This document shows, piece after piece, positions 1 to 64,000 of a stretch of 64,000 nt of DNA. Made by a program: the position numbers and the translations under genes. Source of the DNA: Kiritimatiellia bacterium (lineage in GTDB: Bacteria; Verrucomicrobiota; Kiritimatiellia; RFP12; UBA1067); the NCBI GenBank assembly GCA_017427485.1, contig JAFRSR010000037.1, positions 1 to 64,000 of the forward strand. Direction: 5' to 3'. The notes beneath the pieces were generated by a model, which ran no database searches, was not told the origin of the DNA, and was given only the letters and a program-made list of their open reading frames with translations. Each line of letters begins with the position of its first letter. The first letter of the stretch is position 1.

Positions 1-54
1 CGCAGCGGCGGAGCGCGCAGCGGCGGAGCGCGCAGCGGCGGAGTGCGCAGCGGC
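1..54 (+). repeat. 15-bp tandem repeat in coding sequence
   Basis: About 3.6 copies of a 15-bp unit (cgcagcggcggagcg) open the window, the third with one change and the last diverging. In the frame of the gene that ends at 133 the unit reads as repeated Ala-Ala-Ala-Glu-Arg, so it encodes an alanine-rich helical tail rather than an intergenic repeat. Confidence 0.8.
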
Positions 55-133
55 AACGGTGTGGGATCTGTCGCCGCGCGAGCGCGCGTTGCAGGCGTTG
101 ATTGACAAGCGGCTGGAGGGCGCGGGCGCGTGA
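2..133 (+). CDS. C-terminal end of an unknown phage protein (partial)
   Basis: The reading frame is open from the window edge to a TGA at 131-133, which overlaps the GTG start of the terminase gene (GTGA). The visible 43 residues are an Ala-Ala-Ala-Glu-Arg repeat followed by a short charged segment beginning WDLSPRER. The position just before the large terminase gene fits a small terminase subunit or DNA-binding protein, but no domain is visible, so the function is not assigned. Confidence 0.6.
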   Translation, partial: AAAERAAAERAAAECAAATVWDLSPRERALQALIDKRLEGAGA

Positions 134-2466
134 CGACGGTCGAACAGGTTTCCCAGCTCGCGCTCCTGGGCGGCACGCTGCGCGAGATCGAGGCCACGCT
201 CGGGCGCCAGATGACGCCCGACGAGCGCAAGGCTTTCGACAAGGCACGCATGGTCGTGAAGCTCCGCATGGCCAAAGAGCGCGCGGAGCGCGAGCGCAAG
301 GCCCGCGAGGCCGACGAGAGCCTGTTCACGCCCGAGCAGTTCGCGCTCGGCGAGGCCGCAATCGCCGCCAAAAAAGAGGAAGCGGACGCGCTCGCCGCGC
401 GCCGTGAGGAACGTCTCGCGCGCGGGCGTCCCCTCTCCGGCGCGGAGCGCGTCGCGCGCCACGTCGCCGCGAAGTCGGAGCTCTACGGGAAGATCCCGGC
501 GTGCGCCGACCCCGAGGAGCGCGAGCGCTGCCGTCTGGACCTCGTGCGCTTCGGCCTCCACTACTGCCCCGACTTCATCCGCCGCCCGCCGTCCCCGCGC
601 ATGGAGCGCGCGATCCGCAAGCTCCAGGACGCCATTCTCGCCGGCGGGAAGGTACACGTGCGCTGGCCGCGCGGGAAGGGCAAGAGCGCATGGGAGAAGA
701 TTGCGCTGAAGTGGATCAGTTGTTATGGCCACCGCCGCTTCCCCGTCGTGCTCGCGGTTAAGGCGGGCGTTGCGTTCCAGTTCTGTATGGAGGTTTGGAT
801 CTCGTGTCGCTTTGAGCCGCACACGGTCGCGGACTTCCCCGAAATCGCGATCCCGCTCCAGCAGATCGGCGAGAGCGCGCAACGCCGCGCGCACCAGCGC
901 TATCGCGGACAGCCCACGTTCATCGACGTGAACACGCGCATGGATTACCGCCGTTTTGCCGTGCTCGAAGGATTCCCGAACACCGGCGTCATCATGGCAT
1001 GGCGCGGCTTCGGCTCCGCCGTGCGCGGCCTCAACGTGTACAACACGCGCCCGGACTTCATTGTGGTGGACGACCCGCAGAAGGACGGCGACGCGAAATC
1101 CGAGGTGAGCGTGGACGAGCTCGAGAAGTTCATTACTGGCACGGTCGAAGCGCTGAGCGACACGAACACCACACTTTCAGGCATCATGGCCACCACGTGC
1201 ATCGAGCCGGATGACCTCTCGGAACGGTTCGCGGATCCGGCCCGGCACCCGGAATGGATGACCTACTCGGACACGCTCGTGATCTCGTGGCCGAATGATC
1301 CCGAACCGATGCGCGAGTACATCCGCCGCGTGGAGTCGGACCTCGCCAAGCGCGACATGAACCTCACGGACGCCCGCGCGTGGTACGCCGCGAACCAGGC
1401 GAAGATCGAGGACGGCGTGGAGATGCTCGACCCCGGCGACGGCGACTACGAGCACGGCGACATTTCCGCTTTTCAGTGGGCGCTCCACAAGCTTCAGCGC
1501 ATGAAGAACCGCTTCTACGCGGAGTACCAGGGCAAGCCCGAGGCGAGCATGAGCGCCATGAAGCTCGACGTGTACGAGGTTCAGAAGCACGTCAACGGCA
1601 CGCCGCGCGGCGTGCTGCCCGCCTTCACGCAGCGGTGCGTCGCGTTCTGCGACGTGAACAGCGTTGCCGGCCTGCGCTGGGCCGTGATGGCGATCGGCGG
1701 CGGCAACACGTCCGCAATCATCGATTACGGACGGTGGCCGCACGGCACGGCGCCGCTCTTCCCGGCCGGCACGCCGCTCGCGTTGCAAGGCGGATTCGTG
1801 AAGGTGGCGATGGCGCGTGTGGCGGGCGAGCTGAACGCGCGCCAGTATCCGCGCCTCGCGGACGGGAAGCCGGTGCGCGTGTCGCTGCTTGTCTTCGACG
1901 GCGGCGACTGGACCGCCGACGTGGCCGACGTGTGCACGAAGTGGGAGACGGCGCGCAAGGCGGATTCGTCGCGGATCCCGGTGGCGTGGTCGCGCGGCTA
2001 CGCCTGGAACAAGTACCGCCCGCACATGCTCGACGGCAACCGCAACACGATCGGCGAGCATTGGCACATGGCCCGTTCGCCGAACGGCGAGTACCTCGCG
2101 TTCATGGCCGACTACTGGCGCGAGGTGGCGCAGCTCGCTCTCCAGTTGCCCGTCGGCGCGCCCGGCGGCGTGAGCCTCTGGGGCACGGACACGACGGCGC
2201 ACCACGGATTCGTCCAGGAGGTGGCCGCCGAGGAACTGAAGACGAAGTTCAAGCGTCCGGACAACTTCACGCAGTGGGAGTGGAAGAAGACCGGCGAGAA
2301 CCACTGGGGCGACGTGCTCTACGGATGTTTCGTGTGCGCGTCGGCGATCGGGCTCTATCGTCCGGCGGAGGCCGACGACGAGGTGGGCAAGATCGACGCG
2401 GCACTCGCGGCGGCGGCGAAGCCGAAGAAGCTGCGCTACGTTCTGCGCCGCAGGAGGGCCGGATGA
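130..2466 (+). CDS. terL: Phage terminase large subunit
   Basis: This is the packaging motor: an ATPase that translocates DNA into the prohead and a nuclease that cuts concatemers. A Walker A-like motif (WPRGKGKSA, about residues 179-187) and a Walker B motif (DFIVVDDPQ, about 309-317) are visible. The C-terminal third has spaced acidic positions (FCDVN, LLVFDGGD) suiting an RNase H-like nuclease. At 778 residues it is longer than many large terminases. The first 100 residues are helical and charged, with a possible helix-turn-helix (TLREIEATLG), perhaps a recognition or small-subunit-like extension. The GTG start at 130 is chosen because it overlaps the preceding stop. It heads the late operon, but portal and head genes follow only after 4 kb of accessory genes. 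Confidence 0.9.
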   Translation: MTTVEQVSQLALLGGTLREIEATLGRQMTPDERKAFDKARMVVKLRMAKERAERERKAREADESLFTPEQFALGEAAIAAKKEEADALAARREERLARGRPLSGAERVARHVAAKSELYGKIPACADPEERERCRLDLVRFGLHYCPDFIRRPPSPRMERAIRKLQDAILAGGKVHVRWPRGKGKSAWEKIALKWISCYGHRRFPVVLAVKAGVAFQFCMEVWISCRFEPHTVADFPEIAIPLQQIGESAQRRAHQRYRGQPTFIDVNTRMDYRRFAVLEGFPNTGVIMAWRGFGSAVRGLNVYNTRPDFIVVDDPQKDGDAKSEVSVDELEKFITGTVEALSDTNTTLSGIMATTCIEPDDLSERFADPARHPEWMTYSDTLVISWPNDPEPMREYIRRVESDLAKRDMNLTDARAWYAANQAKIEDGVEMLDPGDGDYEHGDISAFQWALHKLQRMKNRFYAEYQGKPEASMSAMKLDVYEVQKHVNGTPRGVLPAFTQRCVAFCDVNSVAGLRWAVMAIGGGNTSAIIDYGRWPHGTAPLFPAGTPLALQGGFVKVAMARVAGELNARQYPRLADGKPVRVSLLVFDGGDWTADVADVCTKWETARKADSSRIPVAWSRGYAWNKYRPHMLDGNRNTIGEHWHMARSPNGEYLAFMADYWREVAQLALQLPVGAPGGVSLWGTDTTAHHGFVQEVAAEELKTKFKRPDNFTQWEWKKTGENHWGDVLYGCFVCASAIGLYRPAEADDEVGKIDAALAAAAKPKKLRYVLRRRRAG

Positions 2467-2687
2467 AGAAGCGCGCGAAGAAGAAGCCGGCGCCGCGCGA
2501 GGCGCCTCAGCGCCTGGTGCGGCGGTCGATCGTGTGCGACCGCTGCGGCGGCGTGGATTCCTTCCGCGCGGTGGGCCGCTACCGCAATGTGCGATATTTG
2601 GTCTGCGCGGCGTGCGGCCGCCGCGCGACGCAGCTTGTGCTCGCGCCGGGTGGCGCGGGCGCGGAAAAAGGAGAACAGAAAACATGA
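2463..2687 (+). CDS. Small zinc-ribbon phage protein
   Basis: A 74-residue basic protein starts at an ATG overlapping the terminase stop (ATGA). After a lysine/arginine-rich N-terminus it carries two CxxC pairs (CDRC near 25 and CAAC near 50) separated by about 22 residues, a typical single zinc ribbon. Such small ribbons in phages are often nucleic-acid-binding or regulatory, but no specific family is recognised. Its end overlaps the next start by ATGA. Confidence 0.6.
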   Translation: MKKRAKKKPAPREAPQRLVRRSIVCDRCGGVDSFRAVGRYRNVRYLVCAACGRRATQLVLAPGGAGAEKGEQKT

Positions 2688-2762
2688 CAGATCCAGATTT
2701 AGGCCCGGTGAAGGGCGACGTGACCGCCGAGTGCGTGCTCACGGCATTGTCGGCGGGGCGCG
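2637..2762 (+). repeat. Direct repeat, copy A (126 bp)
   Basis: This segment is nearly identical (about six differences) to 3223-3348. It covers the end of the zinc-ribbon gene, a ribosome-binding site (aaaaaggagaacag) and the first 26 codons of the following gene. The two copies bracket the Tad2-like gene. Confidence 0.9.
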
Positions 2763-2869
2763 TTGGCGCACGTCAGGGCCAAGCTTGTTCCGCTAGGCGC
2801 GGGCTTGACCCTGACGATTCCAAGACGCTCTTGGACAAACAAACAAAAAAGGAAAACAACAATGAATGA
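2684..2869 (+). pseudogene. Truncated 5' copy of the 3270-3509 gene
   Basis: The first 26 residues (MTDPDLGPVKGDV and onward to ALSAGR) match the start of the intact 79-residue protein at 3270. The frame then diverges into unrelated, low-complexity sequence ending in KKENNNE just past the start of the Tad2-like gene. The start overlaps the zinc-ribbon stop by ATGA. It may still be translated and help translation reach the next gene, but it looks like the left-hand remnant of a duplication. Confidence 0.6.
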
Positions 2870-3161
2870 AATGATGGACTTCGGTGACGCGATTCGCGCC
2901 ATGAAGCAGGGCAAGAAGGTTGCTCGTCGCGGCTGGAACGGCAAGGGCATGTGGCTTTGCGTCCCGCTCTGTGACGGCCCGAAAGAGATCCCTGCGACGG
3001 GCATTTGGGGCAAGCCAAACGCCGAGTATGCCGAGCATAACGGTGGCACGGTCAAGGTTGTGCCTTACATCACAATGAAGGCCGCAGACGGCTCAATCGT
3101 CATGGGCTGGCTTGCGTCGCAGACCGACATGCTCTCCGACGACTGGGTGATTGTCGAGTAA
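2862..3161 (+). CDS. tad2: Tad2-like anti-Thoeris protein (DUF2829)
   Basis: The 99-residue protein matches the DUF2829 pattern as I know it: an N-terminal FGDAIRAMKQGKKVARRGWNG segment in which GKKVARRGWNG is diagnostic, a central variable loop, a PYITMKAADG motif and a C-terminal GWLASQTDMLSDDW motif. Characterised DUF2829 members (Tad2) are phage proteins that bind and sequester the cyclic ADP-ribose isomer made by the Thoeris ThsB sensor, so the ThsA effector is not activated. The ATG at 2862 is preceded by AAAAAAGGAAAACAAC; an upstream in-frame ATG at 2763 would add residues the family lacks. The gene sits in a 460-bp unique segment bracketed by a 126-bp direct repeat, so it looks recently acquired. 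The assignment rests on remembered motifs, not a search. Confidence 0.85.
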   Translation: MNEMMDFGDAIRAMKQGKKVARRGWNGKGMWLCVPLCDGPKEIPATGIWGKPNAEYAEHNGGTVKVVPYITMKAADGSIVMGWLASQTDMLSDDWVIVE

Positions 3162-3171
3162 ACCCAATCCG

Positions 3172-3198
3172 CCGGCGCACCCGTAGAGGGTGCGCCGG
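3172..3198 (+). terminator. Perfect 11-bp hairpin after tad2
   Basis: CCGGCGCACCC, loop GTAGA, GGGTGCGCCGG lies 10 bp after the Tad2-like stop. No T-tract follows, so it could be a weak or factor-dependent terminator or an mRNA-stabilising hairpin. Confidence 0.5.
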
Positions 3199-3222
3199 TG
3201 CGAAAGGAGCTCGCGAAAGCTA

Positions 3223-3348
3223 GTGCTCGCGCCGGGTAGCGCGGGCGCGGAAAAAGGAGAACAGAAACAATGATCGATCCAGTTTTAGGCCCGGTGAAGG
3301 GCGACGTGACCGCCGAGTGCGTGCTCACGGCATTGTCGGCGGGGCGCG
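3223..3348 (+). repeat. Direct repeat, copy B (126 bp)
   Basis: This second copy of 2637-2762 supplies the ribosome-binding site and first codons of the intact 79-residue gene at 3270. Confidence 0.9.
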
Positions 3349-3509
3349 CGATGCGCACGCACCAGAAGGAGTATTTTGCCACGCGACAGCAGGCGGCGCT
3401 CGACGCCTCGCGCGTCGCGGAGCGCGCTTTCGACGAGGCGCTTGCGAATGCGCTCTGGTGGATCCGCCACGGCGAACAGCGCCCGGTTCAGGGGGAACTG
3501 TTCGCGTGA
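3270..3509 (+). CDS. Small hypothetical phage protein (79 aa)
   Basis: The ATG at 3270 follows AAAAAGGAGAACAGAAACA. The protein is soluble and helical; its centre (MRTHQKEYFATRQQAAL) resembles a type of short phage protein built around a KEYFxTR motif, for which I know no function. The first 26 codons are duplicated at 2684. The stop overlaps a GTG (GTGA), so the next frame may be coupled. Confidence 0.65.
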   Translation: MIDPVLGPVKGDVTAECVLTALSAGRAMRTHQKEYFATRQQAALDASRVAERAFDEALANALWWIRHGEQRPVQGELFA

Positions 3510-3850
3510 AACATCTTACACCCATAGTGCGGGGGCCGTTTGGAATACGAGTACCGCATAGGCTAGAGGCGACCCGTGCAAGCGCTTTGAATGTGCACGG
3601 AAAGCGTGATGCCGATCTGACCGCGCAGAGTCTTCCGGGAACGGTCGAACGATTCAACGTTCAGGAGCCGTTCCGCGCGCTTAGGACTCATGCGGGGAAC
3701 CGCGTGAAGTGCGCAACTCTGCGAAACCAGACGGGGGAGGGAACTCCCGTTGTCAAAAAAGTAGTTAAACCTGGTATGGCGCCGCCTGTCCCATTGCATT
3801 CCCGACAGGCAAATGTTATCACGGCCGACGGCCGAAAAGTGAAAGGATGA
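3506..3850 (+). CDS. Doubtful hypothetical protein (114 aa)
   Basis: An open frame begins at a GTG overlapping the previous stop (GTGA) and runs to just before the next gene. The product is basic with no recognisable domain. The stretch is less GC-biased than its neighbours and may instead be largely non-coding: a GC-rich inverted segment at about 3730-3750 (acggg...cccgt) suggests RNA structure. It is kept only because of the coupling. Confidence 0.3.
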   Translation: MKHLTPIVRGPFGIRVPHRLEATRASALNVHGKRDADLTAQSLPGTVERFNVQEPFRALRTHAGNRVKCATLRNQTGEGTPVVKKVVKPGMAPPVPLHSRQANVITADGRKVKG

Positions 3851-3853
3851 GAA

Positions 3854-4495
3854 ATGGAAAAGAGTGAGGTCGAGAAGATCATATCGTTGGCGCGGGACAA
3901 ATACACCGTTCATGAGTGCAGCGAGTGCACTTACCGAAAATGTTGCGACCTTAACAGCAATGGTTACGGTTCTGCTGAATGCCTATCAAGACGAGTGAGC
4001 ATTTCTCTCATGCTTGGAATTGAAGATAGTTATTTCACCAAGCTTCTTGATGACATTGAGGCGGCGTGGAAGCGGGAGAAGGCCAAGGCCGAGGCCGACG
4101 CGCTCGCAGTCGGCGGAATTGTGGAGGCGGAGCGGCACTCGCCCGGCAACGCGGCGGCAATGTGCGAGGCGCTAGTAGCGCTCCGAGACGCCGCACGGAA
4201 TTTCTGCCACCAGATACTGAACTCGAAATATAACGACATAATGGACAAGTACAAATGTCGAGAGCGGGGATTTCCCGCCTTACTCGATCTGCGCTATTAT
4301 GCGATTCCGAAGGCAAACGCCGCCCTCTCCGCGCCGCCGCGCCAGTGCGACGTCGGCACGGCGGCGGAGCAGGGAGAGCGATGTATGGCGCAATTCGATC
4401 AATGGCGGCGCAAGGGCGACGGCAAGAAACTGATAACTGCAATCATGGCATGGGCGCAGAAGCCCTACGAGGCGGAGGAAGGAGCGGGGAAATGA
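3854..4495 (+). CDS. Hypothetical phage protein with N-terminal cysteine cluster
   Basis: The 213-residue protein starts at an ATG preceded by AAAGGATGAGAA. Its N-terminal 45 residues contain five cysteines (CSEC, KCC, AEC), suggestive of a metal-binding knuckle. The rest is helical and charged with scattered cysteines. It is part of the small-gene block between terminase and portal, with ATGA overlap to the next gene. Function is unknown; location among anti-defence genes makes it a candidate of the same kind, by inference only. Confidence 0.6.
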   Translation: MEKSEVEKIISLARDKYTVHECSECTYRKCCDLNSNGYGSAECLSRRVSISLMLGIEDSYFTKLLDDIEAAWKREKAKAEADALAVGGIVEAERHSPGNAAAMCEALVALRDAARNFCHQILNSKYNDIMDKYKCRERGFPALLDLRYYAIPKANAALSAPPRQCDVGTAAEQGERCMAQFDQWRRKGDGKKLITAIMAWAQKPYEAEEGAGK

Positions 4496-4746
4496 TAAGG
4501 CTCAGAATACTCGCCCATAGTCGCGGTGCGTTCACAGGTTTTGAGGTGTCTGTCAATCCTTCTTGCATTCTGCTCATTAAAGAGGGGCGAACTGACATTG
4601 TCGGTCGTCATTATGTCGATGCCATTTTCTGCCGTGAGCTGATGGATATTCTTCCGCGTAGTTCTTCATCGTATGTGGCCGTTGAGGGCACGTACGAGGA
4701 AGTGCGACAAGCCGTGTGCGGCGCGAAGGAAGGCGGTGCGAAGTGA
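4492..4746 (+). CDS. Small hypothetical phage protein (84 aa)
   Basis: The start ATG overlaps the upstream stop (ATGA). The sequence alternates short beta-strand-like stretches (GFEVSVNPSCILLIKEG) with a C-terminal helix, suggesting a small compact alpha/beta protein. No family was recognised. Its stop overlaps the GTG of the Lar-like gene. Confidence 0.55.
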   Translation: MIRLRILAHSRGAFTGFEVSVNPSCILLIKEGRTDIVGRHYVDAIFCRELMDILPRSSSSYVAVEGTYEEVRQAVCGAKEGGAK

Positions 4747-4982
4747 GCGCGAAGGGTGAAATCCATCTTGAGCCGTGCCCGTTCTGCAAGAGCGCGGTCG
4801 TGACGATCGGGCGTTCGCACGTTCGCGGCGCCCGCGTGGGCGCGTGGATCCACTATGGCGTGTGCGGCAACTGCGGCGCGCGCGGTCCGACGACGAACCC
4901 CGACGGCTTTTTCTACCTCACGCCAGAGGACGCCGCCGAGGCGTGGAATCTAAGGATGGGCAATCTATGCAACGAGAAGTGA
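4743..4982 (+). CDS. Lar-like restriction alleviation zinc-ribbon protein
   Basis: A 79-residue protein carries the layout of the Lar restriction-alleviation family: an early LEPCPFC knuckle, a CGNCGARGP knuckle about 35 residues later and a C-terminal TPEDAAEAWNLR motif. Lar of the Rac prophage modulates type I restriction in favour of incoming DNA; many phage members are annotated by homology only. The GTG at 4743 overlaps the previous stop (GTGA). The Tad2-like gene 1.6 kb upstream suggests an anti-defence block. Functional equivalence to Rac Lar is not proven by sequence. Confidence 0.75.
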   Translation: MSAKGEIHLEPCPFCKSAVVTIGRSHVRGARVGAWIHYGVCGNCGARGPTTNPDGFFYLTPEDAAEAWNLRMGNLCNEK

Positions 4983-5254
4983 GCATTGAGCGCTTCGACG
5001 CGCACAAGGGCGAGGACCATGCCATTCAGATGATGGCCGTTTCCATGCGCGACGAGAAAGATTTGGTGAAGCCCATGTGGCGCCCGTACTGGGACGCCAT
5101 GATGAAGCTGATCGTGCAACGGCCCGACCTATTCAGACTTCACGGGTATTCGCTCCGCGACATACACTTCCGCAACTTCAAGCGCGCGGGGAAGAACAAC
5201 GTGCGTCTCGTCTCGTGCGAGGCGTATTGGCCGCAGGGGGATGGCGCGCGATGA
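4967..5254 (+). CDS. Hypothetical phage protein (95 aa)
   Basis: The ATG at 4967 is chosen because AAGGA lies 10 bp upstream; a GTG at 4979 overlapping the Lar-like stop is an alternative. The product is mixed alpha/beta with aromatic patches (MWRPYWDAMM, EAYWPQGD). No domain was recognised. It ends in an ATGA overlap. Confidence 0.55.
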   Translation: MQREVSIERFDAHKGEDHAIQMMAVSMRDEKDLVKPMWRPYWDAMMKLIVQRPDLFRLHGYSLRDIHFRNFKRAGKNNVRLVSCEAYWPQGDGAR

Positions 5255-5589
5255 AGACCAAGACGGACTTTCGCATGTTCGAAGATGTGCGGCGATCGGC
5301 CGGTCCGGAGTCGTACCACACACCGGAGGATGTTGACTGCCGCATTACCGCCAATGTCGGAGACATCATGGCCGCAGCGCTCGCCGCAGCCGGTTCATAC
5401 GCGTTTTGCATCGGCGGGCGCACGGCATGCGAGACGGACTACCTTGCCGCAAGCGGCGCGGTGTTCCCGCCCGTGCCCGTCGAGGAGCTGGAGCGGTTCA
5501 ACCGCGAGACCATGCACGACTTCATGGACGAAGCCGCCGAGCATCGGCGTTATGAGAAGATCGCGTTATTCTTCAGGAGGACGGCATGA
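5251..5589 (+). CDS. Hypothetical phage protein (112 aa)
   Basis: Coupled by ATGA to the gene before and after. The protein is soluble with an alanine-rich central helix (MAAALAAAGSYAF) and a charged C-terminus. No homology was recognised. Context places it in the accessory block between terminase and portal. Confidence 0.5.
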   Translation: MKTKTDFRMFEDVRRSAGPESYHTPEDVDCRITANVGDIMAAALAAAGSYAFCIGGRTACETDYLAASGAVFPPVPVEELERFNRETMHDFMDEAAEHRRYEKIALFFRRTA

Positions 5590-6083
5590 AGAAATCCAGG
5601 ACAGAGGCCAATCGCAAATACTACGCGGCAAACCGCGAGAAAGTCCTCGCCCGCATCAAGACTCGACGCGCCAGCGACCCAGAGCGTTTCCGCGCGTTGG
5701 AGGCGGCGTGGCGCAAGGCCAACCCGGAGAAGTGCAAGGAGAAGCAGCGCAGGTATCGCCAGAAGCCAGAAAGCAAGGTGAAGGCCGCGGCGAAGCAGCG
5801 CGCGAGGCGGGCGGCGAATCCGGAGGCCGTGCGCGCCGCCGAACGGGCGTTTTACGCAAGGGCGGTCGTGCGCAGGCGCGCCCAGAGGCGCGTGTGCTAC
5901 GCCAAGGCGAGACTTCTCGACGGCAAGGTCTACAGTCCGCGGTTTCGGGTGAGACTGCCCGAATGGGCGGCAACCGGCAAGCGCGCGCTTGACGCGCGGT
6001 CTCAATGGCTTGCCGTCAACCTCTCAGCCTCCCAGCGCGCCTACGCCCGCGAACTGGCAATCGAACGGAGGGCCGCGCGATGA
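5586..6083 (+). CDS. Highly basic hypothetical phage protein (165 aa)
   Basis: The N-terminal 100 residues are dense in Arg and Lys with repeated NREKxxARIK and KQRARRAANPE motifs, resembling the basic N-terminal arms seen in some phage homing endonucleases and DNA-binding proteins. No HNH or other nuclease motif is visible in the C-terminal part. It probably binds nucleic acid. Coupled by ATGA at both ends. Confidence 0.55.
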   Translation: MKKSRTEANRKYYAANREKVLARIKTRRASDPERFRALEAAWRKANPEKCKEKQRRYRQKPESKVKAAAKQRARRAANPEAVRAAERAFYARAVVRRRAQRRVCYAKARLLDGKVYSPRFRVRLPEWAATGKRALDARSQWLAVNLSASQRAYARELAIERRAAR

Positions 6084-6490
6084 GTGACGACAAGCGGACG
6101 ACAACAAGCGAGCGGCCGAAATACATGAGCGAGAAGGAGTGCGAAGGGTGCGGCGCGAAGTTCATGGGCGGGCCGAGGGCGGGGTTGTGCCCGGCCTGTT
6201 CGCCTCTCTACCGGAAGCGATACATCTACCTGTTCGGGCGCAGGCGCGCAACCGGCGAGGGCACGCGCGAGACCATGCGCGCGGCGGCGATCGAGTATGT
6301 GCGCGCCATGCGGAAGGTGGAGGCGGCGCCCGTGCCCGCGCCTTCAAGGCGCTGCGGATACTGCGGCCGCGAGCTCGGGCCGCGCGACGCCCGGCGCGGC
6401 TACTGCGCCACGTGCGTGGCGCACGGCTACCACTGGCTTCACGAGGTCACGGGCCGCACGCGGAGAGGAGCCTCGGATGAACTACCGTGA
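6080..6490 (+). CDS. Double zinc-ribbon hypothetical protein
   Basis: The 136-residue protein has two likely zinc ribbons: CEGCG with CPAC in the first 45 residues, and CGYCG with YCATC near residues 92-115, joined by a basic helical linker. Two cysteine knuckles flanking a helix suggest nucleic acid or ribosome binding. The ATG overlaps the preceding stop. Confidence 0.6.
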   Translation: MSDDKRTTTSERPKYMSEKECEGCGAKFMGGPRAGLCPACSPLYRKRYIYLFGRRRATGEGTRETMRAAAIEYVRAMRKVEAAPVPAPSRRCGYCGRELGPRDARRGYCATCVAHGYHWLHEVTGRTRRGASDELP

Positions 6491-6623
6491 ACCGCGCCCG
6501 CGCCTGGAGCGCGTAACAGCGCGCATACGCCCAAAAGCTGGCCCTGCGCGCGATCGGCTGGAAGGGCGGCGCCTACTAGCCTCGGCGCGCGCGGCGCGCT
6601 CCTGGGGCCGGATTTGGCCCTAA
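6477..6623 (+). CDS. Tiny basic protein (48 aa), doubtful
   Basis: An ATG at 6477 lies 14 bp inside the previous gene and is preceded by a strong AGAGGAG. The 48-residue arginine-rich product has no recognised domain. It is the last frame before a terminator; the ribosome-binding site is the main support. Confidence 0.4.
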   Translation: MNYREPRPRLERVTARIRPKAGPARDRLEGRRLLASARAARSWGRIWP

Positions 6624-6638
6624 TCCGTGCGTTTCGTG

Positions 6639-6667
6639 CCCGCCGATACCATCGGCGGGTTGATTTT
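6639..6667 (+). terminator. Rho-independent-like terminator ending the accessory block
   Basis: CCCGCCGAT, loop ACC, ATCGGCGGG (9-bp perfect stem, 6639-6659) is followed by TTGATTTT. It separates the terminase/accessory transcript from the head genes. Confidence 0.7.
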
Positions 6668-6700
6668 CTCAAGATTCTTGAAAGGTTTTCCGCGAACCGT

Positions 6701-6729
6701 TCCACGATTTCCCTTGCGCGATATATACT
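6701..6729 (+). promoter_or_regulatory. Putative promoter for the head-tail operon
   Basis: A good -10 (TATACT, 6724-6729) with a weak -35 (TCCACG, 6701-6706) 17 bp upstream lies between the terminator and the ATG at 6739. The expected start of transcription is only 1-3 nt before that ATG, and no Shine-Dalgarno is visible. Confidence 0.5.
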
Positions 6730-6738
6730 GCAAGCGCA

Positions 6739-6984
6739 ATGGGCACGGCAGGACAAATAGCTTACTGCGAGCGGCGAATCGCCGCAATCGACGCGACCGT
6801 CGCGGAGATACTCCGCACCGGCAGCGCGTCCGCAACCGTCTCCGCCGGGGACGGCAGCGACTCCTACACGGCCCTGGATCTTGACAAGCTCGCGGCCGAG
6901 CGCGCGCGGTGGGCGAACGCCCTGCGTGCGCTGAAGACGCGCGGCGGAACCGGCATCCGCCACATCGGGAGGGTCTATCGGTGA
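6739..6984 (+). CDS. gpW-like head-tail joining protein
   Basis: The 81-residue protein has two helices (QIAYCERRIAAIDATVAEIL and KLAAERARWANALRAL) flanking a short strand region (ATVSAGDGSDSYT), which is the gpW layout. Lambda gpW also lies between terminase and portal. It would bind the portal ring after packaging and prepare it for the tail. The assignment rests on size, helix pattern and position. The stop overlaps the portal GTG (GTGA). Confidence 0.55.
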   Translation: MGTAGQIAYCERRIAAIDATVAEILRTGSASATVSAGDGSDSYTALDLDKLAAERARWANALRALKTRGGTGIRHIGRVYR

Positions 6985-8600
6985 GCGTGCGTTTCAAGGA
7001 TCTCAAGCCCGATCAGCAGCGCGTGGTCGCGCGCCGGATTGCCGGCGCGGCGCGCGCGCTCGTGCGCCTCGCCCACGGCGGCGGCGGCTATGAGGCCGTG
7101 GAGGCGCCGACATCCAAGCAGCGCAAGCCCGCATTCGTCGAGCTCACGGGCGAGGACGGCATCCTCACCGCGCACAAGCGCGGGAAGCTCACGGACCTCT
7201 CGCGCCAGGCTATGCGCAACGGCCCGGAGCGCCGCGCGATCGACCATCAGCGCCGCGTGAACATCGTCGGCACGCTCGGCGGAAAGCTCACCTGCAACTT
7301 CCCCGGCGGCGACGTGTGCGCGCGCTGGTTCAACTCCACCTGGGCGCCGCACGCCGGCTTCGTCAACGACACGCACTTCAACAACATCCTGAAGCTCGTC
7401 GTGCAGTCCATCGACACGGACGGCGACTGCGCGCTTGTCTTCGACGACGGGTTCATCACCGGCGGACTCGGCACGGGCCGCGTCCGCGCGTTCGAGACCG
7501 ATGAAATCGCCTCGCTGGACGAAAAAGATTTCAAGGCGCTTGTGGGCGCCGACCACACGCAGAGCCAGGGCGTTGTCTTCGATTCGCTCGGTGCGTTCTG
7601 CGGCGTGGTGGTTTCAACATCTCAGCGTGGACGCCAGACCTTCACGGCGAAGGATGGCGCGGCCAGGTATCTTCAGCGCGATCCCTTCGCGCGGGACCGG
7701 TCCGACAACTGGATTTTCTGCGCCTCCCGCACGCGCTTCAACCAGGGGCGCGGCATCTCGCCGCTCGTCGCCGCGATCAACACGCTCACCGACATCCACG
7801 AAATCGCGGCTTCCGAAACCCAGAGCGCGAAGGTGAACTCGCAGCTTGTTGGCCAGATCATCAGCGACGCGAAGGACGAGGTGACAACCGACAGCGTGCC
7901 CGACGCCTTCAAGGCCGCCGTGGACGCCGCGAACGCCGAGGTGGCGGACGGATCCGCCGCCGACGGCGACGACGAGAAGGTGGAGTTCTCCCTGGAGGAG
8001 ATGGAGGCCATTGGCGCGCACTTCGATGAAATGCCCGCCGGGAAGCGTTTCGAGCTGCTCGACACGAAACGCCCCAATCCCAACATGGCCGCGTATCTCG
8101 ATTGGCTCGTGGGCACGGCGGCGAGCACGCTCGGCATGCCGCGCCTCTACGCCATGCTGCGCGCCGAGGCGAGCTACAGCGCCGCGCGCGCGGAGATGTG
8201 CCTCGCCTGGACCACGTTCGAGGAGTGCCAGAAGGAACTCGAGCGCACCGTGTGCGACTGGATCGGACGCCAGGCAATCGCGTGGGCCGTCCGGACGGGC
8301 GAGCTGCGCGTGACGCTTCCGCCGGATTGGCACCGGCTCCTCTCGTGGTCGTGGCCGAAACCGCGCGAGATCGACGAGACGAAGACCGTGTCCGCCACGC
8401 GCGAGAAGCTGCGCCTGGGGCTTACCACTTACCGGCGCGAGCTCGGCCCGGATTACAAGGCGTCGCTCGAGGAATGGGCCGCCGAATTGAAAGACTTTGA
8501 AAAACTCGGCCTTCCGCATCCGGCCCTTCAGACCGTTGCGGGCGCCGTGATCGAACAACCCCAGAAGGAAGGTACTGAAGATGAAAACCCTGAAGTTTGA
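6981..8600 (+). CDS. Phage portal protein (lambda GpB family)
   Basis: The 539-residue protein forms the dodecameric DNA gate at one capsid vertex. Supporting features are the conserved core of lambda-type portals, including DTDGDCALVFDDG, DNWIFCASRTRFNQGRGISP and a long clip/stem helical region rich in charged residues. Length is normal for the family. The GTG at 6981 is used because it overlaps the gpW-like stop. The protease gene begins 20 bp inside its 3' end, the usual portal-protease order. Confidence 0.85.
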   Translation: MSVRFKDLKPDQQRVVARRIAGAARALVRLAHGGGGYEAVEAPTSKQRKPAFVELTGEDGILTAHKRGKLTDLSRQAMRNGPERRAIDHQRRVNIVGTLGGKLTCNFPGGDVCARWFNSTWAPHAGFVNDTHFNNILKLVVQSIDTDGDCALVFDDGFITGGLGTGRVRAFETDEIASLDEKDFKALVGADHTQSQGVVFDSLGAFCGVVVSTSQRGRQTFTAKDGAARYLQRDPFARDRSDNWIFCASRTRFNQGRGISPLVAAINTLTDIHEIAASETQSAKVNSQLVGQIISDAKDEVTTDSVPDAFKAAVDAANAEVADGSAADGDDEKVEFSLEEMEAIGAHFDEMPAGKRFELLDTKRPNPNMAAYLDWLVGTAASTLGMPRLYAMLRAEASYSAARAEMCLAWTTFEECQKELERTVCDWIGRQAIAWAVRTGELRVTLPPDWHRLLSWSWPKPREIDETKTVSATREKLRLGLTTYRRELGPDYKASLEEWAAELKDFEKLGLPHPALQTVAGAVIEQPQKEGTEDENPEV

Positions 8601-9681
8601 CGCCGAGATCGGCAACGAGACCACGACCACCTGGTGGGGCCGCACGATCGGCCCGGACGCCGTGACGGATTTCCTCGCGGGCGCCGCGCCCGGGGAGCGC
8701 GTGACGATTGAAATCAACTCGCCCGGCGGCCTCATCGTGCCCGGCCTCGCTATGGCGAACTCGATCAAGAATTCAAAGGCGCACGTCGTCGCGCACGTCA
8801 CCGGCATCGCCGCGAGCATGGCGAGCGTGATCATGTGCGCGTGCGACGAAATCCAGCTTGAGGAGGGGTCGTTCGTGATGATGCACAACCCCTGGAGCTG
8901 GGCCGAGGGCGACGCCGACGCCATGCGCCACGAGGCCGAGGTGCTGGACAAGATGAAGGCCGCGATCATGGCCTTCTATCGCGGCAAGTTCGGCGGGAAG
9001 ACCGACGAGGAGCTTTCCGCCATCATGGACGCCGAAACCTGGATGACGGGCGACGACGCCCTCCGCGCGGGCCTGAAATGCGTGGTGATTCCCACCACCG
9101 TGCAGGCCGCCGCGTGCGCCACGCGCCACCATTTCGCACACATGCCCGAGGCCGCCGCTAGGTTTTTGGCCGTGAAGGATGAGCCGCCGCCGGCGTCAGC
9201 GGAGCCGAAGGGCAAGGGCGCCGAAGGGGTTGAAGCGCCCGCCAAACCGAAATCACCAGAAAAAGGTGAGTCTGCGGACTCACCGAAAACCGAAGCCCCT
9301 GCGTCGGAACCTTCCGCGCAGGCCGCGAGCGCCGAGGATTGGCAGGCGCGGCTCGCCGGCTTGCAGGCCGCCAAGGACAAGGAAATCGCGGCGCTTGCCG
9401 CCGCGCGTGACGATTTGAAGCACCAGCTCGACGAAAGCCAGAAGGCCCTTGCCGCCGCACAGACGGAGGCGAGCAGCTATAAGGCTAAAATCGCCGAAGG
9501 CGAAAAGGCCCTTGCGGATCTCCGCAAGCAGCTCGACGCCGAAATCGCGCAGCACCGGAAGCTGGCCAGCGCCGCGCTCAAGCAACCATCCACCGAAGGG
9601 GCCGCCGGTTCCGGTGCGCTCGACAAGTGGCAATCCGCGATGCACGAGATCACCCTCGCGCGTCGCACCTCGAAAAACTAA
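8581..9681 (+). CDS. ClpP-type prohead protease fused to a scaffold-like coiled coil
   Basis: Residues 1-170 are a ClpP-like serine protease: oxyanion segment NSPGG (46-50), nucleophile Ser79 in GIAASMAS, His102 in MMHNPW and an Asp near 150 (MDAETW). Residues 180-240 are a Pro/Ala/Glu-rich linker, and about 245-345 form a heptad-rich coiled coil (KEIAALAAARDDLKHQL). Such C-terminal coiled coils act as the internal scaffold that the protease later removes, so one gene may provide both functions. The ATG at 8581 follows AAGGAAGGTACTGAAG within the portal gene. The capsid gene starts 11 bp after the stop. Confidence 0.85.
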   Translation: MKTLKFDAEIGNETTTTWWGRTIGPDAVTDFLAGAAPGERVTIEINSPGGLIVPGLAMANSIKNSKAHVVAHVTGIAASMASVIMCACDEIQLEEGSFVMMHNPWSWAEGDADAMRHEAEVLDKMKAAIMAFYRGKFGGKTDEELSAIMDAETWMTGDDALRAGLKCVVIPTTVQAAACATRHHFAHMPEAAARFLAVKDEPPPASAEPKGKGAEGVEAPAKPKSPEKGESADSPKTEAPASEPSAQAASAEDWQARLAGLQAAKDKEIAALAAARDDLKHQLDESQKALAAAQTEASSYKAKIAEGEKALADLRKQLDAEIAQHRKLASAALKQPSTEGAAGSGALDKWQSAMHEITLARRTSKN

Positions 9682-9692
9682 GGAGGCCAAAA

Positions 9693-10622
9693 ATGGCATC
9701 TACTCTCTCTACCCTGCTTCTCGATATCGCGGCGCGCGATTCCATTCTCGCGGCCCGCGCGTCTCTTGCGCCGCTCGGCCGTTTCGCTCATTCGTTCGCC
9801 CTCACTGAGGACGAGAAGGGCAACGTCGTGAAGGTGCCCGTGTTCTCGCGCGGCGCGGCCGCCGAGTTCGGCTCGGCTCTCGCCGGCGGCGGCGTGAACG
9901 ACTATACGAGCGCGACTACCGCCGGCGTCGCTGGCGTGAACATCTCGCTCAATCACCATCCGTGGCAGTCTCAGCGTCTGCTTCCGGACGACGTGATGGA
10001 AACCGACGTGGGCCGCGATTGGGCCACGCAGACCGCGATCTCGTCCGCAGACGCCTGCGCGAAGTTCATGCAGGACGCCGTGCTGACGGACATCATCACG
10101 AACGCGACCGGCACGCTCACGATTCCCGGCTCGGGCACCTACATGAAGCGCGTGGCCGCGATTCGCACGGCTGCGATTGCCGCCGGCATGAAGCCGCAGC
10201 TTTCCACGCTGCTCGTCACGCCTGACTTCTATTCGGAGCTCCTGGCGGAGCTTCCGGCGGATGTCTACGGCGCGCGCGACGCGCTGCTCGACGGCTGGAT
10301 CGACCGCATTCTCGGCTTCGGCCGCATTGCGGAAGTCTGCGGCGCGCCAGAGGTTGCGATCTCGGGTACCACGTATGTCTTCGGCGGCGCGGTCGTCGCG
10401 GACGACGCCTACGGCATCGCTACGCGCCTGCCGATCGTGCAGAATCCGGACAAGTTCGACGTGTCGGACATCTCCATGCCCGAGATCGGGCCGTGGTCGT
10501 TCCGTCTGCGTTCGACGGGCACGAACAACAACGACGCGAAGTTCCTCGGCGCCGAGGTAATCTTCGGTTGCGCCTGCTTGCAGCCCGCCAAGATTCTCGT
10601 GGCCAAGTCTGCGAAGTCGTAA
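9693..10622 (+). CDS. Major capsid protein
   Basis: The 309-residue protein follows the protease directly with a near-consensus AAGGAGG (9680-9686), as expected for the most abundant virion protein. The sequence has the character of an HK97-fold capsid subunit: an N-terminal helix, a beta-rich E-loop-like region, a long central helix (DWATQTAISSADACAKFMQD) and a C-terminal beta segment. No proregion is evident, in keeping with a scaffold carried on the protease. The fold is inferred from position and pattern. Confidence 0.8.
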   Translation: MASTLSTLLLDIAARDSILAARASLAPLGRFAHSFALTEDEKGNVVKVPVFSRGAAAEFGSALAGGGVNDYTSATTAGVAGVNISLNHHPWQSQRLLPDDVMETDVGRDWATQTAISSADACAKFMQDAVLTDIITNATGTLTIPGSGTYMKRVAAIRTAAIAAGMKPQLSTLLVTPDFYSELLAELPADVYGARDALLDGWIDRILGFGRIAEVCGAPEVAISGTTYVFGGAVVADDAYGIATRLPIVQNPDKFDVSDISMPEIGPWSFRLRSTGTNNNDAKFLGAEVIFGCACLQPAKILVAKSAKS

Positions 10623-10626
10623 GCCA

Positions 10627-10980
10627 ATGCCCCTGCGCCTGCCCAGATTCGCATTCGCGAAGTTCGAGGAGCCAGCCACCTGCGAGTTCGTCCTGCCGGG
10701 CGACGCGCAGGGGACGGTGCGCCGTTTCGGCGTGAACGTGGCGGTCGTGCAGGGGCGTGACCTCGCTGCAGGCGCGGGGGCGAGCGTCGCACCGGAAACG
10801 GGCGACCGGCTTTCCGCGATCCTGCGGCCAGATCTGTGGCCGTTCCCGGCACCTCCAGCACCGGGAACGCGCCTTATTTTCCCGCCGCCGCGCGGCACCT
10901 ACATCGTGAAGGGCGTCACGGCCTCACCGCGCGGATGGCGGATGTCGTGCACGCGCAACATGCGAGGCGAGCAGCTATGA
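10627..10980 (+). CDS. Head-tail connector or head closure protein
   Basis: The 117-residue beta-rich protein starts 4 bp after the capsid gene. Its pattern (GTRLIFPPPRGTYIVKGVTASPRGWRMSC) resembles small beta-barrel stopper proteins closing the portal, and the position between capsid and the gp10-like gene fits. No specific family was recognised. ATGA overlap to the next gene. Confidence 0.5.
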   Translation: MPLRLPRFAFAKFEEPATCEFVLPGDAQGTVRRFGVNVAVVQGRDLAAGAGASVAPETGDRLSAILRPDLWPFPAPPAPGTRLIFPPPRGTYIVKGVTASPRGWRMSCTRNMRGEQL

Positions 10981-11510
10981 TCTCCGTCGAGCTGACAGGT
11001 CAATCGCGCGCCACGCTGCGGTCGCTTGAGAAGCGGTTCCCGAAGACCATGCGCGCGGCGTTCGGCGCGGCCGCCAAGCGCGCGCGGAAGCGTCTCGTGA
11101 AGGTCATGCGCCAGGCCGGCGGCGTGGACGGCGTGCGCGGCATGCCGCCGCATCACGAGATATCAACCTACCTGAGGCCCGGACAGAAGATGGGCGGCGT
11201 GCTCGCCGACGATCGGCGCATCGTGATGTTCAAGCGCAGTCCGGACGAGCAGGTGATCGGATGGCCGGACGCCCTCGCGAAGTGGGCCGAGAAGTTCCAG
11301 GAGGCCAACACGCACGCCATGACGCAGGGCGAGCGCGGGTATCTTCACTGGCGCGGCGTGCGCGACATCCCCGCAATGTACTCGCGCCCGGACCGCGACG
11401 TGATCAACTCGTTCGCCGAGAACCTCGCGCGCGAATGGCCGGACATGGTGCGCGCCATGTTCGAGAGATACTACTCGTCTCGCATCCGCAAATACGGAGT
11501 CGTGAAATGA
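10977..11510 (+). CDS. HK97 gp10-like / tail completion-type protein
   Basis: The 177-residue basic protein has an N-terminal helix with MRAAFGAAAKRARKRLVKVM, the style of phage neck proteins of the gp10 or minor tail Z type that join the tail terminator. It lies in the expected order (connector, this, terminator, tube). The start overlaps the previous stop by ATGA. Assignment by context and pattern only. Confidence 0.5.
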   Translation: MISVELTGQSRATLRSLEKRFPKTMRAAFGAAAKRARKRLVKVMRQAGGVDGVRGMPPHHEISTYLRPGQKMGGVLADDRRIVMFKRSPDEQVIGWPDALAKWAEKFQEANTHAMTQGERGYLHWRGVRDIPAMYSRPDRDVINSFAENLAREWPDMVRAMFERYYSSRIRKYGVVK

Positions 11511-12010
11511 GCATCACGCCCCACAGCGTGCGCGTGGCCGCCGCGCGCCTCGTCGCCGCAGATGAAACCATCGCGGCCTACTGCGCCGAGAACTTCGGCC
11601 GCGGTTTGCTCGTGATCGTGGACCGCTACGGCGTGGACGGCGCGCCGGGCGAAAAGGACGCGCCCTACGCGTGGCTCTACACCGATGGCGACAACGAGCT
11701 CGGCAACGTGGACGCCGAGACGTTCGAGTTCGTGGTCGAGGTGGGCGCGGTCGACACGGCGCTCCGTCCCAGCTACACGGAGGAGGCCACGCGCACGGCG
11801 GGCGCTAACGGCCTGGTACTCGGCGGCATCGCCGAGAAGGTCGAGCGCCTGCGCGAGCTCGTGCTCGCGGCGATCACGCGCGGGCACGTGGGCGCGTGCT
11901 TCAACACGGCCGCGCGCTACGAGAACTCCATGAGCGGGTTCCCGCTTGAATACGCGGCGCTCCGCATGAATTTCACGTATCCTGAAACCCTAGATCCCGA
12001 GGAGGACTAA
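11507..12010 (+). CDS. Tail terminator-like protein
   Basis: The 167-residue acidic alpha/beta protein precedes the tube gene, the usual place of the tail terminator that caps the tube and joins it to the head. The strand-rich centre (FVVEVGAVDTALRPS) and long helix (IAEKVERLRELVLAAI) fit. The ATGA overlap couples it upstream and the tube ATG follows its stop directly. Confidence 0.5.
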   Translation: MSITPHSVRVAAARLVAADETIAAYCAENFGRGLLVIVDRYGVDGAPGEKDAPYAWLYTDGDNELGNVDAETFEFVVEVGAVDTALRPSYTEEATRTAGANGLVLGGIAEKVERLRELVLAAITRGHVGACFNTAARYENSMSGFPLEYAALRMNFTYPETLDPEED

Positions 12011-12415
12011 ATGGCCAAGTATCAAGTCAAAAGCGTAACTGCCACGTTCGGCAGCACCGCGTTCAAGGTCGTGCAGGCGCCGAGCGCGCAGCCGCAGTCG
12101 AGCGACCCCACGGACGTGACGTGTCTGGATGACACGGCGAAGCAGTTCATCAAGGGCGCGCTCTTGAATAACGACACCATCGATCTCGTGGTGCAGGGCA
12201 TCAACGAGGCGCCGGTGGTGAATACCGTCGGCTCGCTCATGCTCACGGTCGTGTACTGCGACGGCACGAACGACGTGTCGAAGACCGTGACCATCGGCGA
12301 CTGCATTCTCCAGAACGCCCAGCCGCCGAACCCGGAAGCCGGCGGCGACCGCGCGGCGAACTGGACGCTCACGTTCCAGCCTGGCGCGGTGGCGCCGACT
12401 GCGAGCAATCAGTAA
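12011..12415 (+). CDS. Major tail tube protein
   Basis: The 134-residue beta-rich protein starts one base after the previous stop, behind GAGGAG. The strand-turn pattern with Thr/Asn-rich loops, small size and its place immediately before the tail chaperone pair support a tube subunit that polymerises as rings around the tape measure. Confidence 0.65.
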   Translation: MAKYQVKSVTATFGSTAFKVVQAPSAQPQSSDPTDVTCLDDTAKQFIKGALLNNDTIDLVVQGINEAPVVNTVGSLMLTVVYCDGTNDVSKTVTIGDCILQNAQPPNPEAGGDRAANWTLTFQPGAVAPTASNQ

Positions 12416-12425
12416 GGAGCAAGAG

Positions 12426-12704
12426 ATGGGCATGTTTCAGGAACCGGACCGCACCGGCAACGTCATGGGCAACGCCGTTGTGGCGAAGCCCGTGCCGTTC
12501 GCGCGCCTTCGCGCGGTGCAGGCCGCGAGCGGCGACGGCGACCCGCTCGCGATCGTGGGCGAGATGTGCGGCGTGATCCGCGACTACGTGACGCTGGCGG
12601 ACGGATCCGTCATCGACACGGACGGCCTCTCGGGCTCGGCGATCCAGAAGCTCTACGCCTTCGCGGTGGACATGTCCGGCGGAGGCGCGGCGGATTTTAC
12701 CTGA
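12426..12704 (+). CDS. Tail assembly chaperone, short form (gpG-like)
   Basis: The 92-residue protein follows AAGGAGCAAGAG and ends at TGA (12702-12704). It lies between tube and tape measure, the place of lambda G/T. A second open frame in the -1 register begins before its stop and runs to 13018, strongly suggesting that this is the unshifted product which, with the long form, coats the tape measure during tail assembly. Confidence 0.7.
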   Translation: MGMFQEPDRTGNVMGNAVVAKPVPFARLRAVQAASGDGDPLAIVGEMCGVIRDYVTLADGSVIDTDGLSGSAIQKLYAFAVDMSGGGAADFT

Positions 12705-13018
12705 CGCTCCTCGCGGACGGCGCGCGCCCCAGCGACACCATCGCCGACGTGCGCCGGCGCGAGGGCGAGTCCACCCTGGGGCTGTGGCTTCCTCTCGCGA
12801 TGGCGTCGCTCGTGCGGCACGTCGTGGGGCTTTTCGGGAGCCCGCCGAAAATAAGCGAGTTGCTGGCAAGCTGGATGCTGCCGCACCTCGCGGAGGCCAT
12901 AAAACGCGAGGAGGACGCCGCGCAGGCGGAAGGGCTCGGCCGATGGGTCGAGGACATCGAAAGGCGATTTGGAAAGCGAGTAGAAGATGGCAGGAACGAG
13001 CACACAACTGACCCTTAA
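12426..13018 (+). CDS. Tail assembly chaperone, -1 frameshift product (gpGT-like)
   Basis: Ribosomes slipping back one base at T12695-T12698 (GAT TTT, just before ACC TGA) would pass from ...AADF into YLTLLADG and continue to 13018, giving about 197 residues. The T-domain part is helical (SLVRHVVGLFGSPPKISELL) with a charged C-terminus. There is no good independent start for this frame. The run TTTT is a short slip site rather than the ideal heptamer, so the exact position is a prediction. The end overlaps the tape measure start by 32 bp. Confidence 0.6.
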
Positions 13019-14378
13019 GGTCGCGGCAATCAACGCGACCTCTCGCGTGTTCCGCAACATCGCCTCGTCCGCGATGGGCGTCACGAAGAGCATCGCGAAG
13101 TGGGGCAGCGTGGCCGCCGTCGCGGCCGGCGGCGCCTTCGCCGCGACCGTGAACAAGCTCGGCACGCTTTCCGACGTTGCGCAGTCCGCAGGCGCCGGCA
13201 CGGAAGAGCTCACGAAGCTCGGCGCAGCGCTGAACATGATCGGCGTGAAGACCAACTCGCCCGAACAGCTCGCCGTCGCGTTCCAGCGTATGTCGAAGGC
13301 TACGGGCGAAGTGGGCGTGGAAGGGTTCTACAACGTCCTGAAGGTCGTGTCGAAGCTGCCGTCGATGCAGGACCGCGCAACTGCGTCGCTTCAGGTGTTC
13401 GGCCGCGCCGGTCTCGCGTTCATGCCTGTGATCGAGCGCGTGGCGCGCGACGGCGAGTTTGCGATTCAGGACCTCGTGGCGGCCATGCCGGGAATCTCAC
13501 AGTCGGCGGCGGACGCTGGCGACGCGGCGGCCGATTCGCTCGGCGTGATCGGAAAAGCTGCGACTAAGGTTTGGAATGAGGGAATTGGAAAGGTTGCGCA
13601 GTTGATTGACACGCAATTCACCGGCGGCGTGCGAACGGCTGCGCTCGTGTGCGCGGCGCAGATGGAATACTTCGCGAAGGCGGCGTGGGCGTATATCAAG
13701 CCGTTCATCACGGACACCAAGGCGGCGTTCCTCCAACTCGCGGAATGGATCTCGCGCGTGATGAACAACGCGATGACCGTGATCGGCGGCATCATCGTGA
13801 CGGCAGCCGAAAACTTCGCGGCACGCGTGCAGGGCCTGTACTCAAACCTGGTAGACGGCGCGGAGATGCTGATAGCACAGCTCACCGGGAATCACGCGGT
13901 CGAGAACATGGTGATGGACCGCATTCTCAAGCGCGAGAAGGATGTCGCGAAAACGACAGCCGATAATTGGGAGCAGACGTTCAAGGTCTTCGAGGACCAG
14001 CTGAAATGGGGGCTCGGCGAGGGGCCGCTCGGCAACGTGGACCTCTCCGCGCTCCAGGCGCAGCGCGACGTTGCGATCGAGACGGCTAAGAAGGCCGGCG
14101 AGGCATACGCGAAGGCCGCCGTGACGATCGGCGCGGCCGACCGCGCGCAGCTCGGCGCGCTCGGCGCGGGCGCCGGCTCGGCGCAGAAGAACGTGAACCC
14201 TGAGGCGCTGCTCGGCGGCACCTACAAAGCGGTCACGTTCGCCTTGCGCGCGGGTTACGCCACCGCGCAGGAGAAGATCGCGAAGGGCGTGGATAAAATC
14301 GCCTCGCTCCTGAAGGATGTGAAGGACAACACCGCCGAGACGGCGGACAATCTGGACTTTGACGTGATTGGAGGGTAG
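12987..14378 (+). CDS. Tail tape measure protein
   Basis: The 463-residue protein follows the chaperones and contains long alanine-rich amphipathic helices, two hydrophobic segments (VAAVAAGGAFAAT near 45, AMTVIGGIIVTAAENFA near 265) and a C-terminal heptad region, typical of tape measures that set tail length and help DNA cross membranes. It is short for the class, implying a short siphovirus tail. It starts inside the chaperone long form. Confidence 0.8.
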   Translation: MAGTSTQLTLKVAAINATSRVFRNIASSAMGVTKSIAKWGSVAAVAAGGAFAATVNKLGTLSDVAQSAGAGTEELTKLGAALNMIGVKTNSPEQLAVAFQRMSKATGEVGVEGFYNVLKVVSKLPSMQDRATASLQVFGRAGLAFMPVIERVARDGEFAIQDLVAAMPGISQSAADAGDAAADSLGVIGKAATKVWNEGIGKVAQLIDTQFTGGVRTAALVCAAQMEYFAKAAWAYIKPFITDTKAAFLQLAEWISRVMNNAMTVIGGIIVTAAENFAARVQGLYSNLVDGAEMLIAQLTGNHAVENMVMDRILKREKDVAKTTADNWEQTFKVFEDQLKWGLGEGPLGNVDLSALQAQRDVAIETAKKAGEAYAKAAVTIGAADRAQLGALGAGAGSAQKNVNPEALLGGTYKAVTFALRAGYATAQEKIAKGVDKIASLLKDVKDNTAETADNLDFDVIGG

Positions 14379-14379
14379 G

Positions 14380-15318
14380 ATGGCATCGTCGAAAACGTAT
14401 AATCACGCATACCTGCTCGACGGACGCGAGTGGGGTGACGAGGCCGGGAAGGGCATGTCGTCCGTGTCCGCGCGCTATCTGGTGATTCTCGATAGCCCGC
14501 TGGACGACGACGCTCTGCTTGACAACGTGTCCGGTCTGCCGAAGCTCGGCGACGCGCACGAGACTTTCGAGAATCTCATCGTGAAAAGCAGGCGATTCTC
14601 CGAGGGGAAGGGCTCGGAAAAAACGCGAGTGGAAGTAACCGTCGAATATGGACCGCAGACGAACCAGGACGAAGAGGACGAGCACGAGGTCGCCACGTTG
14701 TCGGTCGAGAAGATAGGCTGGCAGTCCGGGTCCGTTCAGCGGGATCTTACGAACGACGTGGAAACCGGAGCGCCGGTGCTGAACTCCGCTAACCAGCCAT
14801 TCGAAAGCGTGCCGCAGGTCGATCGTCCCGCGCCCACATACGTGAAGGTGTTCAAGACCAAGACCAGGTGGGCGAGCTACGTGACCTACGTTGACAAGGT
14901 GAACTCTGGTACGTTGTCCGTAGGCGGGCATACGTTCGCGGCGGATCAGGTGCGGTGTTCGCAGGCAGACGAGGAGCGCATATTCGGCGATCCGGACGGC
15001 TGGATGTACCGCTACACGATCGCGCTCCAGATCATGTCGAACAAGGTCAAGATTAACGGCAGCGACTCGATGAGAGAGTGTGGGTGGCAGGTTCCGGTTG
15101 TTGACTGCGGCACGGTCCAGTTGTCGCAGGGCTCGGACCAGGAGGTCGAGCGTATTACCGTGGCGACTGATTCCGGCAAGAGCGTGCCGGTTTCGTCGCC
15201 TGTGCTGCTTGACGGCAGCGGGCATTTCGACCCCGCGCAAACGGATCCTTACGTTTTTCTCGTAGTCGCGTATGAGCGCGTTTCGTTTCCTTCGGCCTTC
15301 ACATCGGAGCCGGCATGA
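14380..15318 (+). CDS. Minor tail protein (distal tail/tip), 312 aa
   Basis: The ATG at 14380 follows GGAGGGTAGG. The protein is beta-rich and acidic with a long region of charged loops (QTNQDEEDEHEVATLSVEKIGW). Its place directly after the tape measure is where distal-tail and baseplate hub proteins are encoded. No family was recognised. It ends in an ATGA overlap. Confidence 0.5.
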   Translation: MASSKTYNHAYLLDGREWGDEAGKGMSSVSARYLVILDSPLDDDALLDNVSGLPKLGDAHETFENLIVKSRRFSEGKGSEKTRVEVTVEYGPQTNQDEEDEHEVATLSVEKIGWQSGSVQRDLTNDVETGAPVLNSANQPFESVPQVDRPAPTYVKVFKTKTRWASYVTYVDKVNSGTLSVGGHTFAADQVRCSQADEERIFGDPDGWMYRYTIALQIMSNKVKINGSDSMRECGWQVPVVDCGTVQLSQGSDQEVERITVATDSGKSVPVSSPVLLDGSGHFDPAQTDPYVFLVVAYERVSFPSAFTSEPA

Positions 15319-16886
15319 ATTACGTATTGGGAGAGCAGGCGGCCGCGTGGCTTCGGCGTGCGATGGGCGCCGGGTATAGAGGCACGGCGTATCCGGCCCG
15401 GCCGCGCGGGCGCGACGAATCGCAGCCGCTCCCGCCGCCGTTCCATTTCGAGCTCGAGCGCACAGTGGAAGAGGGTCAGCCAGTCTGGACGGTCGGCGAG
15501 GGCGCGGTGCAGGACGGCAAGACCACGGTTTGGTTCGAAGGCGGAGAGGTCGATCTGGAGGGGGGCGGCGAGGAAATCGTCTACGCCTCTCTCGGCGACG
15601 CCACGGGCGAGGGCGCCACGGGCAAGGAGGTGACCGTGGGCGTCGTTGCGGACGCGGACGAGCTGGAGGCGTTGCAGCAGGACACGTCGGCGACGTTTTG
15701 GCCGCTGTACTATTTGGTCGACGGCGTGATTACCGTGGACTATCGTCCGCTTCTCGGCATTGGCGCGGGCGCAGATCCGGACGAAATATCGATCGACGCG
15801 GGAGGGACCGCAGAAAGCGAGGACCCGGAAGCGGATCCAGTAGGCGGTCTGTTGCAGATCAAGGATTGGAATTCGTCCGCGTCGGACGAGTCGGACAAGT
15901 TGGCGGAGATGATTGGACCTGGGCCAGACGAAGAGGAGGAGCCGTTTGAGGTCTTGGCGCGGCAGGGCGGCGCCGGCGGCGCGCTGAAATATGTCGCGTT
16001 CGGGCGAATCGTCTCGCGGTTCCATTTCAAGCTCACGCGCACGGTCGAAGAAGCTGAAGGCGAATCCGAGAGCGTGACGTGGAGAGTCGGCGCTGGCGGC
16101 GTCCAGAAGGGCAAGACCACGATCTGGTTCGATGGCGACGACGTGGACGTGACCGACACGGGCACGTACATCGTCTATGCGGAGATTGGGACGCAGGACG
16201 ACGTTGTGGCCGTCGGCACGGTGGCGAGCGTCGCGGCGCTTGCGCAGAAGCAGGAGTCGCCGAACTCGACGACATGGCCGCTGTACAAGGTCGTCAACGG
16301 CGAAGTGGTGGCGGATTATCGTCCGCTGTTCAACGTGGGCGACAAGGAAAAGCTGGACGAAGTGTCGATCGACCGGGAGGGCGAGAAGGCAAGCCCGGAT
16401 CCAGGCGGAGACCCAGAGACGGGGCTTGTGGAGATCAAGGGCTGGAGCTCGTCGGATGCGATTGAAGCGAGCACGCTGTCGCAGATGATTTCACCGTCGA
16501 GCGGCGGCGGATCGGCGCCGGCCGAGCCGTTTGAGGTCTTGGCCCGGAAAAACGGCTCCGGCGGCCCGCTCCGCTACATATCCCTCGGCCGGCTTCCGGC
16601 CGGCAGCTCCATGCCGAACGTCGATGTGATCACTGACGTTTCGTTTGCGTTTTCGGAGGCCGGAAGGTTGCAGGCCACGCTTTCGAAGGTCAATCTCTCC
16701 ACGGGGGCCACGAGCACGGTTGTGCGCGACATCGATCTCTGGAAGCAGAACGTCGACGCCGATGGGGCGTACTCCGACTCGACTCACGCCTTCACGAAGA
16801 AAACCATTCCGGGCGTTCGCACCGAGGCGACCGCGCCGTCGTCGCCAGAGACCGTGTTCACGGCCACGCCACATTCAGCGGAGTAG
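15315..16886 (+). CDS. Tail tip/fibre protein with internal duplication
   Basis: The 523-residue acidic protein has two homologous halves. Both contain, in order, a FHFxLxRTVEE segment, a GKTTxWFxG motif, a TWPLYxxVxG(E/V)xxxDYRPL segment, a DEISID/DEVSID strand, a DPxxGLxxIKxW motif and an EPFEVLARxxGxGGxLxY(V/I) end. The repeats span roughly residues 35-230 and 230-430; a distinct 90-residue tail follows. Duplicated beta modules suit a trimeric fibre or tip with two stacked domains. Receptor not predictable. Confidence 0.6.
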   Translation: MNYVLGEQAAAWLRRAMGAGYRGTAYPARPRGRDESQPLPPPFHFELERTVEEGQPVWTVGEGAVQDGKTTVWFEGGEVDLEGGGEEIVYASLGDATGEGATGKEVTVGVVADADELEALQQDTSATFWPLYYLVDGVITVDYRPLLGIGAGADPDEISIDAGGTAESEDPEADPVGGLLQIKDWNSSASDESDKLAEMIGPGPDEEEEPFEVLARQGGAGGALKYVAFGRIVSRFHFKLTRTVEEAEGESESVTWRVGAGGVQKGKTTIWFDGDDVDVTDTGTYIVYAEIGTQDDVVAVGTVASVAALAQKQESPNSTTWPLYKVVNGEVVADYRPLFNVGDKEKLDEVSIDREGEKASPDPGGDPETGLVEIKGWSSSDAIEASTLSQMISPSSGGGSAPAEPFEVLARKNGSGGPLRYISLGRLPAGSSMPNVDVITDVSFAFSEAGRLQATLSKVNLSTGATSTVVRDIDLWKQNVDADGAYSDSTHAFTKKTIPGVRTEATAPSSPETVFTATPHSAE

Positions 16887-16900
16887 GGGAGTCGCGCGCT

Positions 16901-17572
16901 ATGGCATACATGACACTAGCGGCGAGCGTGGGCGGAGGCTCCGCGACCTTTACGGAGACGGGAAGCCATACGGCGGGTGATACCTCGTCGAGCACGCTTT
17001 TCACCACCTATCAGTTCGTGGCAACCGGGACCGCCGAGTGGCAATTCTCTCGCTGGGAGCATCGGAGCCGCTATCAGCAGTACACGTCGTCCGGCGGAAC
17101 CGGCTCGTGGTCGGCGTGGTCGAACTGGGGCGCGGAATCGTACTCGTCCACGTTCAGCAAAGAGTATACTTGCGCGCAAACCTACGACTACGGATTTGCG
17201 AGCGGAGGCACGAACTACGAACACGAAGTGCGAGCCGTCTTCGAGCAACGGGCGTTCAATGTCGGCGTCTACGTCTCGACGGACTCTCCGCAGAACAGCG
17301 GGAGCGTGAGCGGCGGCGGCACATACGCGCAGTATGCGTCCTGCACCGTCACGGCGACGGCGAACACGGGCTTCGAGTTCGTGAAGTGGACCACCGCAGA
17401 CAGCTCATCCGCCGCTGCGGTCTCGACGAGCGCGTCGTACACGTTCACGGTAACGGCTTCTGTGACCCTCTATGCGCACTTCAAGCGCGCGGCAACCGGG
17501 AAGCTGCTCTATGGTTCCGGCGGGCGGCTCTTGCACGGATCGGCCGGAACCCTGCTTTACGATGGTGACTGA
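16901..17572 (+). CDS. Tail-associated protein with InlB-type beta repeat
   Basis: The 223-residue Ser/Thr/Gly-rich protein contains a divergent InlB B-repeat-like domain near residues 125-190 (GSVSGGGTYAQYASCTV, GFEFVKWT, SYTFTVTASVTLYAHF), an adhesion-type beta module. It ends with three short LLYGSGGR / LLHGSAGT / LLYDGD repeats. Position among fibre genes suggests an attachment accessory. Preceded by a short intergenic gap; GAGTCGCGCGCT gives no clear ribosome site. Confidence 0.6.
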   Translation: MAYMTLAASVGGGSATFTETGSHTAGDTSSSTLFTTYQFVATGTAEWQFSRWEHRSRYQQYTSSGGTGSWSAWSNWGAESYSSTFSKEYTCAQTYDYGFASGGTNYEHEVRAVFEQRAFNVGVYVSTDSPQNSGSVSGGGTYAQYASCTVTATANTGFEFVKWTTADSSSAAAVSTSASYTFTVTASVTLYAHFKRAATGKLLYGSGGRLLHGSAGTLLYDGD

Positions 17573-17583
17573 TTGGAGGCAAC

Positions 17584-18933
17584 ATGTACCAGACAAACAT
17601 CCAGAACCAGCTCTTCTCGGCGGCGTTGCCGCTGAAACCGCTCACGGCGTGGGCGGGGAGCGCGTGCAGCGTGACGGTGGCGGTGCCGCCGGCGCCTGCG
17701 CTCGCGGGCCTCGGCGTGTCCAGCGTGGGCGTCACGCTCACGCTGCCGGACGGCCACACGGTGGCGGCGGCGGCCGTGCAGGTGCCGGGCACGCCGCTGT
17801 GGGTGGCCACGTTCGCGCCCGATGAATTCTCGACTGCCGGACACGTCGCGCAGGGCCTGATGATTACGGTGGCCGGCACGGACGAGCACGATGTCGTCCG
17901 CACATGGATCGTGGCGAAGGGCGACGTGGACGTAATGAACGGCGACGCCGCGCCGGTCTCCGGCGGCAGCTACTACGCGATCAAGCTCCGCGACGAGGCG
18001 CCCGAGGATCCGGTCGAGGGCGACGCCTACATCGCCGACGGCGAGCTGTCGATCTACCACGACGGCGAGTGGGTAACGATCGGCGGCGGCGTGGTGGCCG
18101 ACAAATTGGACGGCTCGGCGGCGTACCCGGCGTGGATATCTGATGATTATGAACCTCCAGTCATTGTCTCGCACAAGGGACGATTGTGGAGATGCCTGAA
18201 TTATACGATTGCAGAGCCCGGAGAAGAAGGATCTCAGTCTGATTGGCAGGAAGTCACGATCGGGGATCTGAAGCAGGACGCGCTCTCGCATGTCCAGCTC
18301 GACGCTGTGAACAGCGGCGCAACGTCCGAGAAGGTTGCGACCTGGGACGGCTACGCCGCGCAGATCGCGGAGAAGGCCGCCGCCGCCGCCCTCCGCTACG
18401 CGCTGGTGGAGCCGGGCGTGTGGGAGTTCAGCGGGAGCGGAGTAGAAAGCGGCGTGACGTACACGATTGGAGAGTACGAAGTCGGTGGAACATGGTATTA
18501 CGATTTGAATGGCAACGGCGAGCCGTATCTGGTCACGATAGAATCATCACAGAGACTGCTTACTGTTGACTTCTGGGATGACGGAGATGGGTATCATATC
18601 ACCGCCACGCGCCCCTCACTCCCCGGCCACCTGTGCGACCGCGCTGGCAACCGCGTGGTGGTTTCGGGCGAAACGACGCTCACGCTCCCCGCCGCCGTCC
18701 CCGGCTACCTCCGCGACTTCCTCGTGCGGCTGGAGATAAGCGGCTCCACGGTGCCGACAATCACGTTCGCCGCGCCAACTGGCGAGACCATCGTATATGA
18801 GACCGACGGCGACGAGTTCCCCGTGCCCGACGAGGCGGGTAATTGGGTGTACTCGTTCACCGAAAACTGCATCGCGAACACGTTCGCCGTGTCGCTGAAG
18901 AAGGTCAATGTCATAGCGCAGGGAGGTTCGTGA
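17584..18933 (+). CDS. Tail fibre protein, mosaic, with CBM5/12-like insert
   Basis: The 449-residue protein starts behind TTGGAGGCAAC. The N-terminal 110 residues are a beta domain likely joining the virion. Near residues 183-222 the segment WISDDYEPP...VSHKGRLWRCLNYT...EGSQSDWQEV follows the aromatic spacing of small chitinase-type carbohydrate-binding modules (W, Y, W, final W). This stretch (about 18137-18250) and 18440-18600 are clearly A+T-richer than the flanks, so they look swapped in. An alanine-rich helix and C-terminal beta region follow. Confidence 0.65.
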   Translation: MYQTNIQNQLFSAALPLKPLTAWAGSACSVTVAVPPAPALAGLGVSSVGVTLTLPDGHTVAAAAVQVPGTPLWVATFAPDEFSTAGHVAQGLMITVAGTDEHDVVRTWIVAKGDVDVMNGDAAPVSGGSYYAIKLRDEAPEDPVEGDAYIADGELSIYHDGEWVTIGGGVVADKLDGSAAYPAWISDDYEPPVIVSHKGRLWRCLNYTIAEPGEEGSQSDWQEVTIGDLKQDALSHVQLDAVNSGATSEKVATWDGYAAQIAEKAAAAALRYALVEPGVWEFSGSGVESGVTYTIGEYEVGGTWYYDLNGNGEPYLVTIESSQRLLTVDFWDDGDGYHITATRPSLPGHLCDRAGNRVVVSGETTLTLPAAVPGYLRDFLVRLEISGSTVPTITFAAPTGETIVYETDGDEFPVPDEAGNWVYSFTENCIANTFAVSLKKVNVIAQGGS

Positions 18934-19586
18934 TGCTGTTGGGCGCGGGACAGTTCTTCGAGAAGCGCGGCGCGCCTACGCCGCCCTTGCCGTATGACTA
19001 CGCCGTGGAGTACATCGAGACGGACGGCGTGGCGTCGTACATTGACACGGGGTGTGTCCCAGACGTAAGTTCTTCTACTGTTTCGATGATAATTCAGGTG
19101 GTTAGTATTCCAGATACTACACAGAACAGGGGATATGTCAATACTATATGCGACGCAGGGGTGGGCACTCAAACAACACAGGCTAGATTTGCTTTCGGCG
19201 TGAACGGAGCGATTTCTTTTTTCTCATTTCGCAATCCAACTAATGACATGGATATCCCTTATAACAACTCCGTCTGCTATGTTTCACTATCGCCAAGCCT
19301 CATAAGGTTTAATAACAATACATATACTCCCAGTTCTATGACAACATCCCAAGGCAACAATTCTCTTTTTCTAGGTCGCGCAAGAGTCTTACCATTATCT
19401 AATAGCTATGCAAAATATAGCCGAACTAGATATTACTCTGTTCAGATACTAACAGGTGGCGCAGAAGTTTTCACAGGAATCCCAGTAGTCGTGAACGGTG
19501 CGGCGGGTCTTTACGATTCAATCAGCGGCACGGTCAAGTTCAACGCCGCCGAAAGCGGAACGATTACGGCTGGCCCACGAGTTTAG
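18933..19586 (+). CDS. LamG-like receptor-binding candidate
   Basis: The 217-residue protein begins YAVEYIETDGVASYIDTGCVPD, the YIxTxGxxYIDTG opening of concanavalin/LamG-like beta-sandwich domains found in gut phage and bacterial surface proteins. The middle (about 19060-19470) is A+T-rich and Asn/Ser-rich, while both ends are GC-rich like the rest of the phage, as expected for an exchanged specificity domain. The ATG overlaps the fibre stop region (TGATG). Probable host-surface glycan binding. Confidence 0.6.
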   Translation: MLLGAGQFFEKRGAPTPPLPYDYAVEYIETDGVASYIDTGCVPDVSSSTVSMIIQVVSIPDTTQNRGYVNTICDAGVGTQTTQARFAFGVNGAISFFSFRNPTNDMDIPYNNSVCYVSLSPSLIRFNNNTYTPSSMTTSQGNNSLFLGRARVLPLSNSYAKYSRTRYYSVQILTGGAEVFTGIPVVVNGAAGLYDSISGTVKFNAAESGTITAGPRV

Positions 19587-19597
19587 GAGATTGAGCC

Positions 19598-19738
19598 ATG
19601 AGCAGATACGGAACCCTCATCGACAACCAACTCCACCCCGCGCCGCGCGCCATCCGCATCGGCGGGGCGGCGACAGCGCTCGGCAAGACCCGCGCCGAGA
19701 TCGACATGTTCCTGGATTCGATACCTGTGGAGGGATGA
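19598..19738 (+). CDS. Small conserved-looking phage protein (46 aa)
   Basis: An ATG preceded by TAGGAGATTGAGCC opens a 46-residue frame (MSRYGTLIDNQL... to IPVEG) with a basic centre, ending in an overlap with the next ATG. Codon use matches the phage genes. Function unknown. Confidence 0.5.
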   Translation: MSRYGTLIDNQLHPAPRAIRIGGAATALGKTRAEIDMFLDSIPVEG

Positions 19739-19986
19739 TGGACAAGACTCTTGCAGACACGCTGACGGCCAACCTCAAATCCGCTAAGACGCCGGAGGCG
19801 CGCGCGGACGCCATGACGCTCGCGATGATTGCGATGGTTGACTGCCAGCAGAAGACCGGCGCGCGCGTCAAGCGTCAAGGAATCATCATCGCCGGCGTTG
19901 GGGTGTTGCTGCTCATCGCGCTCCTATGCGGTGACGATACGGCGATGAAGCTGCTCAGCTTCTGGCATTCTGGAGGCGTGTCGTGA
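19735..19986 (+). CDS. Single-TM phage membrane protein, holin candidate
   Basis: The 83-residue protein has a charged N-terminal helix, a basic hinge (ARVKRQG) and one strong membrane segment (IIIAGVGVLLLIALLCG, about residues 50-66), followed by a short tail. A small one-TM protein next to the end of the late operon could be a holin or spanin partner, but no endolysin is seen nearby. The first of two adjacent ATGs overlaps the previous stop. Confidence 0.55.
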   Translation: MMDKTLADTLTANLKSAKTPEARADAMTLAMIAMVDCQQKTGARVKRQGIIIAGVGVLLLIALLCGDDTAMKLLSFWHSGGVS

Positions 19987-20531
19987 GAACCAAGTGGGCA
20001 AACTGCTGCGCGCCGGTCATCCGCCACGCGATCATCACGCTCGGCGAGAAGGACTCCGTCCTCCAGGAGGACTGGATGGTCGAGGTGTGCGGCTACCGCT
20101 TCGTCGTGCCGGCCGGGACGTCGACGGACGGCGCATCGATACCGCGTTTCCTGTGGCGCGTGTGTGGCCATCCACTTGAATCGCCTCGCCTCTATGCGGC
20201 GCTGCTGCACGATTGGATCTACGGCGGCTGCCTATTGCCGGCGCTCGGCCTGGCGCCGCGCGTGCACGACGCGCGCTATGCGGGCGTGCCATACGTCGCC
20301 GTCGCGGCGCTCGAGGGCGTGGAGCTGGATCCGTGCGAGATCACGCGCGCGGAGGCGGATGATTGCTATTATCACCTGCTGCGCCACTTCGGAATCGGCT
20401 CATTCGTGGCGCACGTTGAATGGGGGGCGCTGCGGGTGTTTGGTAGCTCGCACTGGTGCGATGATGCCCACAACCCCGAAGATGGCGAGGAGGGTTCCGT
20501 GCCCGGCGATAGCATCGCCGGGGATCCGTGA
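19983..20531 (+). CDS. DUF1353 phage protein
   Basis: The 182-residue protein contains the DUF1353 signature as I recall it: a beta-rich start, FVVPAGTSTDGASIPRFLW, then LLHDWIYGG. The Asp/His-containing motifs hint at a metal or hydrolytic site, and family members sit near lysis or tail genes of many phages, but the function is unproven. GTG start overlaps the previous stop (GTGA). Its last codons form a hairpin (20502-20522). Confidence 0.7.
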   Translation: MRTKWANCCAPVIRHAIITLGEKDSVLQEDWMVEVCGYRFVVPAGTSTDGASIPRFLWRVCGHPLESPRLYAALLHDWIYGGCLLPALGLAPRVHDARYAGVPYVAVAALEGVELDPCEITRAEADDCYYHLLRHFGIGSFVAHVEWGALRVFGSSHWCDDAHNPEDGEEGSVPGDSIAGDP

Positions 20532-20604
20532 TTTCCGGCGGGTGCCGGGAAACGCGGGCGAGAAAACATTAACACTTTCGTTTTTGGTTGGAGCTCGCCC
20601 GCGT
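20502..20604 (+). other. Hairpin-rich intergenic segment
   Basis: CCCGGCGAT AGC ATCGCCGGG (20502-20522) resembles the terminator hairpin at 6639 in size and shape. It is followed by an 11-bp inverted repeat, ACGCGGGCGAG (20552-20562) and CTCGCCCGCGT (20594-20604), enclosing 31 A+T-rich bases. These could end the late transcript and/or form a regulatory structure ahead of the lipoprotein gene. Confidence 0.5.
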
Positions 20605-20637
20605 GGTTATCATCAAGAAGTCAACAGGAGAACTGAA

Positions 20638-21189
20638 ATGAAGAAACTAATGAAATCAATCTGCGCGCTCGCACCCCTGGCGCTCGGCGGCTGCGTGTGC
20701 CTGGTGTTCGTCGGGTGCACGTCCACATACGCCCGCTGGGGCGGCGAGCGTGTGCTCATCGATGCGGAGGGTCGTCCGCTCGTCAACAAGTCCGGCGACG
20801 TCCAGAAGGTGAAGGAGCCGGTCGAGCTGTCGTCGTGGCGCCATTGGACCGACTCGCTCATCGGCACGGCCACGCTCGGCATCCGCAAGGATGAAATCAA
20901 CTTTTCGATGCAGAACTACTCGTCGAAGCCGTCCGAGGAGCTTGCCAAGACGATCGATGTGTCCCTCAAGGGCGCGGCCGAGCTCGCCGCGAAGGTCGGC
21001 GCGGCCATCGCCACGAGCGGCGGTTCCGTTGCGGGCGAGGCCGGATTCGCCCTGCTCAAGAGCGCGATCACGAAGTACATCACGCGGGGCGGCGACGCGA
21101 AGAACGCGACCATTACCTGCAAGGACGGCAACTGCACGATTTCTGATGGCACCATCACCGAGACCTGCACCGACTGCCTCGCGAAATGA
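20638..21189 (+). CDS. Phage-encoded lipoprotein
   Basis: The 183-residue protein has a basic N-terminus, a hydrophobic stretch and a lipobox (LVFVGC) near residues 22-27, so it should be lipidated and face the periplasm. The body contains a long alanine-rich helix (GAAELAAKVGAAIATSGG) and a cysteine-rich C-terminus (CKDGNC, TCTDC). It has its own ribosome site (AACAGGAGAACTG) and leader. Being last before the integrase, it may be a lysogenic conversion or superinfection-exclusion lipoprotein, or an outer-membrane spanin. None can be chosen from sequence. Confidence 0.6.
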   Translation: MKKLMKSICALAPLALGGCVCLVFVGCTSTYARWGGERVLIDAEGRPLVNKSGDVQKVKEPVELSSWRHWTDSLIGTATLGIRKDEINFSMQNYSSKPSEELAKTIDVSLKGAAELAAKVGAAIATSGGSVAGEAGFALLKSAITKYITRGGDAKNATITCKDGNCTISDGTITETCTDCLAK

Positions 21190-21244
21190 CCGACGAAATC
21201 GTCCGGCGTCGGAGGAGTGTGCGCCCCTATAAAATGAATGATTT

Positions 21245-21390
21245 GCGCGGCGGCATCCACCTACCCACGCCGCGCACAGGCCCAGGGGCTAAACGGACCC
21301 CACATTGAGGCGCTTCCCATCGCGCCGAGACAGGCCAAAAGATGGGCGCCCTCCGCAGGTGCTGTTCTTCCCTGCGGAGGGCATTTTCGT
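21245..21390 (+). terminator. Strong terminator at the end of the phage late region
   Basis: A 12-bp perfect stem, GCCCTCCGCAGG (21348-21359) and CCTGCGGAGGGC (21371-21382), with an 11-nt loop is followed by ATTTTCGT. Upstream, TGCGCGGCG and CGCCGCGCA (about 21245-21277) form a second stem. With no gene in 21190-21436, this stretch most likely ends transcription between the convergent late operon and the integrase. Confidence 0.75.
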
Positions 21391-21436
21391 GCCCTGAAAA
21401 AATTTTAAACTTTTTTCATTTTGCCACGCCGGGTTC

Positions 21437-22591
21437 CTATTTTCCTGCAGCGGCCTCGATCGCGCGCGCCATCTCGGCGAGGTGGGCGGCGTGATCGTAA
21501 TGCGCGCTCATGGCTGCGGTCGTGTGTCCGCAGAGGCGCATGGCCAGCTCCGTGCTCACGCCCGCCTCGGCGAGACGCGTGCGGAACGTATGGCGCCACG
21601 AGTGGAAGCTGTACCCGTCTGACGGATCCGTGCCGGCGCTTGTCAGGATGTCGCCGAACCGGGAATCCTTCGGCGCCTGCCCGATGTTCCGGTAAGTCTT
21701 CGCGTGGCGCGGGAAGATGTCCACCGCATTCTTGCGCGCCGATTTCCGCGCCTCTGAGAGCGCGGGCGCGAGCGCCGCACGCTCTATCGGTAGCACCACG
21801 CGGACGCCGTGGCGGGCCGTTTTTGACGGGTCCACGACGATAAGCCCTGCGTCAACGTCGACCACGCCGTTCTCGAGTATCTCGGCCTTGATCGCGTCTG
21901 CGGCGATTCCCCAGGTGAGCGTGGCCACGTCGCCGTAGCGGAGGCCCGTGTGGCGGGCGATGAGGCACATGAGCGGCCAACCGTCTCCGCGATCGCGCGC
22001 GGCCTTCATCACGCGCGCCTCTTCCTCGCGCGTGAACGCCGGGTGTCGCTGGCTCTCGGTGTTCCGTGGGCGGAGATTGGCCCAGGGGTCGGCGATGCCC
22101 GGCAGCGATTTCGCGAGGATCCGCCAGACGTGCGACAGGTCGGCGAGATGCATCTGGCGCGTCTTGGCGCTCAGGCCCTTCGCGCTCATGTGCACGGCAT
22201 ACGCGGCGGCGGTCGGACCGTCGACGCCCTGGATCTCGCGCACGATCGGACGCTCTACCTTGCACCATTCCGCGAACGCGGCGAGGTGCCCGGCTCGTTT
22301 CCGGAGCGTGTCGGCGGCCACCTTGTCCAGTCCGGCAGTGGCGAGCGTATCACGGTAGATTTCCCAGGCGGCGTCGAGCCCGGTGCCGGCGGGCTTTTCG
22401 ACACGTTCATAGATCGATCCGAGCAGGCCGGCAATCGTCTCGGCGTTCGACTGTTTGGTTTTGGCGAGCTTCATGGTTGCGAGCACGGCCTCCGCTGCCG
22501 CGCGGTCGTGAAGCCGCGTGCTCTTTCGCACGTGCCGACCGTCGATCCGGTATTCGACCCACCACGTCTGGTATCGTTTGTAGAGCCTCAT
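21437..22591 (-). CDS. int: Tyrosine site-specific integrase
   Basis: The 384-residue recombinase integrates and excises the prophage. All catalytic residues are visible: Arg218 (HTGLRYGD), Lys257 (PSKTARHG), His330 and Arg333 (FHSWRHTF), His356 (CGHTTAA) and nucleophile Tyr365 (AHYDHA). The N-terminus has an arm-type DNA-binding region (WVEYRIDGRHVRKSTR), and residues about 65-165 are a SAM-like core-binding domain. It is the only - strand prophage gene and lies 140 bp from the 3' end of tRNA-Arg, the usual arrangement for tRNA-targeting integrases. Confidence 0.93.
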   Translation of the reverse strand: MRLYKRYQTWWVEYRIDGRHVRKSTRLHDRAAAEAVLATMKLAKTKQSNAETIAGLLGSIYERVEKPAGTGLDAAWEIYRDTLATAGLDKVAADTLRKRAGHLAAFAEWCKVERPIVREIQGVDGPTAAAYAVHMSAKGLSAKTRQMHLADLSHVWRILAKSLPGIADPWANLRPRNTESQRHPAFTREEEARVMKAARDRGDGWPLMCLIARHTGLRYGDVATLTWGIAADAIKAEILENGVVDVDAGLIVVDPSKTARHGVRVVLPIERAALAPALSEARKSARKNAVDIFPRHAKTYRNIGQAPKDSRFGDILTSAGTDPSDGYSFHSWRHTFRTRLAEAGVSTELAMRLCGHTTAAMSAHYDHAAHLAEMARAIEAAAGK

Positions 22592-22635
22592 TTTGTCGTT
22601 TCCTTCTGGTATTGCGCATATAACGCACGGAGAAT

Positions 22636-22644
22636 ATTATACCA
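22636..22644 (-). promoter_or_regulatory. Extended -10 promoter of the integrase
   Basis: On the - strand TTTTGGTATAAT gives a perfect -10 with the TGn extension, about 45 bp upstream of the integrase ATG. No good -35 is seen, which fits an extended -10 promoter. Confidence 0.55.
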
Positions 22645-22683
22645 AAATCCGCGCACAGGCCGCACACATATTTTCAAACCCAT

Positions 22684-22720
22684 GAAAAAAACAAAAAGCC
22701 CCGTATTTATTAGGGCTTTT
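22684..22720 (-). terminator. Terminator of the tRNA gene
   Basis: Reading on the - strand, AAAAGCCC, an 11-nt loop, GGGCTTTT and a long T-rich tract follow the tRNA 3' end by 14 bp. It insulates the tRNA from the integrase. Confidence 0.8.
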
Positions 22721-22733
22721 CGCTTTCCGCACA

Positions 22734-22810
22734 TGGTGGGACAGGGGAGACTCGAACTCCCAACCCCCGGTTTAGGAAACCAGTGCTCTGTCCAGTTGAG
22801 CTACTGTCCC
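22734..22810 (-). tRNA. tRNA-Arg (anticodon CCT)
   Basis: The - strand folds into a full cloverleaf: acceptor GGGACAG/CTGTCCC, D stem GCTC/GAGC, anticodon stem CTGGT/ACCGG with loop TTCCTAA (anticodon CCT, reading AGG), T stem GGGAG/CTCCC with loop TTCGAGT, discriminator A and an encoded CCA. The gene is intact, and its 3' end faces the integrase, so the attachment core probably lies in the T-arm/acceptor 3' portion. Confidence 0.93.
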
Positions 22811-22844
22811 GTGTCGGATGCGAGATATGATATCAAATATGCGC

Positions 22845-22873
22845 TTCACAGACTAGGGGGCATTTGGTAAAAT
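22845..22873 (+). promoter_or_regulatory. Putative promoter of the tadC operon
   Basis: TTCACA (22845-22850) and TAAAAT (22868-22873) are 17 bp apart and 22 bp before the tadC-like ATG, with AAGGA between. The promoter is divergent from the tRNA gene. Confidence 0.6.
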
Positions 22874-22895
22874 CTACGCCAAGGAAAAATAGCTC

Positions 22896-23810
22896 ATGCA
22901 ACTGGTTGAGATAGGCATGATCGCGTGCTGGGCGCTCTGCGCGGCCGGTTTGGCCGCGTATGCGGCGTCCGTGGCGCGCGAAATCACGTACGTGACGCTG
23001 GCGGACGGACGCAAGACGGAGCGTCGTCTGCCGCTTCTCGTGCGCCTGCTGCTGCCGCTCGTGCCGAACCTCAGGCGTTTCGCCGCCGGGCGGCATTTCG
23101 CGTCCGCCCGCGCGCAGGCGGACCAGATGATCGTTTCGGGCGGGCTGGAGGGGCTGCTGACGGGCACGGAGTTCGTGGCGCTCAAGTTCCTCATGCCGAT
23201 CGTGTGCGGCATCGCATGGACGGCGTTCGTGTTCGTGCTGTCCGGCCTGCTCCCGGACTCGTTCATCTCGGACAACCGCGTGCTGCTCGCGTGCATGGGC
23301 GTGCTGCTGTTCTACGCCTATCCGCTCATGTGGCTGCGCGGCACGGTGAAGCAGCGGCATTTCGCGATCATGCGCGCGCTGCCATTCGTGCTGGACCTCC
23401 TCACGCTCAGCGTGGAGGCGGGCATGGACTTCATGAGCGCGCTCCAGCGCAACTGCGAACGGCGCAAGCTCGATCCGCTGAACGAGGAGCTCATCCGCAT
23501 GACGCGCGAGATCCAGGTGGGCACGCCGCGCCGCACGGCGCTGAAGAACATGTCCGAGCGCGTGCGCCAGCCGGACCTGCGGAGCGTGGTGCACGCGCTT
23601 GTCCAGGCGGACGAGCTGGGCGTGCCGATCGGGTCGATCCTGCGCATCCAGTCCGAACAGCTCCGGTCCCGCCGTTTCGAACGCGCGGAGAAGCTGGCCA
23701 GCGAGGCGCCCGTGAAGATGCTGGGGCCGCTCATGCTGTGCATCTTCCCCGCCGTCTTCATCATCCTCCTCGGGCCGATTCTCATGGAGGCCTCGAAGAA
23801 CGTCTTCTAA
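22896..23810 (+). CDS. tadC: TadC-like type II secretion system F protein
   Basis: The 304-residue membrane protein belongs to the T2SSF/GspF-type family. Membrane segments lie near residues 5-27, 92-118, 123-147 and 272-297, with the cytoplasmic T2SSF domain between (ALPFVLDLLTLSVEAGMDFMSAL, REIQVGTPRRTALKNMSERV, SVVHALVQADELGVPIGSIL). In Tad systems the TadB/TadC pair forms the inner-membrane platform on which the TadA ATPase assembles Flp pili. It leads a tight operon with an FHA protein, which commonly accompanies Tad loci. The other tad genes are not in the window. Confidence 0.85.
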   Translation: MQLVEIGMIACWALCAAGLAAYAASVAREITYVTLADGRKTERRLPLLVRLLLPLVPNLRRFAAGRHFASARAQADQMIVSGGLEGLLTGTEFVALKFLMPIVCGIAWTAFVFVLSGLLPDSFISDNRVLLACMGVLLFYAYPLMWLRGTVKQRHFAIMRALPFVLDLLTLSVEAGMDFMSALQRNCERRKLDPLNEELIRMTREIQVGTPRRTALKNMSERVRQPDLRSVVHALVQADELGVPIGSILRIQSEQLRSRRFERAEKLASEAPVKMLGPLMLCIFPAVFIILLGPILMEASKNVF

Positions 23811-23825
23811 CAACAGGGACATGCC

Positions 23826-25151
23826 ATGAACACAGAACTTGAACTCCTCGTGACCGAAGGCCCGTTGAAGGGCCGTCGCTTTGCCGTGCCCGCCGAAGGA
23901 CTGCGGCTGGGGCGTTCCTCCTCCTGCGAGATCTCGATTCCCGACCCGGCCCTGTCGCGCAACCACTGCCTCTTCGAGATGCGCGACGGCGGCCTGTGGG
24001 TGACGGACCTTGCAAGCGCGAACGGCACGATCGTGAACGACGTGCAGCTGGGGCCGGACTCCCAGTGCCTCCAGGCCGGCGACAAAGTGCTTCTGGGCGA
24101 CTCGGTGATCCAGGTCGTGCCGTCGGGCGAGTCCGTCGCAGCGCCGGCCTCCGCGCCTGCCGCCTCTCCTGTGCTGCCGAAGATAGACCTCGGCCTTGGA
24201 AACGGCGATGCGCCGTCGGCGGAAGCGTCCTCCGCAGGTACGTCCTGGATGCGGCTCGTCCTCTGGGGCGTGGCGCTCGTGGCCGTGCTCGCGGCGGCGG
24301 CGCTGATCCTCCTGCCTGTCGCATCGGGTCCGGACGCGGCGGTCGAGTCGATTCCGGAGGGCAAGGACGAACTCGTCTCCTTCTCGTTCGAGAAGGTGAA
24401 GGCGGATGCGCGCACCATCTACCGCTACGTCCTCGCCTATGACGGCCAGACGCTGCACGTGTCGATCGACGACGTCCCCGAGGCGAACCGGCACGTGAAG
24501 AAGGCGGTGGAGCTGTCAGCCGACGCGCGGACGCGCCTTGCGGACATCCTTCCGTCCAAGACGCTTGCCGGTTTCGCGCCTGAGTACGTCGGCACTCCCG
24601 CCGAGCCGGGCGCGCTGCAGAGCTTCGCGCTGCACGTGGTGCGCTCTGCGCGCGCGTTCGACGTGTCGATCGAGAACAAGGCCGCGCCGGAGGAGTTCCG
24701 CGAGATGTGCGGAAGGCTGGAGACGTTCGCGAAGAGCGAGCTCGGCATCTGGGCGATCCAGTCCTCCGTGCCCGAGCTCCTGGCGCTGAGCGCGGACGCG
24801 CGCCGCGTGGCCGACGCGAAGTGGGCGGAGCGCGAGTCGAATTACGGGAACCTGGCCGAGTCCCTGCGGAAGTACGACGAGGCGCTGCAGTACCTTGAGA
24901 CAGTCGATCCTAAGCCGGCCGACTACGAGGAGATGCGCACGCGGCGCGCGACCGTGAATGCGGAGCTGGACCGCGTCTACAAGCTGCACCGCGGCAACGC
25001 TGACCAGGCCATCGGCACGCAGAACTGGGAGCAGGCGCGCTATGAGCTGCACATCCTCTTCGAGCTGGTGCCGGACTCGTCCGACGAGCGCAACAAGGAT
25101 GCGTCGCGCAAGCTGCAGGAAGTCGAGGAGCGGATGAAGGCCAAGCGATGA
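23826..25151 (+). CDS. FHA-domain, single-TM protein
   Basis: The 441-residue protein has an N-terminal FHA domain (about residues 20-95) with the phosphothreonine-binding pattern GRSSSCEI, SRNHC and SANGTIV. A Pro/Ala linker, one membrane helix (VLWGVALVAVLAAAALILL, near 142-162) and a large C-terminal region with helical, TPR-like stretches follow. The FHA end would sit in the cytosol and bind phosphorylated partners, the rest outside. It begins 15 bp after tadC and overlaps the PEGA gene, suggesting a regulatory part of the Tad apparatus. Confidence 0.8.
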   Translation: MNTELELLVTEGPLKGRRFAVPAEGLRLGRSSSCEISIPDPALSRNHCLFEMRDGGLWVTDLASANGTIVNDVQLGPDSQCLQAGDKVLLGDSVIQVVPSGESVAAPASAPAASPVLPKIDLGLGNGDAPSAEASSAGTSWMRLVLWGVALVAVLAAAALILLPVASGPDAAVESIPEGKDELVSFSFEKVKADARTIYRYVLAYDGQTLHVSIDDVPEANRHVKKAVELSADARTRLADILPSKTLAGFAPEYVGTPAEPGALQSFALHVVRSARAFDVSIENKAAPEEFREMCGRLETFAKSELGIWAIQSSVPELLALSADARRVADAKWAERESNYGNLAESLRKYDEALQYLETVDPKPADYEEMRTRRATVNAELDRVYKLHRGNADQAIGTQNWEQARYELHILFELVPDSSDERNKDASRKLQEVEERMKAKR

Positions 25152-25165
25152 AAGGCGGAGAAGCG

Positions 25166-26479
25166 ATGAACGGAAAGTTTTTGAAAGGTGCGTTGCTGGC
25201 GGTTGCCGCGCTGGCGTTCATGGGGGCGAAGCCCCTGCCGCTGCGTCTGGACGTGACGGGCCGGCCGGAGGGCGCGAAGGTGTTTGTGGACGGCACGCTG
25301 CGCGGGACGCTGCAGGAATCCTCCGCGTGTTCCGTGCTGCAACTCGCGCCGGGGCTCCACCTCCTGCACGTGGAGGCGCCGTTCCACTGGCCGCTTGACA
25401 CCTACGTGCGGCTGGACGAAACGGAAAGTTTCGTGACGAAGGCCGTCGATCTCAAGCCCGAATGCGGTCTCGTGCTCGTGAAGACGAAACCCGCCGGCGC
25501 CACCGTGACGTACAACGGCAGTTCCCTGGGGACCACGCCGCTCCTGCTGTCGACGCTGCCGTGCGGCCCCGCCTACACGCTCGAGCTGTCGCTCAACGGA
25601 TATAAGAAGACGCGTGTGGACGTCCGCATGCCCGACCGCACGCCCCTCGTCCGCGAAGAGGAGCTGGTGCTGGATTCGGGGCAGCTCCATTGCACGACGG
25701 AACCCGCCGGCGCCACCGTGTTCGTGGATGGCATTGAACGGGGCGTGACGCCCGTGGATGTCTTGGTCCCCCGCGGGGGCGCGGTGCTGACGTTCCGCCT
25801 GAAGGGTTTCCAGGACGTGGAGCAGTCGGTCGGCATGTCGGCGGGCGAGCGGCGAAATCTTGCGGTGAAGATGGACGGGCTTCCCGCGCGCCTCACCGTG
25901 GTGACCGAACCCGAAAAGGCGAAGATCTACCTTGACGGCAACTTCCAGGGCAAGTCCCCCGTGACGGTCGACGCGGTCAAGTCCGGCGTGCATGAGATAC
26001 GCGCGGAGCTGCCCGGCTACGCGATCGCCACGCGCACGGTCGAGATCGCGAACGGGGGCGACACCACCGAGAAGTTCACGATGGAGAGCATCCTCGGGCG
26101 CATCGAAGTGAGCACCGAGCCGTTTGGCGCGAAGGTCTCACTGGACGACCGGGTCGTGGGCACCACCCGTTACGGCGAGTCCCGTATCCTGACAATCGAG
26201 AACGTCGAGGCCGGCGAGCACACGGTGAAGGTGTTCTTGGACGGCTACCTGCCCCAGTCGCGCACGGTCAAGGTGGAGGCGAAGGAGACGAAGCAGCTTC
26301 CTTTCACGCTGAGACGCGATACAACGGCCGACACCGAAGTCGAGCTGATCGACGGCTCGCGCGTGAGCGGCCTGTTCAAGCGGGAAGACGACGAGCAGGT
26401 CGTCCTGGAGATCAAGAGCGGCGTGGAGCGTCCGATCCCCCGTGCCAACATCCGCAAGGTGACGAGCCTCAGGAAGTGA
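25166..26479 (+). CDS. Secreted PEGA-repeat protein
   Basis: From an N-terminal signal peptide (LKGALLAVAALAFMGA) the 437-residue protein runs through about five PEGA modules with recurring GAKVFVDG, GATVTYNG, GATVFVDG, KAKIYLDG and GAKVSLDD cores, then a C-terminal Sm-like strand motif (DGSRVSGLFKREDDEQVVLE). PEGA proteins are surface beta-sandwich repeats, often with S-layers or secretion machines. The ATG at 25166 is preferred because GGCGGAGAAG precedes it and the signal peptide starts there; an ATG at 25148 overlapping the upstream stop is possible. Confidence 0.85.
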   Translation: MNGKFLKGALLAVAALAFMGAKPLPLRLDVTGRPEGAKVFVDGTLRGTLQESSACSVLQLAPGLHLLHVEAPFHWPLDTYVRLDETESFVTKAVDLKPECGLVLVKTKPAGATVTYNGSSLGTTPLLLSTLPCGPAYTLELSLNGYKKTRVDVRMPDRTPLVREEELVLDSGQLHCTTEPAGATVFVDGIERGVTPVDVLVPRGGAVLTFRLKGFQDVEQSVGMSAGERRNLAVKMDGLPARLTVVTEPEKAKIYLDGNFQGKSPVTVDAVKSGVHEIRAELPGYAIATRTVEIANGGDTTEKFTMESILGRIEVSTEPFGAKVSLDDRVVGTTRYGESRILTIENVEAGEHTVKVFLDGYLPQSRTVKVEAKETKQLPFTLRRDTTADTEVELIDGSRVSGLFKREDDEQVVLEIKSGVERPIPRANIRKVTSLRK

Positions 26480-27216
26480 TGAAGGCGCGCCTCGACCAGT
26501 TGCTCGTCGCGCGGGGGCTCGCCGCGTCGCGCACGGTCGCGCAGGCGCTCGTCCTCGAGGGGAAGGTCCGCGTGGCCGGACAGGTCGAGCGCAAGGCCGC
26601 GCGCCTGCTGCCGAACGACGCGTCCGTGGAGGTGGAGGCGCCGCCGCGCTTCGTCTCGCGTGGGGGCGAGAAGCTGGAAGGGGCCTTCACGGCGTTTCCG
26701 GGATGGACGGTGGACGGCCTCGTCTGCCTTGACGTGGGCAGCTCCACGGGCGGCTTCACCGACTGCCTTCTCCAGCACGGCGCCGCGCGCGTGATGGCCG
26801 TGGACGTGGGCACGAACCAGCTCGCCTACAAGCTCCGCGTCGACCCGCGCGTGTGGGTGCGCGAGAACTTCAACGCGCGCAACCTCACGGCCGACGACCT
26901 GCCCGAACGCCCGGTGCGCGCCGTGACCGACGTGAGCTTCATCTCCCTCAAGCTCATCCTGCCGCCGATGGCGGAGGTGCTCCTGCCGGGCGGCGAGATC
27001 GTCTCGCTCGTCAAGCCGCAGTTCGAGGCCGGGCGGGGACAGGCCCCCGGCGGCGTGGTGAAGGACCCGGAGGTGCGCCGCCGCGTGGTGGAGGACATCT
27101 CGCGCTTCGGACAGGAGACGCTCGGCCTCGCGCTCCTCGGCGTGGCGGAGTCCCCCATCCGCGGCCGCGAGAAGGGCAACGTCGAATACCTCGCCTGGTG
27201 GCGCAAGGCGAATTGA
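26479..27216 (+). CDS. tlyA: TlyA family rRNA 2'-O-methyltransferase
   Basis: The 245-residue protein has an N-terminal S4 RNA-binding domain (MKARLDQLLVARGLAASRT, residues 1-60) and an FtsJ-like Rossmann methyltransferase with SAM motif CLDVGSSTGGF near residue 84. TlyA enzymes 2'-O-methylate cytidines in 16S and/or 23S rRNA; some relatives are called haemolysins. Catalytic lysines and acids of the family (VSRGGEKLEG, LVKPQFEAG) are present. The ATG shares its first base with the PEGA stop (TGATG), so it is translated from the Tad-linked operon. Confidence 0.9.
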   Translation: MKARLDQLLVARGLAASRTVAQALVLEGKVRVAGQVERKAARLLPNDASVEVEAPPRFVSRGGEKLEGAFTAFPGWTVDGLVCLDVGSSTGGFTDCLLQHGAARVMAVDVGTNQLAYKLRVDPRVWVRENFNARNLTADDLPERPVRAVTDVSFISLKLILPPMAEVLLPGGEIVSLVKPQFEAGRGQAPGGVVKDPEVRRRVVEDISRFGQETLGLALLGVAESPIRGREKGNVEYLAWWRKAN

Positions 27217-27285
27217 AGATGAAGAATGAAAGACTGATTGGCTGATTGACTACCGTATCTCCAAAATGATCGGCTCGCTTGTTTT

Positions 27286-27320
27286 GACAGGATTACAGGA
27301 TTGTCAGGATTTACAGGATT
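27286..27320 (+). repeat. ACAGGATT dispersed intergenic repeat, copy 1
   Basis: GACAGGATTACAGGATT followed by GTCAGGATTTACAGGATT is a run of four near-copies of an 8-9 bp unit. The first 17 bases recur exactly in the opposite orientation at 29253-29269. Confidence 0.75.
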
Positions 27321-27386
27321 TTGTGATTGAGGAAACAATCCAGCTAATCTTGGGGCGCATCCGTTTCTCGATCCTTGCCCGCATTG

Positions 27387-27530
27387 CCTGCGGCGCCTAA
27401 ACACGGAGGGAATGAAGTCACGAGGGCACGGAGATTGAGATTTTTAGTTGTGCTTTGCGCTATCCTCCAAACATTTTTCAAAAACTCGTGCCGTCGTGAC
27501 TCTGGAAACTCCGTGTTTGAGCGCCGCAGG
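27387..27530. repeat. Large imperfect inverted repeat
   Basis: The arms 27387-27433 and 27485-27530 (about 47 nt each) match in blocks: CCTGCGGCGC, AAACACGGAG, AGTCACGA and GGCAC, with a 51-nt A+T-rich centre. It has the form of a folded non-autonomous element or a structured RNA. No transposase is present. Confidence 0.7.
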
Positions 27531-27608
27531 CATCAGATGTCTTAGTTCGGTAGTCACAAGGCGAGTTTCGCAGATGCGCCCCTAATCTTGAGAGTGGGAC
27601 GTCGCTTC

Positions 27609-27637
27609 TTGCGCGCGGGGGCGGGAAGTGGTACAAT
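27609..27637 (+). promoter_or_regulatory. Putative promoter of the Fibrobacter-type protein gene
   Basis: TTGCGC (27609-27614) and TACAAT (27632-27637) have a 17-bp spacer and lie 81 bp before the ATG at 27719. Confidence 0.5.
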
Positions 27638-27718
27638 TGTGTCGATGACATGCCCTTCTGGCCGGGGTGGAGTTTTATCTTCAGCAGCAACCACTTTCAA
27701 CGGAAAGGAAAAAGAGAA

Positions 27719-28655
27719 ATGAAACAGTTCATGATGGGCGTCGTCGCCGCGATGGCGATGGGCGTGATGGCGGAAATCACCAACACCGTAAAAGTCACGA
27801 AGTTCCACCAGTCGTATCCCTATTCGGGCAAGGCGACGGTCGAATACACGGTGAGCGGGACGCTCCCCGAGGGCGCGGTCGCGGAGATCACGCTCAATAC
27901 GGACGACGCGCGCGACCTTCACTCAGGAAAACGTCATCACGGGCGCGAATACGTTCACGATTGACTTCGCCTCGTGCTTCGGCGTCGCACTGCTGCTTAC
28001 CAACGCGTCATTCGTGGTGACGATCGTGGAGAACCCCGGCGGTGTCCAGCTGTGGGGGAATGGGCCGTACTGGGCGAAATGCAACGTGGGTGCCTCCAGG
28101 CCCGAAGAGTACGGCTACTACTTCTGGTGGGGCGACTCGGTGGGGTATACGAACACAGGAAGCGGATGGATTTCGGTCACGGACGGAACAAGAATTTCGT
28201 TCTCGTCTTCGGGTACGGCAGCTTCGACAAACGGTAAAGACAACTGGGCGCTTCTGTTGGCGGGTTATATTGACTTGAGCGGCAATCTTGTGGCGGCGCA
28301 CGATGCTGCGACGGCGCATCTCGGTTCCCCGTGGCGCATGCCGACGGATACGGAGGTTTCCGCGCTCATCGACAATTGTACCGCCACGTGGATCACCACC
28401 AACGGCGTGTCCGGGGGGCTGGTGACGGGCAAGGGCAAGTATGCGAACAGGAGCATCTTCCTTCCTGCCGCCGGCTATGTCAACCAAACAACCCTCACCT
28501 ACTTCGACGAGGGCGGCTACTACTGGTCCTCAACGCCTTCGAGCAATACGATGGGCGCGTTGGACCTCTACATCAGTCTCGACGGCTTTGGCCAGGGCCA
28601 ATATATCCGCTACAACGGGCTGCCCGTTCGTCCTGTGCGAGATACTGCCCAATAG
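27719..28655 (+). pseudogene. Fibrobacter-type paralogous surface protein, frameshifted
   Basis: The ATG at 27719 (after AAAGGAAAAAGAGAA) opens a signal peptide (MGVVAAMAMGVMA) and a beta domain. The frame fails after 27905; a +1 shift near the GCGCGCG run at 27906-27914 would restore ARTFTQENVITG... through to the stop at 28655. The downstream part has the Fib_succ_major style: YWAKCNVGA, EYGYYFWWGD, LGSPWRMPTDTEVSALID, GYYWSSTPSS and a final PVRPVRD. Full length would be about 311 residues. Either the gene is broken, or the sequence has an indel error; the downstream frame has no strong start of its own. Confidence 0.7.
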
Positions 28656-28664
28656 CGCGCTACC

Positions 28665-28692
28665 GGGGAAGCGGCAAGGGTGCCGCTTCCCC
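28665..28692 (+). terminator. Perfect 12-bp hairpin after the frameshifted gene
   Basis: GGGGAAGCGGCA, loop AGGG, TGCCGCTTCCCC lies 10 bp after the stop. No T-tract follows. Loop and stem resemble the hairpin at 42363-42380 inside the beta-galactosidase gene, so it may be a REP-type element rather than a classical terminator. Confidence 0.55.
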
Positions 28693-29189
28693 GAATGGCG
28701 CGACAAGCGAGGTCCCTCCCGCGAGAAGCGACAAGCGCGGGCTCTTCCGCGAATGGCTTCACATTGGTTTGGTCTTAAACTTGTGCATAGCAGTTTTGCC
28801 GTGCGCGCCCCATGCGCGCACCCAAGTTGGTGAATTGCCGAGCAACTGGACAAGCGCTTCCACAAAGGCTGCCGGCCACGGGCGCGGTGAGAGAAAGGTT
28901 TGTGAGAATCGCCGAACCTTTCTATCGTCAAAGGCGAAGCAATCGCCTGTGAAATGCCTGTTGCGGAAGCACGATCCTTTCACAAGCCATTGGGTGTGAA
29001 AGGCAAGTGGAAGCATCCAGCTTTCGCGCACCGTGCCTGTGGTCGCGCCGTTTTTGGAAGCGCCTGGCCAAGCGCTTAGCCAATGCCCTGCCTTGGGGGC
29101 GCGCACGGGGTGCGCCCTGCAAAACTGCTGCGCGTTGAGCCGATGGCAATGCAATTGCATTGTCATTCGCTGCAGGGACGGGGGCGGGC

Positions 29190-29215
29190 GGCGCGCTCGG
29201 CGAGCGCGCCCTACC
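29190..29215 (-). repeat. REP-like palindrome with GTAG foot
   Basis: GGCGCGCTC, loop GGC, GAGCGCGCC, then CTACC. Read on the - strand it is GGTAG followed by a 9-3-9 hairpin, the layout of REP elements. Intergenic copy. Confidence 0.7.
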
Positions 29216-29234
29216 GCAACGGGATTCAAGAAAC

Positions 29235-29269
29235 AATCCTGTTAATCTTGTAAATCCTGTAATCCTGTC
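29235..29269 (-). repeat. ACAGGATT dispersed intergenic repeat, copy 2
   Basis: On the - strand it reads GACAGGATTACAGGATT followed by TACAAGATTAACAGGATT. It is inverted relative to copy 1, and the two copies bracket the frameshifted gene and its gene-free flanks. Confidence 0.75.
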
Positions 29270-29295
29270 TAAATTGAAGATTGCAAGATTGCAGG

Positions 29296-29324
29296 GGGAC
29301 AAGTGACCGTTTTTTTGGTATACT
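29296..29324 (+). promoter_or_regulatory. Putative leaderless promoter of rnfE-like gene
   Basis: TATACT (29319-29324) with GGGACA (29296-29301) at 17-bp spacing. The -10 ends 7 nt before the ATG and no Shine-Dalgarno exists, so transcription probably starts at or next to the start codon. Confidence 0.55.
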
Positions 29325-29331
29325 ACGCGCC

Positions 29332-30009
29332 ATGAAAACGTGGCAAGTATTCTGGTCCGGGATTTTCAAGAACAACCCGACGTTCCGCCTCGTGCTGGGC
29401 CTCTGCCCCACGCTCGCAGTCACGACGTCGCTTGAGAACGCGCTTGGCATGGGCCTGGCGGCGTCGTTCGTGCTCATCTGCTCGAACGGACTCGTTTCCG
29501 CGCTGCGCCGCGTGATCCCCGACGCTGTGCACATTCCCTGCTACATCGTGATCATCGCCACGTTCGTGACGGCCGTCGACCTGCTCATGCAAGCCTTCCT
29601 GCCCGCGCTGTCGCAGTCGCTCGGCATCTTCATCCCGCTGATCGTCGTGAACTGCATCATCCTCGGGCGCGCCGAGGCGTTCGCCTGCAAGAACGGCGTG
29701 GTCGATTCGCTGGCCGACGGTCTCGGTGCGGGCATCGGCTTCACGCTCGCGCTCGCGCTGATCGCCTCCGTGCGCGAGATCGTCGGGGCGGGCTCGCTCA
29801 CGATCTGGGGCGACATCGCCATCAAGAACATCCACGCGAACGGCGTCGTGCTGGCCATCCTGCCGGCCGGCGGGTTCATCACGCTCGGCCTCCTGCTCGC
29901 CCTCATCAACCACCTTGGCGCCGTGCAGGCCCGCCGCCACGGCGCGCCGCCGCCGCTGCCGATCAACCTCGACTGCCGCCACTGCACCATGTGCCCCGTC
30001 GGCAAGTGA
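29332..30009 (+). CDS. rnfE: RnfE/NqrD family electron transport membrane subunit
   Basis: The 225-residue protein has about six membrane helices and family motifs near the N-terminus (LVLGLCPTLAVTTSLENALGMG) and middle (NCIILGRAEAFA, DGLGAGIGFT). In the Rnf complex this subunit is one of the inner-membrane pair that, with iron-sulfur and flavin subunits, couples ferredoxin:NAD oxidoreduction to ion transport. The C-terminus ends LDCRHCTMCPVGK, with three cysteines beyond the usual end. No other rnf gene is in the window, which is unusual for a normally clustered complex. Start by leaderless promoter context. Confidence 0.85.
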   Translation: MKTWQVFWSGIFKNNPTFRLVLGLCPTLAVTTSLENALGMGLAASFVLICSNGLVSALRRVIPDAVHIPCYIVIIATFVTAVDLLMQAFLPALSQSLGIFIPLIVVNCIILGRAEAFACKNGVVDSLADGLGAGIGFTLALALIASVREIVGAGSLTIWGDIAIKNIHANGVVLAILPAGGFITLGLLLALINHLGAVQARRHGAPPPLPINLDCRHCTMCPVGK

Positions 30010-30044
30010 CGGGCGCGCGGCTGGCGCCCGGAGAGTATCACGCC

Positions 30045-32360
30045 ATGCGATCGCTCCGCTTGACAGTCCAGATGTCCTGCCTGGCAGGCGCTCTGCTCGG
30101 GGCGGTTGCCGCGCAGGCCGCGCGCACCGGTCCGTGGCCGAAGGAGAAGGCGTGGGCGTGGTACAACGCCCAGCCGTGGATCCGCGGCGTCAACTTCGTG
30201 CCGTCCGACTGCGTCAACTTCGTGGACCAGTGGCAGGCGCACGGCTTTGAGGAACGGCTCGCGACGGCCGACCGCGAGCTGGCGCTGGCGTCGGAGACGG
30301 GCTTCAACGCTGTGCGACTGTTCCTCTCCTACGAGGTGTGGCTGTATGAGCGCGAAGGGTTCCTGAAGCGGTTCGACCGCTATCTCGACGTCTGCGCACG
30401 GCACGGCATCCGGGCGATTGTCGTCCTGTTCAACGACTGCGCGCCGTCCAAGGAGAACTTTTTCCTGAAGCGCATGGGCGACCAGCTCACGGTCTACAAG
30501 GGACTGGGCGTGCGCGCGCGCAGCCCGCACACGGGCGGCCCGGACGTGGGGTTCAACATCCTCGACATCCCCGAGCACGCCGAGAAGCTCTGCGCGATGG
30601 TGGAGGAGCTGATGCGCCTTCACGCGCACGATAAGCGCATTCTTTTCTGGAACGTGATGAACGAGCCGGGCTACAACAGCCACGGGAAGGTGGCCGCGCC
30701 GTGGCTGCGCCGTCTCTTCGAAATCGGCTGGAAGGTCGATCCCGACCAGCCGCTCGCGGCCGACCTCTTCGGGACGCTCGGGCGCGGCAAGTCCAACCTC
30801 GCCGAGAACGTCGCGGCCGCGCGCTCGGACATCGTGAGCTACCACTGCTACCGCGACTTCGCGTTCCAGGTGCAGCGGATCGACTACCTGCGGCGCCGTT
30901 TCGGGCGTCCGCTCGTCAATACCGAGTGGATGAACCGCATCACGGACAACCGCTTCGCGGAGTGCTACCCGCTCTTCTACCTGGAGCGCGTGGGCGCGGT
31001 GAGCTGGGGACTCGTGCGGTCGCGGCGGCATCCGTCGTCGAGCGAGCCGTGGCCGTCGCTCTGGACGCGGTACGAGAAGGGGGAGGGGAACGACCTCGAC
31101 TTCACGCAGTGGATGCACGACATCTTTCGTCCCTCGCTGCGTCCGTACGACCCGCGCGAGACCGATCTGATCAGGCGTTTCAACAAGCTCGCCGACGCGG
31201 ACGGCCAGCCGGCCGCGACCGCGCCCGCGGCGCGCACGGGGCCGTGGCCGAAGGAGAAGGCGTGGGCGTGGTACAACGCCCAGCCGTGGATGCGCGGATG
31301 CAACTACATGCCCGCGAGCGCCGCCAACTTCACGGACATGTGGCAGGAATACGGCAGCGAGGCGCGCTTCGCGGAGATGGACCGCGAGTTCGCTCTTGCG
31401 GAGAAAACCGGCTTCAATGTGGTCCGCTTCCTCATCAGTCCGGGCGTGTGGATGGCGGAGCATGACGGCTTCATGGCGCGTTTTGAGCGGTGCCTCGCGC
31501 TCCTCGACAAGCACAAGATGCGCGCTATCGTGATGTTGGGCAACGATTGCTCCGGCCCGAAGGAGCGCTGGAAGCCGTTCGAGCCCGGCCCGCAGCACAC
31601 CGACTGGGGCTACCACGGCGGAAAGAAGGTGTCGGAACACGGCTCGCAGCCGGACGCCGTCGGCTATACGATCCTCGACGACCCGGAGCAGAACCTGAAG
31701 TTCTACGCGATGTGCGAGGAGCTCGTGACGAAGTACCGCGCCGACCCGCGCATCGCCTTCTGGAACCTCTGGAACGAGCCCGGCAACAACAACCGCGGGC
31801 GCCTCACGTTGCCGCACCTGCGCAGGCTCTTCGAGATCTGCTGGAAGATCAACCCCGTCCAGCCGCTCGCGGCGGACGTCTGGTGCGACCGCTTCGGCAT
31901 GGGATTTCCGCCCGACGCGAAGGTGTCGCAGCAGCGGGCCGACCGGGAGGCCGCGCAGAAGCTCGCCGGCGAGCTCTCGGACATCGTCAGCTACCACTGT
32001 TACGAGCCGTACGAGCGGCAGGTGACGCTCATCCGCGACCTGCGCCGATTCTACGGACGCCCGCTCGTCAACACCGAATGGCTCGCCCGCATCCGGGGGT
32101 GCAACGTGGCGGACTGCTATCCGCTCTTCTACATCGAGAAAATCGGCGCGCTGAACTGGGGCCTCGTGGCCGGCAGGTTTCAGTCGTATGAGCCGTGGGA
32201 AGGGATGTGGAAGGAGATTGAGCGTGGCGGCGGCAGGCAGTACGACATGACGAAGTGGTTCCACGACCTCTTCCGTCCCTCGCACCATCCGTACGACCCC
32301 AAGGAAATAGACCTCATCAAGCGCTTCAACAAACTATCCGACGAATCTCATAACCATTAA
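30045..32360 (+). CDS. Secreted protein with two tandem GH5-like catalytic domains
   Basis: After a signal peptide (LAGALLGAVAAQA), the 771-residue protein repeats one TIM-barrel enzyme twice, residues about 27-390 and 397-765. Each copy begins GPWPKEKAWAWYNAQPW and has a GH5-type pair of glutamates: Glu207 (MNEPG) and Glu294 (VNTEW) in the first, Glu578 (WNEPG) and Glu678 (VNTEW) in the second. Both also have the SYHCY motif before the nucleophile. Family members are retaining endo-glycanases or exo-glycosidases, so the substrate is not predictable. The ATG at 30045 follows GGAGAG. It begins 35 bp after rnfE and precedes a Gfo/Idh gene. Confidence 0.8.
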   Translation: MRSLRLTVQMSCLAGALLGAVAAQAARTGPWPKEKAWAWYNAQPWIRGVNFVPSDCVNFVDQWQAHGFEERLATADRELALASETGFNAVRLFLSYEVWLYEREGFLKRFDRYLDVCARHGIRAIVVLFNDCAPSKENFFLKRMGDQLTVYKGLGVRARSPHTGGPDVGFNILDIPEHAEKLCAMVEELMRLHAHDKRILFWNVMNEPGYNSHGKVAAPWLRRLFEIGWKVDPDQPLAADLFGTLGRGKSNLAENVAAARSDIVSYHCYRDFAFQVQRIDYLRRRFGRPLVNTEWMNRITDNRFAECYPLFYLERVGAVSWGLVRSRRHPSSSEPWPSLWTRYEKGEGNDLDFTQWMHDIFRPSLRPYDPRETDLIRRFNKLADADGQPAATAPAARTGPWPKEKAWAWYNAQPWMRGCNYMPASAANFTDMWQEYGSEARFAEMDREFALAEKTGFNVVRFLISPGVWMAEHDGFMARFERCLALLDKHKMRAIVMLGNDCSGPKERWKPFEPGPQHTDWGYHGGKKVSEHGSQPDAVGYTILDDPEQNLKFYAMCEELVTKYRADPRIAFWNLWNEPGNNNRGRLTLPHLRRLFEICWKINPVQPLAADVWCDRFGMGFPPDAKVSQQRADREAAQKLAGELSDIVSYHCYEPYERQVTLIRDLRRFYGRPLVNTEWLARIRGCNVADCYPLFYIEKIGALNWGLVAGRFQSYEPWEGMWKEIERGGGRQYDMTKWFHDLFRPSHHPYDPKEIDLIKRFNKLSDESHNH

Positions 32361-32397
32361 ACCACCCAACCACCTAACCACCAAACTACCAAACATT

Positions 32398-33318
32398 ATG
32401 GAAACAGGCGTAGTCATCATCGGAACGGGGCTCATCGCGCGCTTCCACGCGGACGCGGTGGAAGCCATCCCCGGATTGAAGGTCGTGGCGAAGTGCCGCC
32501 GCACGGACGACTGGGACGCCGCGCTCGCGCAACCGGGCGTGGGACTCTGTCTCGTGGCGAACGCGAGCGGCGCGCACGACGAGGCCGTCTTCGCCGCCGC
32601 GCGGCACGGCGTGCCCGTGCTCGTGGAGAAGCCGATCGCCATCACCACCGCGCGGACGGACGCGATGATCGCCGCGTGCGAGAAGGCCGGCGTGCCGCTC
32701 GGATGCATCTTCCAGACGCGGTGGAGCGACGACTTCGCGCGCCTGCGCAAGGCCGTGGACTCGGGCGAGCTCGGACGCATCACCTACGCGGCGGTGCACG
32801 TGCCGTGGTGGCGGGACGACACCTACTACACGGGCTCCGACTGGCACGGCACGAAGGCGATGGACGGCGGCGGCGCGCTCATCAACCAGGCGATCCACAT
32901 GGTGGACTGGCTCACGGCGCTGATGCCGCCCGTGACGGACGTGAAGGCGTTCACGGCCACGCTCGCGCACCCGATGGAGGCGGAGGACACCGTGTCGGCC
33001 GCGCTCCGCTTCGAGGGTGGCGCGCTCGGCGGCGTGTACGCCACCACGGCGAGCTTCCCCGGACGCGGCAAGCGCATCGAGATCACGGGCACGAAGGGGA
33101 CGATCATGGTGGAGGACTCGCAGCATGGTTCGTCCAACGCGGGCGCGATTCCCTGCGAGCAGCACCGCAAGTGCATCGAGGCGTTCATGGACTCCGTGCG
33201 CGGCGGCGCGCCGTACCCGATCGACGGACGCGAGGCGCGCAAGCCCGTCGACCTCATCGAGCGGATCTACCGCGACGCCGCAACGGGCGGGTCCCAGCGG
33301 GTTAGCGGACGCGGATGA
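32398..33318 (+). CDS. Gfo/Idh/MocA family oxidoreductase
   Basis: The 306-residue protein has an N-terminal NAD(P)-binding Rossmann fold (VVIIGTGLIARFHADAV), the family EKP motif (VLVEKPIAIT, with Lys as a catalytic element) and a C-terminal beta-sheet domain with GGGALINQAIHMVDWL, where the His is typical. These enzymes oxidise or epimerise sugars and polyols. Members are usually longer (330-400), so this is compact. No ribosome site precedes the ATG; the 50-bp leader is AC-rich (ccaaccacctaaccacc). The end overlaps the convergent SGNH gene by 17 bp. Confidence 0.85.
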   Translation: METGVVIIGTGLIARFHADAVEAIPGLKVVAKCRRTDDWDAALAQPGVGLCLVANASGAHDEAVFAAARHGVPVLVEKPIAITTARTDAMIAACEKAGVPLGCIFQTRWSDDFARLRKAVDSGELGRITYAAVHVPWWRDDTYYTGSDWHGTKAMDGGGALINQAIHMVDWLTALMPPVTDVKAFTATLAHPMEAEDTVSAALRFEGGALGGVYATTASFPGRGKRIEITGTKGTIMVEDSQHGSSNAGAIPCEQHRKCIEAFMDSVRGGAPYPIDGREARKPVDLIERIYRDAATGGSQRVSGRG

Positions 33319-36300
33319 CCGAGCCGAGGTTGAAGACGGTGGCGCGGGCGGGAGTGCTGACGGTGTAGTTGGCGTTGTCGATGTACGCCACCACGTCGTA
33401 GGTGCCGTGCGACTCGACCTTGTCCGTGATCACCAGCTCGCGGCCGGTGGCGTTCGGAATCGGCACGCCGTCCTTGCGCCACTGGTACGAGACCGCGTCG
33501 GGCGCGTAGACGGAGAGCACGATGTCGCCCGTGCCGAGCAGGCGCTTCGTCGAGGCGTCCGGCTGGACGATGATCTCCGGCCCGTTGCCGAGCGACGCCG
33601 CGCCCGTTGCGAGCGGACGCACGAGCACGTAGATGTTCTTCACGCTGTAGTTGACGGCGTTTCCTTCCTGGAAGGTCCAGTCGGGATCCTTCTTGGCGGT
33701 GGAATTCGGGTTGTTCCCCACGCCGAGGCCGGGGATGCGCGTGTTGAGTTCCTTGCCGGCGCCGCTGTGGCCGAAGGCGACCAGCGAGAGGATCGTCTCG
33801 CGTTCCAGGTAGTTGTGCACCTGCATCGACCCGTGGCCGTTGGCGAGCTTCGCGTCGGGCATGCTGTCGCCGAAGTCGTAGTCCGAGGCGCTGGCGCCGG
33901 GCACGTTGCGGGGGTTGCTCGCGCCGTAGTTGTTCGGCCAGAACTCGAGGTTGCCGGTCGCGTAGTTGCCGGTGTGCACGGGCAGGGCGCCGGCGCTCGC
34001 GCCCGCGTAGACGGAGAGGTTCGTGACGTAGCACTGGTGGTTGATCTGCCGCTCCACGCTCGGCACGCCGAGCTTGGAGGCGTCCTCGCAGAACGTGTCC
34101 ATGGCGGCGCACGTCCAGCGCCAGCTGTTCGTGTCCTGCAGCTCCATGCAGTACGCCACGCGGTCGAAGCGCATGCCGCCGTCGAAACGGCTCTCGTCCA
34201 CGAGGTAGTCCGCGCCCGGATGGCTGTAGCACACGCGGTCCGTCACCTTCAGCTCGTTCAGCAGGCGGTAGCCGGCGAGTTCGGGGACCGCGTTCGTGAG
34301 GAACGCGGGGACGGCCCCGTCGCGCGCGACGACGGAGAGCGTGACGTCCGCCGCGTACGGCGCGAGCGAAACGACGAGCGCGTTCGTGGTGTCGACTTCC
34401 AGCGGCTGCGCGAGGGTGAGCAGCACGTCGCGCGGCTCGCCGGCGGAGGGCGACACGTCCGCGATCCGGACGGACGGATCGGCGAAGGCGTAGCGCTCCG
34501 CCTTTTGCAGGTCCTGCGGCACGGCGGACGGGTAGGAGACGCACACCTTGTCGCGCGCGGCGCTGACGATCGCGCGGCGGGGCAGTCCGACGTCGTTGAT
34601 CGGCAGCGGGTCGAGCCGCTTCGCGCGGCTCACGAAGACGCGCAGGCGGCGGTAGGAGTAGCTGCCGGCGTTCCCGGCGAACGTCCAGTCTGGCTCGCCG
34701 GAGGAACGGTTCCCGATGCCCACGCACACGGACGCTCCCTTGTTGAAGTTGTTGACTGCGAAGAGCGTCTGTTTCGCGCCGTAGTTGTGCACCTGCACGC
34801 AGCCGTAGCCGACGCCGCCGACACCGTTCATCTGGTCGCCGAAATCGTAGGTGTCGGCGTTTGCGCCGGGAATGCTGATCTTGTTGCCCTTGCCGTAGTC
34901 GGCTGAGTGCATCTCGATGTTGCCGGTGGCGATTCCCCTGCCGGTGGTGATGCCGGAGACGTTGGACTCCACGTCGAGGTTGGCGATCGTCTGCTGGTAG
35001 GTGAAGTTGGTGGGGATGACGAGGCGCGTCGCGTCCTGCGTGAAGGCGTCGAAGGCCGTCCAGACGTACTGGGTCGTCGTGGAGTTGTTCGCGACGAGCT
35101 CGAAGAAGTAGGCGACGCGCGCGAAGTCCTTTCCGATCTTCGCGGTGTTGTCCGTCACGCGGTAGGAGAGGTTGCTCGTCGGGTCGTTCATCCAGCCTTT
35201 CACGGGGATGTTGTAGTCGAGCGCCAGCTCGTAGTCGGCGGCGTCGGGGACGCGCGCGACGACGTCCGCCGGCGCCTCGGCGAACGTGGCGGGCGCGGGG
35301 CCTTCCTTCGCGAGGACGTAGATGCGGCGCGTGGCGTAGGTGCCCGCGTTGTCGGCATGCGTCCAGTCGGTGTTGGCCTGGCCCACGCGGTTGCTGATGC
35401 CGAAGCCGATGAAGCCGTTGTTGCCGCCCCAGCGGTTCATGGCGAAGAGCGTCTGCTTCGCACCGTAGTTGTGGATCTGCATCGAGCCGTAGGTGCCGCC
35501 GGCGTTCTTCGTGTCGTCGAAGTCGAAGGCGCCGTTGTTGCCGCCGAGGCCGAGCTTGCCGGCCTGGCCGTAGTCGGTGGGCCAGAACTCGATGTTGCAC
35601 GTCTCGAGCCCCGTGCCCGTCTGGAGGCCGGAGACGTTGGAGGCGACGTCGGTGTTGCGCAGCTTCTGCTGGAACCAGGCGCCGGTGGTGGAGAAGGGGA
35701 TGCCGATCTGCGGGAGCCGCTCGGTGAACGCGTCCGTGGCCACCCACACGTACTTGATCGAGGTGGGCGTGTTGGGCATCGTGTACTCCGCGAAGTAGGC
35801 CACGCGGCTGAAGGCGTTCGTGCCCATGGACTCGTCGATGAAGAAGGCGTCGGGGTTGTTGATGAAGCGTCCCTTCTGGGGGATGTCGAAGGCGTAGACC
35901 ACCTGGAAGCCCGCGGTGAGGCTGGCGTTCACCTTGCTTGAGATGTCCGACGGCAGGCCGCGGTCGACGGCGGCGACCGTGGTGCGCGGCATGGCGTTGA
36001 CGTGCGGCGACTGGTCGCGGACGCCCTCGGCCGTGAGCGTGACGGGGCCGTCCGGCAACACGTCGCAGAGGACGTACGCCACGTGCGCGTCGGCGGTGGA
36101 GCGGCGGGCGGAGCGGACGGCGACGGCGCCGCCGTTGACCGTGAAGCAGGAGGTCAGGTTGGCCTCCGCGACCGGCTCGGAGAAGGTGACGGTGATCTTC
36201 TGGCGGGAGAAGCCGTATTCGGCCGAGACGACGGAGGGCGGCGTGCGGTCGGCCGCGTCCGGCAGCACGTACACCTGGATGCGGCGCACGTCGTACTTGT

Positions 36301-37936
36301 CGCCGTTGTCCGAGAACGTCCAGTCGGTGACGTCCGAGCGGAGGTTGCTGTTGCCGAGGCCGAGCTGGGTTTTCTGCGTGGGGGGATTGACGGTGTCCGG
36401 CACGGCCCAGTGGTTGAAGGCGAAGACCGTCTGCTTCGCCGCCACGTCGTGCACCTGCATGCAGCCGTAGTTGCCGCTCGTCATCTGGTCGCCGAAGTCG
36501 CAGTTGCCGGTTGCGCCGGGGACGTTCTTGGCGTTGGTCCCGTTGTAGGTGTTCGGCCAGAACTCGATGAAGCCCTGCCCGCGCTCGCCCGTCTGCACGC
36601 CGGACGCGTTGCTCCACACCTTCAGGTTCTGCACGTACTGCTGGAAGGTCCTGCCGCGCGCGCGGACGGGCACGCCTACGAAGGCGGCGTCGTTCGTGAA
36701 GGCGTCCATCGACACCCACACGTACTGCAGGTCCTCGTTCGGCTTGCGCAGCTCCACGTAGTACGCCACGCGCGCGATGCTGCCGAACTCCATGTGGTTG
36801 TCGACGGCGTAGAAGGTCGCGTCGATGCAGTTGGCGCCGGCGGCGGGCGGGTCGTAGCTGTAGACGAGCTTGTACTGCGCGAGCTCCGAGGCGGGGACGT
36901 AGTTCTCCACGCCGCGCGGATGCTCGAAGAAGAAGGAGAGCGTCTGCGCGGACGTCATCGCGGTGCCGTCGACGGCGTTGACGAGCCCGGAGACGGTCAG
37001 CGCGTGTGAACCGTAGGCGCCCGGGGCGGCGAGCGTGAGCGTGACGGTGCGGCTGTCGCCGGAGACGTTGAGCGCGGCGGAGGCGATCGTGCAGCCCGAA
37101 AGCGCGTAGTTCGCGAGGTTCTCGGCGGAGGCCTGCGTGACGGCGGTGTTGACGCGCAGGGTGACCGAGGCGCGCGTGGCGCTGTCTCCGGTCGCCAAGA
37201 CGGGGGCCGGCGCGTGGGTGGTGGTGAAGTCCGCGGGGTCGGGGTAGAGTTCCTGAATCGCGCCGAACCAGGCGTTCGCCATCACGTCGTAGCCCACTGC
37301 GTTCGGGTGGAGGAGGTCGGTGTTGAAATATCCCGTGTTGTCTCCGACTGCGGTGTGCATGTCGAGGATGGTGATCTTCTGTCCCTTTGCGGCCTGCGCG
37401 GCCACGACGTTGGTGAGGTTGGAGTTGTACGTCTGGATGCGTGCGTAGCGCGTCGCGTCGCCGCGCCACAGGATCGTGGTGGCGATGACGTGCGCGGAGG
37501 GCTGCAGGGCGAAGAGGCGATCGAGGAGCGCCGTGGTGCGCGCCATGTTGTTCAGCGTGTCGGCGCCGGAGTCGTTCGTGCCGAGGTGGAGGAGGATGAC
37601 GTCCGGCGACTCGATGGTGCTGAACCAGGTGGGCAGCTTCTCGAAGATTCCGTTGCCGCCGTAGGTGCCGTCGAGGCGCCAGCCGCCGTGGCCCTCGTGG
37701 TCGGGGTCCATGCCGTTCGTCTTGTCCTGGTTGGTGGTGTTGGAGCCCACGTAGTCCACGTTGTACCCGGCGTTTGCGAGTAGCGTCCAGAGCGGCCCGC
37801 GGTAGCCGCCGGTCGAGCCGGCGCCGGCGCCCTCCGTGATCGAGTCGCCGAGCGGCATGATGCGCAGCACGGGGTTGCCCGCCACGGCCGACGCGAAGAG
37901 GCACGAGACAAAAAACGCAAGACTTACTTTTTTCAT
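33302..37936 (-). CDS. Giant secreted SGNH esterase with four repeated modules
   Basis: The 1544-residue protein starts at the ATG preceded by GAGGAGAAG. After a signal peptide comes an SGNH/GDSL hydrolase (about 23-235): nucleophile Ser32 in PLGDSITEG, GTND block III and DLLHPN with the Asp-x-x-His dyad. A Big/SwmB-like strand domain (about 240-340) follows. Then a module of about 200 residues occurs four times, each with YVW(V/T)...DAF, a GN(I/L)EFWP or close variant, DFGD(Q/S)M and YG(C/S)MQ(V/I)HN, and DWTF marks, separated by beta linkers. An Ig-like domain (VSYQWRKDGVPIPNATG) ends it. Probable deacetylation of plant or mucin glycans outside the cell. Confidence 0.85.
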   Translation of the reverse strand: MKKVSLAFFVSCLFASAVAGNPVLRIMPLGDSITEGAGAGSTGGYRGPLWTLLANAGYNVDYVGSNTTNQDKTNGMDPDHEGHGGWRLDGTYGGNGIFEKLPTWFSTIESPDVILLHLGTNDSGADTLNNMARTTALLDRLFALQPSAHVIATTILWRGDATRYARIQTYNSNLTNVVAAQAAKGQKITILDMHTAVGDNTGYFNTDLLHPNAVGYDVMANAWFGAIQELYPDPADFTTTHAPAPVLATGDSATRASVTLRVNTAVTQASAENLANYALSGCTIASAALNVSGDSRTVTLTLAAPGAYGSHALTVSGLVNAVDGTAMTSAQTLSFFFEHPRGVENYVPASELAQYKLVYSYDPPAAGANCIDATFYAVDNHMEFGSIARVAYYVELRKPNEDLQYVWVSMDAFTNDAAFVGVPVRARGRTFQQYVQNLKVWSNASGVQTGERGQGFIEFWPNTYNGTNAKNVPGATGNCDFGDQMTSGNYGCMQVHDVAAKQTVFAFNHWAVPDTVNPPTQKTQLGLGNSNLRSDVTDWTFSDNGDKYDVRRIQVYVLPDAADRTPPSVVSAEYGFSRQKITVTFSEPVAEANLTSCFTVNGGAVAVRSARRSTADAHVAYVLCDVLPDGPVTLTAEGVRDQSPHVNAMPRTTVAAVDRGLPSDISSKVNASLTAGFQVVYAFDIPQKGRFINNPDAFFIDESMGTNAFSRVAYFAEYTMPNTPTSIKYVWVATDAFTERLPQIGIPFSTTGAWFQQKLRNTDVASNVSGLQTGTGLETCNIEFWPTDYGQAGKLGLGGNNGAFDFDDTKNAGGTYGSMQIHNYGAKQTLFAMNRWGGNNGFIGFGISNRVGQANTDWTHADNAGTYATRRIYVLAKEGPAPATFAEAPADVVARVPDAADYELALDYNIPVKGWMNDPTSNLSYRVTDNTAKIGKDFARVAYFFELVANNSTTTQYVWTAFDAFTQDATRLVIPTNFTYQQTIANLDVESNVSGITTGRGIATGNIEMHSADYGKGNKISIPGANADTYDFGDQMNGVGGVGYGCVQVHNYGAKQTLFAVNNFNKGASVCVGIGNRSSGEPDWTFAGNAGSYSYRRLRVFVSRAKRLDPLPINDVGLPRRAIVSAARDKVCVSYPSAVPQDLQKAERYAFADPSVRIADVSPSAGEPRDVLLTLAQPLEVDTTNALVVSLAPYAADVTLSVVARDGAVPAFLTNAVPELAGYRLLNELKVTDRVCYSHPGADYLVDESRFDGGMRFDRVAYCMELQDTNSWRWTCAAMDTFCEDASKLGVPSVERQINHQCYVTNLSVYAGASAGALPVHTGNYATGNLEFWPNNYGASNPRNVPGASASDYDFGDSMPDAKLANGHGSMQVHNYLERETILSLVAFGHSGAGKELNTRIPGLGVGNNPNSTAKKDPDWTFQEGNAVNYSVKNIYVLVRPLATGAASLGNGPEIIVQPDASTKRLLGTGDIVLSVYAPDAVSYQWRKDGVPIPNATGRELVITDKVESHGTYDVVAYIDNANYTVSTPARATVFNLGSVIRVR

Positions 37937-37964
37937 GAAACTTCTCCTCAAACGATTAGTTCGT

Positions 37965-37993
37965 ACTTTACCATTTTAGAGGGCATCCGTCAA
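37965..37993 (-). promoter_or_regulatory. Promoter of the giant SGNH gene
   Basis: On the - strand TTGACG, 17 bp, TAAAGT lies about 30 bp upstream of the ATG at 37936. It is divergent from the promoter at 38019. Confidence 0.6.
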
Positions 37994-38018
37994 GGACGCG
38001 TGGCACGGCAATTCGCAG

Positions 38019-38046
38019 TTGACAACAGGAAGCGGGATGGTAAAAT
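38019..38046 (+). promoter_or_regulatory. Strong sigma-70-type promoter of the CocE-like gene
   Basis: TTGACA (38019-38024), 16 bp, TAAAAT (38041-38046), then 35 bp to the ATG with AAAGGAACTGG as ribosome site. One of the best consensus promoters in the window. Confidence 0.7.
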
Positions 38047-38081
38047 GATAGTTTATTCTCGATCTGTTAAAGGAACTGGAC

Positions 38082-39710
38082 ATGAAAAAGATGCTTTTTG
38101 CGTGGAGCGTGGCGCTGGCGGCGTGTGCCGCCGAACCGCCGGAGCCCGACACTTTCGAGGAGATGGTGCCGATGCCAGACGGCGTGAAGCTCTACACGTA
38201 CGGGGTGCGTCCCCCGGCGGGCGTGAAGTGTCCGATCGTGGTCGTGCGCACCCCCTACGTGCCGGAAAAGCCCGTCGACCTGGCCGCCTTCGCGAAGGGA
38301 CAGCGCGGCAACTTCGCGCGCGGCTACGCCTACCTCATGCAGCACTGCCGCGGCTGCGGCCTGAGCGAGGGAGACTGGATCCCCTACGAGAGCGAGCGCG
38401 CGGACGGCCTTGCCCTGCTGGCCTGGGTGCGGAAGCTGCCATGGTACAACGGCGAGATATTCCTTGATGGAGGAAGCTACCTCACGAGCGTCCACTGGTC
38501 GTACCTCGACACGAACCCGCCGGACGTGAAGGGTGCGTGCCTGGCGATCCAGGAGGTCGACCGCTACAACGTCGCCTACCGCAACGGCTTCTTCAAGGCC
38601 GGCCTCCACGGCGGCTGGTTCATCAAGGGCTACAAGAAGAAGAACCACGCGCTGCAGCGCAACGCCTCGGTCTCGTTCTCCGACTTCCCGCTCCTCGACT
38701 TCTCGAAGCGCTACTGGGGCGAGGCGGTACCCGCGCTCGACAACAAGCTCGCCCATCCGCGCCGCGACGATCCGTTCTGGCGCTCGCGCGAACCCGGCAG
38801 CGGGGCGGACTACCGCCGCGCGTTCCTGGACTCGACCATGCCAATCCTCCTGCGCACGGCCTTCTACGACATCTACACCGAAGGCCTCAACGACATGTGG
38901 CGCGAGACGCCGTCCGCCCGCCGCGCGAACTGCGCCCTGCTGATCGACGCCTACGACCACGGCGGCAAGCTGGCAAAGGACATGAAGTGCACGCGCGGCG
39001 AGTTTCCCGGCGGCACGCGCCATGACGAGGGCGTCACGTCCGTCGACTGGTTCGACTACTGCCGCACGGGGCGTCCCTGCGCGAAGGCCGCGCCTGGCCG
39101 CGTGCGCTACTACGCGCTCTGGGAGAACCGCTGGATCGAGGACGACGGGCTGAAGGACGGCGCGAAGCGCGTGGACCTGCCGATCGGCACGGGCACGCGC
39201 GCGTGGACCTACGACCCGAAGCGCCCGCTTCCCGTCTTTCCCGGCTCGGGCGGCATCTGCTTCGGCGGAATGCGCCTCCAGCCGCCGCCCGACTTCCGCG
39301 ACGATGTGGTCTCGTACGTCCTGCCGCCGATTACTGAGCAGATTGACGTGCGCGGACGCATGCGCGCGCGCCTGACGGTGACGAGCGACTGCGAAGACAC
39401 GTGCTTCTACGTGCGCGCGAGCGTGCAGAAGGACGACGGGAAGTGGTATCTCCTGCGTGACGACATCACGTCGCTCTGCGCCGACGGGCGCGACTACGCG
39501 CCGGGCACGGAGAAGGAAGTCTTGTTCCGCTTCGCGGACCACGCGTTTCGTCTCGAGAAGGGCGACCGCCTGCGCGTGGACGTGTCGAGCGGCAACAGCC
39601 AGTTCGCGCCGCACGGCAACGTGAAGGGCCTCCAGGCCGCGGTGCGCGAGCCGAAGGTGGCGCACAATGCCGTCCGCGCCGACGCCTCCTTCCTCACGCT
39701 CTTCCACTAA
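38082..39710 (+). CDS. CocE/NonD family serine hydrolase
   Basis: The 542-residue protein has a signal peptide, possibly lipidated (LAACAAEPP), an S15-type alpha/beta hydrolase domain and a C-terminal jelly-roll (about 370-540, VSYVLPPITEQIDVRGRMRARLTVTSDC). The nucleophile is likely Ser132 in DGGSYLTS, the GxSY variant of the family; Asp and His candidates lie in YDIYTE and YDHGG. Known relatives are X-Pro dipeptidases, cocaine esterases and glutaryl acylases. In this context it is probably an extracytoplasmic esterase or peptidase. Substrate unknown. Confidence 0.8.
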   Translation: MKKMLFAWSVALAACAAEPPEPDTFEEMVPMPDGVKLYTYGVRPPAGVKCPIVVVRTPYVPEKPVDLAAFAKGQRGNFARGYAYLMQHCRGCGLSEGDWIPYESERADGLALLAWVRKLPWYNGEIFLDGGSYLTSVHWSYLDTNPPDVKGACLAIQEVDRYNVAYRNGFFKAGLHGGWFIKGYKKKNHALQRNASVSFSDFPLLDFSKRYWGEAVPALDNKLAHPRRDDPFWRSREPGSGADYRRAFLDSTMPILLRTAFYDIYTEGLNDMWRETPSARRANCALLIDAYDHGGKLAKDMKCTRGEFPGGTRHDEGVTSVDWFDYCRTGRPCAKAAPGRVRYYALWENRWIEDDGLKDGAKRVDLPIGTGTRAWTYDPKRPLPVFPGSGGICFGGMRLQPPPDFRDDVVSYVLPPITEQIDVRGRMRARLTVTSDCEDTCFYVRASVQKDDGKWYLLRDDITSLCADGRDYAPGTEKEVLFRFADHAFRLEKGDRLRVDVSSGNSQFAPHGNVKGLQAAVREPKVAHNAVRADASFLTLFH

Positions 39711-39740
39711 CTCGGCGAATGCTCGGCAGCGCCGCGATGG

Positions 39741-41441
39741 TCACTTCAGCAAGTCGCCGACAGCCATGGAAATTGCCTCGGCGATGCGTTCGTGCCCTGC
39801 GGCGGAGGGATGCAGCCGGTCCGTCTCCGCATTGTGGAAGAACGCGTCGTGCGCCCTGGAGCTCGGATACAGGCCCGCGTCCGCGTTGAGGTCAACCACC
39901 TTGGCGGACCATACGTTTCCCGCCTCCTTGACAGCCGCGACGTAGTCGTCGATGAAGAGCCCGAGCTCGTTGGCGTACGCCTCGTCCGGTTGCACGTTCT
40001 TCGCGCCGAACGTCGCGAAACCGCGGTGGATGGGGGTGAGCAGCACGATGCGCGTTTTCGGGAAGCACTCTCTGAGGCACGACATCGCGACGTTGATGCG
40101 GCCGCGCAAGGTGCCGCCGTCGAGTGAATGCGTGCGCTTCTTGAGCGTCACCTCGCGCCCGTTGCGGTTGGCCCTCTCCTCCGAAACAACATACCACTCG
40201 CCGAGCGGGACGTTGCCGTTGAAGTCGTTCGTGCCGGCGAAGACGAACACGACATCGGGATCCTCCGCATGCTCTTTCCGATACGCCTTGGCCTGACCGG
40301 GGATATGCGACCACTGCTGTCCGTTGATGCCGTACACGAGCGGCGTGAAACCATACCAGTCTCCAAGGAATCCCCAGTAGTTCTTTGCGCAGCCGATGTG
40401 GCGCTTGTCGGTGATGGAGTCGCCAAGGAACAGCACCTTCTTCGAGGGCCGCGCGAACTGGGCAAGCCAGGCGGCCGCCTCCTCCGGCCAGACGTCCGAG
40501 GCGCGTCCGAGGCGGCGGAGTCCGTAGCCATGCCCGCCGTTCGCGTAGATCCGCGCCGTCGAGCTCACGCCCGCGCGACGGAGACGCTGGTCATAGGCGA
40601 CCGCGGTCTCGACCTCGCAGAAGTCGTCCAGCGACTGCGCGATGAACGCGGGCGGCGTCTCGGCGTCGACGGGATACTCGGCGCGTATCTCCATGCCCCT
40701 CCATTTCTTCCACGGCGTGGAGGGGTCGATGCGCGTGCGGATGTCCCACGGATAGATCGGCAGCTGGAAGTCGGGACGGCATGAGAAGTCGTCCGCGTCA
40801 TCCACGCGCGCATAAAGGCGTTTGCGCCAGTTGGTCGCCGCGCGGATTGCGAGGTTCGCGCCGGCGGAGAAGCCTATCACGCCGATGCGGCCCGGATCGA
40901 TCGCGTATTTCGCCGCGTCGCGGCGTAGGATGCCGATCGTGCGCTGGACGTCGCAGAGCGCGGCGTCGCGCTGGTTGGGGGCTCGATACAGGAGGACGGC
41001 GGCGGAGAAGCCGATCGAGTTAAGCCAGCCAGCGATCTCGGTGCCCTCCTTGTTCCAGCCTAGCTGGAAATAGCCACCACCGGGAAGGATCACCACCACC
41101 GGCTTCGGACCTGCTCCAGCGGCGGGAAAGAACGTGAAGAACGGGTCGTTGATATCCGTGACGACCAGGTTCCGCTGCCAGAGCTCGTGCTCGAGGTTCT
41201 TGATCGGGCGATCGTTAACCCTAAGCGGCACCTTGCCGTCTGGCCAGAGCTTCGTGTCCGCGGACGGATCGTGTTTCCAGAGTTCGGCGATAAGTGCCTG
41301 GCACGCCTCGACCGTATCGGTAACCGCACAGTAGCGAACAGGATATCCGCGCGCCTTTGCAACATCTTCAGGCGTCAGGGCGCAGAGCGACGACGACAAC
41401 ACGGCCAACAGGCCGCAGAGCGCGAGTTGCGAATTCTTCAT
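39741..41441 (-). CDS. Two-headed esterase: alpha/beta hydrolase plus SGNH domain
   Basis: The 566-residue secreted protein fuses two unrelated esterase folds. Residues about 80-330 are an alpha/beta hydrolase of the acetylxylan-esterase/BD-FAE style (PGGGYFQLGW, Ser192 in GFSAG, His304 in GGHGYG). Residues about 334-560 are an SGNH hydrolase (Ser342 in LGDSITD, GTNDFNG, DRLHPS). Both sets of catalytic residues look intact. Two esterases on one chain could strip acetyl and feruloyl or differently placed acetyl groups from xylan-like glycans. Lies just after the GH2 gene on the same strand. Confidence 0.85.
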   Translation of the reverse strand: MKNSQLALCGLLAVLSSSLCALTPEDVAKARGYPVRYCAVTDTVEACQALIAELWKHDPSADTKLWPDGKVPLRVNDRPIKNLEHELWQRNLVVTDINDPFFTFFPAAGAGPKPVVVILPGGGYFQLGWNKEGTEIAGWLNSIGFSAAVLLYRAPNQRDAALCDVQRTIGILRRDAAKYAIDPGRIGVIGFSAGANLAIRAATNWRKRLYARVDDADDFSCRPDFQLPIYPWDIRTRIDPSTPWKKWRGMEIRAEYPVDAETPPAFIAQSLDDFCEVETAVAYDQRLRRAGVSSTARIYANGGHGYGLRRLGRASDVWPEEAAAWLAQFARPSKKVLFLGDSITDKRHIGCAKNYWGFLGDWYGFTPLVYGINGQQWSHIPGQAKAYRKEHAEDPDVVFVFAGTNDFNGNVPLGEWYVVSEERANRNGREVTLKKRTHSLDGGTLRGRINVAMSCLRECFPKTRIVLLTPIHRGFATFGAKNVQPDEAYANELGLFIDDYVAAVKEAGNVWSAKVVDLNADAGLYPSSRAHDAFFHNAETDRLHPSAAGHERIAEAISMAVGDLLK

Positions 41442-41476
41442 TCCAGGTTCCTCTTAGTGTTGGGCTGCATTGATGG

Positions 41477-44640
<3,164 letters not shown>

Positions 44641-44641
<1 letters not shown>

Positions 44642-45405
44642 CAGGTCATCACCTTGCCGCCTTCGCCGAGGAGATTCTGTCCGGTGACGGCTTTCGACGC
44701 ACGGGAGAGGAGGAAGAGGATGGGGCCCATCATGTCCGGCGGGTAGAGGATCACGGGGAGCGCCTGCTCGCGCTTGAGCATCCGCTTTTCGGCGGCGTGC
44801 ATGTTGAGCTTCAGCTGCTTGGGCGTGGCAATCCAGCCGGGCGTGAAGGTGTTCACGCGGATGAACTCGGGGCCGAACTCGCGCGCGAGGGCGTGGGTGA
44901 GGCCCACGATGCCGCTCTTCGTCACGTTGTAGAGGATGCAGTTCGCCTCGGGACGCATCCAGTTGGAGGTGCCCATGATGACGATGGACTTGCCCGTGCC
45001 CTTGCGGATGGCGGGCAGCGCCGCGTGGATGGCGAGGAAGTGCGACCGCAGGTTCACCGCGAAGGCGCGCTCGATCGCGTCCACGTCGATCTTCTCCCAC
45101 GGCACGCGCGTGTCGTCCGCCACGTTGTTGACCATGAAGTCCACCACGGGCAGTTTCTTGATCCAGCGTTCCAGTTCCTTCGGCTTCGTCACGTCCACCT
45201 TCGCGAAGTGCGCATTCCCGGCGGGGAACAGCGCCTCGATGGCCTTGCCCGCCTCGACGTTGCGTCCGCAGAAGTGGACCTCCGCGCCGAGGGCGGCGAG
45301 CGTCTTGGCGGTCTCCGAGCCGATGCCCGTCGACCCGCCCGTCACGATGGCGACTTTGCCCTCGATCTCGGGGCGGAAGATTTCAAGCGATGAATCCAGT
45401 TTCAT
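44641..45405 (-). CDS. Short-chain dehydrogenase/reductase
   Basis: The 254-residue classical SDR has the cofactor motif TGGSTGIG near residue 22, an NNVA-type strand motif (residues about 105-110), the active-site Ser in IMGTSNWM and Tyr/Lys in YNVTKSG, and the PGW(I/V) motif downstream. It oxidises or reduces a hydroxyl or keto group with NAD(P). The ATG at 45405 follows AAGGAGTAATC. Substrate unknown; neighbours suggest sugar or polyol metabolism. Its start overlaps the tail of the truncated gene upstream. Confidence 0.85.
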
Positions 45406-45928
45406 GATTACTCCTTTTGTTGTTCGTGTTTGTAAATCTCTCTTTTTCATTTTGGATTTCGTTACCGGATTTCATTTCAGACACTTTCCCCCGATTACGG
45501 TTCGCGATAACGTACTCCAATCGGTTCATAATCCGATGTTCTACGCGTTGCAAAGCAAGCGTGATGACGACATTGTCCGGTTGCCATACGCCAAACAACG
45601 AACGACTCTCGTATTTGACTATTCCGCTTCCGTGATATGGCTTGTAGTATCCGGGCGGTGCCTCCTCAATCCAGCAACTACTTTTGCCGCAATTGGTTCG
45701 CCCACCTAAACGGCAAAACCCGTTGATGTCTGTACGGTCATGTACGATGTCGGGATTCGCCTCCTCCGTCCATGCTCGCCATCCTATATCATCCTCAAAT
45801 CGTGCGACCATCTTCACTCCTCTCAATGGCGATCGGTCTATGGCATCGAACACATAAGCCGCTATATAAGCCCTGTCAAACGCAGCTTCTGCAATGACAG
45901 GCAAGAACAACAAAAGCATTGATCTCAT
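45383..45928 (-). pseudogene. C-terminally truncated LEP-family secreted protein
   Basis: The 181-residue frame begins with a signal peptide (MLLLFLPVIAEA) and matches the first half of the 360-residue protein at 51552: a cassette of variable-Ig type (YIAAYVFDAIDRSPLRGVKMVARFED), TDINGFCRLGG against TDAKGMCRVVG, then ITLALQRVEH against TTLLQRIEH. After that the paralogue has 210 more residues, whereas this frame passes into low-complexity Asn/Lys-rich sequence and stops inside the SDR start. It looks cut off where the island meets the SDR gene. It may still be expressed. Confidence 0.6.
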
Positions 45929-45961
45929 CGAGAGTCTCCATCTTTTATTTGGGATGCTCCG

Positions 45962-46909
45962 TTACTTTGGTTCGAGATTAGTGTCGTTTGGCGTGGGATT
46001 GAATCGATAATTGACAGTTGCCACCGCCTTGCCTTTCCAACCTCCCTCAATAAATAAAGTCCTTATCATCGAATAGTTTGCCTCGCGGATGTTTCCTTTC
46101 TCATCGAGTTTACAACGACTTCGTACAACCATTAGCTTTCCTTTGGGAACTCCACTATCTGAAAACACCCCATTCTTTCGCATAGCGCGGCATGTAAATT
46201 CAGTTTGAAAGACGTGGCTCGTATCGGCGTTATACACTCCAGCAAAGGCACTTCCAATAGTTTTGTCAGCAAAATAAAATCCTGCACCATTGCCAACAAA
46301 ACGAATGTCCATTTGCGCAAACTCCAACGTTGCCATCGGTCTGCCATCCCATTGGACCATTACCTCAAAATCAGGGATTTCGCCTCCTCTTCCACTGGCG
46401 ATCCAGTCCTTTTTCTCCATGTCAAATCCTATCCATGTATTTGTCGCAGGGACTTGAATGCCGTCATGGAGAGCAATAAGTTCAATTGGGTTTACAACCC
46501 TACGCATCGGCAATTCCAACACCATTCCCCAAGGCTGCCACTTGCCATTGCGTACTTCGTATTCACTCCCCATCTTTACAAGGCACAACTTCTTTGAAGC
46601 TTTATAATATCCGTCTTTTGTGACCCCAATTTCAACTTCGTTTCCCGTGGTCTTACCTTCTATGACAAATTGCCCTTGGGCATCTGTCATTCCATCGACA
46701 AAATACGCCCTTTCTCGGAAATTCATTCCCATCAAGACCTTTACGCTGGCATTCGACACGGCGTTCCCATCATCGTCAACGGCAGAAACTATCATACGAA
46801 GTTCACCTCCGTTCCTTCTAGCCTTGAGATATTCAGGGCCTTTCTTATGGGCAAAGACCGACATGGCTACCGTCAGAGCAACCATCGTGACTGCAAGCGT
46901 CTTCATCAT
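45962..46909 (-). CDS. LEP-family secreted protein (315 aa)
   Basis: The protein has a signal peptide (LAVTMVALTVAMSVFA), then a carboxypeptidase-regulatory-like Ig domain (residues about 35-115: MIVSAVDDDGNAVSNASVKVL, TDAQGQFVIEGKT), then a beta-rich C-terminal domain. It is paralogous to the gene at 47106 over its whole length, with the shared marks VRNGKWQPWG, MRRVVNPIEL, TNTWIGFDM, VQWDGRP and the identical ending PNDTNLEPK. Strong ribosome site (AAAGGAGCCCTGAA). Lower GC than flanking host genes. Function unknown; possible partner or immunity factor of the hydrolase module. Confidence 0.65.
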   Translation of the reverse strand: MMKTLAVTMVALTVAMSVFAHKKGPEYLKARRNGGELRMIVSAVDDDGNAVSNASVKVLMGMNFRERAYFVDGMTDAQGQFVIEGKTTGNEVEIGVTKDGYYKASKKLCLVKMGSEYEVRNGKWQPWGMVLELPMRRVVNPIELIALHDGIQVPATNTWIGFDMEKKDWIASGRGGEIPDFEVMVQWDGRPMATLEFAQMDIRFVGNGAGFYFADKTIGSAFAGVYNADTSHVFQTEFTCRAMRKNGVFSDSGVPKGKLMVVRSRCKLDEKGNIREANYSMIRTLFIEGGWKGKAVATVNYRFNPTPNDTNLEPK

Positions 46910-47088
46910 TTCAGGGCTCCTTTCAACTCATTTGTCTTATCCGCATAGAGCTTGAAGGGGTGAGCAATCGCCGAAAACGCAGTATCGCAATATAGCGTTC
47001 CAGTCCTCTGGACACATCCGGGGATTCCTGTCTGCAATGACAATGCAAACAGCGATACCCCAATCATGTATTTTGTTCGTTTGCGCAT
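46906..47088 (-). CDS. Small lipoprotein (60 aa)
   Basis: A basic start, hydrophobic segment and lipobox (TGIPGC) within the first 25 residues predict a small lipoprotein. The mature part (LYCDTAFSAIAHPFKLYAD) faintly resembles YceK-type lipoproteins. It fits exactly between two LEP genes: 17 bp after one and overlapping the start of the next by 4 bp (ATGA), so it belongs to the same operon. Confidence 0.5.
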   Translation of the reverse strand: MRKRTKYMIGVSLFALSLQTGIPGCVQRTGTLYCDTAFSAIAHPFKLYADKTNELKGALK

Positions 47089-47105
47089 ACTCGTTTCTCG
47101 TTCTC

Positions 47106-48050
47106 TTACTTCGGCTCAAGGTTCGTATCATTTGGTATTGGGTTGAATGCGCCACTATAATCTATCATGGCAGCAGAATTGCGAGACGGATATATGTCAA
47201 ATCTTCTCAACATCCCATAGTTTGCAGAAACTATCTCCCCGTTCGCTTTGAGTTCACATCTGGTTCGTGTCACGAAGAACTCATCCTTGGGAAAGGGATG
47301 ATGCGTTTGATGGAAATCCCCCTCACGATTTATTGTCGTAAAAGACACCTCAAAAACCTTATTGGTATCAGCCCTATAAGCAAACGGAAAATCACTTTCT
47401 TCTGACTTTCTCGCAAAATACCCACCGCTTTTTTCTGCCACAAAACGAACCGTGGCCTTACATAGCCTGCACTGTGACGCGCTAAGGCCATCCCACTCAA
47501 CCTTCACTTCAAAATCGGCTCCCGTTCCAGTTCCATACGGATGAACGAAATCACCAATCCTCATATCAAATCGCATCCATTCATTTGTGCGAGGAACAGA
47601 AATCCACTTTACGGTGTCCACAAGGAGACACGGGTTAAGTATGCGACGCAAAGCTATCTGTTGCTCACCCCCGTATGGTTGCCACTTCCCATCCTTCACA
47701 TCATGTTCCGCCCACATAGGGATATATGACATCTCTTTACGAGAAGCATAATGGCCGTCTTTGCTAACAAAAAATCTCATATAATTTCCGTTTGTCTTTC
47801 CGCTCGCTACCCATACTCCATTGGTGTCTGTCCATCCGAAAAAAGAATACTCGCCAGACGGCATGTCGAAAGTTGCTCGAACGTTCGCATTTGTGACTGG
47901 CATCCCTTGGTCGTCATATACTTTCAAGACGATTTTAGCCATTGCTCCTTTAGAGATTGCGTTTTGAATCTCGGACTTTAGTTTTCGCGCATAAATGGCA
48001 CATGGAAGCAACAGTATCACGACTAACGATAATTTCAATGTGACTCTCAT
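47106..48050 (-). CDS. LEP-family secreted protein (314 aa), coupled to hydrolase remnant
   Basis: A signal peptide (LSLVVILLLPCAIYA) precedes an Ig-like carboxypeptidase-regulatory domain (VLKVYDDQGMPVTNANVRATF, TDTNGVWVASGKT) and a beta-rich half with VKDGKWQPYGG, LRRILNPCLLV, TNEWMRFDM, VEWDGLS and the ending PNDTNLEPK. It is a full-length paralogue of the 45962 gene. Its ATG overlaps the stop of the hydrolase remnant by ATGA (48047-48050), the same coupling as between 52631 and 52634. Confidence 0.65.
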   Translation of the reverse strand: MRVTLKLSLVVILLLPCAIYARKLKSEIQNAISKGAMAKIVLKVYDDQGMPVTNANVRATFDMPSGEYSFFGWTDTNGVWVASGKTNGNYMRFFVSKDGHYASRKEMSYIPMWAEHDVKDGKWQPYGGEQQIALRRILNPCLLVDTVKWISVPRTNEWMRFDMRIGDFVHPYGTGTGADFEVKVEWDGLSASQCRLCKATVRFVAEKSGGYFARKSEESDFPFAYRADTNKVFEVSFTTINREGDFHQTHHPFPKDEFFVTRTRCELKANGEIVSANYGMLRRFDIYPSRNSAAMIDYSGAFNPIPNDTNLEPK

Positions 48051-48841
48051 CTCAGATTTCCTTTCTCTATTGCCTTATCATAGAACTTGAACACGTAGAA
48101 ATATGCAACATCCCTCAGGTCAGAGTGACACCACTGTCCTTGATAGTTAGAACGGTTTGGCCAAGCATTAGGCCGAGGTATACCCAGATTCACATCTTTT
48201 GAGTTCAAATCAAAATTTGTCATGGCATCCCATCCTTGAAACTTTACTCGACCTGCCGCCGGAGTGAGCGCGGGAATACCTAGTGCAAGATGTGCGCCCC
48301 TAACAAGAAGCGGGATTGTCGGTTGGTTCATACTTGGCGGATAGCAGTAGAAAACGGTATTTGTCCTGAAGTCAACTTCCGTCATTGTCTGGGCCTCCGC
48401 AACAGAAATCTTGTTAATGCCAAATATGTTCTCGTCAATGTTCCATCCCGACCAACTTGTGCCACCAATGCCACCTCTACCCTTAAACAACCCCTGCTTC
48501 TGCCAGCTTCCCTCTTCGGCGGTGATGTTGAAATCTATGAACGGCCAAGACAGGGATAGCGTAGGCCAATGGAAAATCCCCGTGGTGACGCCGGGGACGG
48601 TGTCAGATTCGAGGAAGATCGGATCGCCTGTCGAGTAATAGTTGTACACCGTCCCGGCGCGAGCCAGCGCGGTGGAAAAGTAGTTCGGCCAGCCCATCTT
48701 GCCGCGTGAATCAGTGGCGTCGTCGTTGAACCACTTGTGCCAGTTCGCCGCCCAAGAGAGAGAATTATAGCCACGCCATGACGACGGAACGTATTTTCTG
48801 CGAATCGCGCCTTCGTTATCTTTTAAGGAATCCATAATCAT
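48047..48841 (-). pseudogene. C-terminal remnant of an alpha/beta-hydrolase module protein
   Basis: The frame (264 residues from the ATG at 48841) aligns with the last 230 residues of the 1976-residue protein: SWAANWHKW against KWAANWNEH, the STGDPIFLES region against SPTEDILEN, IPALTPAAG against IPATSFAAG, RPNAWPNRSNYQGQWCHSDL against RPNGWPRRENEWKHSDI, and YFYVFKFYDK against YFYVYDFFDK. The hydrolase core with its nucleophile elbow is missing, and the frame begins inside the 3' end of the restriction enzyme gene. It has no signal peptide. Probably the surviving tail of a second large protein; expression is uncertain. Confidence 0.65.
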
Positions 48842-51536
48842 AAACCTTTGGCTCGATTTGCGCGGCAAGTGCCTTGTGCGCAATACGCAACGCAGAAAGA
48901 AGCGTATTGTAGGTAGTATCGTCCGATTTCGCGTTCATCGCGCCGTTTGGCTTACAGCCCTGGAAATGCGCGCGGATGTCGTAGTAGGAAGCGTTAGGGT
49001 TCGCGCCCGGCTGTGCGTGGTAGTAACGCCAGAGTTCGCGCCCCGCGTCGAGCACCGCACGGGCGGCGGGAGTGACAAGTGTTGCCATTGTGGGAATGTT
49101 GCCAGTTCCAATGTTGCCAGTTCCCAATTGGTCATTGGATTTGGCAATTGGCAACACTTTCACATTGGCAACATTCTCAAATTCCAATTCACCCTGGTAG
49201 GGCGGGCGCGCCGCGCCCGCCGCGGCGGCCAGAGGGCTGGCCGCCCTGCCGTTTATGAAGTCGTTCATGAAATGGCTCGTGAAACAATCCTTCGCCCCCA
49301 CCTCTTCCTCCGTAAACGGAATCCAGTGGTTCGCGCCGTACCGGGATTTGATAGCATTGAAATCAGAAAAAAGCGTATAGATTACGCAGTCGGAGCGAAA
49401 TGCGGCATCATCAGCCCACATGTCAAACGGGACAAGAAAGTTGTCTCTGTCATTCAGCCAATCAGCCGACACACAATGCCTAACCGCAAGATAGACACAA
49501 ACCTCAACAAGATTTTTTGAGGCAATCCAAATACCACGAGGATTCGGCAACAACGACTTACTGTTGATTATATATACGATGCTGTTGTGCTGGAAATCAT
49601 TTCCATTGATTCCATCCATGTAGCCGATTGCACCATCTTCTTTCTGGCGAAACCGAGAGATCCAGGCGTTGATGTACTGGCTTTTGCTGTACGCCGTAAG
49701 AGTCTTTGTGCCGATAAGCACTCCATCGCGGTCGTACACGTCCGCCACGGCCGAGGTGAATGGTTGCGTAGCGACGGCGCCCCCGCCGTCGTTTCCACCC
49801 GGCTTCGACGGCGAGGCGCCGTCGCTACGCAGCCGCCACACAAAGAAGCCGATGGGGAACTTGCCTTTCACATTGTCGAAAGTGTCTGCAGGAACAATAA
49901 AACAGCTCTCCAACGTACCACGAAAGGCTCGTCGAAAAGTTGCGAAAGCTGCACCTTGAAGATGCTTCGTCTTTGAGAAGTGCCCGACTATGCAACCGGA
50001 CATCTCCTTTGCTATACGCACGAGAAACTGCGCAAAAAGTTCACGCGATGCAGTTCCTAATAAGTCGGCGTATTTCTTTTGCACCTCAGTGACATTTACG
50101 CCGCGCTTCCCCTTCAAACCACCGTCAACTGAAACCTTGCTCGACACTTCCGCATAAGGTGGATTGATGTAGATGACGAGCCGCTTGCGCTTTTCTGGGT
50201 CGTCGATGATTTCCTTCAGCCCCTGCGGGAGCCTGTCGAACGAATCGTTGAGGAAGTCGAACTGGAACACGTGGCTTTCAAGGAGGTTGGCGCCGTTCCT
50301 CGCGCGTTCGAGCATCACGTCCACGTCTTGCTGATCGAGAGTGGAGACCCAGATGCGGTACTTGTTCGTGAGGCCGACCTCGAGGTTGCCCGTGCCGCCC
50401 GCGCAGTCCCACACGTAGTATTCGTCCTGCCAGTTCTCGCCCAGGACGGCGGCGATGTACTGCTGCGACTTCTCCACCCAGATCGCGGGCGTGAAGAACG
50501 ACCCCTTGCGCTCGCGCACGTCCTGCGGGACGAGCAGGTCGAGGCGGGAGACGATGAAGTCCCAGTATTCGCGCTTCGGCGGACGCTTGTAGCGCCGCCA
50601 GAACGCGGAGTAGGCGGAGAGGCCATCGGCGGCCAGAGGGCTGGCCGCCCTACCATCGTCCGGTAGGGCGGTCGCCCCGCGACCGCCGTTTGCCTTGAAC
50701 CCGAACGTGAGATTGAAGTTCAACTCGTCCTCGTTCTTCCGCTTCACCGTGTAGGGTGTAGGGGAATTCGCGTCGAACGTGATGTAGAAGTCCTCTGCGG
50801 GACGGTCATCAGCGACCTCCGGCGTGCCGTTGTCGTCCACGTTCATTTCCGCAAGGAAGAAGTCGCGGTCGTAAAGAGCGTACTTCTTCTTGAGAACGTC
50901 CCACGGCGCGTCGATGTGCGGCATCACCGAAGTGCGCCACTTCTGGTAGATGAACGTGAAGTTGTTGCGGTCGATGGGAGTTGCGAGCGCGGGGGAGCCG
51001 CCGGAGGTGAAATTACGCGCGATGAACGACTTGATCTCCGCGTCGTCCGCGCCGAACCTGAACACGACGATCTTGTCCGCCGGAACGACGCCGCGCACAG
51101 TCTCCACAGTCTTGTCGTCGACGGCGGACGGCGTCTGCGTCCAGTTGAAGTCGTTCAAGTTGAATACGGGCAAGATGTAGTGGTACTCGACAAACGCAAT
51201 CTTCTCGTTGTCAAAACAGCCGACGAACTTTGGAGGTTCGTCCGCATGGTAGGGACGCGCGTCCCGCGCGTCCGCGGCGGCGTGGGGACATGCCGCCCTA
51301 CCGATGGTGAGGATCAGCTGCGCAAGCATCCGATGAACGTCCGTCGGATGGTTCTTCGCCTCGGCCCAGAGGATCGGCGGATCGGGAACGAAGGTCATCT
51401 GCCGAGGATCGCGGCGTTTCGGCGACACGCAGAAGTCGATGTTTCCGACGATGCGGGTGCAGTCGAACCTGCCGAAGTAAACCGTGGCGACACGGTTCTT
51501 CAGTTCCTCTTCTCGGATTACGGATTGGTGGTTCAT
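48816..51536 (-). CDS. Single-chain restriction-modification enzyme (type IIG-like)
   Basis: The 906-residue protein joins a PD-(D/E)xK-type nuclease (Asp34, then Glu59-Ala-Lys61 in WAEAKNH) to a gamma-class N6-adenine methyltransferase: motif I DCAGGTGNLEVG near residue 378 and motif IV NPPY near 459. A long C-terminal target-recognition region follows. One chain doing both cutting and methylation is the type IIG/IIL plan; an Eco57I-like classification is likely. The start follows ATGGAGAACGTGCC. Four palindromic insertions (about residues 78-96, 283-303, 570-590, 762-780) lie between recognisable motifs. A 15-bp tandem repeat near 49097-49126 encodes GTGNIGTGNI. Co-directional with and 15 bp from the LEP gene. 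Confidence 0.75.
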   Translation of the reverse strand: MNHQSVIREEELKNRVATVYFGRFDCTRIVGNIDFCVSPKRRDPRQMTFVPDPPILWAEAKNHPTDVHRMLAQLILTIGRAACPHAAADARDARPYHADEPPKFVGCFDNEKIAFVEYHYILPVFNLNDFNWTQTPSAVDDKTVETVRGVVPADKIVVFRFGADDAEIKSFIARNFTSGGSPALATPIDRNNFTFIYQKWRTSVMPHIDAPWDVLKKKYALYDRDFFLAEMNVDDNGTPEVADDRPAEDFYITFDANSPTPYTVKRKNEDELNFNLTFGFKANGGRGATALPDDGRAASPLAADGLSAYSAFWRRYKRPPKREYWDFIVSRLDLLVPQDVRERKGSFFTPAIWVEKSQQYIAAVLGENWQDEYYVWDCAGGTGNLEVGLTNKYRIWVSTLDQQDVDVMLERARNGANLLESHVFQFDFLNDSFDRLPQGLKEIIDDPEKRKRLVIYINPPYAEVSSKVSVDGGLKGKRGVNVTEVQKKYADLLGTASRELFAQFLVRIAKEMSGCIVGHFSKTKHLQGAAFATFRRAFRGTLESCFIVPADTFDNVKGKFPIGFFVWRLRSDGASPSKPGGNDGGGAVATQPFTSAVADVYDRDGVLIGTKTLTAYSKSQYINAWISRFRQKEDGAIGYMDGINGNDFQHNSIVYIINSKSLLPNPRGIWIASKNLVEVCVYLAVRHCVSADWLNDRDNFLVPFDMWADDAAFRSDCVIYTLFSDFNAIKSRYGANHWIPFTEEEVGAKDCFTSHFMNDFINGRAASPLAAAAGAARPPYQGELEFENVANVKVLPIAKSNDQLGTGNIGTGNIPTMATLVTPAARAVLDAGRELWRYYHAQPGANPNASYYDIRAHFQGCKPNGAMNAKSDDTTYNTLLSALRIAHKALAAQIEPKVYDYGFLKR
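49196..49250 (+). repeat. BIME-like palindrome pair in the restriction gene (1)
   Basis: GGTAG, GGCGGGCGC-GCC-GCGCCCGCC, GC, GGCGGCCAG-AGGG-CTGGCCGCC, CTGCC: two 9-bp-stem hairpins facing each other with GGTAG/CTRCC feet. It encodes GRAASPLAAAAGAARPPYQG in the target-recognition part. Confidence 0.75.
49768..49828 (+). repeat. BIME-like palindrome pair in the restriction gene (2)
   Basis: GTAG, CGACGGCG-CCCC-CGCCGTCG, 14 nt, CGACGGCG-AGG-CGCCGTCG, CTAC: identical stems in inverted orientation with GTAG feet at both outer ends, a textbook REP/inverse-REP pair. Encodes SDGASPSKPGGNDGGGAVAT. Confidence 0.8.
50628..50687 (+). repeat. BIME-like palindrome pair in the restriction gene (3)
   Basis: GGCGGCCAG-AGGG-CTGGCCGCC, CTACC, 7 nt, GGTAG, GGCGGTCGC-CCC-GCGACCGCC. 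The feet face inwards here. Encodes GGRGATALPDDGRAASPLAA between nuclease and methyltransferase domains. Confidence 0.8.
51248..51304 (+). repeat. BIME-like palindrome pair in the restriction gene (4)
   Basis: GGTAG, GGACGCGCG-TCC-CGCGCGTCC, GC, GGCGGCGTG-GGGA-CATGCCGCC (one wobble), CTACC. Same plan as copy 1. Encodes GRAACPHAAADARDARPYHA directly after the nuclease motif. Confidence 0.8.
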
Positions 51537-51551
51537 GGCACGTTCTCCATC

Positions 51552-52634
51552 TCAAGGTTCAAGGCGTGGCTGGTTACTTAGCTTGTAAATGAGATTGCCA
51601 GGGTGCGGGCAGAAATTGTTATTTGTATCCCATTCAAGGTTGCGGTCAAGGGATCTTAGGTTTAGGTAGAACTTAAAGTCCACTTCGCGTAAACCCACAT
51701 CATAGTAGCCACCTAACTTAAAATCACCATATATCTTTCCATAGTAGGCTTCGACAAGTTTTCCTTCATCGTTGTATCTTGACCTGATGCGAAAACAATA
51801 GCAGTGATCGTCATCACTTTCTGTGTAATATTCGGGATATATAACAGGGCCAGAGGTGTTCTTCTTCCGTCGACCGAATCGCATTGTCTTGCTGGGCATA
51901 TAATCGGATTCTGGAGCGGTTCTGATTCTTATGCCGCAATTATGCCCGCTAATGGACTGTTCGATCAGTCCATTCCCCTTGCCATGAAACTTGATCGTTG
52001 AGATAAAGTCGTATAAAGTTGTCTTGTGGCTTTTCCATATATTCAATGATTTGCCCATTTCCAGTCTCGTTGTTATCGTCATGTCCACATGTTTTCCATT
52101 CCCATGTGGAGGTAGCCAATCGTCATCAATGAAATCATACCGAAGTACAATATTAGTACCGTCAAATCCAGTTATGCCATTTCGGCCCTTAAGGCTAACT
52201 CCGTGGGCATATAGGGGGATCGGATGTTCGATTCTCTGAAGCAACGTGGTATAGACGCAATCGTACGGCTCGCAGCGGTACGGTATTGGTATGATACTGC
52301 TAAACTCGTTTGTGGCCTTATAGCGGACCATGGACGTAGCATGGTAGCCTGGCATCTTTTCAACGACGTAGGATGCCGCCCCATGATTCGAAGTTCCCAC
52401 CACCCTACACATGCCTTTGGCATCTGTCAGCAGATGTTCGACCCTTTCAACAGAATCATCGCCCCAATGTACTGGGTTGTCTGTAAACACTGCGGTAACC
52501 GGCACGTTTTTAAGTGGCAATCCTGATCTTTCATCCAGCACTACAACTCTGAATGCAATTCTGCCGACATTCGGGAATGCATGGGCAAGCCCCCAAATGG
52601 TCAAAGTCGTAAATAACATTACATGTTTCTTCAT
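51552..52634 (-). CDS. LEP-family secreted protein (360 aa), coupled to the TSP3-hydrolase
   Basis: A signal peptide (MLFTTLTIWGLAHA) leads to an Ig-like regulatory domain (FRVVVLDERSGLPLKNVPVTAVFTD, TDAKGMCRVVGTS), an RIEH motif and a long beta-rich region with cysteines and aromatic residues, ending NLEWDTNNN...QPRLEP. It is homologous to the 181-residue truncated protein and more distantly to the 314/315-residue pair. The ATG overlaps the stop of the large hydrolase gene by ATGA (52631-52634), so the two are translationally coupled and probably work together at or outside the inner membrane. Confidence 0.65.
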   Translation of the reverse strand: MKKHVMLFTTLTIWGLAHAFPNVGRIAFRVVVLDERSGLPLKNVPVTAVFTDNPVHWGDDSVERVEHLLTDAKGMCRVVGTSNHGAASYVVEKMPGYHATSMVRYKATNEFSSIIPIPYRCEPYDCVYTTLLQRIEHPIPLYAHGVSLKGRNGITGFDGTNIVLRYDFIDDDWLPPHGNGKHVDMTITTRLEMGKSLNIWKSHKTTLYDFISTIKFHGKGNGLIEQSISGHNCGIRIRTAPESDYMPSKTMRFGRRKKNTSGPVIYPEYYTESDDDHCYCFRIRSRYNDEGKLVEAYYGKIYGDFKLGGYYDVGLREVDFKFYLNLRSLDRNLEWDTNNNFCPHPGNLIYKLSNQPRLEP

Positions 52635-55600
52635 CTTGCCACCTCCTCTTGTCTTTTCAGTTTGTCAAAGAAATCATAAACGTAGAAATACGCTATCTTG
52701 AGAATATCAGAGTGTTTCCACTCGTTCTCACGTCTAGGCCAGCCATTGGGGCGTGTACCGCCTTGGTAGTTATAATCTTCCGATATGGCACTACCAATTG
52801 GATTTGCACCCGCCGCAAAACTTGTTGCGGGAATGCCGTCGCCCATTACCTTGTTCAATTCTGTCTGAGCTACCGAAATAAAGTTTGTCTGATGGAGCAA
52901 TGGGTTGTCGAACTGGCGAAATATCGGGCTGGCGATCAACTCAGCGTCTGTGAAGATGTTGGTCTTTGCGAAATCCGTCAAGAATCCTGCAAGGTTCGTA
53001 TGCTCGCTGTTATATCCCCAGCCGCCCTCGCAATTGCCGGGGATGAAATGCAGCGTCGCCGTCCCCTTGAACAGTTCCTGGGCGCCCCACAGTCCGCCCC
53101 AACCGTTCATCGAGGCATTTTCAAGAATGTCCTCCGTGGGTGAATAGCAGTTTATCGCATCGTGTATTCCGGCGAAGCGCCCGCGCCACTTCAACGTTCG
53201 CCTCGGATCGCCAGAATATGTAATATGCTCGTTCCAGTTGGCCGCCCACTTTGAAGGATCGACATCACGCCATCCATGCTCAATCATTTCTTGCGCGGTA
53301 GCACCATCATCATAAGCCTCCACCGGCACCGCCGCGTTGAGCATGTAGTATTTCTGGTAGTCGAGCAGATGGTATTTCGCGGTCTCGGAGACGAGCATGT
53401 TGCCGAGCGAATGGGCGAGCATGACCTTGTCGCCCGGCAATGCGTTCGCCGCCACGGAGAAGTTTGGCGCCGTGTCGAGCGCGTGGCGCACGTTGATGTA
53501 GTAGTCAAGCGATTCTCCGCCGACGACTGGCACGCCCCCCCATATCTGCGAATCGTTGCCGAACCAGTCCACGGCCGTGAACATGGACCTCGAACCGGAT
53601 TGCCACAGCCGCTTGAACATCTCCGACGCCCATCCACGCGCCGACTGCACGTCGACATTGTAGCCATGCACGAACACGAAATGCCGTCCGTCGCATTCTG
53701 CATCGGGCCGATTTTGGGGGACGCCAAGTCGCGATCCCAGCCCGGACGAGTCTCCGCAGACGTATCGCATGCACAGCCACCTGTACATATCCTCGACGGG
53801 GGAGATCTCGATGTCAAGCGTGCCTTCGAATGCGGGTGTAGGTGACTCGTCGATGAAAGCCTGGAGGCTCAAGGCCGAACCGCTGGCCCGCCCCTCGACC
53901 ATGATGACGCCCTTGCCGCCAGACAGTCTCATTTCTCTCAAGAAGCGGACAGGCAGATCCGCTCCGTCGGTGAGAGGCGTCACCGTGGCCTCGCGGGCGT
54001 TCTGCGAAAGATTCGGGCCGAACGTCGCGCCGGCGTCCTCCGTCCTGTGGAAGCTGCCGGCGTCGGACGCCGAGAGCGACGTCCACACGGCGTTTACTAC
54101 GTCTGACTGCAGCTTCCACGACACGCGCTCCTTTATCGAATCGGGCGTTCCAGCCGGGAACACCTTGGAGATGTCAAGCAGGACGGGCGTGAAGTCGAGT
54201 AGGTCACCGCGTCCGTTCACACTGTCGTTCTGACCGTTCGAGCCAGAGCCGGGGCGGTCGTTCTCGCTGGTGTTGATGTCGCCTGTGTCATTGTCGTCGT
54301 TGATCCAAAACCTGAACGTGGTCTGGCGCGCATTGTACACAACCTCGTCGGACGAACCAATCTCCCCGTCCCGGTCGTAATCCGGAACGACCTTCGGATT
54401 GTCCAGCACGTAGAGTGCGGCGACCTTGCCCTTTCCCGCGAAACGAGAACTCGTGTTGTCGACGGCGAACAGATGCTGCGGATCGTTCGCGATCACCCTT
54501 GCGACGTCGTTTGACAGCCGTAGGGTGTAGTCGTAGTCGGGAGATGCCAGTTTCGTTCCTGCATGCAGAAGTCGGACGTCGTACCGCCAACCCCTCTTCA
54601 GCGGCACGGGCTTCGTCTCGCATCGGCCATATCGCCGGTTCGTCACAGCGTAGGACCGCGGCGGCGTTCCGTCCCCGGAATCTGCAACCGGTTCTACACA
54701 AAGACGGTATTTCTCTGAATGACTGCCGCTATGGTCGCCGAAGTAGAAGTACACCTTTTCCCGACTTCCGGCCTGTCCGCCGTCCGTTGCGTCCCCGGGA
54801 TCGCTTGACTGCCCGACCTCCGCTCCATCCGGAACGCCGTCGCCGTCCGTGTCTCGTCCGTCCGGAACACCGTTTCCGTCCTCGTCCGCGCAGCTGGCGC
54901 TCGTACCCCATTCGCACTCCTGCTCGTTTGTCAGGCCATCGCCGTCGGGATCAGCATCTGCATCGTCGTCCGTCTGGTCGGTCTCCGAGTTGTTCGTCGT
55001 TGGGTCGAACCCCTGCCGATGCTCCCACCCGTCGTCCAGGCCATCTCCGTCCGTGTCGGGCTCCACGGGGTCAGTCCCCAGCACGAACAACTCGAAGTCG
55101 TCGTCCAGCCCGTCGAAGTCGCTGTCCACCGCACCGGGATCGGTTCCGATCCCGACGGTCACGGACAGCGCGAGTCCAGACCAGACCATCCCCTCTCTAT
55201 TGTGCCCGAACGAACGATATGCATGTCCGCGCCATCCCTGCACTCCGATCGTTGCGTTCTTGCCCGTCGCATTCGCGCCCACGTCCGCATAGCGGTAAGT
55301 CATCCGCCTCGTGCCGCCATACGGCACGGACACCTGGAACGACACGCGGTTGGACGGGGCGTCTTCGCTGTGCGCAAGGCGCATGTTCGCGTATTCCACG
55401 ACCAAGCAGCCGTTCGTGCCAGATCCCGTCTCCAGCAGCCTTACCGACGACGCCGGCGCGTTGGTGGAACAGGCGAGAGAGGCCCAATATGGTACGGCAA
55501 CGACGGCGTTCGTCGCAAAAACCGAATCGTTCAGCCCCACCCCAGACCCGACGGGATATTGCGACGACGGCGTTGCGTCGCCGAAATAGACGAGCCCCGT

Positions 55601-58561
55601 CACGTCAAGCGCCACGTTCGACACTGCAACGCCGCCAATCGACAGGGGACGTGGAATCGGCACTCGAAGGCACGGGACATAATCAAGCAGGCTGTCCGGC
55701 ATGACCGGTATCTCCGCCGTCACGTCCGCGACGAGAGTGCCGGTCTGCCAGGCCGAAGCGGGAACCTCCTCGAGAATGCCGCCGTGTTCGTCGCCATCGG
55801 TGATGCCGTCGCCGTCGGTGTCGGTCTCGGCGGGATTCGTCCCCAAAGTGTATTCCACACTGTTCAAAAGTCCATCGCCGTCATAGTCTCCGTTCGCGCC
55901 ATAGTCGCCGACATCCGACAGCGGATCCAGACCATATGTGCTTTCCCAACCATCCGGAAGCCCGTCCTCGTCCGTGTCGGCAGAGAGGGGATCAGTACCG
56001 ACGACTTCTACTTCATCCCAGTCGGACAGGCCGTCACCGTCCGTGTCGGCCACAAGCGGATTCGTGCCCAAGTCGAGTTCAGTACCGTCGTCTAGGCCGT
56101 CCTCGTCAGTATCGTCAGACTGCGGGTTTGTCCCCGCCACATATTCGCCGAGATTGTCCAGGCCATCTCCGTCAGGGTCGCCCGTAGCACCATCCGTGCC
56201 GACGTGGGAAAGCGGATTCAAGCCGCGCGCGATTTCCCAGTCGTCAGGCAGATCGTCACCATCCGTGTCTGACAATATCGCCGATGTCCCGTGCGCCAGT
56301 TCCTCGCCGTCAGAAAGTTCGTCATTGTCGCTATTGGCTGCCAGCGGTGACGATCCCGATCCGAACCTGTACGCGACGATCATGCCGTTCGTGACGGAAC
56401 CCGGCTCGTTGAACGCGATCTGAAAACACCTTTGCCGGCCAGGCGACTGCGCGCCGAGTGTCGCGCTGGCACCTGTGAATCCGCCACGCATGTCATTGTA
56501 TCTGACATAAACGGTGCTGTACTCGTCCTGCGGAATGACAATCTGGAACGTCGCCCTGTTCGTGACGCTGTTCGGGTAGGAGAATCCGATGTCTCGCCAC
56601 TCGACGACGCAATAGCGCATGTCGTTAGTCGAGACGTCCGCCACGATGATCTGACCGCCCTGGTTGGCGCGCACGCGCAGATCGTCCCAATAGGCCGCGA
56701 CGAAGGTGTGATAACTTGACACACTTGTCTTTGTGAGGTCGAAGTTTGCGCCAGACGTAGAAAGAGAATTTGACCGGCCTGCGGCAGTAAGGCCAATACA
56801 TCCGTCGATGCTGACGAACATGTTTGTCGACGGAACGCCCGCCAGCATCACCGGGAACGGCAACATGACATTGAACTTGTCACTATCGTAGTTTCTTGTC
56901 GCCTCCAAGAGATTAGTCCCGCCCGAAAGGTCGAAGTCTGGAAGATCCGCGCCGAACTCCACCCACCCCAGCTCCATTCGGTCGTCAACATCGTCTTTGT
57001 CGGTGTCTGGATCGCTTGGATTCGTCCCGGCGGCAAGTTCGGCTGCGTTAGGGACTCCGTCCTCGTCCAGGTCGCCGTTCGCGCCGTGGTTGCCTTCATC
57101 CGACAGCGGATTAAGGCTGTGTTCGTATTCCCAGCCGTCAGGGAGGCCATCGCCGTCCGTGTCAGTGGAGAGCGGGTCTGTACCCAAATTACATTCCTCG
57201 CCATCGGACAGGCCGTCGCCGTCCGTGTCGGCCACAAGCGGATTCGTGCCCAAGTCGAGTTCAGCACCGTCGTCCAGGCCATCACCGTCCGTGTCGGCTG
57301 ATTCGGGGTCTGTTCCCAGTCCCAGGCGGTAGACAATGGACATGGGAGGCGTGATCGCATCTCGCCTGTTATACGACCACGGGATGTTGTACCAGAAGTT
57401 CGTGCCGTCGTAGGCGCGGACTCCCGCCGCCATCACTCCGATGGTGGCTGACGCGCCCGTCATGTTGGTCGTCGCAGCGAGGTAGTTCACGCGAATCATG
57501 TCTTCCTGTAGCGCGGAGAGGACGACCTGAAACGAAAGCGTCTCGTTTGTCTGCGCAGCACCGCTTCCGTACAAGCCAATTGAACCAAACTCAACGACTG
57601 TGCTTTGGGTCTCCACGTCATCCGAGACAAGTATTCTCGTCGGGAAGTTCGTCCGCGCCAGGAGGTTGTCCCAATAGGCGGCCACAATGACGTTCGTCCG
57701 CACGGGGTGCCACGAAGAAAGTTGCCGGTTGTCCGTCAGGTAGTAGTAACGCCCGATGTCCGCGCCGTCAGGCGGGACAAGGTAGACGAGTCCGTTAACG
57801 TCAATGGAGATGCGCGAGTATGTTTTTCTCGCCAAAGAAACAGGATAGAAAAGATCATGCGACCAGACCATGCCGCTGATGTTTCCATCCGTTCCGTCTA
57901 GAAGGTTCGTTGTTCCAGCGGCATCATACCAAGAGAACTCTGCGCCCTCCGCAACCCATCCCGTCTCGCGTTCATCAGAAACGCCATCAAAGTCCGCATC
58001 TGGCACGGGCTGCGCGTCCAGCCGGAAGAACGCGCGGCTGTTCGTGCCGTCGGGGAGATCGGAGGACAACACCTCCAACTCGACGTTTGTCTCTGCGGGT
58101 GCTATGGGCACGGAGCCGATTGTCTCCCACAAGTTGGTCTGAAGGTCGTGCGCAGCACGAACGCCGAGCCAACCGCCAGCAGAGAAAAGCGCCGGCGGCC
58201 AGGTGGCGGAGAGCCACACGGACGTGGGCGTCGTGGAGATACCTGTGAACGATGGGGCGAAAGCGGCTGAGCGAAGTTCGCCGCCCAGATGGCGGCTCTC
58301 CACGTAGGAAGTAGCCGTCCCGGCGGCTGTCCACGTAACGGGCGAGACGCCCGTTGTCCCAGCGCGCTTCGCGACCGTGGGTAGCAGACCAACCGCGAAG
58401 GCAAGCAACGCCGCGCCTGTCGCCGATACGAGCCGCCGTTTGACGGCTGACATGACCGAACGGCACGTGCATGCTACAACATAAAAAACACAACATGCCG
58501 CCAGTGGTAGAACTACCACTTTTACAAGCACGCTGAGAATGTCTGTCAGCAAGCGTTCCAT
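52631..58561 (-). CDS. 1976-residue TSP3-repeat protein with C-terminal alpha/beta hydrolase
   Basis: Two hydrophobic N-terminal segments (VVVLPLAACCVFYVVACTC and GAALLAFAVGLLPTVA) anchor or export the chain. The body alternates nidogen/jelly-roll-like modules (NVIVAAYWDNL, FVAAYWDDLRV, VVAVPYWASL) with clusters of thrombospondin type 3 calcium-binding repeats (DTDGDGLDDGAELDLGTNPL style, many copies). The last 450 residues contain an alpha/beta hydrolase: oxyanion-type FVHGYNVD and nucleophile elbow MLAHSLGNM with Ser in AHSLG, followed by a conserved tip (IPATSFAAGANP to YFYVYDFFDK) also found in the remnant at 48047. Probable secreted or surface lipase/esterase. The TSP3 array is a rigid calcium-bound stalk. 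Confidence 0.75.
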   Translation of the reverse strand: MERLLTDILSVLVKVVVLPLAACCVFYVVACTCRSVMSAVKRRLVSATGAALLAFAVGLLPTVAKRAGTTGVSPVTWTAAGTATSYVESRHLGGELRSAAFAPSFTGISTTPTSVWLSATWPPALFSAGGWLGVRAAHDLQTNLWETIGSVPIAPAETNVELEVLSSDLPDGTNSRAFFRLDAQPVPDADFDGVSDERETGWVAEGAEFSWYDAAGTTNLLDGTDGNISGMVWSHDLFYPVSLARKTYSRISIDVNGLVYLVPPDGADIGRYYYLTDNRQLSSWHPVRTNVIVAAYWDNLLARTNFPTRILVSDDVETQSTVVEFGSIGLYGSGAAQTNETLSFQVVLSALQEDMIRVNYLAATTNMTGASATIGVMAAGVRAYDGTNFWYNIPWSYNRRDAITPPMSIVYRLGLGTDPESADTDGDGLDDGAELDLGTNPLVADTDGDGLSDGEECNLGTDPLSTDTDGDGLPDGWEYEHSLNPLSDEGNHGANGDLDEDGVPNAAELAAGTNPSDPDTDKDDVDDRMELGWVEFGADLPDFDLSGGTNLLEATRNYDSDKFNVMLPFPVMLAGVPSTNMFVSIDGCIGLTAAGRSNSLSTSGANFDLTKTSVSSYHTFVAAYWDDLRVRANQGGQIIVADVSTNDMRYCVVEWRDIGFSYPNSVTNRATFQIVIPQDEYSTVYVRYNDMRGGFTGASATLGAQSPGRQRCFQIAFNEPGSVTNGMIVAYRFGSGSSPLAANSDNDELSDGEELAHGTSAILSDTDGDDLPDDWEIARGLNPLSHVGTDGATGDPDGDGLDNLGEYVAGTNPQSDDTDEDGLDDGTELDLGTNPLVADTDGDGLSDWDEVEVVGTDPLSADTDEDGLPDGWESTYGLDPLSDVGDYGANGDYDGDGLLNSVEYTLGTNPAETDTDGDGITDGDEHGGILEEVPASAWQTGTLVADVTAEIPVMPDSLLDYVPCLRVPIPRPLSIGGVAVSNVALDVTGLVYFGDATPSSQYPVGSGVGLNDSVFATNAVVAVPYWASLACSTNAPASSVRLLETGSGTNGCLVVEYANMRLAHSEDAPSNRVSFQVSVPYGGTRRMTYRYADVGANATGKNATIGVQGWRGHAYRSFGHNREGMVWSGLALSVTVGIGTDPGAVDSDFDGLDDDFELFVLGTDPVEPDTDGDGLDDGWEHRQGFDPTTNNSETDQTDDDADADPDGDGLTNEQECEWGTSASCADEDGNGVPDGRDTDGDGVPDGAEVGQSSDPGDATDGGQAGSREKVYFYFGDHSGSHSEKYRLCVEPVADSGDGTPPRSYAVTNRRYGRCETKPVPLKRGWRYDVRLLHAGTKLASPDYDYTLRLSNDVARVIANDPQHLFAVDNTSSRFAGKGKVAALYVLDNPKVVPDYDRDGEIGSSDEVVYNARQTTFRFWINDDNDTGDINTSENDRPGSGSNGQNDSVNGRGDLLDFTPVLLDISKVFPAGTPDSIKERVSWKLQSDVVNAVWTSLSASDAGSFHRTEDAGATFGPNLSQNAREATVTPLTDGADLPVRFLREMRLSGGKGVIMVEGRASGSALSLQAFIDESPTPAFEGTLDIEISPVEDMYRWLCMRYVCGDSSGLGSRLGVPQNRPDAECDGRHFVFVHGYNVDVQSARGWASEMFKRLWQSGSRSMFTAVDWFGNDSQIWGGVPVVGGESLDYYINVRHALDTAPNFSVAANALPGDKVMLAHSLGNMLVSETAKYHLLDYQKYYMLNAAVPVEAYDDGATAQEMIEHGWRDVDPSKWAANWNEHITYSGDPRRTLKWRGRFAGIHDAINCYSPTEDILENASMNGWGGLWGAQELFKGTATLHFIPGNCEGGWGYNSEHTNLAGFLTDFAKTNIFTDAELIASPIFRQFDNPLLHQTNFISVAQTELNKVMGDGIPATSFAAGANPIGSAISEDYNYQGGTRPNGWPRRENEWKHSDILKIAYFYVYDFFDKLKRQEEVAR

Positions 58562-58564
58562 GAA

Positions 58565-59596
58565 CTAGCAGTTGATCATGACCTTGTTGCGGCCGGGCTG
58601 GCCCATCACCTCGACGGCCTGGTGGATGTCCTTCAGGGCGAAGCGGTGGGAGATGATTTTCTCGGGGTTTACGAGACCGCGCTCCATGAGGCGGATGGCG
58701 CTCTGCATGGCGAGCGGCGTGGTGCCGAAACTGGAGTCCATGCGCGCCTCCAGGAAGTGCGTGAGTCCGCCGTCCAGCTCGAACTTCTCGTGCGTGGTGA
58801 TGCCGAACACGTTCCACTTCGTGCCGCGCCGGAGCAAGCCGACCATCTCCTTCACCGCCGCGATCGGCCCGGCCGCCTCCACGACGAGGTCGGGACCGTT
58901 CGGGATGATGGAGTAAACCTGTTCCTTCACGTTACCGGAAAGCGCGTCAATCACGTGCGTCGCGCCCATCGTCCGCGCGTTGTTCCGCGCGTATTCGCTC
59001 GCGTCTATGGCGATGAGGCGTCCCGCGCCGGCGGCCTTCGCCACCATGAGGCAGAGAAGTCCGATGCCGCCCGTCCCGATGATCACCACGTCGTCGCCCA
59101 CGTGCATCTCGCTCTTCAGGATGACGCCTTTCCACGCGCCCGAGAGCGGTTCCGTGAGCGCGGCCGCGTCGAACGACACGTTCGCGGGCTTGCGGAAGAT
59201 GCACTCCTCGCCCGTCACCATGTATTCGGCGAACGCGCCGGGGCGGACGTCCTCGGGGCCGTCCCCGCCCGTGGTGTAGGCGTGCTCGCAGTAGTGGGTG
59301 TTGCCCAGGCGGCAGGCCTCGCACACGCCGCAATAGCCCGACGGCTGGCAGATCACCTCGTCGCCCTCCTTGAAGTGCGTCACGCTCGGCCCGACGGCGG
59401 CGATCACGCCGCTCGGCTCGTGCCCGGGGATGAGCGGGAACGTCACGTTCCGGCGGATGCCCTTGATCGCCTTGTAGTCCGTCGCGCAGAATCCGCACGA
59501 CTTGATCCGCACCAGCACCTCGCCCGGTCCGGGCGCCGGCGGGGGCACCTCCTCCAGCACGAGGTCGTTGAAATCCTTCAAAACTGCTGCTAGCAT
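58565..59596 (-). CDS. Zinc-dependent alcohol dehydrogenase (MDR family)
   Basis: The 343-residue medium-chain dehydrogenase has the catalytic zinc ligands Cys37 (CGFCATD) and His59-Glu60 (PGHEPSG), the structural zinc set Cys89, Cys92, Cys95 and Cys103 (CGVCEACRLGNTHYC), and the NAD site GTGGIGLL. It is closest in style to sorbitol or threonine dehydrogenases that oxidise polyol or sugar hydroxyls. The ATG at 59596 follows AAGGAAGGAAACAA. Stop lies 3 bp from the start of the 1976-residue gene, so they may share a transcript. Confidence 0.9.
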   Translation of the reverse strand: MLAAVLKDFNDLVLEEVPPPAPGPGEVLVRIKSCGFCATDYKAIKGIRRNVTFPLIPGHEPSGVIAAVGPSVTHFKEGDEVICQPSGYCGVCEACRLGNTHYCEHAYTTGGDGPEDVRPGAFAEYMVTGEECIFRKPANVSFDAAALTEPLSGAWKGVILKSEMHVGDDVVIIGTGGIGLLCLMVAKAAGAGRLIAIDASEYARNNARTMGATHVIDALSGNVKEQVYSIIPNGPDLVVEAAGPIAAVKEMVGLLRRGTKWNVFGITTHEKFELDGGLTHFLEARMDSSFGTTPLAMQSAIRLMERGLVNPEKIISHRFALKDIHQAVEVMGQPGRNKVMINC

Positions 59597-59624
59597 ATTT
59601 GTTTCCTTCCTTGTTATTGTTTCA

Positions 59625-60806
59625 TCAGTTGGCAAGCTTCACGTCGTGCGGAACGTCCATCTTGAACACGCAGGCCCCCGGCTTCACCTCGCCGGGTTCG
59701 TAGGCCTTGCCGCAGTAGATGATGTCGCGGAACCGGGCGTTGCCGTTTCCCTCGTAGATCTTCATGCCCTTGACCTGCTTGCTGACCATGCAATCGGCCA
59801 CGAGCATGGAGCCGCCCGGTTGCTTGAAGACGTACATCTTGTCCAGCTTCTCCGGCTTGACGTTCCGGATGCAGCCCATGTTGTAGAGGTAGGTGCAGCC
59901 GAGGATGCGTACCTCCCAGCCCTCGCTCAGGAAGCCGATCGTGCTCGTGTCCGCGTAGCAGTCGCGCAGCAGCACGTTGCCGGACTTCTCGCGGATCTTG
60001 AAGCCGATGGAATCCTTGAGGTATTCCGGCATCTCGCCGGGCGCGGGTGCGCCGATTACGCCGCCCCACACGTGGCAGCGCGTGAAGAAGTTGGCGCCGC
60101 CCTCGATGTCGAAGCCGATCGTGTAGTCCATCGACCAGCAGTCGGTAAAGTTGTCGTCACATCCGCTCACGCGCACCGCCGCGTTGCCGGCGTTGCCTTT
60201 CTCCTTGTTCACGAAGTGGAGGTTGAACGCGTTCAGCTCGGCGCCGCCCGGCCCGGGATCTCCTTTCACGCGGAGGCCGTACAGCTTGCCGTTGTGGAAG
60301 CAGACGTCGCGGAGCGTGAAGTGGATGTAGCCGTGGATCGACATGCACGAGGCGACGCCGCAGCCGTCGATGCGCCCGCCCTTGAAGAACGTGCCGAAGT
60401 CGAGGATGTCGCGCGCCTTGAAGACGGGCGAGAAGTTCACCCGCACGACGAAGTCCATCGGCTTCGCCGCCTGGAAGCGCGCGCACTTGTGCATCAGCAC
60501 CGAGCAGAAGTTCGTGATGACGAGCGTCTGCGCGAGCTTGTAGTCGCCGGCGGGCACGAACAGCACCTTGTTCGCGCTTGCGTCCACCGCGCGCTGGAGA
60601 CGCGGCGCGTCGTCCGTCTCGCCCGCGAGCGCGGGGAACTCGGCCACGCTCCTGTCCCAATACTGCGCCTCCGCGCTCCTGTCCGCCGCCGCGCCGCATG
60701 CAGCCAGCGCCGCCCCGGCCATGAAGATGGCCGCCAAGCTGACGAGAAAATTATTGCACCGTCCCCCTGCGGATGAGGAGGTTCTTGATTTTGCGCCTTT
60801 GACCAT
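59625..60806 (-). CDS. Beta-helix lipoprotein (pectate lyase superfamily-like)
   Basis: The 393-residue protein begins with a signal peptide and lipobox (GAALAAC). A YWDRSVAEFPALAGETDDAPRLQ region followed by VLFVPAGDYKLAQTLVI is the entry of Pectate_lyase_3-type parallel beta-helices, and the body continues with short beta turns (GGRIDGCGV, FTDCWSMDY, LRDCYADTS). No lyase catalytic residues could be assigned. It probably binds or cleaves an acidic polysaccharide. The ATG at 60806 is chosen over an upstream GTG because AAGGAG precedes it at good spacing. Confidence 0.75.
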   Translation of the reverse strand: MVKGAKSRTSSSAGGRCNNFLVSLAAIFMAGAALAACGAAADRSAEAQYWDRSVAEFPALAGETDDAPRLQRAVDASANKVLFVPAGDYKLAQTLVITNFCSVLMHKCARFQAAKPMDFVVRVNFSPVFKARDILDFGTFFKGGRIDGCGVASCMSIHGYIHFTLRDVCFHNGKLYGLRVKGDPGPGGAELNAFNLHFVNKEKGNAGNAAVRVSGCDDNFTDCWSMDYTIGFDIEGGANFFTRCHVWGGVIGAPAPGEMPEYLKDSIGFKIREKSGNVLLRDCYADTSTIGFLSEGWEVRILGCTYLYNMGCIRNVKPEKLDKMYVFKQPGGSMLVADCMVSKQVKGMKIYEGNGNARFRDIIYCGKAYEPGEVKPGACVFKMDVPHDVKLAN

Positions 60807-60841
60807 TGCTCGCGCTCCTTCTTTCACTGTTGGACGCGCAC

Positions 60842-60870
60842 ATTATACACTTTCGCTACAATGGTGGCAA
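60842..60870 (-). promoter_or_regulatory. Promoter of the beta-helix lipoprotein gene
   Basis: On the - strand TTGCCA, 17 bp, TATAAT lies 36 bp upstream of the ATG at 60806. Confidence 0.65.
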
Positions 60871-60905
60871 GCCGCCATCCTTCTCGACCTCGGGGCCTCG
60901 GGCTG

Positions 60906-61733
60906 TCATTTCGTGATGTTGCGCAAAGTACCGTCGACGAGTTCGTAGAAGTCGATTGTCACGGAAGGGGGCTTCACCGTGCCGTCTTTCTGCTTGCCGC
61001 CGCGCGAACTCACCTTGAGGAAACGCGGATGCGCGCCGGGGAAGCGTTCGCCCGGCAGGCGCTCGAAGCCCTGTCCAGCATGCAGCTTGTAGTGGGCTAC
61101 GAGGTGGCCGTCCTTGTCGCAGGCTGATATCGCGTAGGGCGCGCCTTTGACCGGATAGAACGCCATGTACACCACTTTGCCGTCCGTGGTGAGGTTCTGC
61201 GGACCGAAGTGCGTCTTGTACGGCAGTTCAAACTTGAGCCATGGCAATGCCTCCCCCGTCTTCAGGTCGATCCGCCCAAGCGCATGGTTCGCATGCGGAT
61301 CGGACGTTCCTTTCCCGATGCCGTGGTAGAGGAGGCCGTCCAAAACGGTCACGCCGTCCATCCCGACGAGGCCGGGAATGTCTTTTTCGGAGAGGAAGTT
61401 CAAGTCGGCGTCCCAGACCTGGAGGCGGCAGACCTTCGTCTGTCCGCCCGACCCCCACGTGCCCAGCACGGAATACAGTTTCCCGTCATGGTAGCAGAGG
61501 TCGCCCGTATGCCGCGTGGCCGGGACGTGCTTGAGGATGTTTCCGTTCCAGTCGATCTTGAAGATGCCCGCGACATGCGAGAAGTAGATGGCGTCTTTGC
61601 TCGCGCATGCGCCTTGCACGTGCCCCGCCATCGCATCGAGCGGTCCTTTCACCGCGATGCGCGAAATCTTCTCTTCGGCATGCGCCATCAGCGCCAAACC
61701 TGCAATCCAAACGGCCGTCAGCAATCTCTTCAT
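60906..61733 (-). CDS. Secreted propeller-like protein (275 aa)
   Basis: A signal peptide (LLTAVWIAGLALMAHA) precedes repeated beta-strand blades with DGKLYSV, DGLLYHG and DGKVVYM cores (GDLCYHDGKLYSVLG, GVTVLDGLLYHGIG, NLTTDGKVVYMAFY). This suggests an NHL/quinoprotein-like beta-propeller, probably incomplete or small. No catalytic residues are evident. The ATG follows AAGGAGAAAGAAC. It might read or bind a carbohydrate in the periplasm; this is inference from neighbours. Confidence 0.6.
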   Translation of the reverse strand: MKRLLTAVWIAGLALMAHAEEKISRIAVKGPLDAMAGHVQGACASKDAIYFSHVAGIFKIDWNGNILKHVPATRHTGDLCYHDGKLYSVLGTWGSGGQTKVCRLQVWDADLNFLSEKDIPGLVGMDGVTVLDGLLYHGIGKGTSDPHANHALGRIDLKTGEALPWLKFELPYKTHFGPQNLTTDGKVVYMAFYPVKGAPYAISACDKDGHLVAHYKLHAGQGFERLPGERFPGAHPRFLKVSSRGGKQKDGTVKPPSVTIDFYELVDGTLRNITK

Positions 61734-61793
61734 GTTCTTTCTCCTTGCGTGCGGATATTTTACCACAAAACGGACGGCGCGAGGTGCTTGCGA

Positions 61794-61822
61794 TTGACTG
61801 CGCAGATCAGGTATGGTAAATT
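61794..61822 (+). promoter_or_regulatory. Putative leaderless promoter of the last gene
   Basis: TTGACT (61794-61799), 17 bp, TAAATT (61817-61822), ending 7 nt before the ATG at 61830. No Shine-Dalgarno is present, so the transcript probably begins at the start codon. Confidence 0.6.
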
Positions 61823-61829
61823 TTCCGCC

Positions 61830-64000
61830 ATGAAAATCAATGTCCCTTTTGCCGAGGTTTTGAAAAGCCCGATGGCCGCGTCGGCGGTTCTGGCGGGAAT
61901 GTGCTGCCTCTTGCCCGTGGGGGCGGCGGCAGACGTGGCGGACGAGACGCCGACGAGCGTCGTGCGCTGGATTTGCCCCGACGAGCCGTTTGCAGACGGC
62001 ATTGGAAAGATGCGCTACTACCGCAAGGCGTTCGAGACGCGCCCGGGACTGGTGCGGGCGACGGCGCGCTGGTGGATCGACGACAGCGGGGTCGTGTACG
62101 TGGACGGCACGCGGCTGTCGGGCGGCGCGATGGCGGTCGATACGCCGTGCGACCTGACCGCCGCGCTCAAGCAGCCGGGACGCCATATGCTGGCGGTGCA
62201 AGGGCGCAACATGGCCGGCAGCGGCGGCGTGTGCCTGCTGCTGGAGTTGGAGTATGCCGACGGGCGACACGAGAGCGTGTACACGGATGGGAGTTGGCGG
62301 TGTGCAAAGGAGTGCGGCGGCCCGCTCGGCGAGCGGGCCCTACCAGGATGGACGGCGGTGGATTTCGACGATTCGGGGTGGAAGGCCGCACGGCCATTCA
62401 CCGACGCGCTCGCGGCGCCGTGGGCGTCGCTTGCCGACATGTCGAAGCTGTTGTTGCCGGACGAGCGGAAGCGCAAGGCCGACATCTTCGCCGCGCGCAA
62501 GGTCCGCGCGGAGAAGGCGTTCGCGGCGATGGCGCGAGAGGAGAAGCCCGTCTGCAGGATCGTCTATGAAAACGGCAAGCCCTATTTCGACATCGGCGGC
62601 AGGCGGTTCGAGACCGCGTTCTACAACGCCTCGGAAAACTGGAACTGCGACAGCCCCTACCTGCGGCGGCAGACGGCGATGTTCCGCGACGCCGGTATGC
62701 ACCTTTACGGCGTCGGCGTGCGGGCGCCGGACGTGTGGCGGGAGGACGGCACGATCGACACCGGCATCGTAGAAAGAAGGATGATGGACGTCCTCTCCAT
62801 TGATTCCGAGGCGCGGTTCCTGGTCAGCGTCGCCTGCGACCGTCCCGTGAGGTGGTGGAATCGGAAGCATCCCGACGAAATGGTGGGCTACGCGACCGGT
62901 GCGCCCAACCCCATTGAGGGCAATACGATCAAGAACTTCCTCGCGCCGTCTCTCGCCTCGCTTCCCTGGCGGGGGGACGTCGCCGATTTCCTCACGCGGC
63001 TGGTCACGCGTCTCGAATCGACGCCGTTCGCGAAGCGGATCTATGCCTACCGTCCCGACTACGGCGTGTACCACGAGTGGCACTACTTCGGCATGGCGCG
63101 TAACATGCCGGACACCGGCAAGGCGATGACGGCGGCGTTCCGCCGCTGGCTCGAACGTGCGTATAAGGGCGACGTCGAGGCGCTGTGCCGCGCGTGGAAT
63201 AAGCCCGGCGTCACCTTCGCAACGGCGGAGGTTCCGTCGAAGGAGGAGCGCCTGCACACCTCCGCCGGGACGTTGCGCGACCCCGTGAAGGACCGTCCGA
63301 CGATCGACTACCTGCGTTGCCACGGCGAGCAGGTGCGCGACTGCCTCCTGGACTTCAACCGGGCCATGAAGGAGGCGTGTGGCGGCCGGGCGCTTCTCGG
63401 GAACTACTGCGGCTACTTCTTCGAGATGCCGTTCCCCGCGGAGGGGTGGCATCTGGAGAACGAGGCGATCCTTGATTCGCAGTACGTGGATTTCCAGGTC
63501 TCGCCGTTCCCCTACTGGGTCACGGCGCGCGGCGGGGGCAACGGGCAGTACGCGCGTCGGCTCCTGGAGGCGACGCGTCGGCGCGGCAAGCTCGCAATCA
63601 TGGAGGCGGACACCCGCACCACGCTGATCCGAGACGAAGGGAACCGCCACTACCTCCACGCGAAGTCGCGCGCGGACGACATCGCGCTTTTGGCGCGCGA
63701 CTTTGCTTCGACGCTCTGCTGGGGCTGCGGCCTCTGGTACTACGATTTCGGCTACGGCTGGTACGACGCGCCGGAATTCGGCGAACTCTTCGGGAAGGTG
63801 TTCCCGATCCGCCGGGAGATCACCGACTGCCGCAGCGTCTCCGAGGTGCTCGTCGTGGGCGACTACGAGAGCGTACTGCTCACGAACGCGGGCTCCTCGA
63901 AGTTCAACGACGAGCGCACATCGGGTCTTATCAACGCGCTGGGCCACGCGGGCGTGCCGTTCGATTCCGCATCGACCGTGGATCTCGCCTCGGGCAAGCT
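61830..64000 (+). CDS. Secreted glycoside hydrolase, GH42/GH5-like, partial
   Basis: The frame is open from the ATG at 61830 to the window edge (723 codons). A signal peptide is followed by a galactose-binding-like jelly roll (ATARWWIDDSGVVYVDGTRLS, HMLAVQGRNMAGSGG) and a TIM-barrel region from about residue 250 (RLHTSAGTLRDP, DFQVSPFPYW, AIMEADTRT, WGCGLWYYDFGYGWYD) in the style of GH42-type beta-galactosidases. The Glu in AIMEADTRT is a possible nucleophile. A REP-like palindrome encodes GGPLGERALPGW near residues 162-173. Exact family and C-terminal domains are outside view. Confidence 0.6.
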   Translation, partial: MKINVPFAEVLKSPMAASAVLAGMCCLLPVGAAADVADETPTSVVRWICPDEPFADGIGKMRYYRKAFETRPGLVRATARWWIDDSGVVYVDGTRLSGGAMAVDTPCDLTAALKQPGRHMLAVQGRNMAGSGGVCLLLELEYADGRHESVYTDGSWRCAKECGGPLGERALPGWTAVDFDDSGWKAARPFTDALAAPWASLADMSKLLLPDERKRKADIFAARKVRAEKAFAAMAREEKPVCRIVYENGKPYFDIGGRRFETAFYNASENWNCDSPYLRRQTAMFRDAGMHLYGVGVRAPDVWREDGTIDTGIVERRMMDVLSIDSEARFLVSVACDRPVRWWNRKHPDEMVGYATGAPNPIEGNTIKNFLAPSLASLPWRGDVADFLTRLVTRLESTPFAKRIYAYRPDYGVYHEWHYFGMARNMPDTGKAMTAAFRRWLERAYKGDVEALCRAWNKPGVTFATAEVPSKEERLHTSAGTLRDPVKDRPTIDYLRCHGEQVRDCLLDFNRAMKEACGGRALLGNYCGYFFEMPFPAEGWHLENEAILDSQYVDFQVSPFPYWVTARGGGNGQYARRLLEATRRRGKLAIMEADTRTTLIRDEGNRHYLHAKSRADDIALLARDFASTLCWGCGLWYYDFGYGWYDAPEFGELFGKVFPIRREITDCRSVSEVLVVGDYESVLLTNAGSSKFNDERTSGLINALGHAGVPFDSASTVDLASGK
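62320..62345 (-). repeat. REP-like palindrome inside the last gene
   Basis: GGCCCGCTC, loop GGC, GAGCGGGCC, then CTACC. It is the same element as 29190-29215, with base-paired compensatory changes in the stem, and it is read through in frame. Confidence 0.75.

What the first reader, a model, noticed from the sequence alone, without database searches (positions are those of the whole stretch)
49196..51304. Four GTAG-foot REP/BIME-like palindrome pairs inside one restriction enzyme gene, all in frame
Seen: each insert (49196-49250, 49768-49828, 50628-50687, 51248-51304) has 8-9 bp stems, 3-4 nt loops and GTAG/CTAC feet, and each encodes an Ala/Gly/Asp-rich segment lying between domain motifs. 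Known: REP elements with a 5' GTAG are mobilised by RAYT (Y1) transposases and are normally extragenic; in-frame palindromic elements inside proteins are known chiefly from Rickettsia. Four in one gene is striking and may mean tolerance, domestication as linkers, or a target preference.
Basis: partly seen in the sequence, partly recalled or inferred. Interest (0 to 1): 0.82.

Follow-up and report, generated by a model that had tools for sequence, protein, structure and literature searches.

The report
In-frame palindromic repeats inside bacterial enzymes
In an uncultured bacterium of the class Kiritimatiellae and its relatives, short hairpin-forming DNA repeats of several families have landed in frame in loops of working enzymes, a way of lengthening proteins that was known mainly from Rickettsia.

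Summary
Homologues show these sites empty or differently filled, and the inserts coincide with low-confidence loops of an AlphaFold model. It is not special to this gene. Of 17 strict REP pairs in the genome, 10 lie clearly in frame in coding ORFs, including alanyl-tRNA synthetase. The 81-bp element sits in frame in glutamate synthase, carbamoyl-phosphate synthase (two sites) and MmeI-type enzymes across the order. Single loops are empty in some species and hold different repeat families in others. Best reading: dispersing palindromic repeats, filtered by selection to frame-preserving copies in loops. Precedents are Rickettsia RPEs and intragenic GTAG REPs (Opitutus). New are the clade, the coexistence of several families, the 81-bp element and the re-use of loops in core enzymes. 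RAYT mobilisation is not shown.

The parts
48816..51536 (-). Host gene: 906-aa ORF with a PD-(D/E)XK-like motif (WAEAK at aa 57-61) and NPPY N6-methyltransferase motif (aa 458-461); unnamed family, found in many phyla
   Evidence: ORF; 80 homologues kept; invariant motifs; fold resemblance to LlaBIII, M.BseCI, CamA, DrdV; no Pfam, NCBIfam, PADLOC or PDB-sequence match
49196..49250 (.). Insert 1: GGTAG REP pair, hairpins 49201-49221 and 49224-49245; reads GRAASPLAAAAGAARPP, aa about 763-781
   Evidence: REP-like peptides also at this linker in relatives and in paralogue L162
49095..49175 (-).
   Evidence: hairpin z -7.4; shared at this site with L028
49762..49834 (.). Insert 2: palindrome with 20-bp outer arms and GCGTAG foot, inner hairpins 49772-49791 and 49806-49824; a family other than the GGTAG REPs; aa about 570-590
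50628..50687 (.). Insert 3: GGTAG REP pair with feet facing each other, hairpins 50628-50649 and 50667-50687; net 21 aa against homologues, aa 284-303
51248..51304 (.). Insert 4: GGTAG REP pair, reads GRAACPHAAADARDARPYH, aa about 78-97
   Evidence: a different sequence at the same site in L027 and L030, empty in L028 and L029

Best explanation
The inserts are copies of several palindromic, probably mobile repeat families (GGTAG REP pairs, a GCGTAG palindrome, an 81-bp hairpin element) that entered protein genes of Kiritimatiellae by insertion at the DNA level. (1) Repeats disperse into genes and between them [copies in both contexts are shown; active transposition is inferred]. (2) Copies that hit folded parts or break the frame are lost; copies that keep the frame in flexible loops survive [supported by filled and empty sites, by length conservation and by low-pLDDT positions]. 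(3) A tolerant loop can be filled again, by the same or another family, in different species, so several inserts build up in one protein [shown for alanyl-tRNA synthetase, glutamate synthase and this enzyme]. (4) The added peptides are nearly neutral spacers [inferred]. The mobilising enzyme is unknown; RAYTs are candidates for the GGTAG family only by analogy.
For: The REP foot and hairpin are strongly enriched. Of 17 strict pairs in the genome, 10 lie clearly in frame in coding ORFs, 3 are unclear and 4 are intergenic; hosts include alanyl-tRNA synthetase, a MiaB-like radical-SAM protein, an ABC ATPase and an MFS protein. The alanyl-tRNA synthetase loop is empty in G003, G006, G014 and G020, holds a GGTAG pair in G000, another GTAG hairpin in G009 and a G-rich repeat in G011. 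The glutamate synthase linker is empty in several genomes, holds the 81-bp element in others and unrelated repeat-like inserts in more. A second linker of that protein uses the element in two different frames in different species. Copies of the 81-bp element judged genic keep a length that differs from 81 by a multiple of 3 in 23 of 25 cases, other copies in 11 of 22, p = 0.0025. The five inserts coincide with stretches below pLDDT 50.
Against: Transposition was not observed and no clean target duplication could be defined; net length differences are often smaller than the element. Genic copies prefer one orientation and frame, which simple tolerance does not predict. In relative G046 all 16 pairs examined look intergenic, so the genic habit is not universal. 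Low pLDDT is partly expected wherever most alignment rows have gaps. Genic calls rest on codon scores and open frames, and sites were grouped by hand.
Confidence: 0.8

Rival explanations
1. The elements themselves are adapted to life in genes: selection on the repeat made it stop-free and gave one strand and frame a harmless linker peptide, so that genic insertion is a strategy and not an accident.
For: The 81-bp element is stop-free in most of its six frames even in copies between genes. Genic copies use frame +0 at about 13 of 17 hand-grouped sites and never the reverse strand. Seven of seven genic REP pairs of the commonest type share one orientation and frame though four frames are open.
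Against: The same bias can come from host filtering against Cys/Trp-rich or hydrophobic alternatives. The query consensus came from +0 copies, and sites are partly related. Frame +1 is used in one glutamate synthase linker.
Confidence: 0.25
2. The inserts are domesticated linkers that improve the enzyme, kept by positive selection.
For: Several members of the enzyme family carry REP-like peptides at the same C-terminal linker.
Against: Closely related members have the sites empty, different families fill the same site, and different frames are used.
Confidence: 0.05
3. The gene is decayed, or the inserts are assembly or binning artefacts.
For: The bin is a draft with 7% contamination.
Against: The frame is open over 906 aa with motifs intact at 47-70% identity to 40 homologues. 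The same insert-gene junctions recur in independent assemblies (L028; GltB and CarB in several genomes).
Confidence: 0.03

Closest known systems
Intragenic GTAG REPs (PMC3733652), most numerous in Opitutus terrae
   Same: GTAG foot, short hairpin, singles and inverted pairs, some copies in frame within genes, some genes hit twice
   Different: Other class (Kiritimatiellae); three GGTAG pairs plus two palindromes of other families in one gene; orthologous loops seen empty, filled and filled by other families
Rickettsia palindromic elements (RPE), as summarised in PMC10969869
   Same: Palindromes inserted in frame in unrelated genes, giving a recurrent peptide; the 81-bp element behaves like an RPE
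   Different: No recorded relation in sequence; 81 bp against about 150 bp; free-living gut-type bacteria; coexists with GTAG REPs
REP/BIME and RAYT systems
   Same: Foot, hairpin, inverted pairs; Y1_Tnp genes present in the genome
   Different: Majority of strict pairs are inside genes; no REP found next to a Y1 gene in the loci checked
Type IIG/IIL/ISP restriction-modification enzymes (LlaBIII, DrdV) for the host gene
   Same: Methyltransferase and target-recognition part by fold; nuclease-like N-terminal motif
   Different: No MmeI or Eco57I Pfam match; whole-chain TM-score about 0.2; unnamed family

Membership tests
GTAG REP (inserts 1, 3, 4) | GTAG foot followed by a short stem-loop | tested here: met
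GTAG REP (inserts 1, 3, 4) | Many dispersed copies, often as inverted pairs | tested here: met
   119 GGTAG hairpins in a 1.22-Mb sample and 17 strict pairs genome-wide
GTAG REP (inserts 1, 3, 4) | Mainly extragenic | tested here: not met
   10 of 17 strict pairs clearly genic; the literature already lists intragenic GTAG REPs, so this lowers typicality, not membership
GTAG REP (inserts 1, 3, 4) | Cognate RAYT flanked by the same REPs | tested here: not met
   7 Y1_Tnp matches, no GGTAG REP adjacent in the loci checked; a cognate RAYT may be missing from the draft bin
GTAG REP (insert 2) | Same family as the other inserts | tested here: not met
   GCGTAG foot, single match here, about 98 in G023
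RPE-like coding palindrome (81-bp element) | Palindromic DNA in unrelated genes, in frame, with a recurrent peptide | tested here: met
Rickettsia palindromic element | Sequence homology to a described RPE family | not tested
   RPE sequences were not compared; membership is not claimed
Type IIG/IIL restriction-modification enzyme (host) | Nuclease motif, N6-methyltransferase motif and target-recognition part in one chain | tested here: inconclusive
   motifs conserved, fold support, no HMM match
Type IIG/IIL restriction-modification enzyme (host) | Cleavage and methylation activity | not testable with these tools
   needs a bench assay

The most novel reading that the evidence does not exclude
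An order of Kiritimatiellae is being reshaped by several families of gene-dwelling palindromic elements that have evolved a stop-free, harmless reading frame and a preferred orientation, so that core enzymes keep gaining new loop segments: a protein-lengthening mobile element system independent of Rickettsia RPEs.
Probability: 0.25. Interest if true: 0.85.

Novelty: new variant of a known kind. Interest (0 to 1): 0.72.

Why it matters
Protein-coding palindromes have been treated mostly as a Rickettsia peculiarity, and a 2024 review (PMC10969869) says only that such a route of protein evolution is conceivable in other prokaryotes. Here empty, filled and re-filled orthologous loops in core enzymes are available for comparison, so how selfish repeats become protein segments can be tested directly. 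It also warns annotators that variable loops in these genomes can be mobile DNA.

Tried and rejected
A strict pattern was too narrow. A codon-usage HMM for genic calls was over-optimistic (it called the insert-1 region intergenic) and was replaced by open length and codon scores per frame. The peptide search for the 81-bp element favours one frame, so it was repeated with DNA. Flanks of the Y1 genes showed no adjacent GGTAG REPs. G046 as a second test showed intergenic pairs within a longer repeat (that script stopped early and its G000 part was redone). Sequence-based naming of the enzyme failed. No paper on palindromic repeats in Kiritimatiellae was found in the held library. Rejected: domestication, gene decay and assembly artefact.

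Full report
What was checked. The 906-aa ORF at 48816-51536 on the minus strand contains the four hairpin pairs at the stated coordinates, with perfect stems of 8-10 bp. In 1.22 Mb of the same genome, GGTAG is followed at once by a 9-bp stem-loop at 119 of 1517 sites, against about 1% for the median 4-mer. Three inserts (49196, 50628, 51248) are GGTAG REP pairs. The fourth, 49762-49834, is a palindrome with 20-bp outer arms and a GCGTAG foot; it is the only match to that pattern in this genome, while relative G023 has about 98.

The missed insert. A search of relatives with the whole enzyme matched residues 781-832 to long, unrelated ORFs: glutamate synthase, carbamoyl-phosphate synthase large chain, MmeI-type restriction enzymes and a metallophosphoesterase. 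The shared part is an 81-bp element, at 49095-49175 in the window, that folds into one long hairpin (z about -6 to -8 against shuffles) and usually reads NVANVKMLPIANSNGQLGTGNIGTGNI. Eight genomes hold 30-59 DNA matches each, and the peptide occurs in 24 of 115 relatives. One MmeI-type ORF in G026 carries four copies.

They are insertions. In the enzyme family alignment, insert 3 is absent from every other member shown (net 21 aa). Insert 4 is present elsewhere only in L027 and L030, with a different sequence. The insert-2 site ranges from nothing to more than 100 aa, and the C-terminal linker with inserts 1 and 5 is short in distant members. An AlphaFold model (mean pLDDT 78.9) falls below 50 at 83-98, 285-302, 577-588 and 767-815, which are the insert positions, and also at a few stretches that are not inserts, such as 336-346 and 462-480. 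Because gaps in the alignment themselves lower confidence, this is supporting evidence rather than an independent test.

The phenomenon is genome-wide. Of the 17 strict GGTAGGG..CCCTACC pairs in the genome, 10 lie clearly in frame in coding ORFs, 3 are unclear and 4 are intergenic. Host genes with Pfam support include alanyl-tRNA synthetase, a MiaB-like radical-SAM protein, an ABC ATPase and an MFS protein. The alanyl-tRNA synthetase loop is empty in G003, G006, G014 and G020, holds the GGTAG pair in G000, a different GTAG hairpin in G009 and a G-rich repeat in G011. The glutamate synthase linker is empty in several genomes, holds the 81-bp element in others, and holds other repeat-like inserts in still others. 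A second linker of that protein holds the element in two different frames in different species. Insertion therefore acts on DNA, and the peptide is a by-product.

Frame and orientation. Copies of the 81-bp element judged genic differ from 81 bp by a multiple of three in 23 of 25 cases, other copies in 11 of 22 (Fisher p = 0.0025). The element is stop-free in most frames even outside genes. Genic copies use frame +0 at about 13 of 17 hand-grouped sites and never the reverse strand. Seven of seven genic REP pairs of the commonest type share one orientation and frame although four frames are open. These biases carry ascertainment and dependence between related sites, and remain unexplained.

Mechanism. 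The best-supported account is dispersal of palindromic repeats followed by purifying selection that leaves frame-preserving copies in flexible loops, with repeated occupation of the same loops. Shown: insertion relative to homologues, dispersal, length conservation, re-use of loops. Inferred: active transposition, neutrality of the peptides, and the mobilising enzyme. Seven Y1_Tnp matches exist, but no GGTAG REP flanks them in the loci examined. In relative G046 the pairs look intergenic, so the genic habit varies between lineages.

Comparison. Intragenic GTAG REPs were described in 2013, most in Opitutus terrae, with two insertions in uvrA genes (PMC3733652). Rickettsia RPEs are the classical case (PMC10969869). 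This is a new variant: another class, several repeat families at once, five inserts in one gene, an 81-bp coding palindrome not found described in the held library, and documented re-filling of loops in core enzymes. The host enzyme belongs to an unnamed family found in many phyla, whose methyltransferase part resembles LlaBIII, M.BseCI, CamA and DrdV by fold.

Noticed in passing
   Followed up: yes
GltB linker in G007, G061, G013, G002, G063, G016: The linker that holds the 81-bp element elsewhere is filled by other low-complexity, repeat-like peptides (KDARQETGDE, FPEAPENPEPPENPEPP, AKRANDPTIKRTNDPVE, PSNPQALKPSN), which may be further coding repeat families.
   Followed up: partly
L103 and L095 (Flavobacterium and gammaproteobacterial homologues of the enzyme): Insert-like peptides FPSFGGVAEGRGG and HEPSKNKALTRGHVPLLE at loops of the same enzyme in other phyla; they may be independent in-frame repeats.
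   Followed up: no
48816-51536 and L027-L106: The host enzyme family (WAEAK nuclease-like motif plus NPPY methyltransferase) is widespread over many phyla but matches no Pfam, NCBIfam, PADLOC or PDB sequence.
   Followed up: partly
L162 (G000:C30) and L399 (G000:C427): Two paralogues of the enzyme in the same bin; the C30 copy has a GGTAG hairpin at the same linker as insert 1.
   Followed up: partly
window 42401-42427, 62319-62344, 29190-29215: Further single GGTAG hairpins in the window; the first two lie in long ORFs in frame (minus and plus strand), the third appears intergenic.
   Followed up: partly
G046, loci L418-L433: Sixteen near-identical REP pairs with shared longer flanks, apparently intergenic, so the REP pair there seems to be part of a larger repeat.
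   Followed up: partly
L434 (G026:C4) and window 49095-49250: The 81-bp element and a GGTAG REP pair lie side by side in an intergenic region of G026 as well as in the enzyme gene, which suggests composite units.
   Followed up: no
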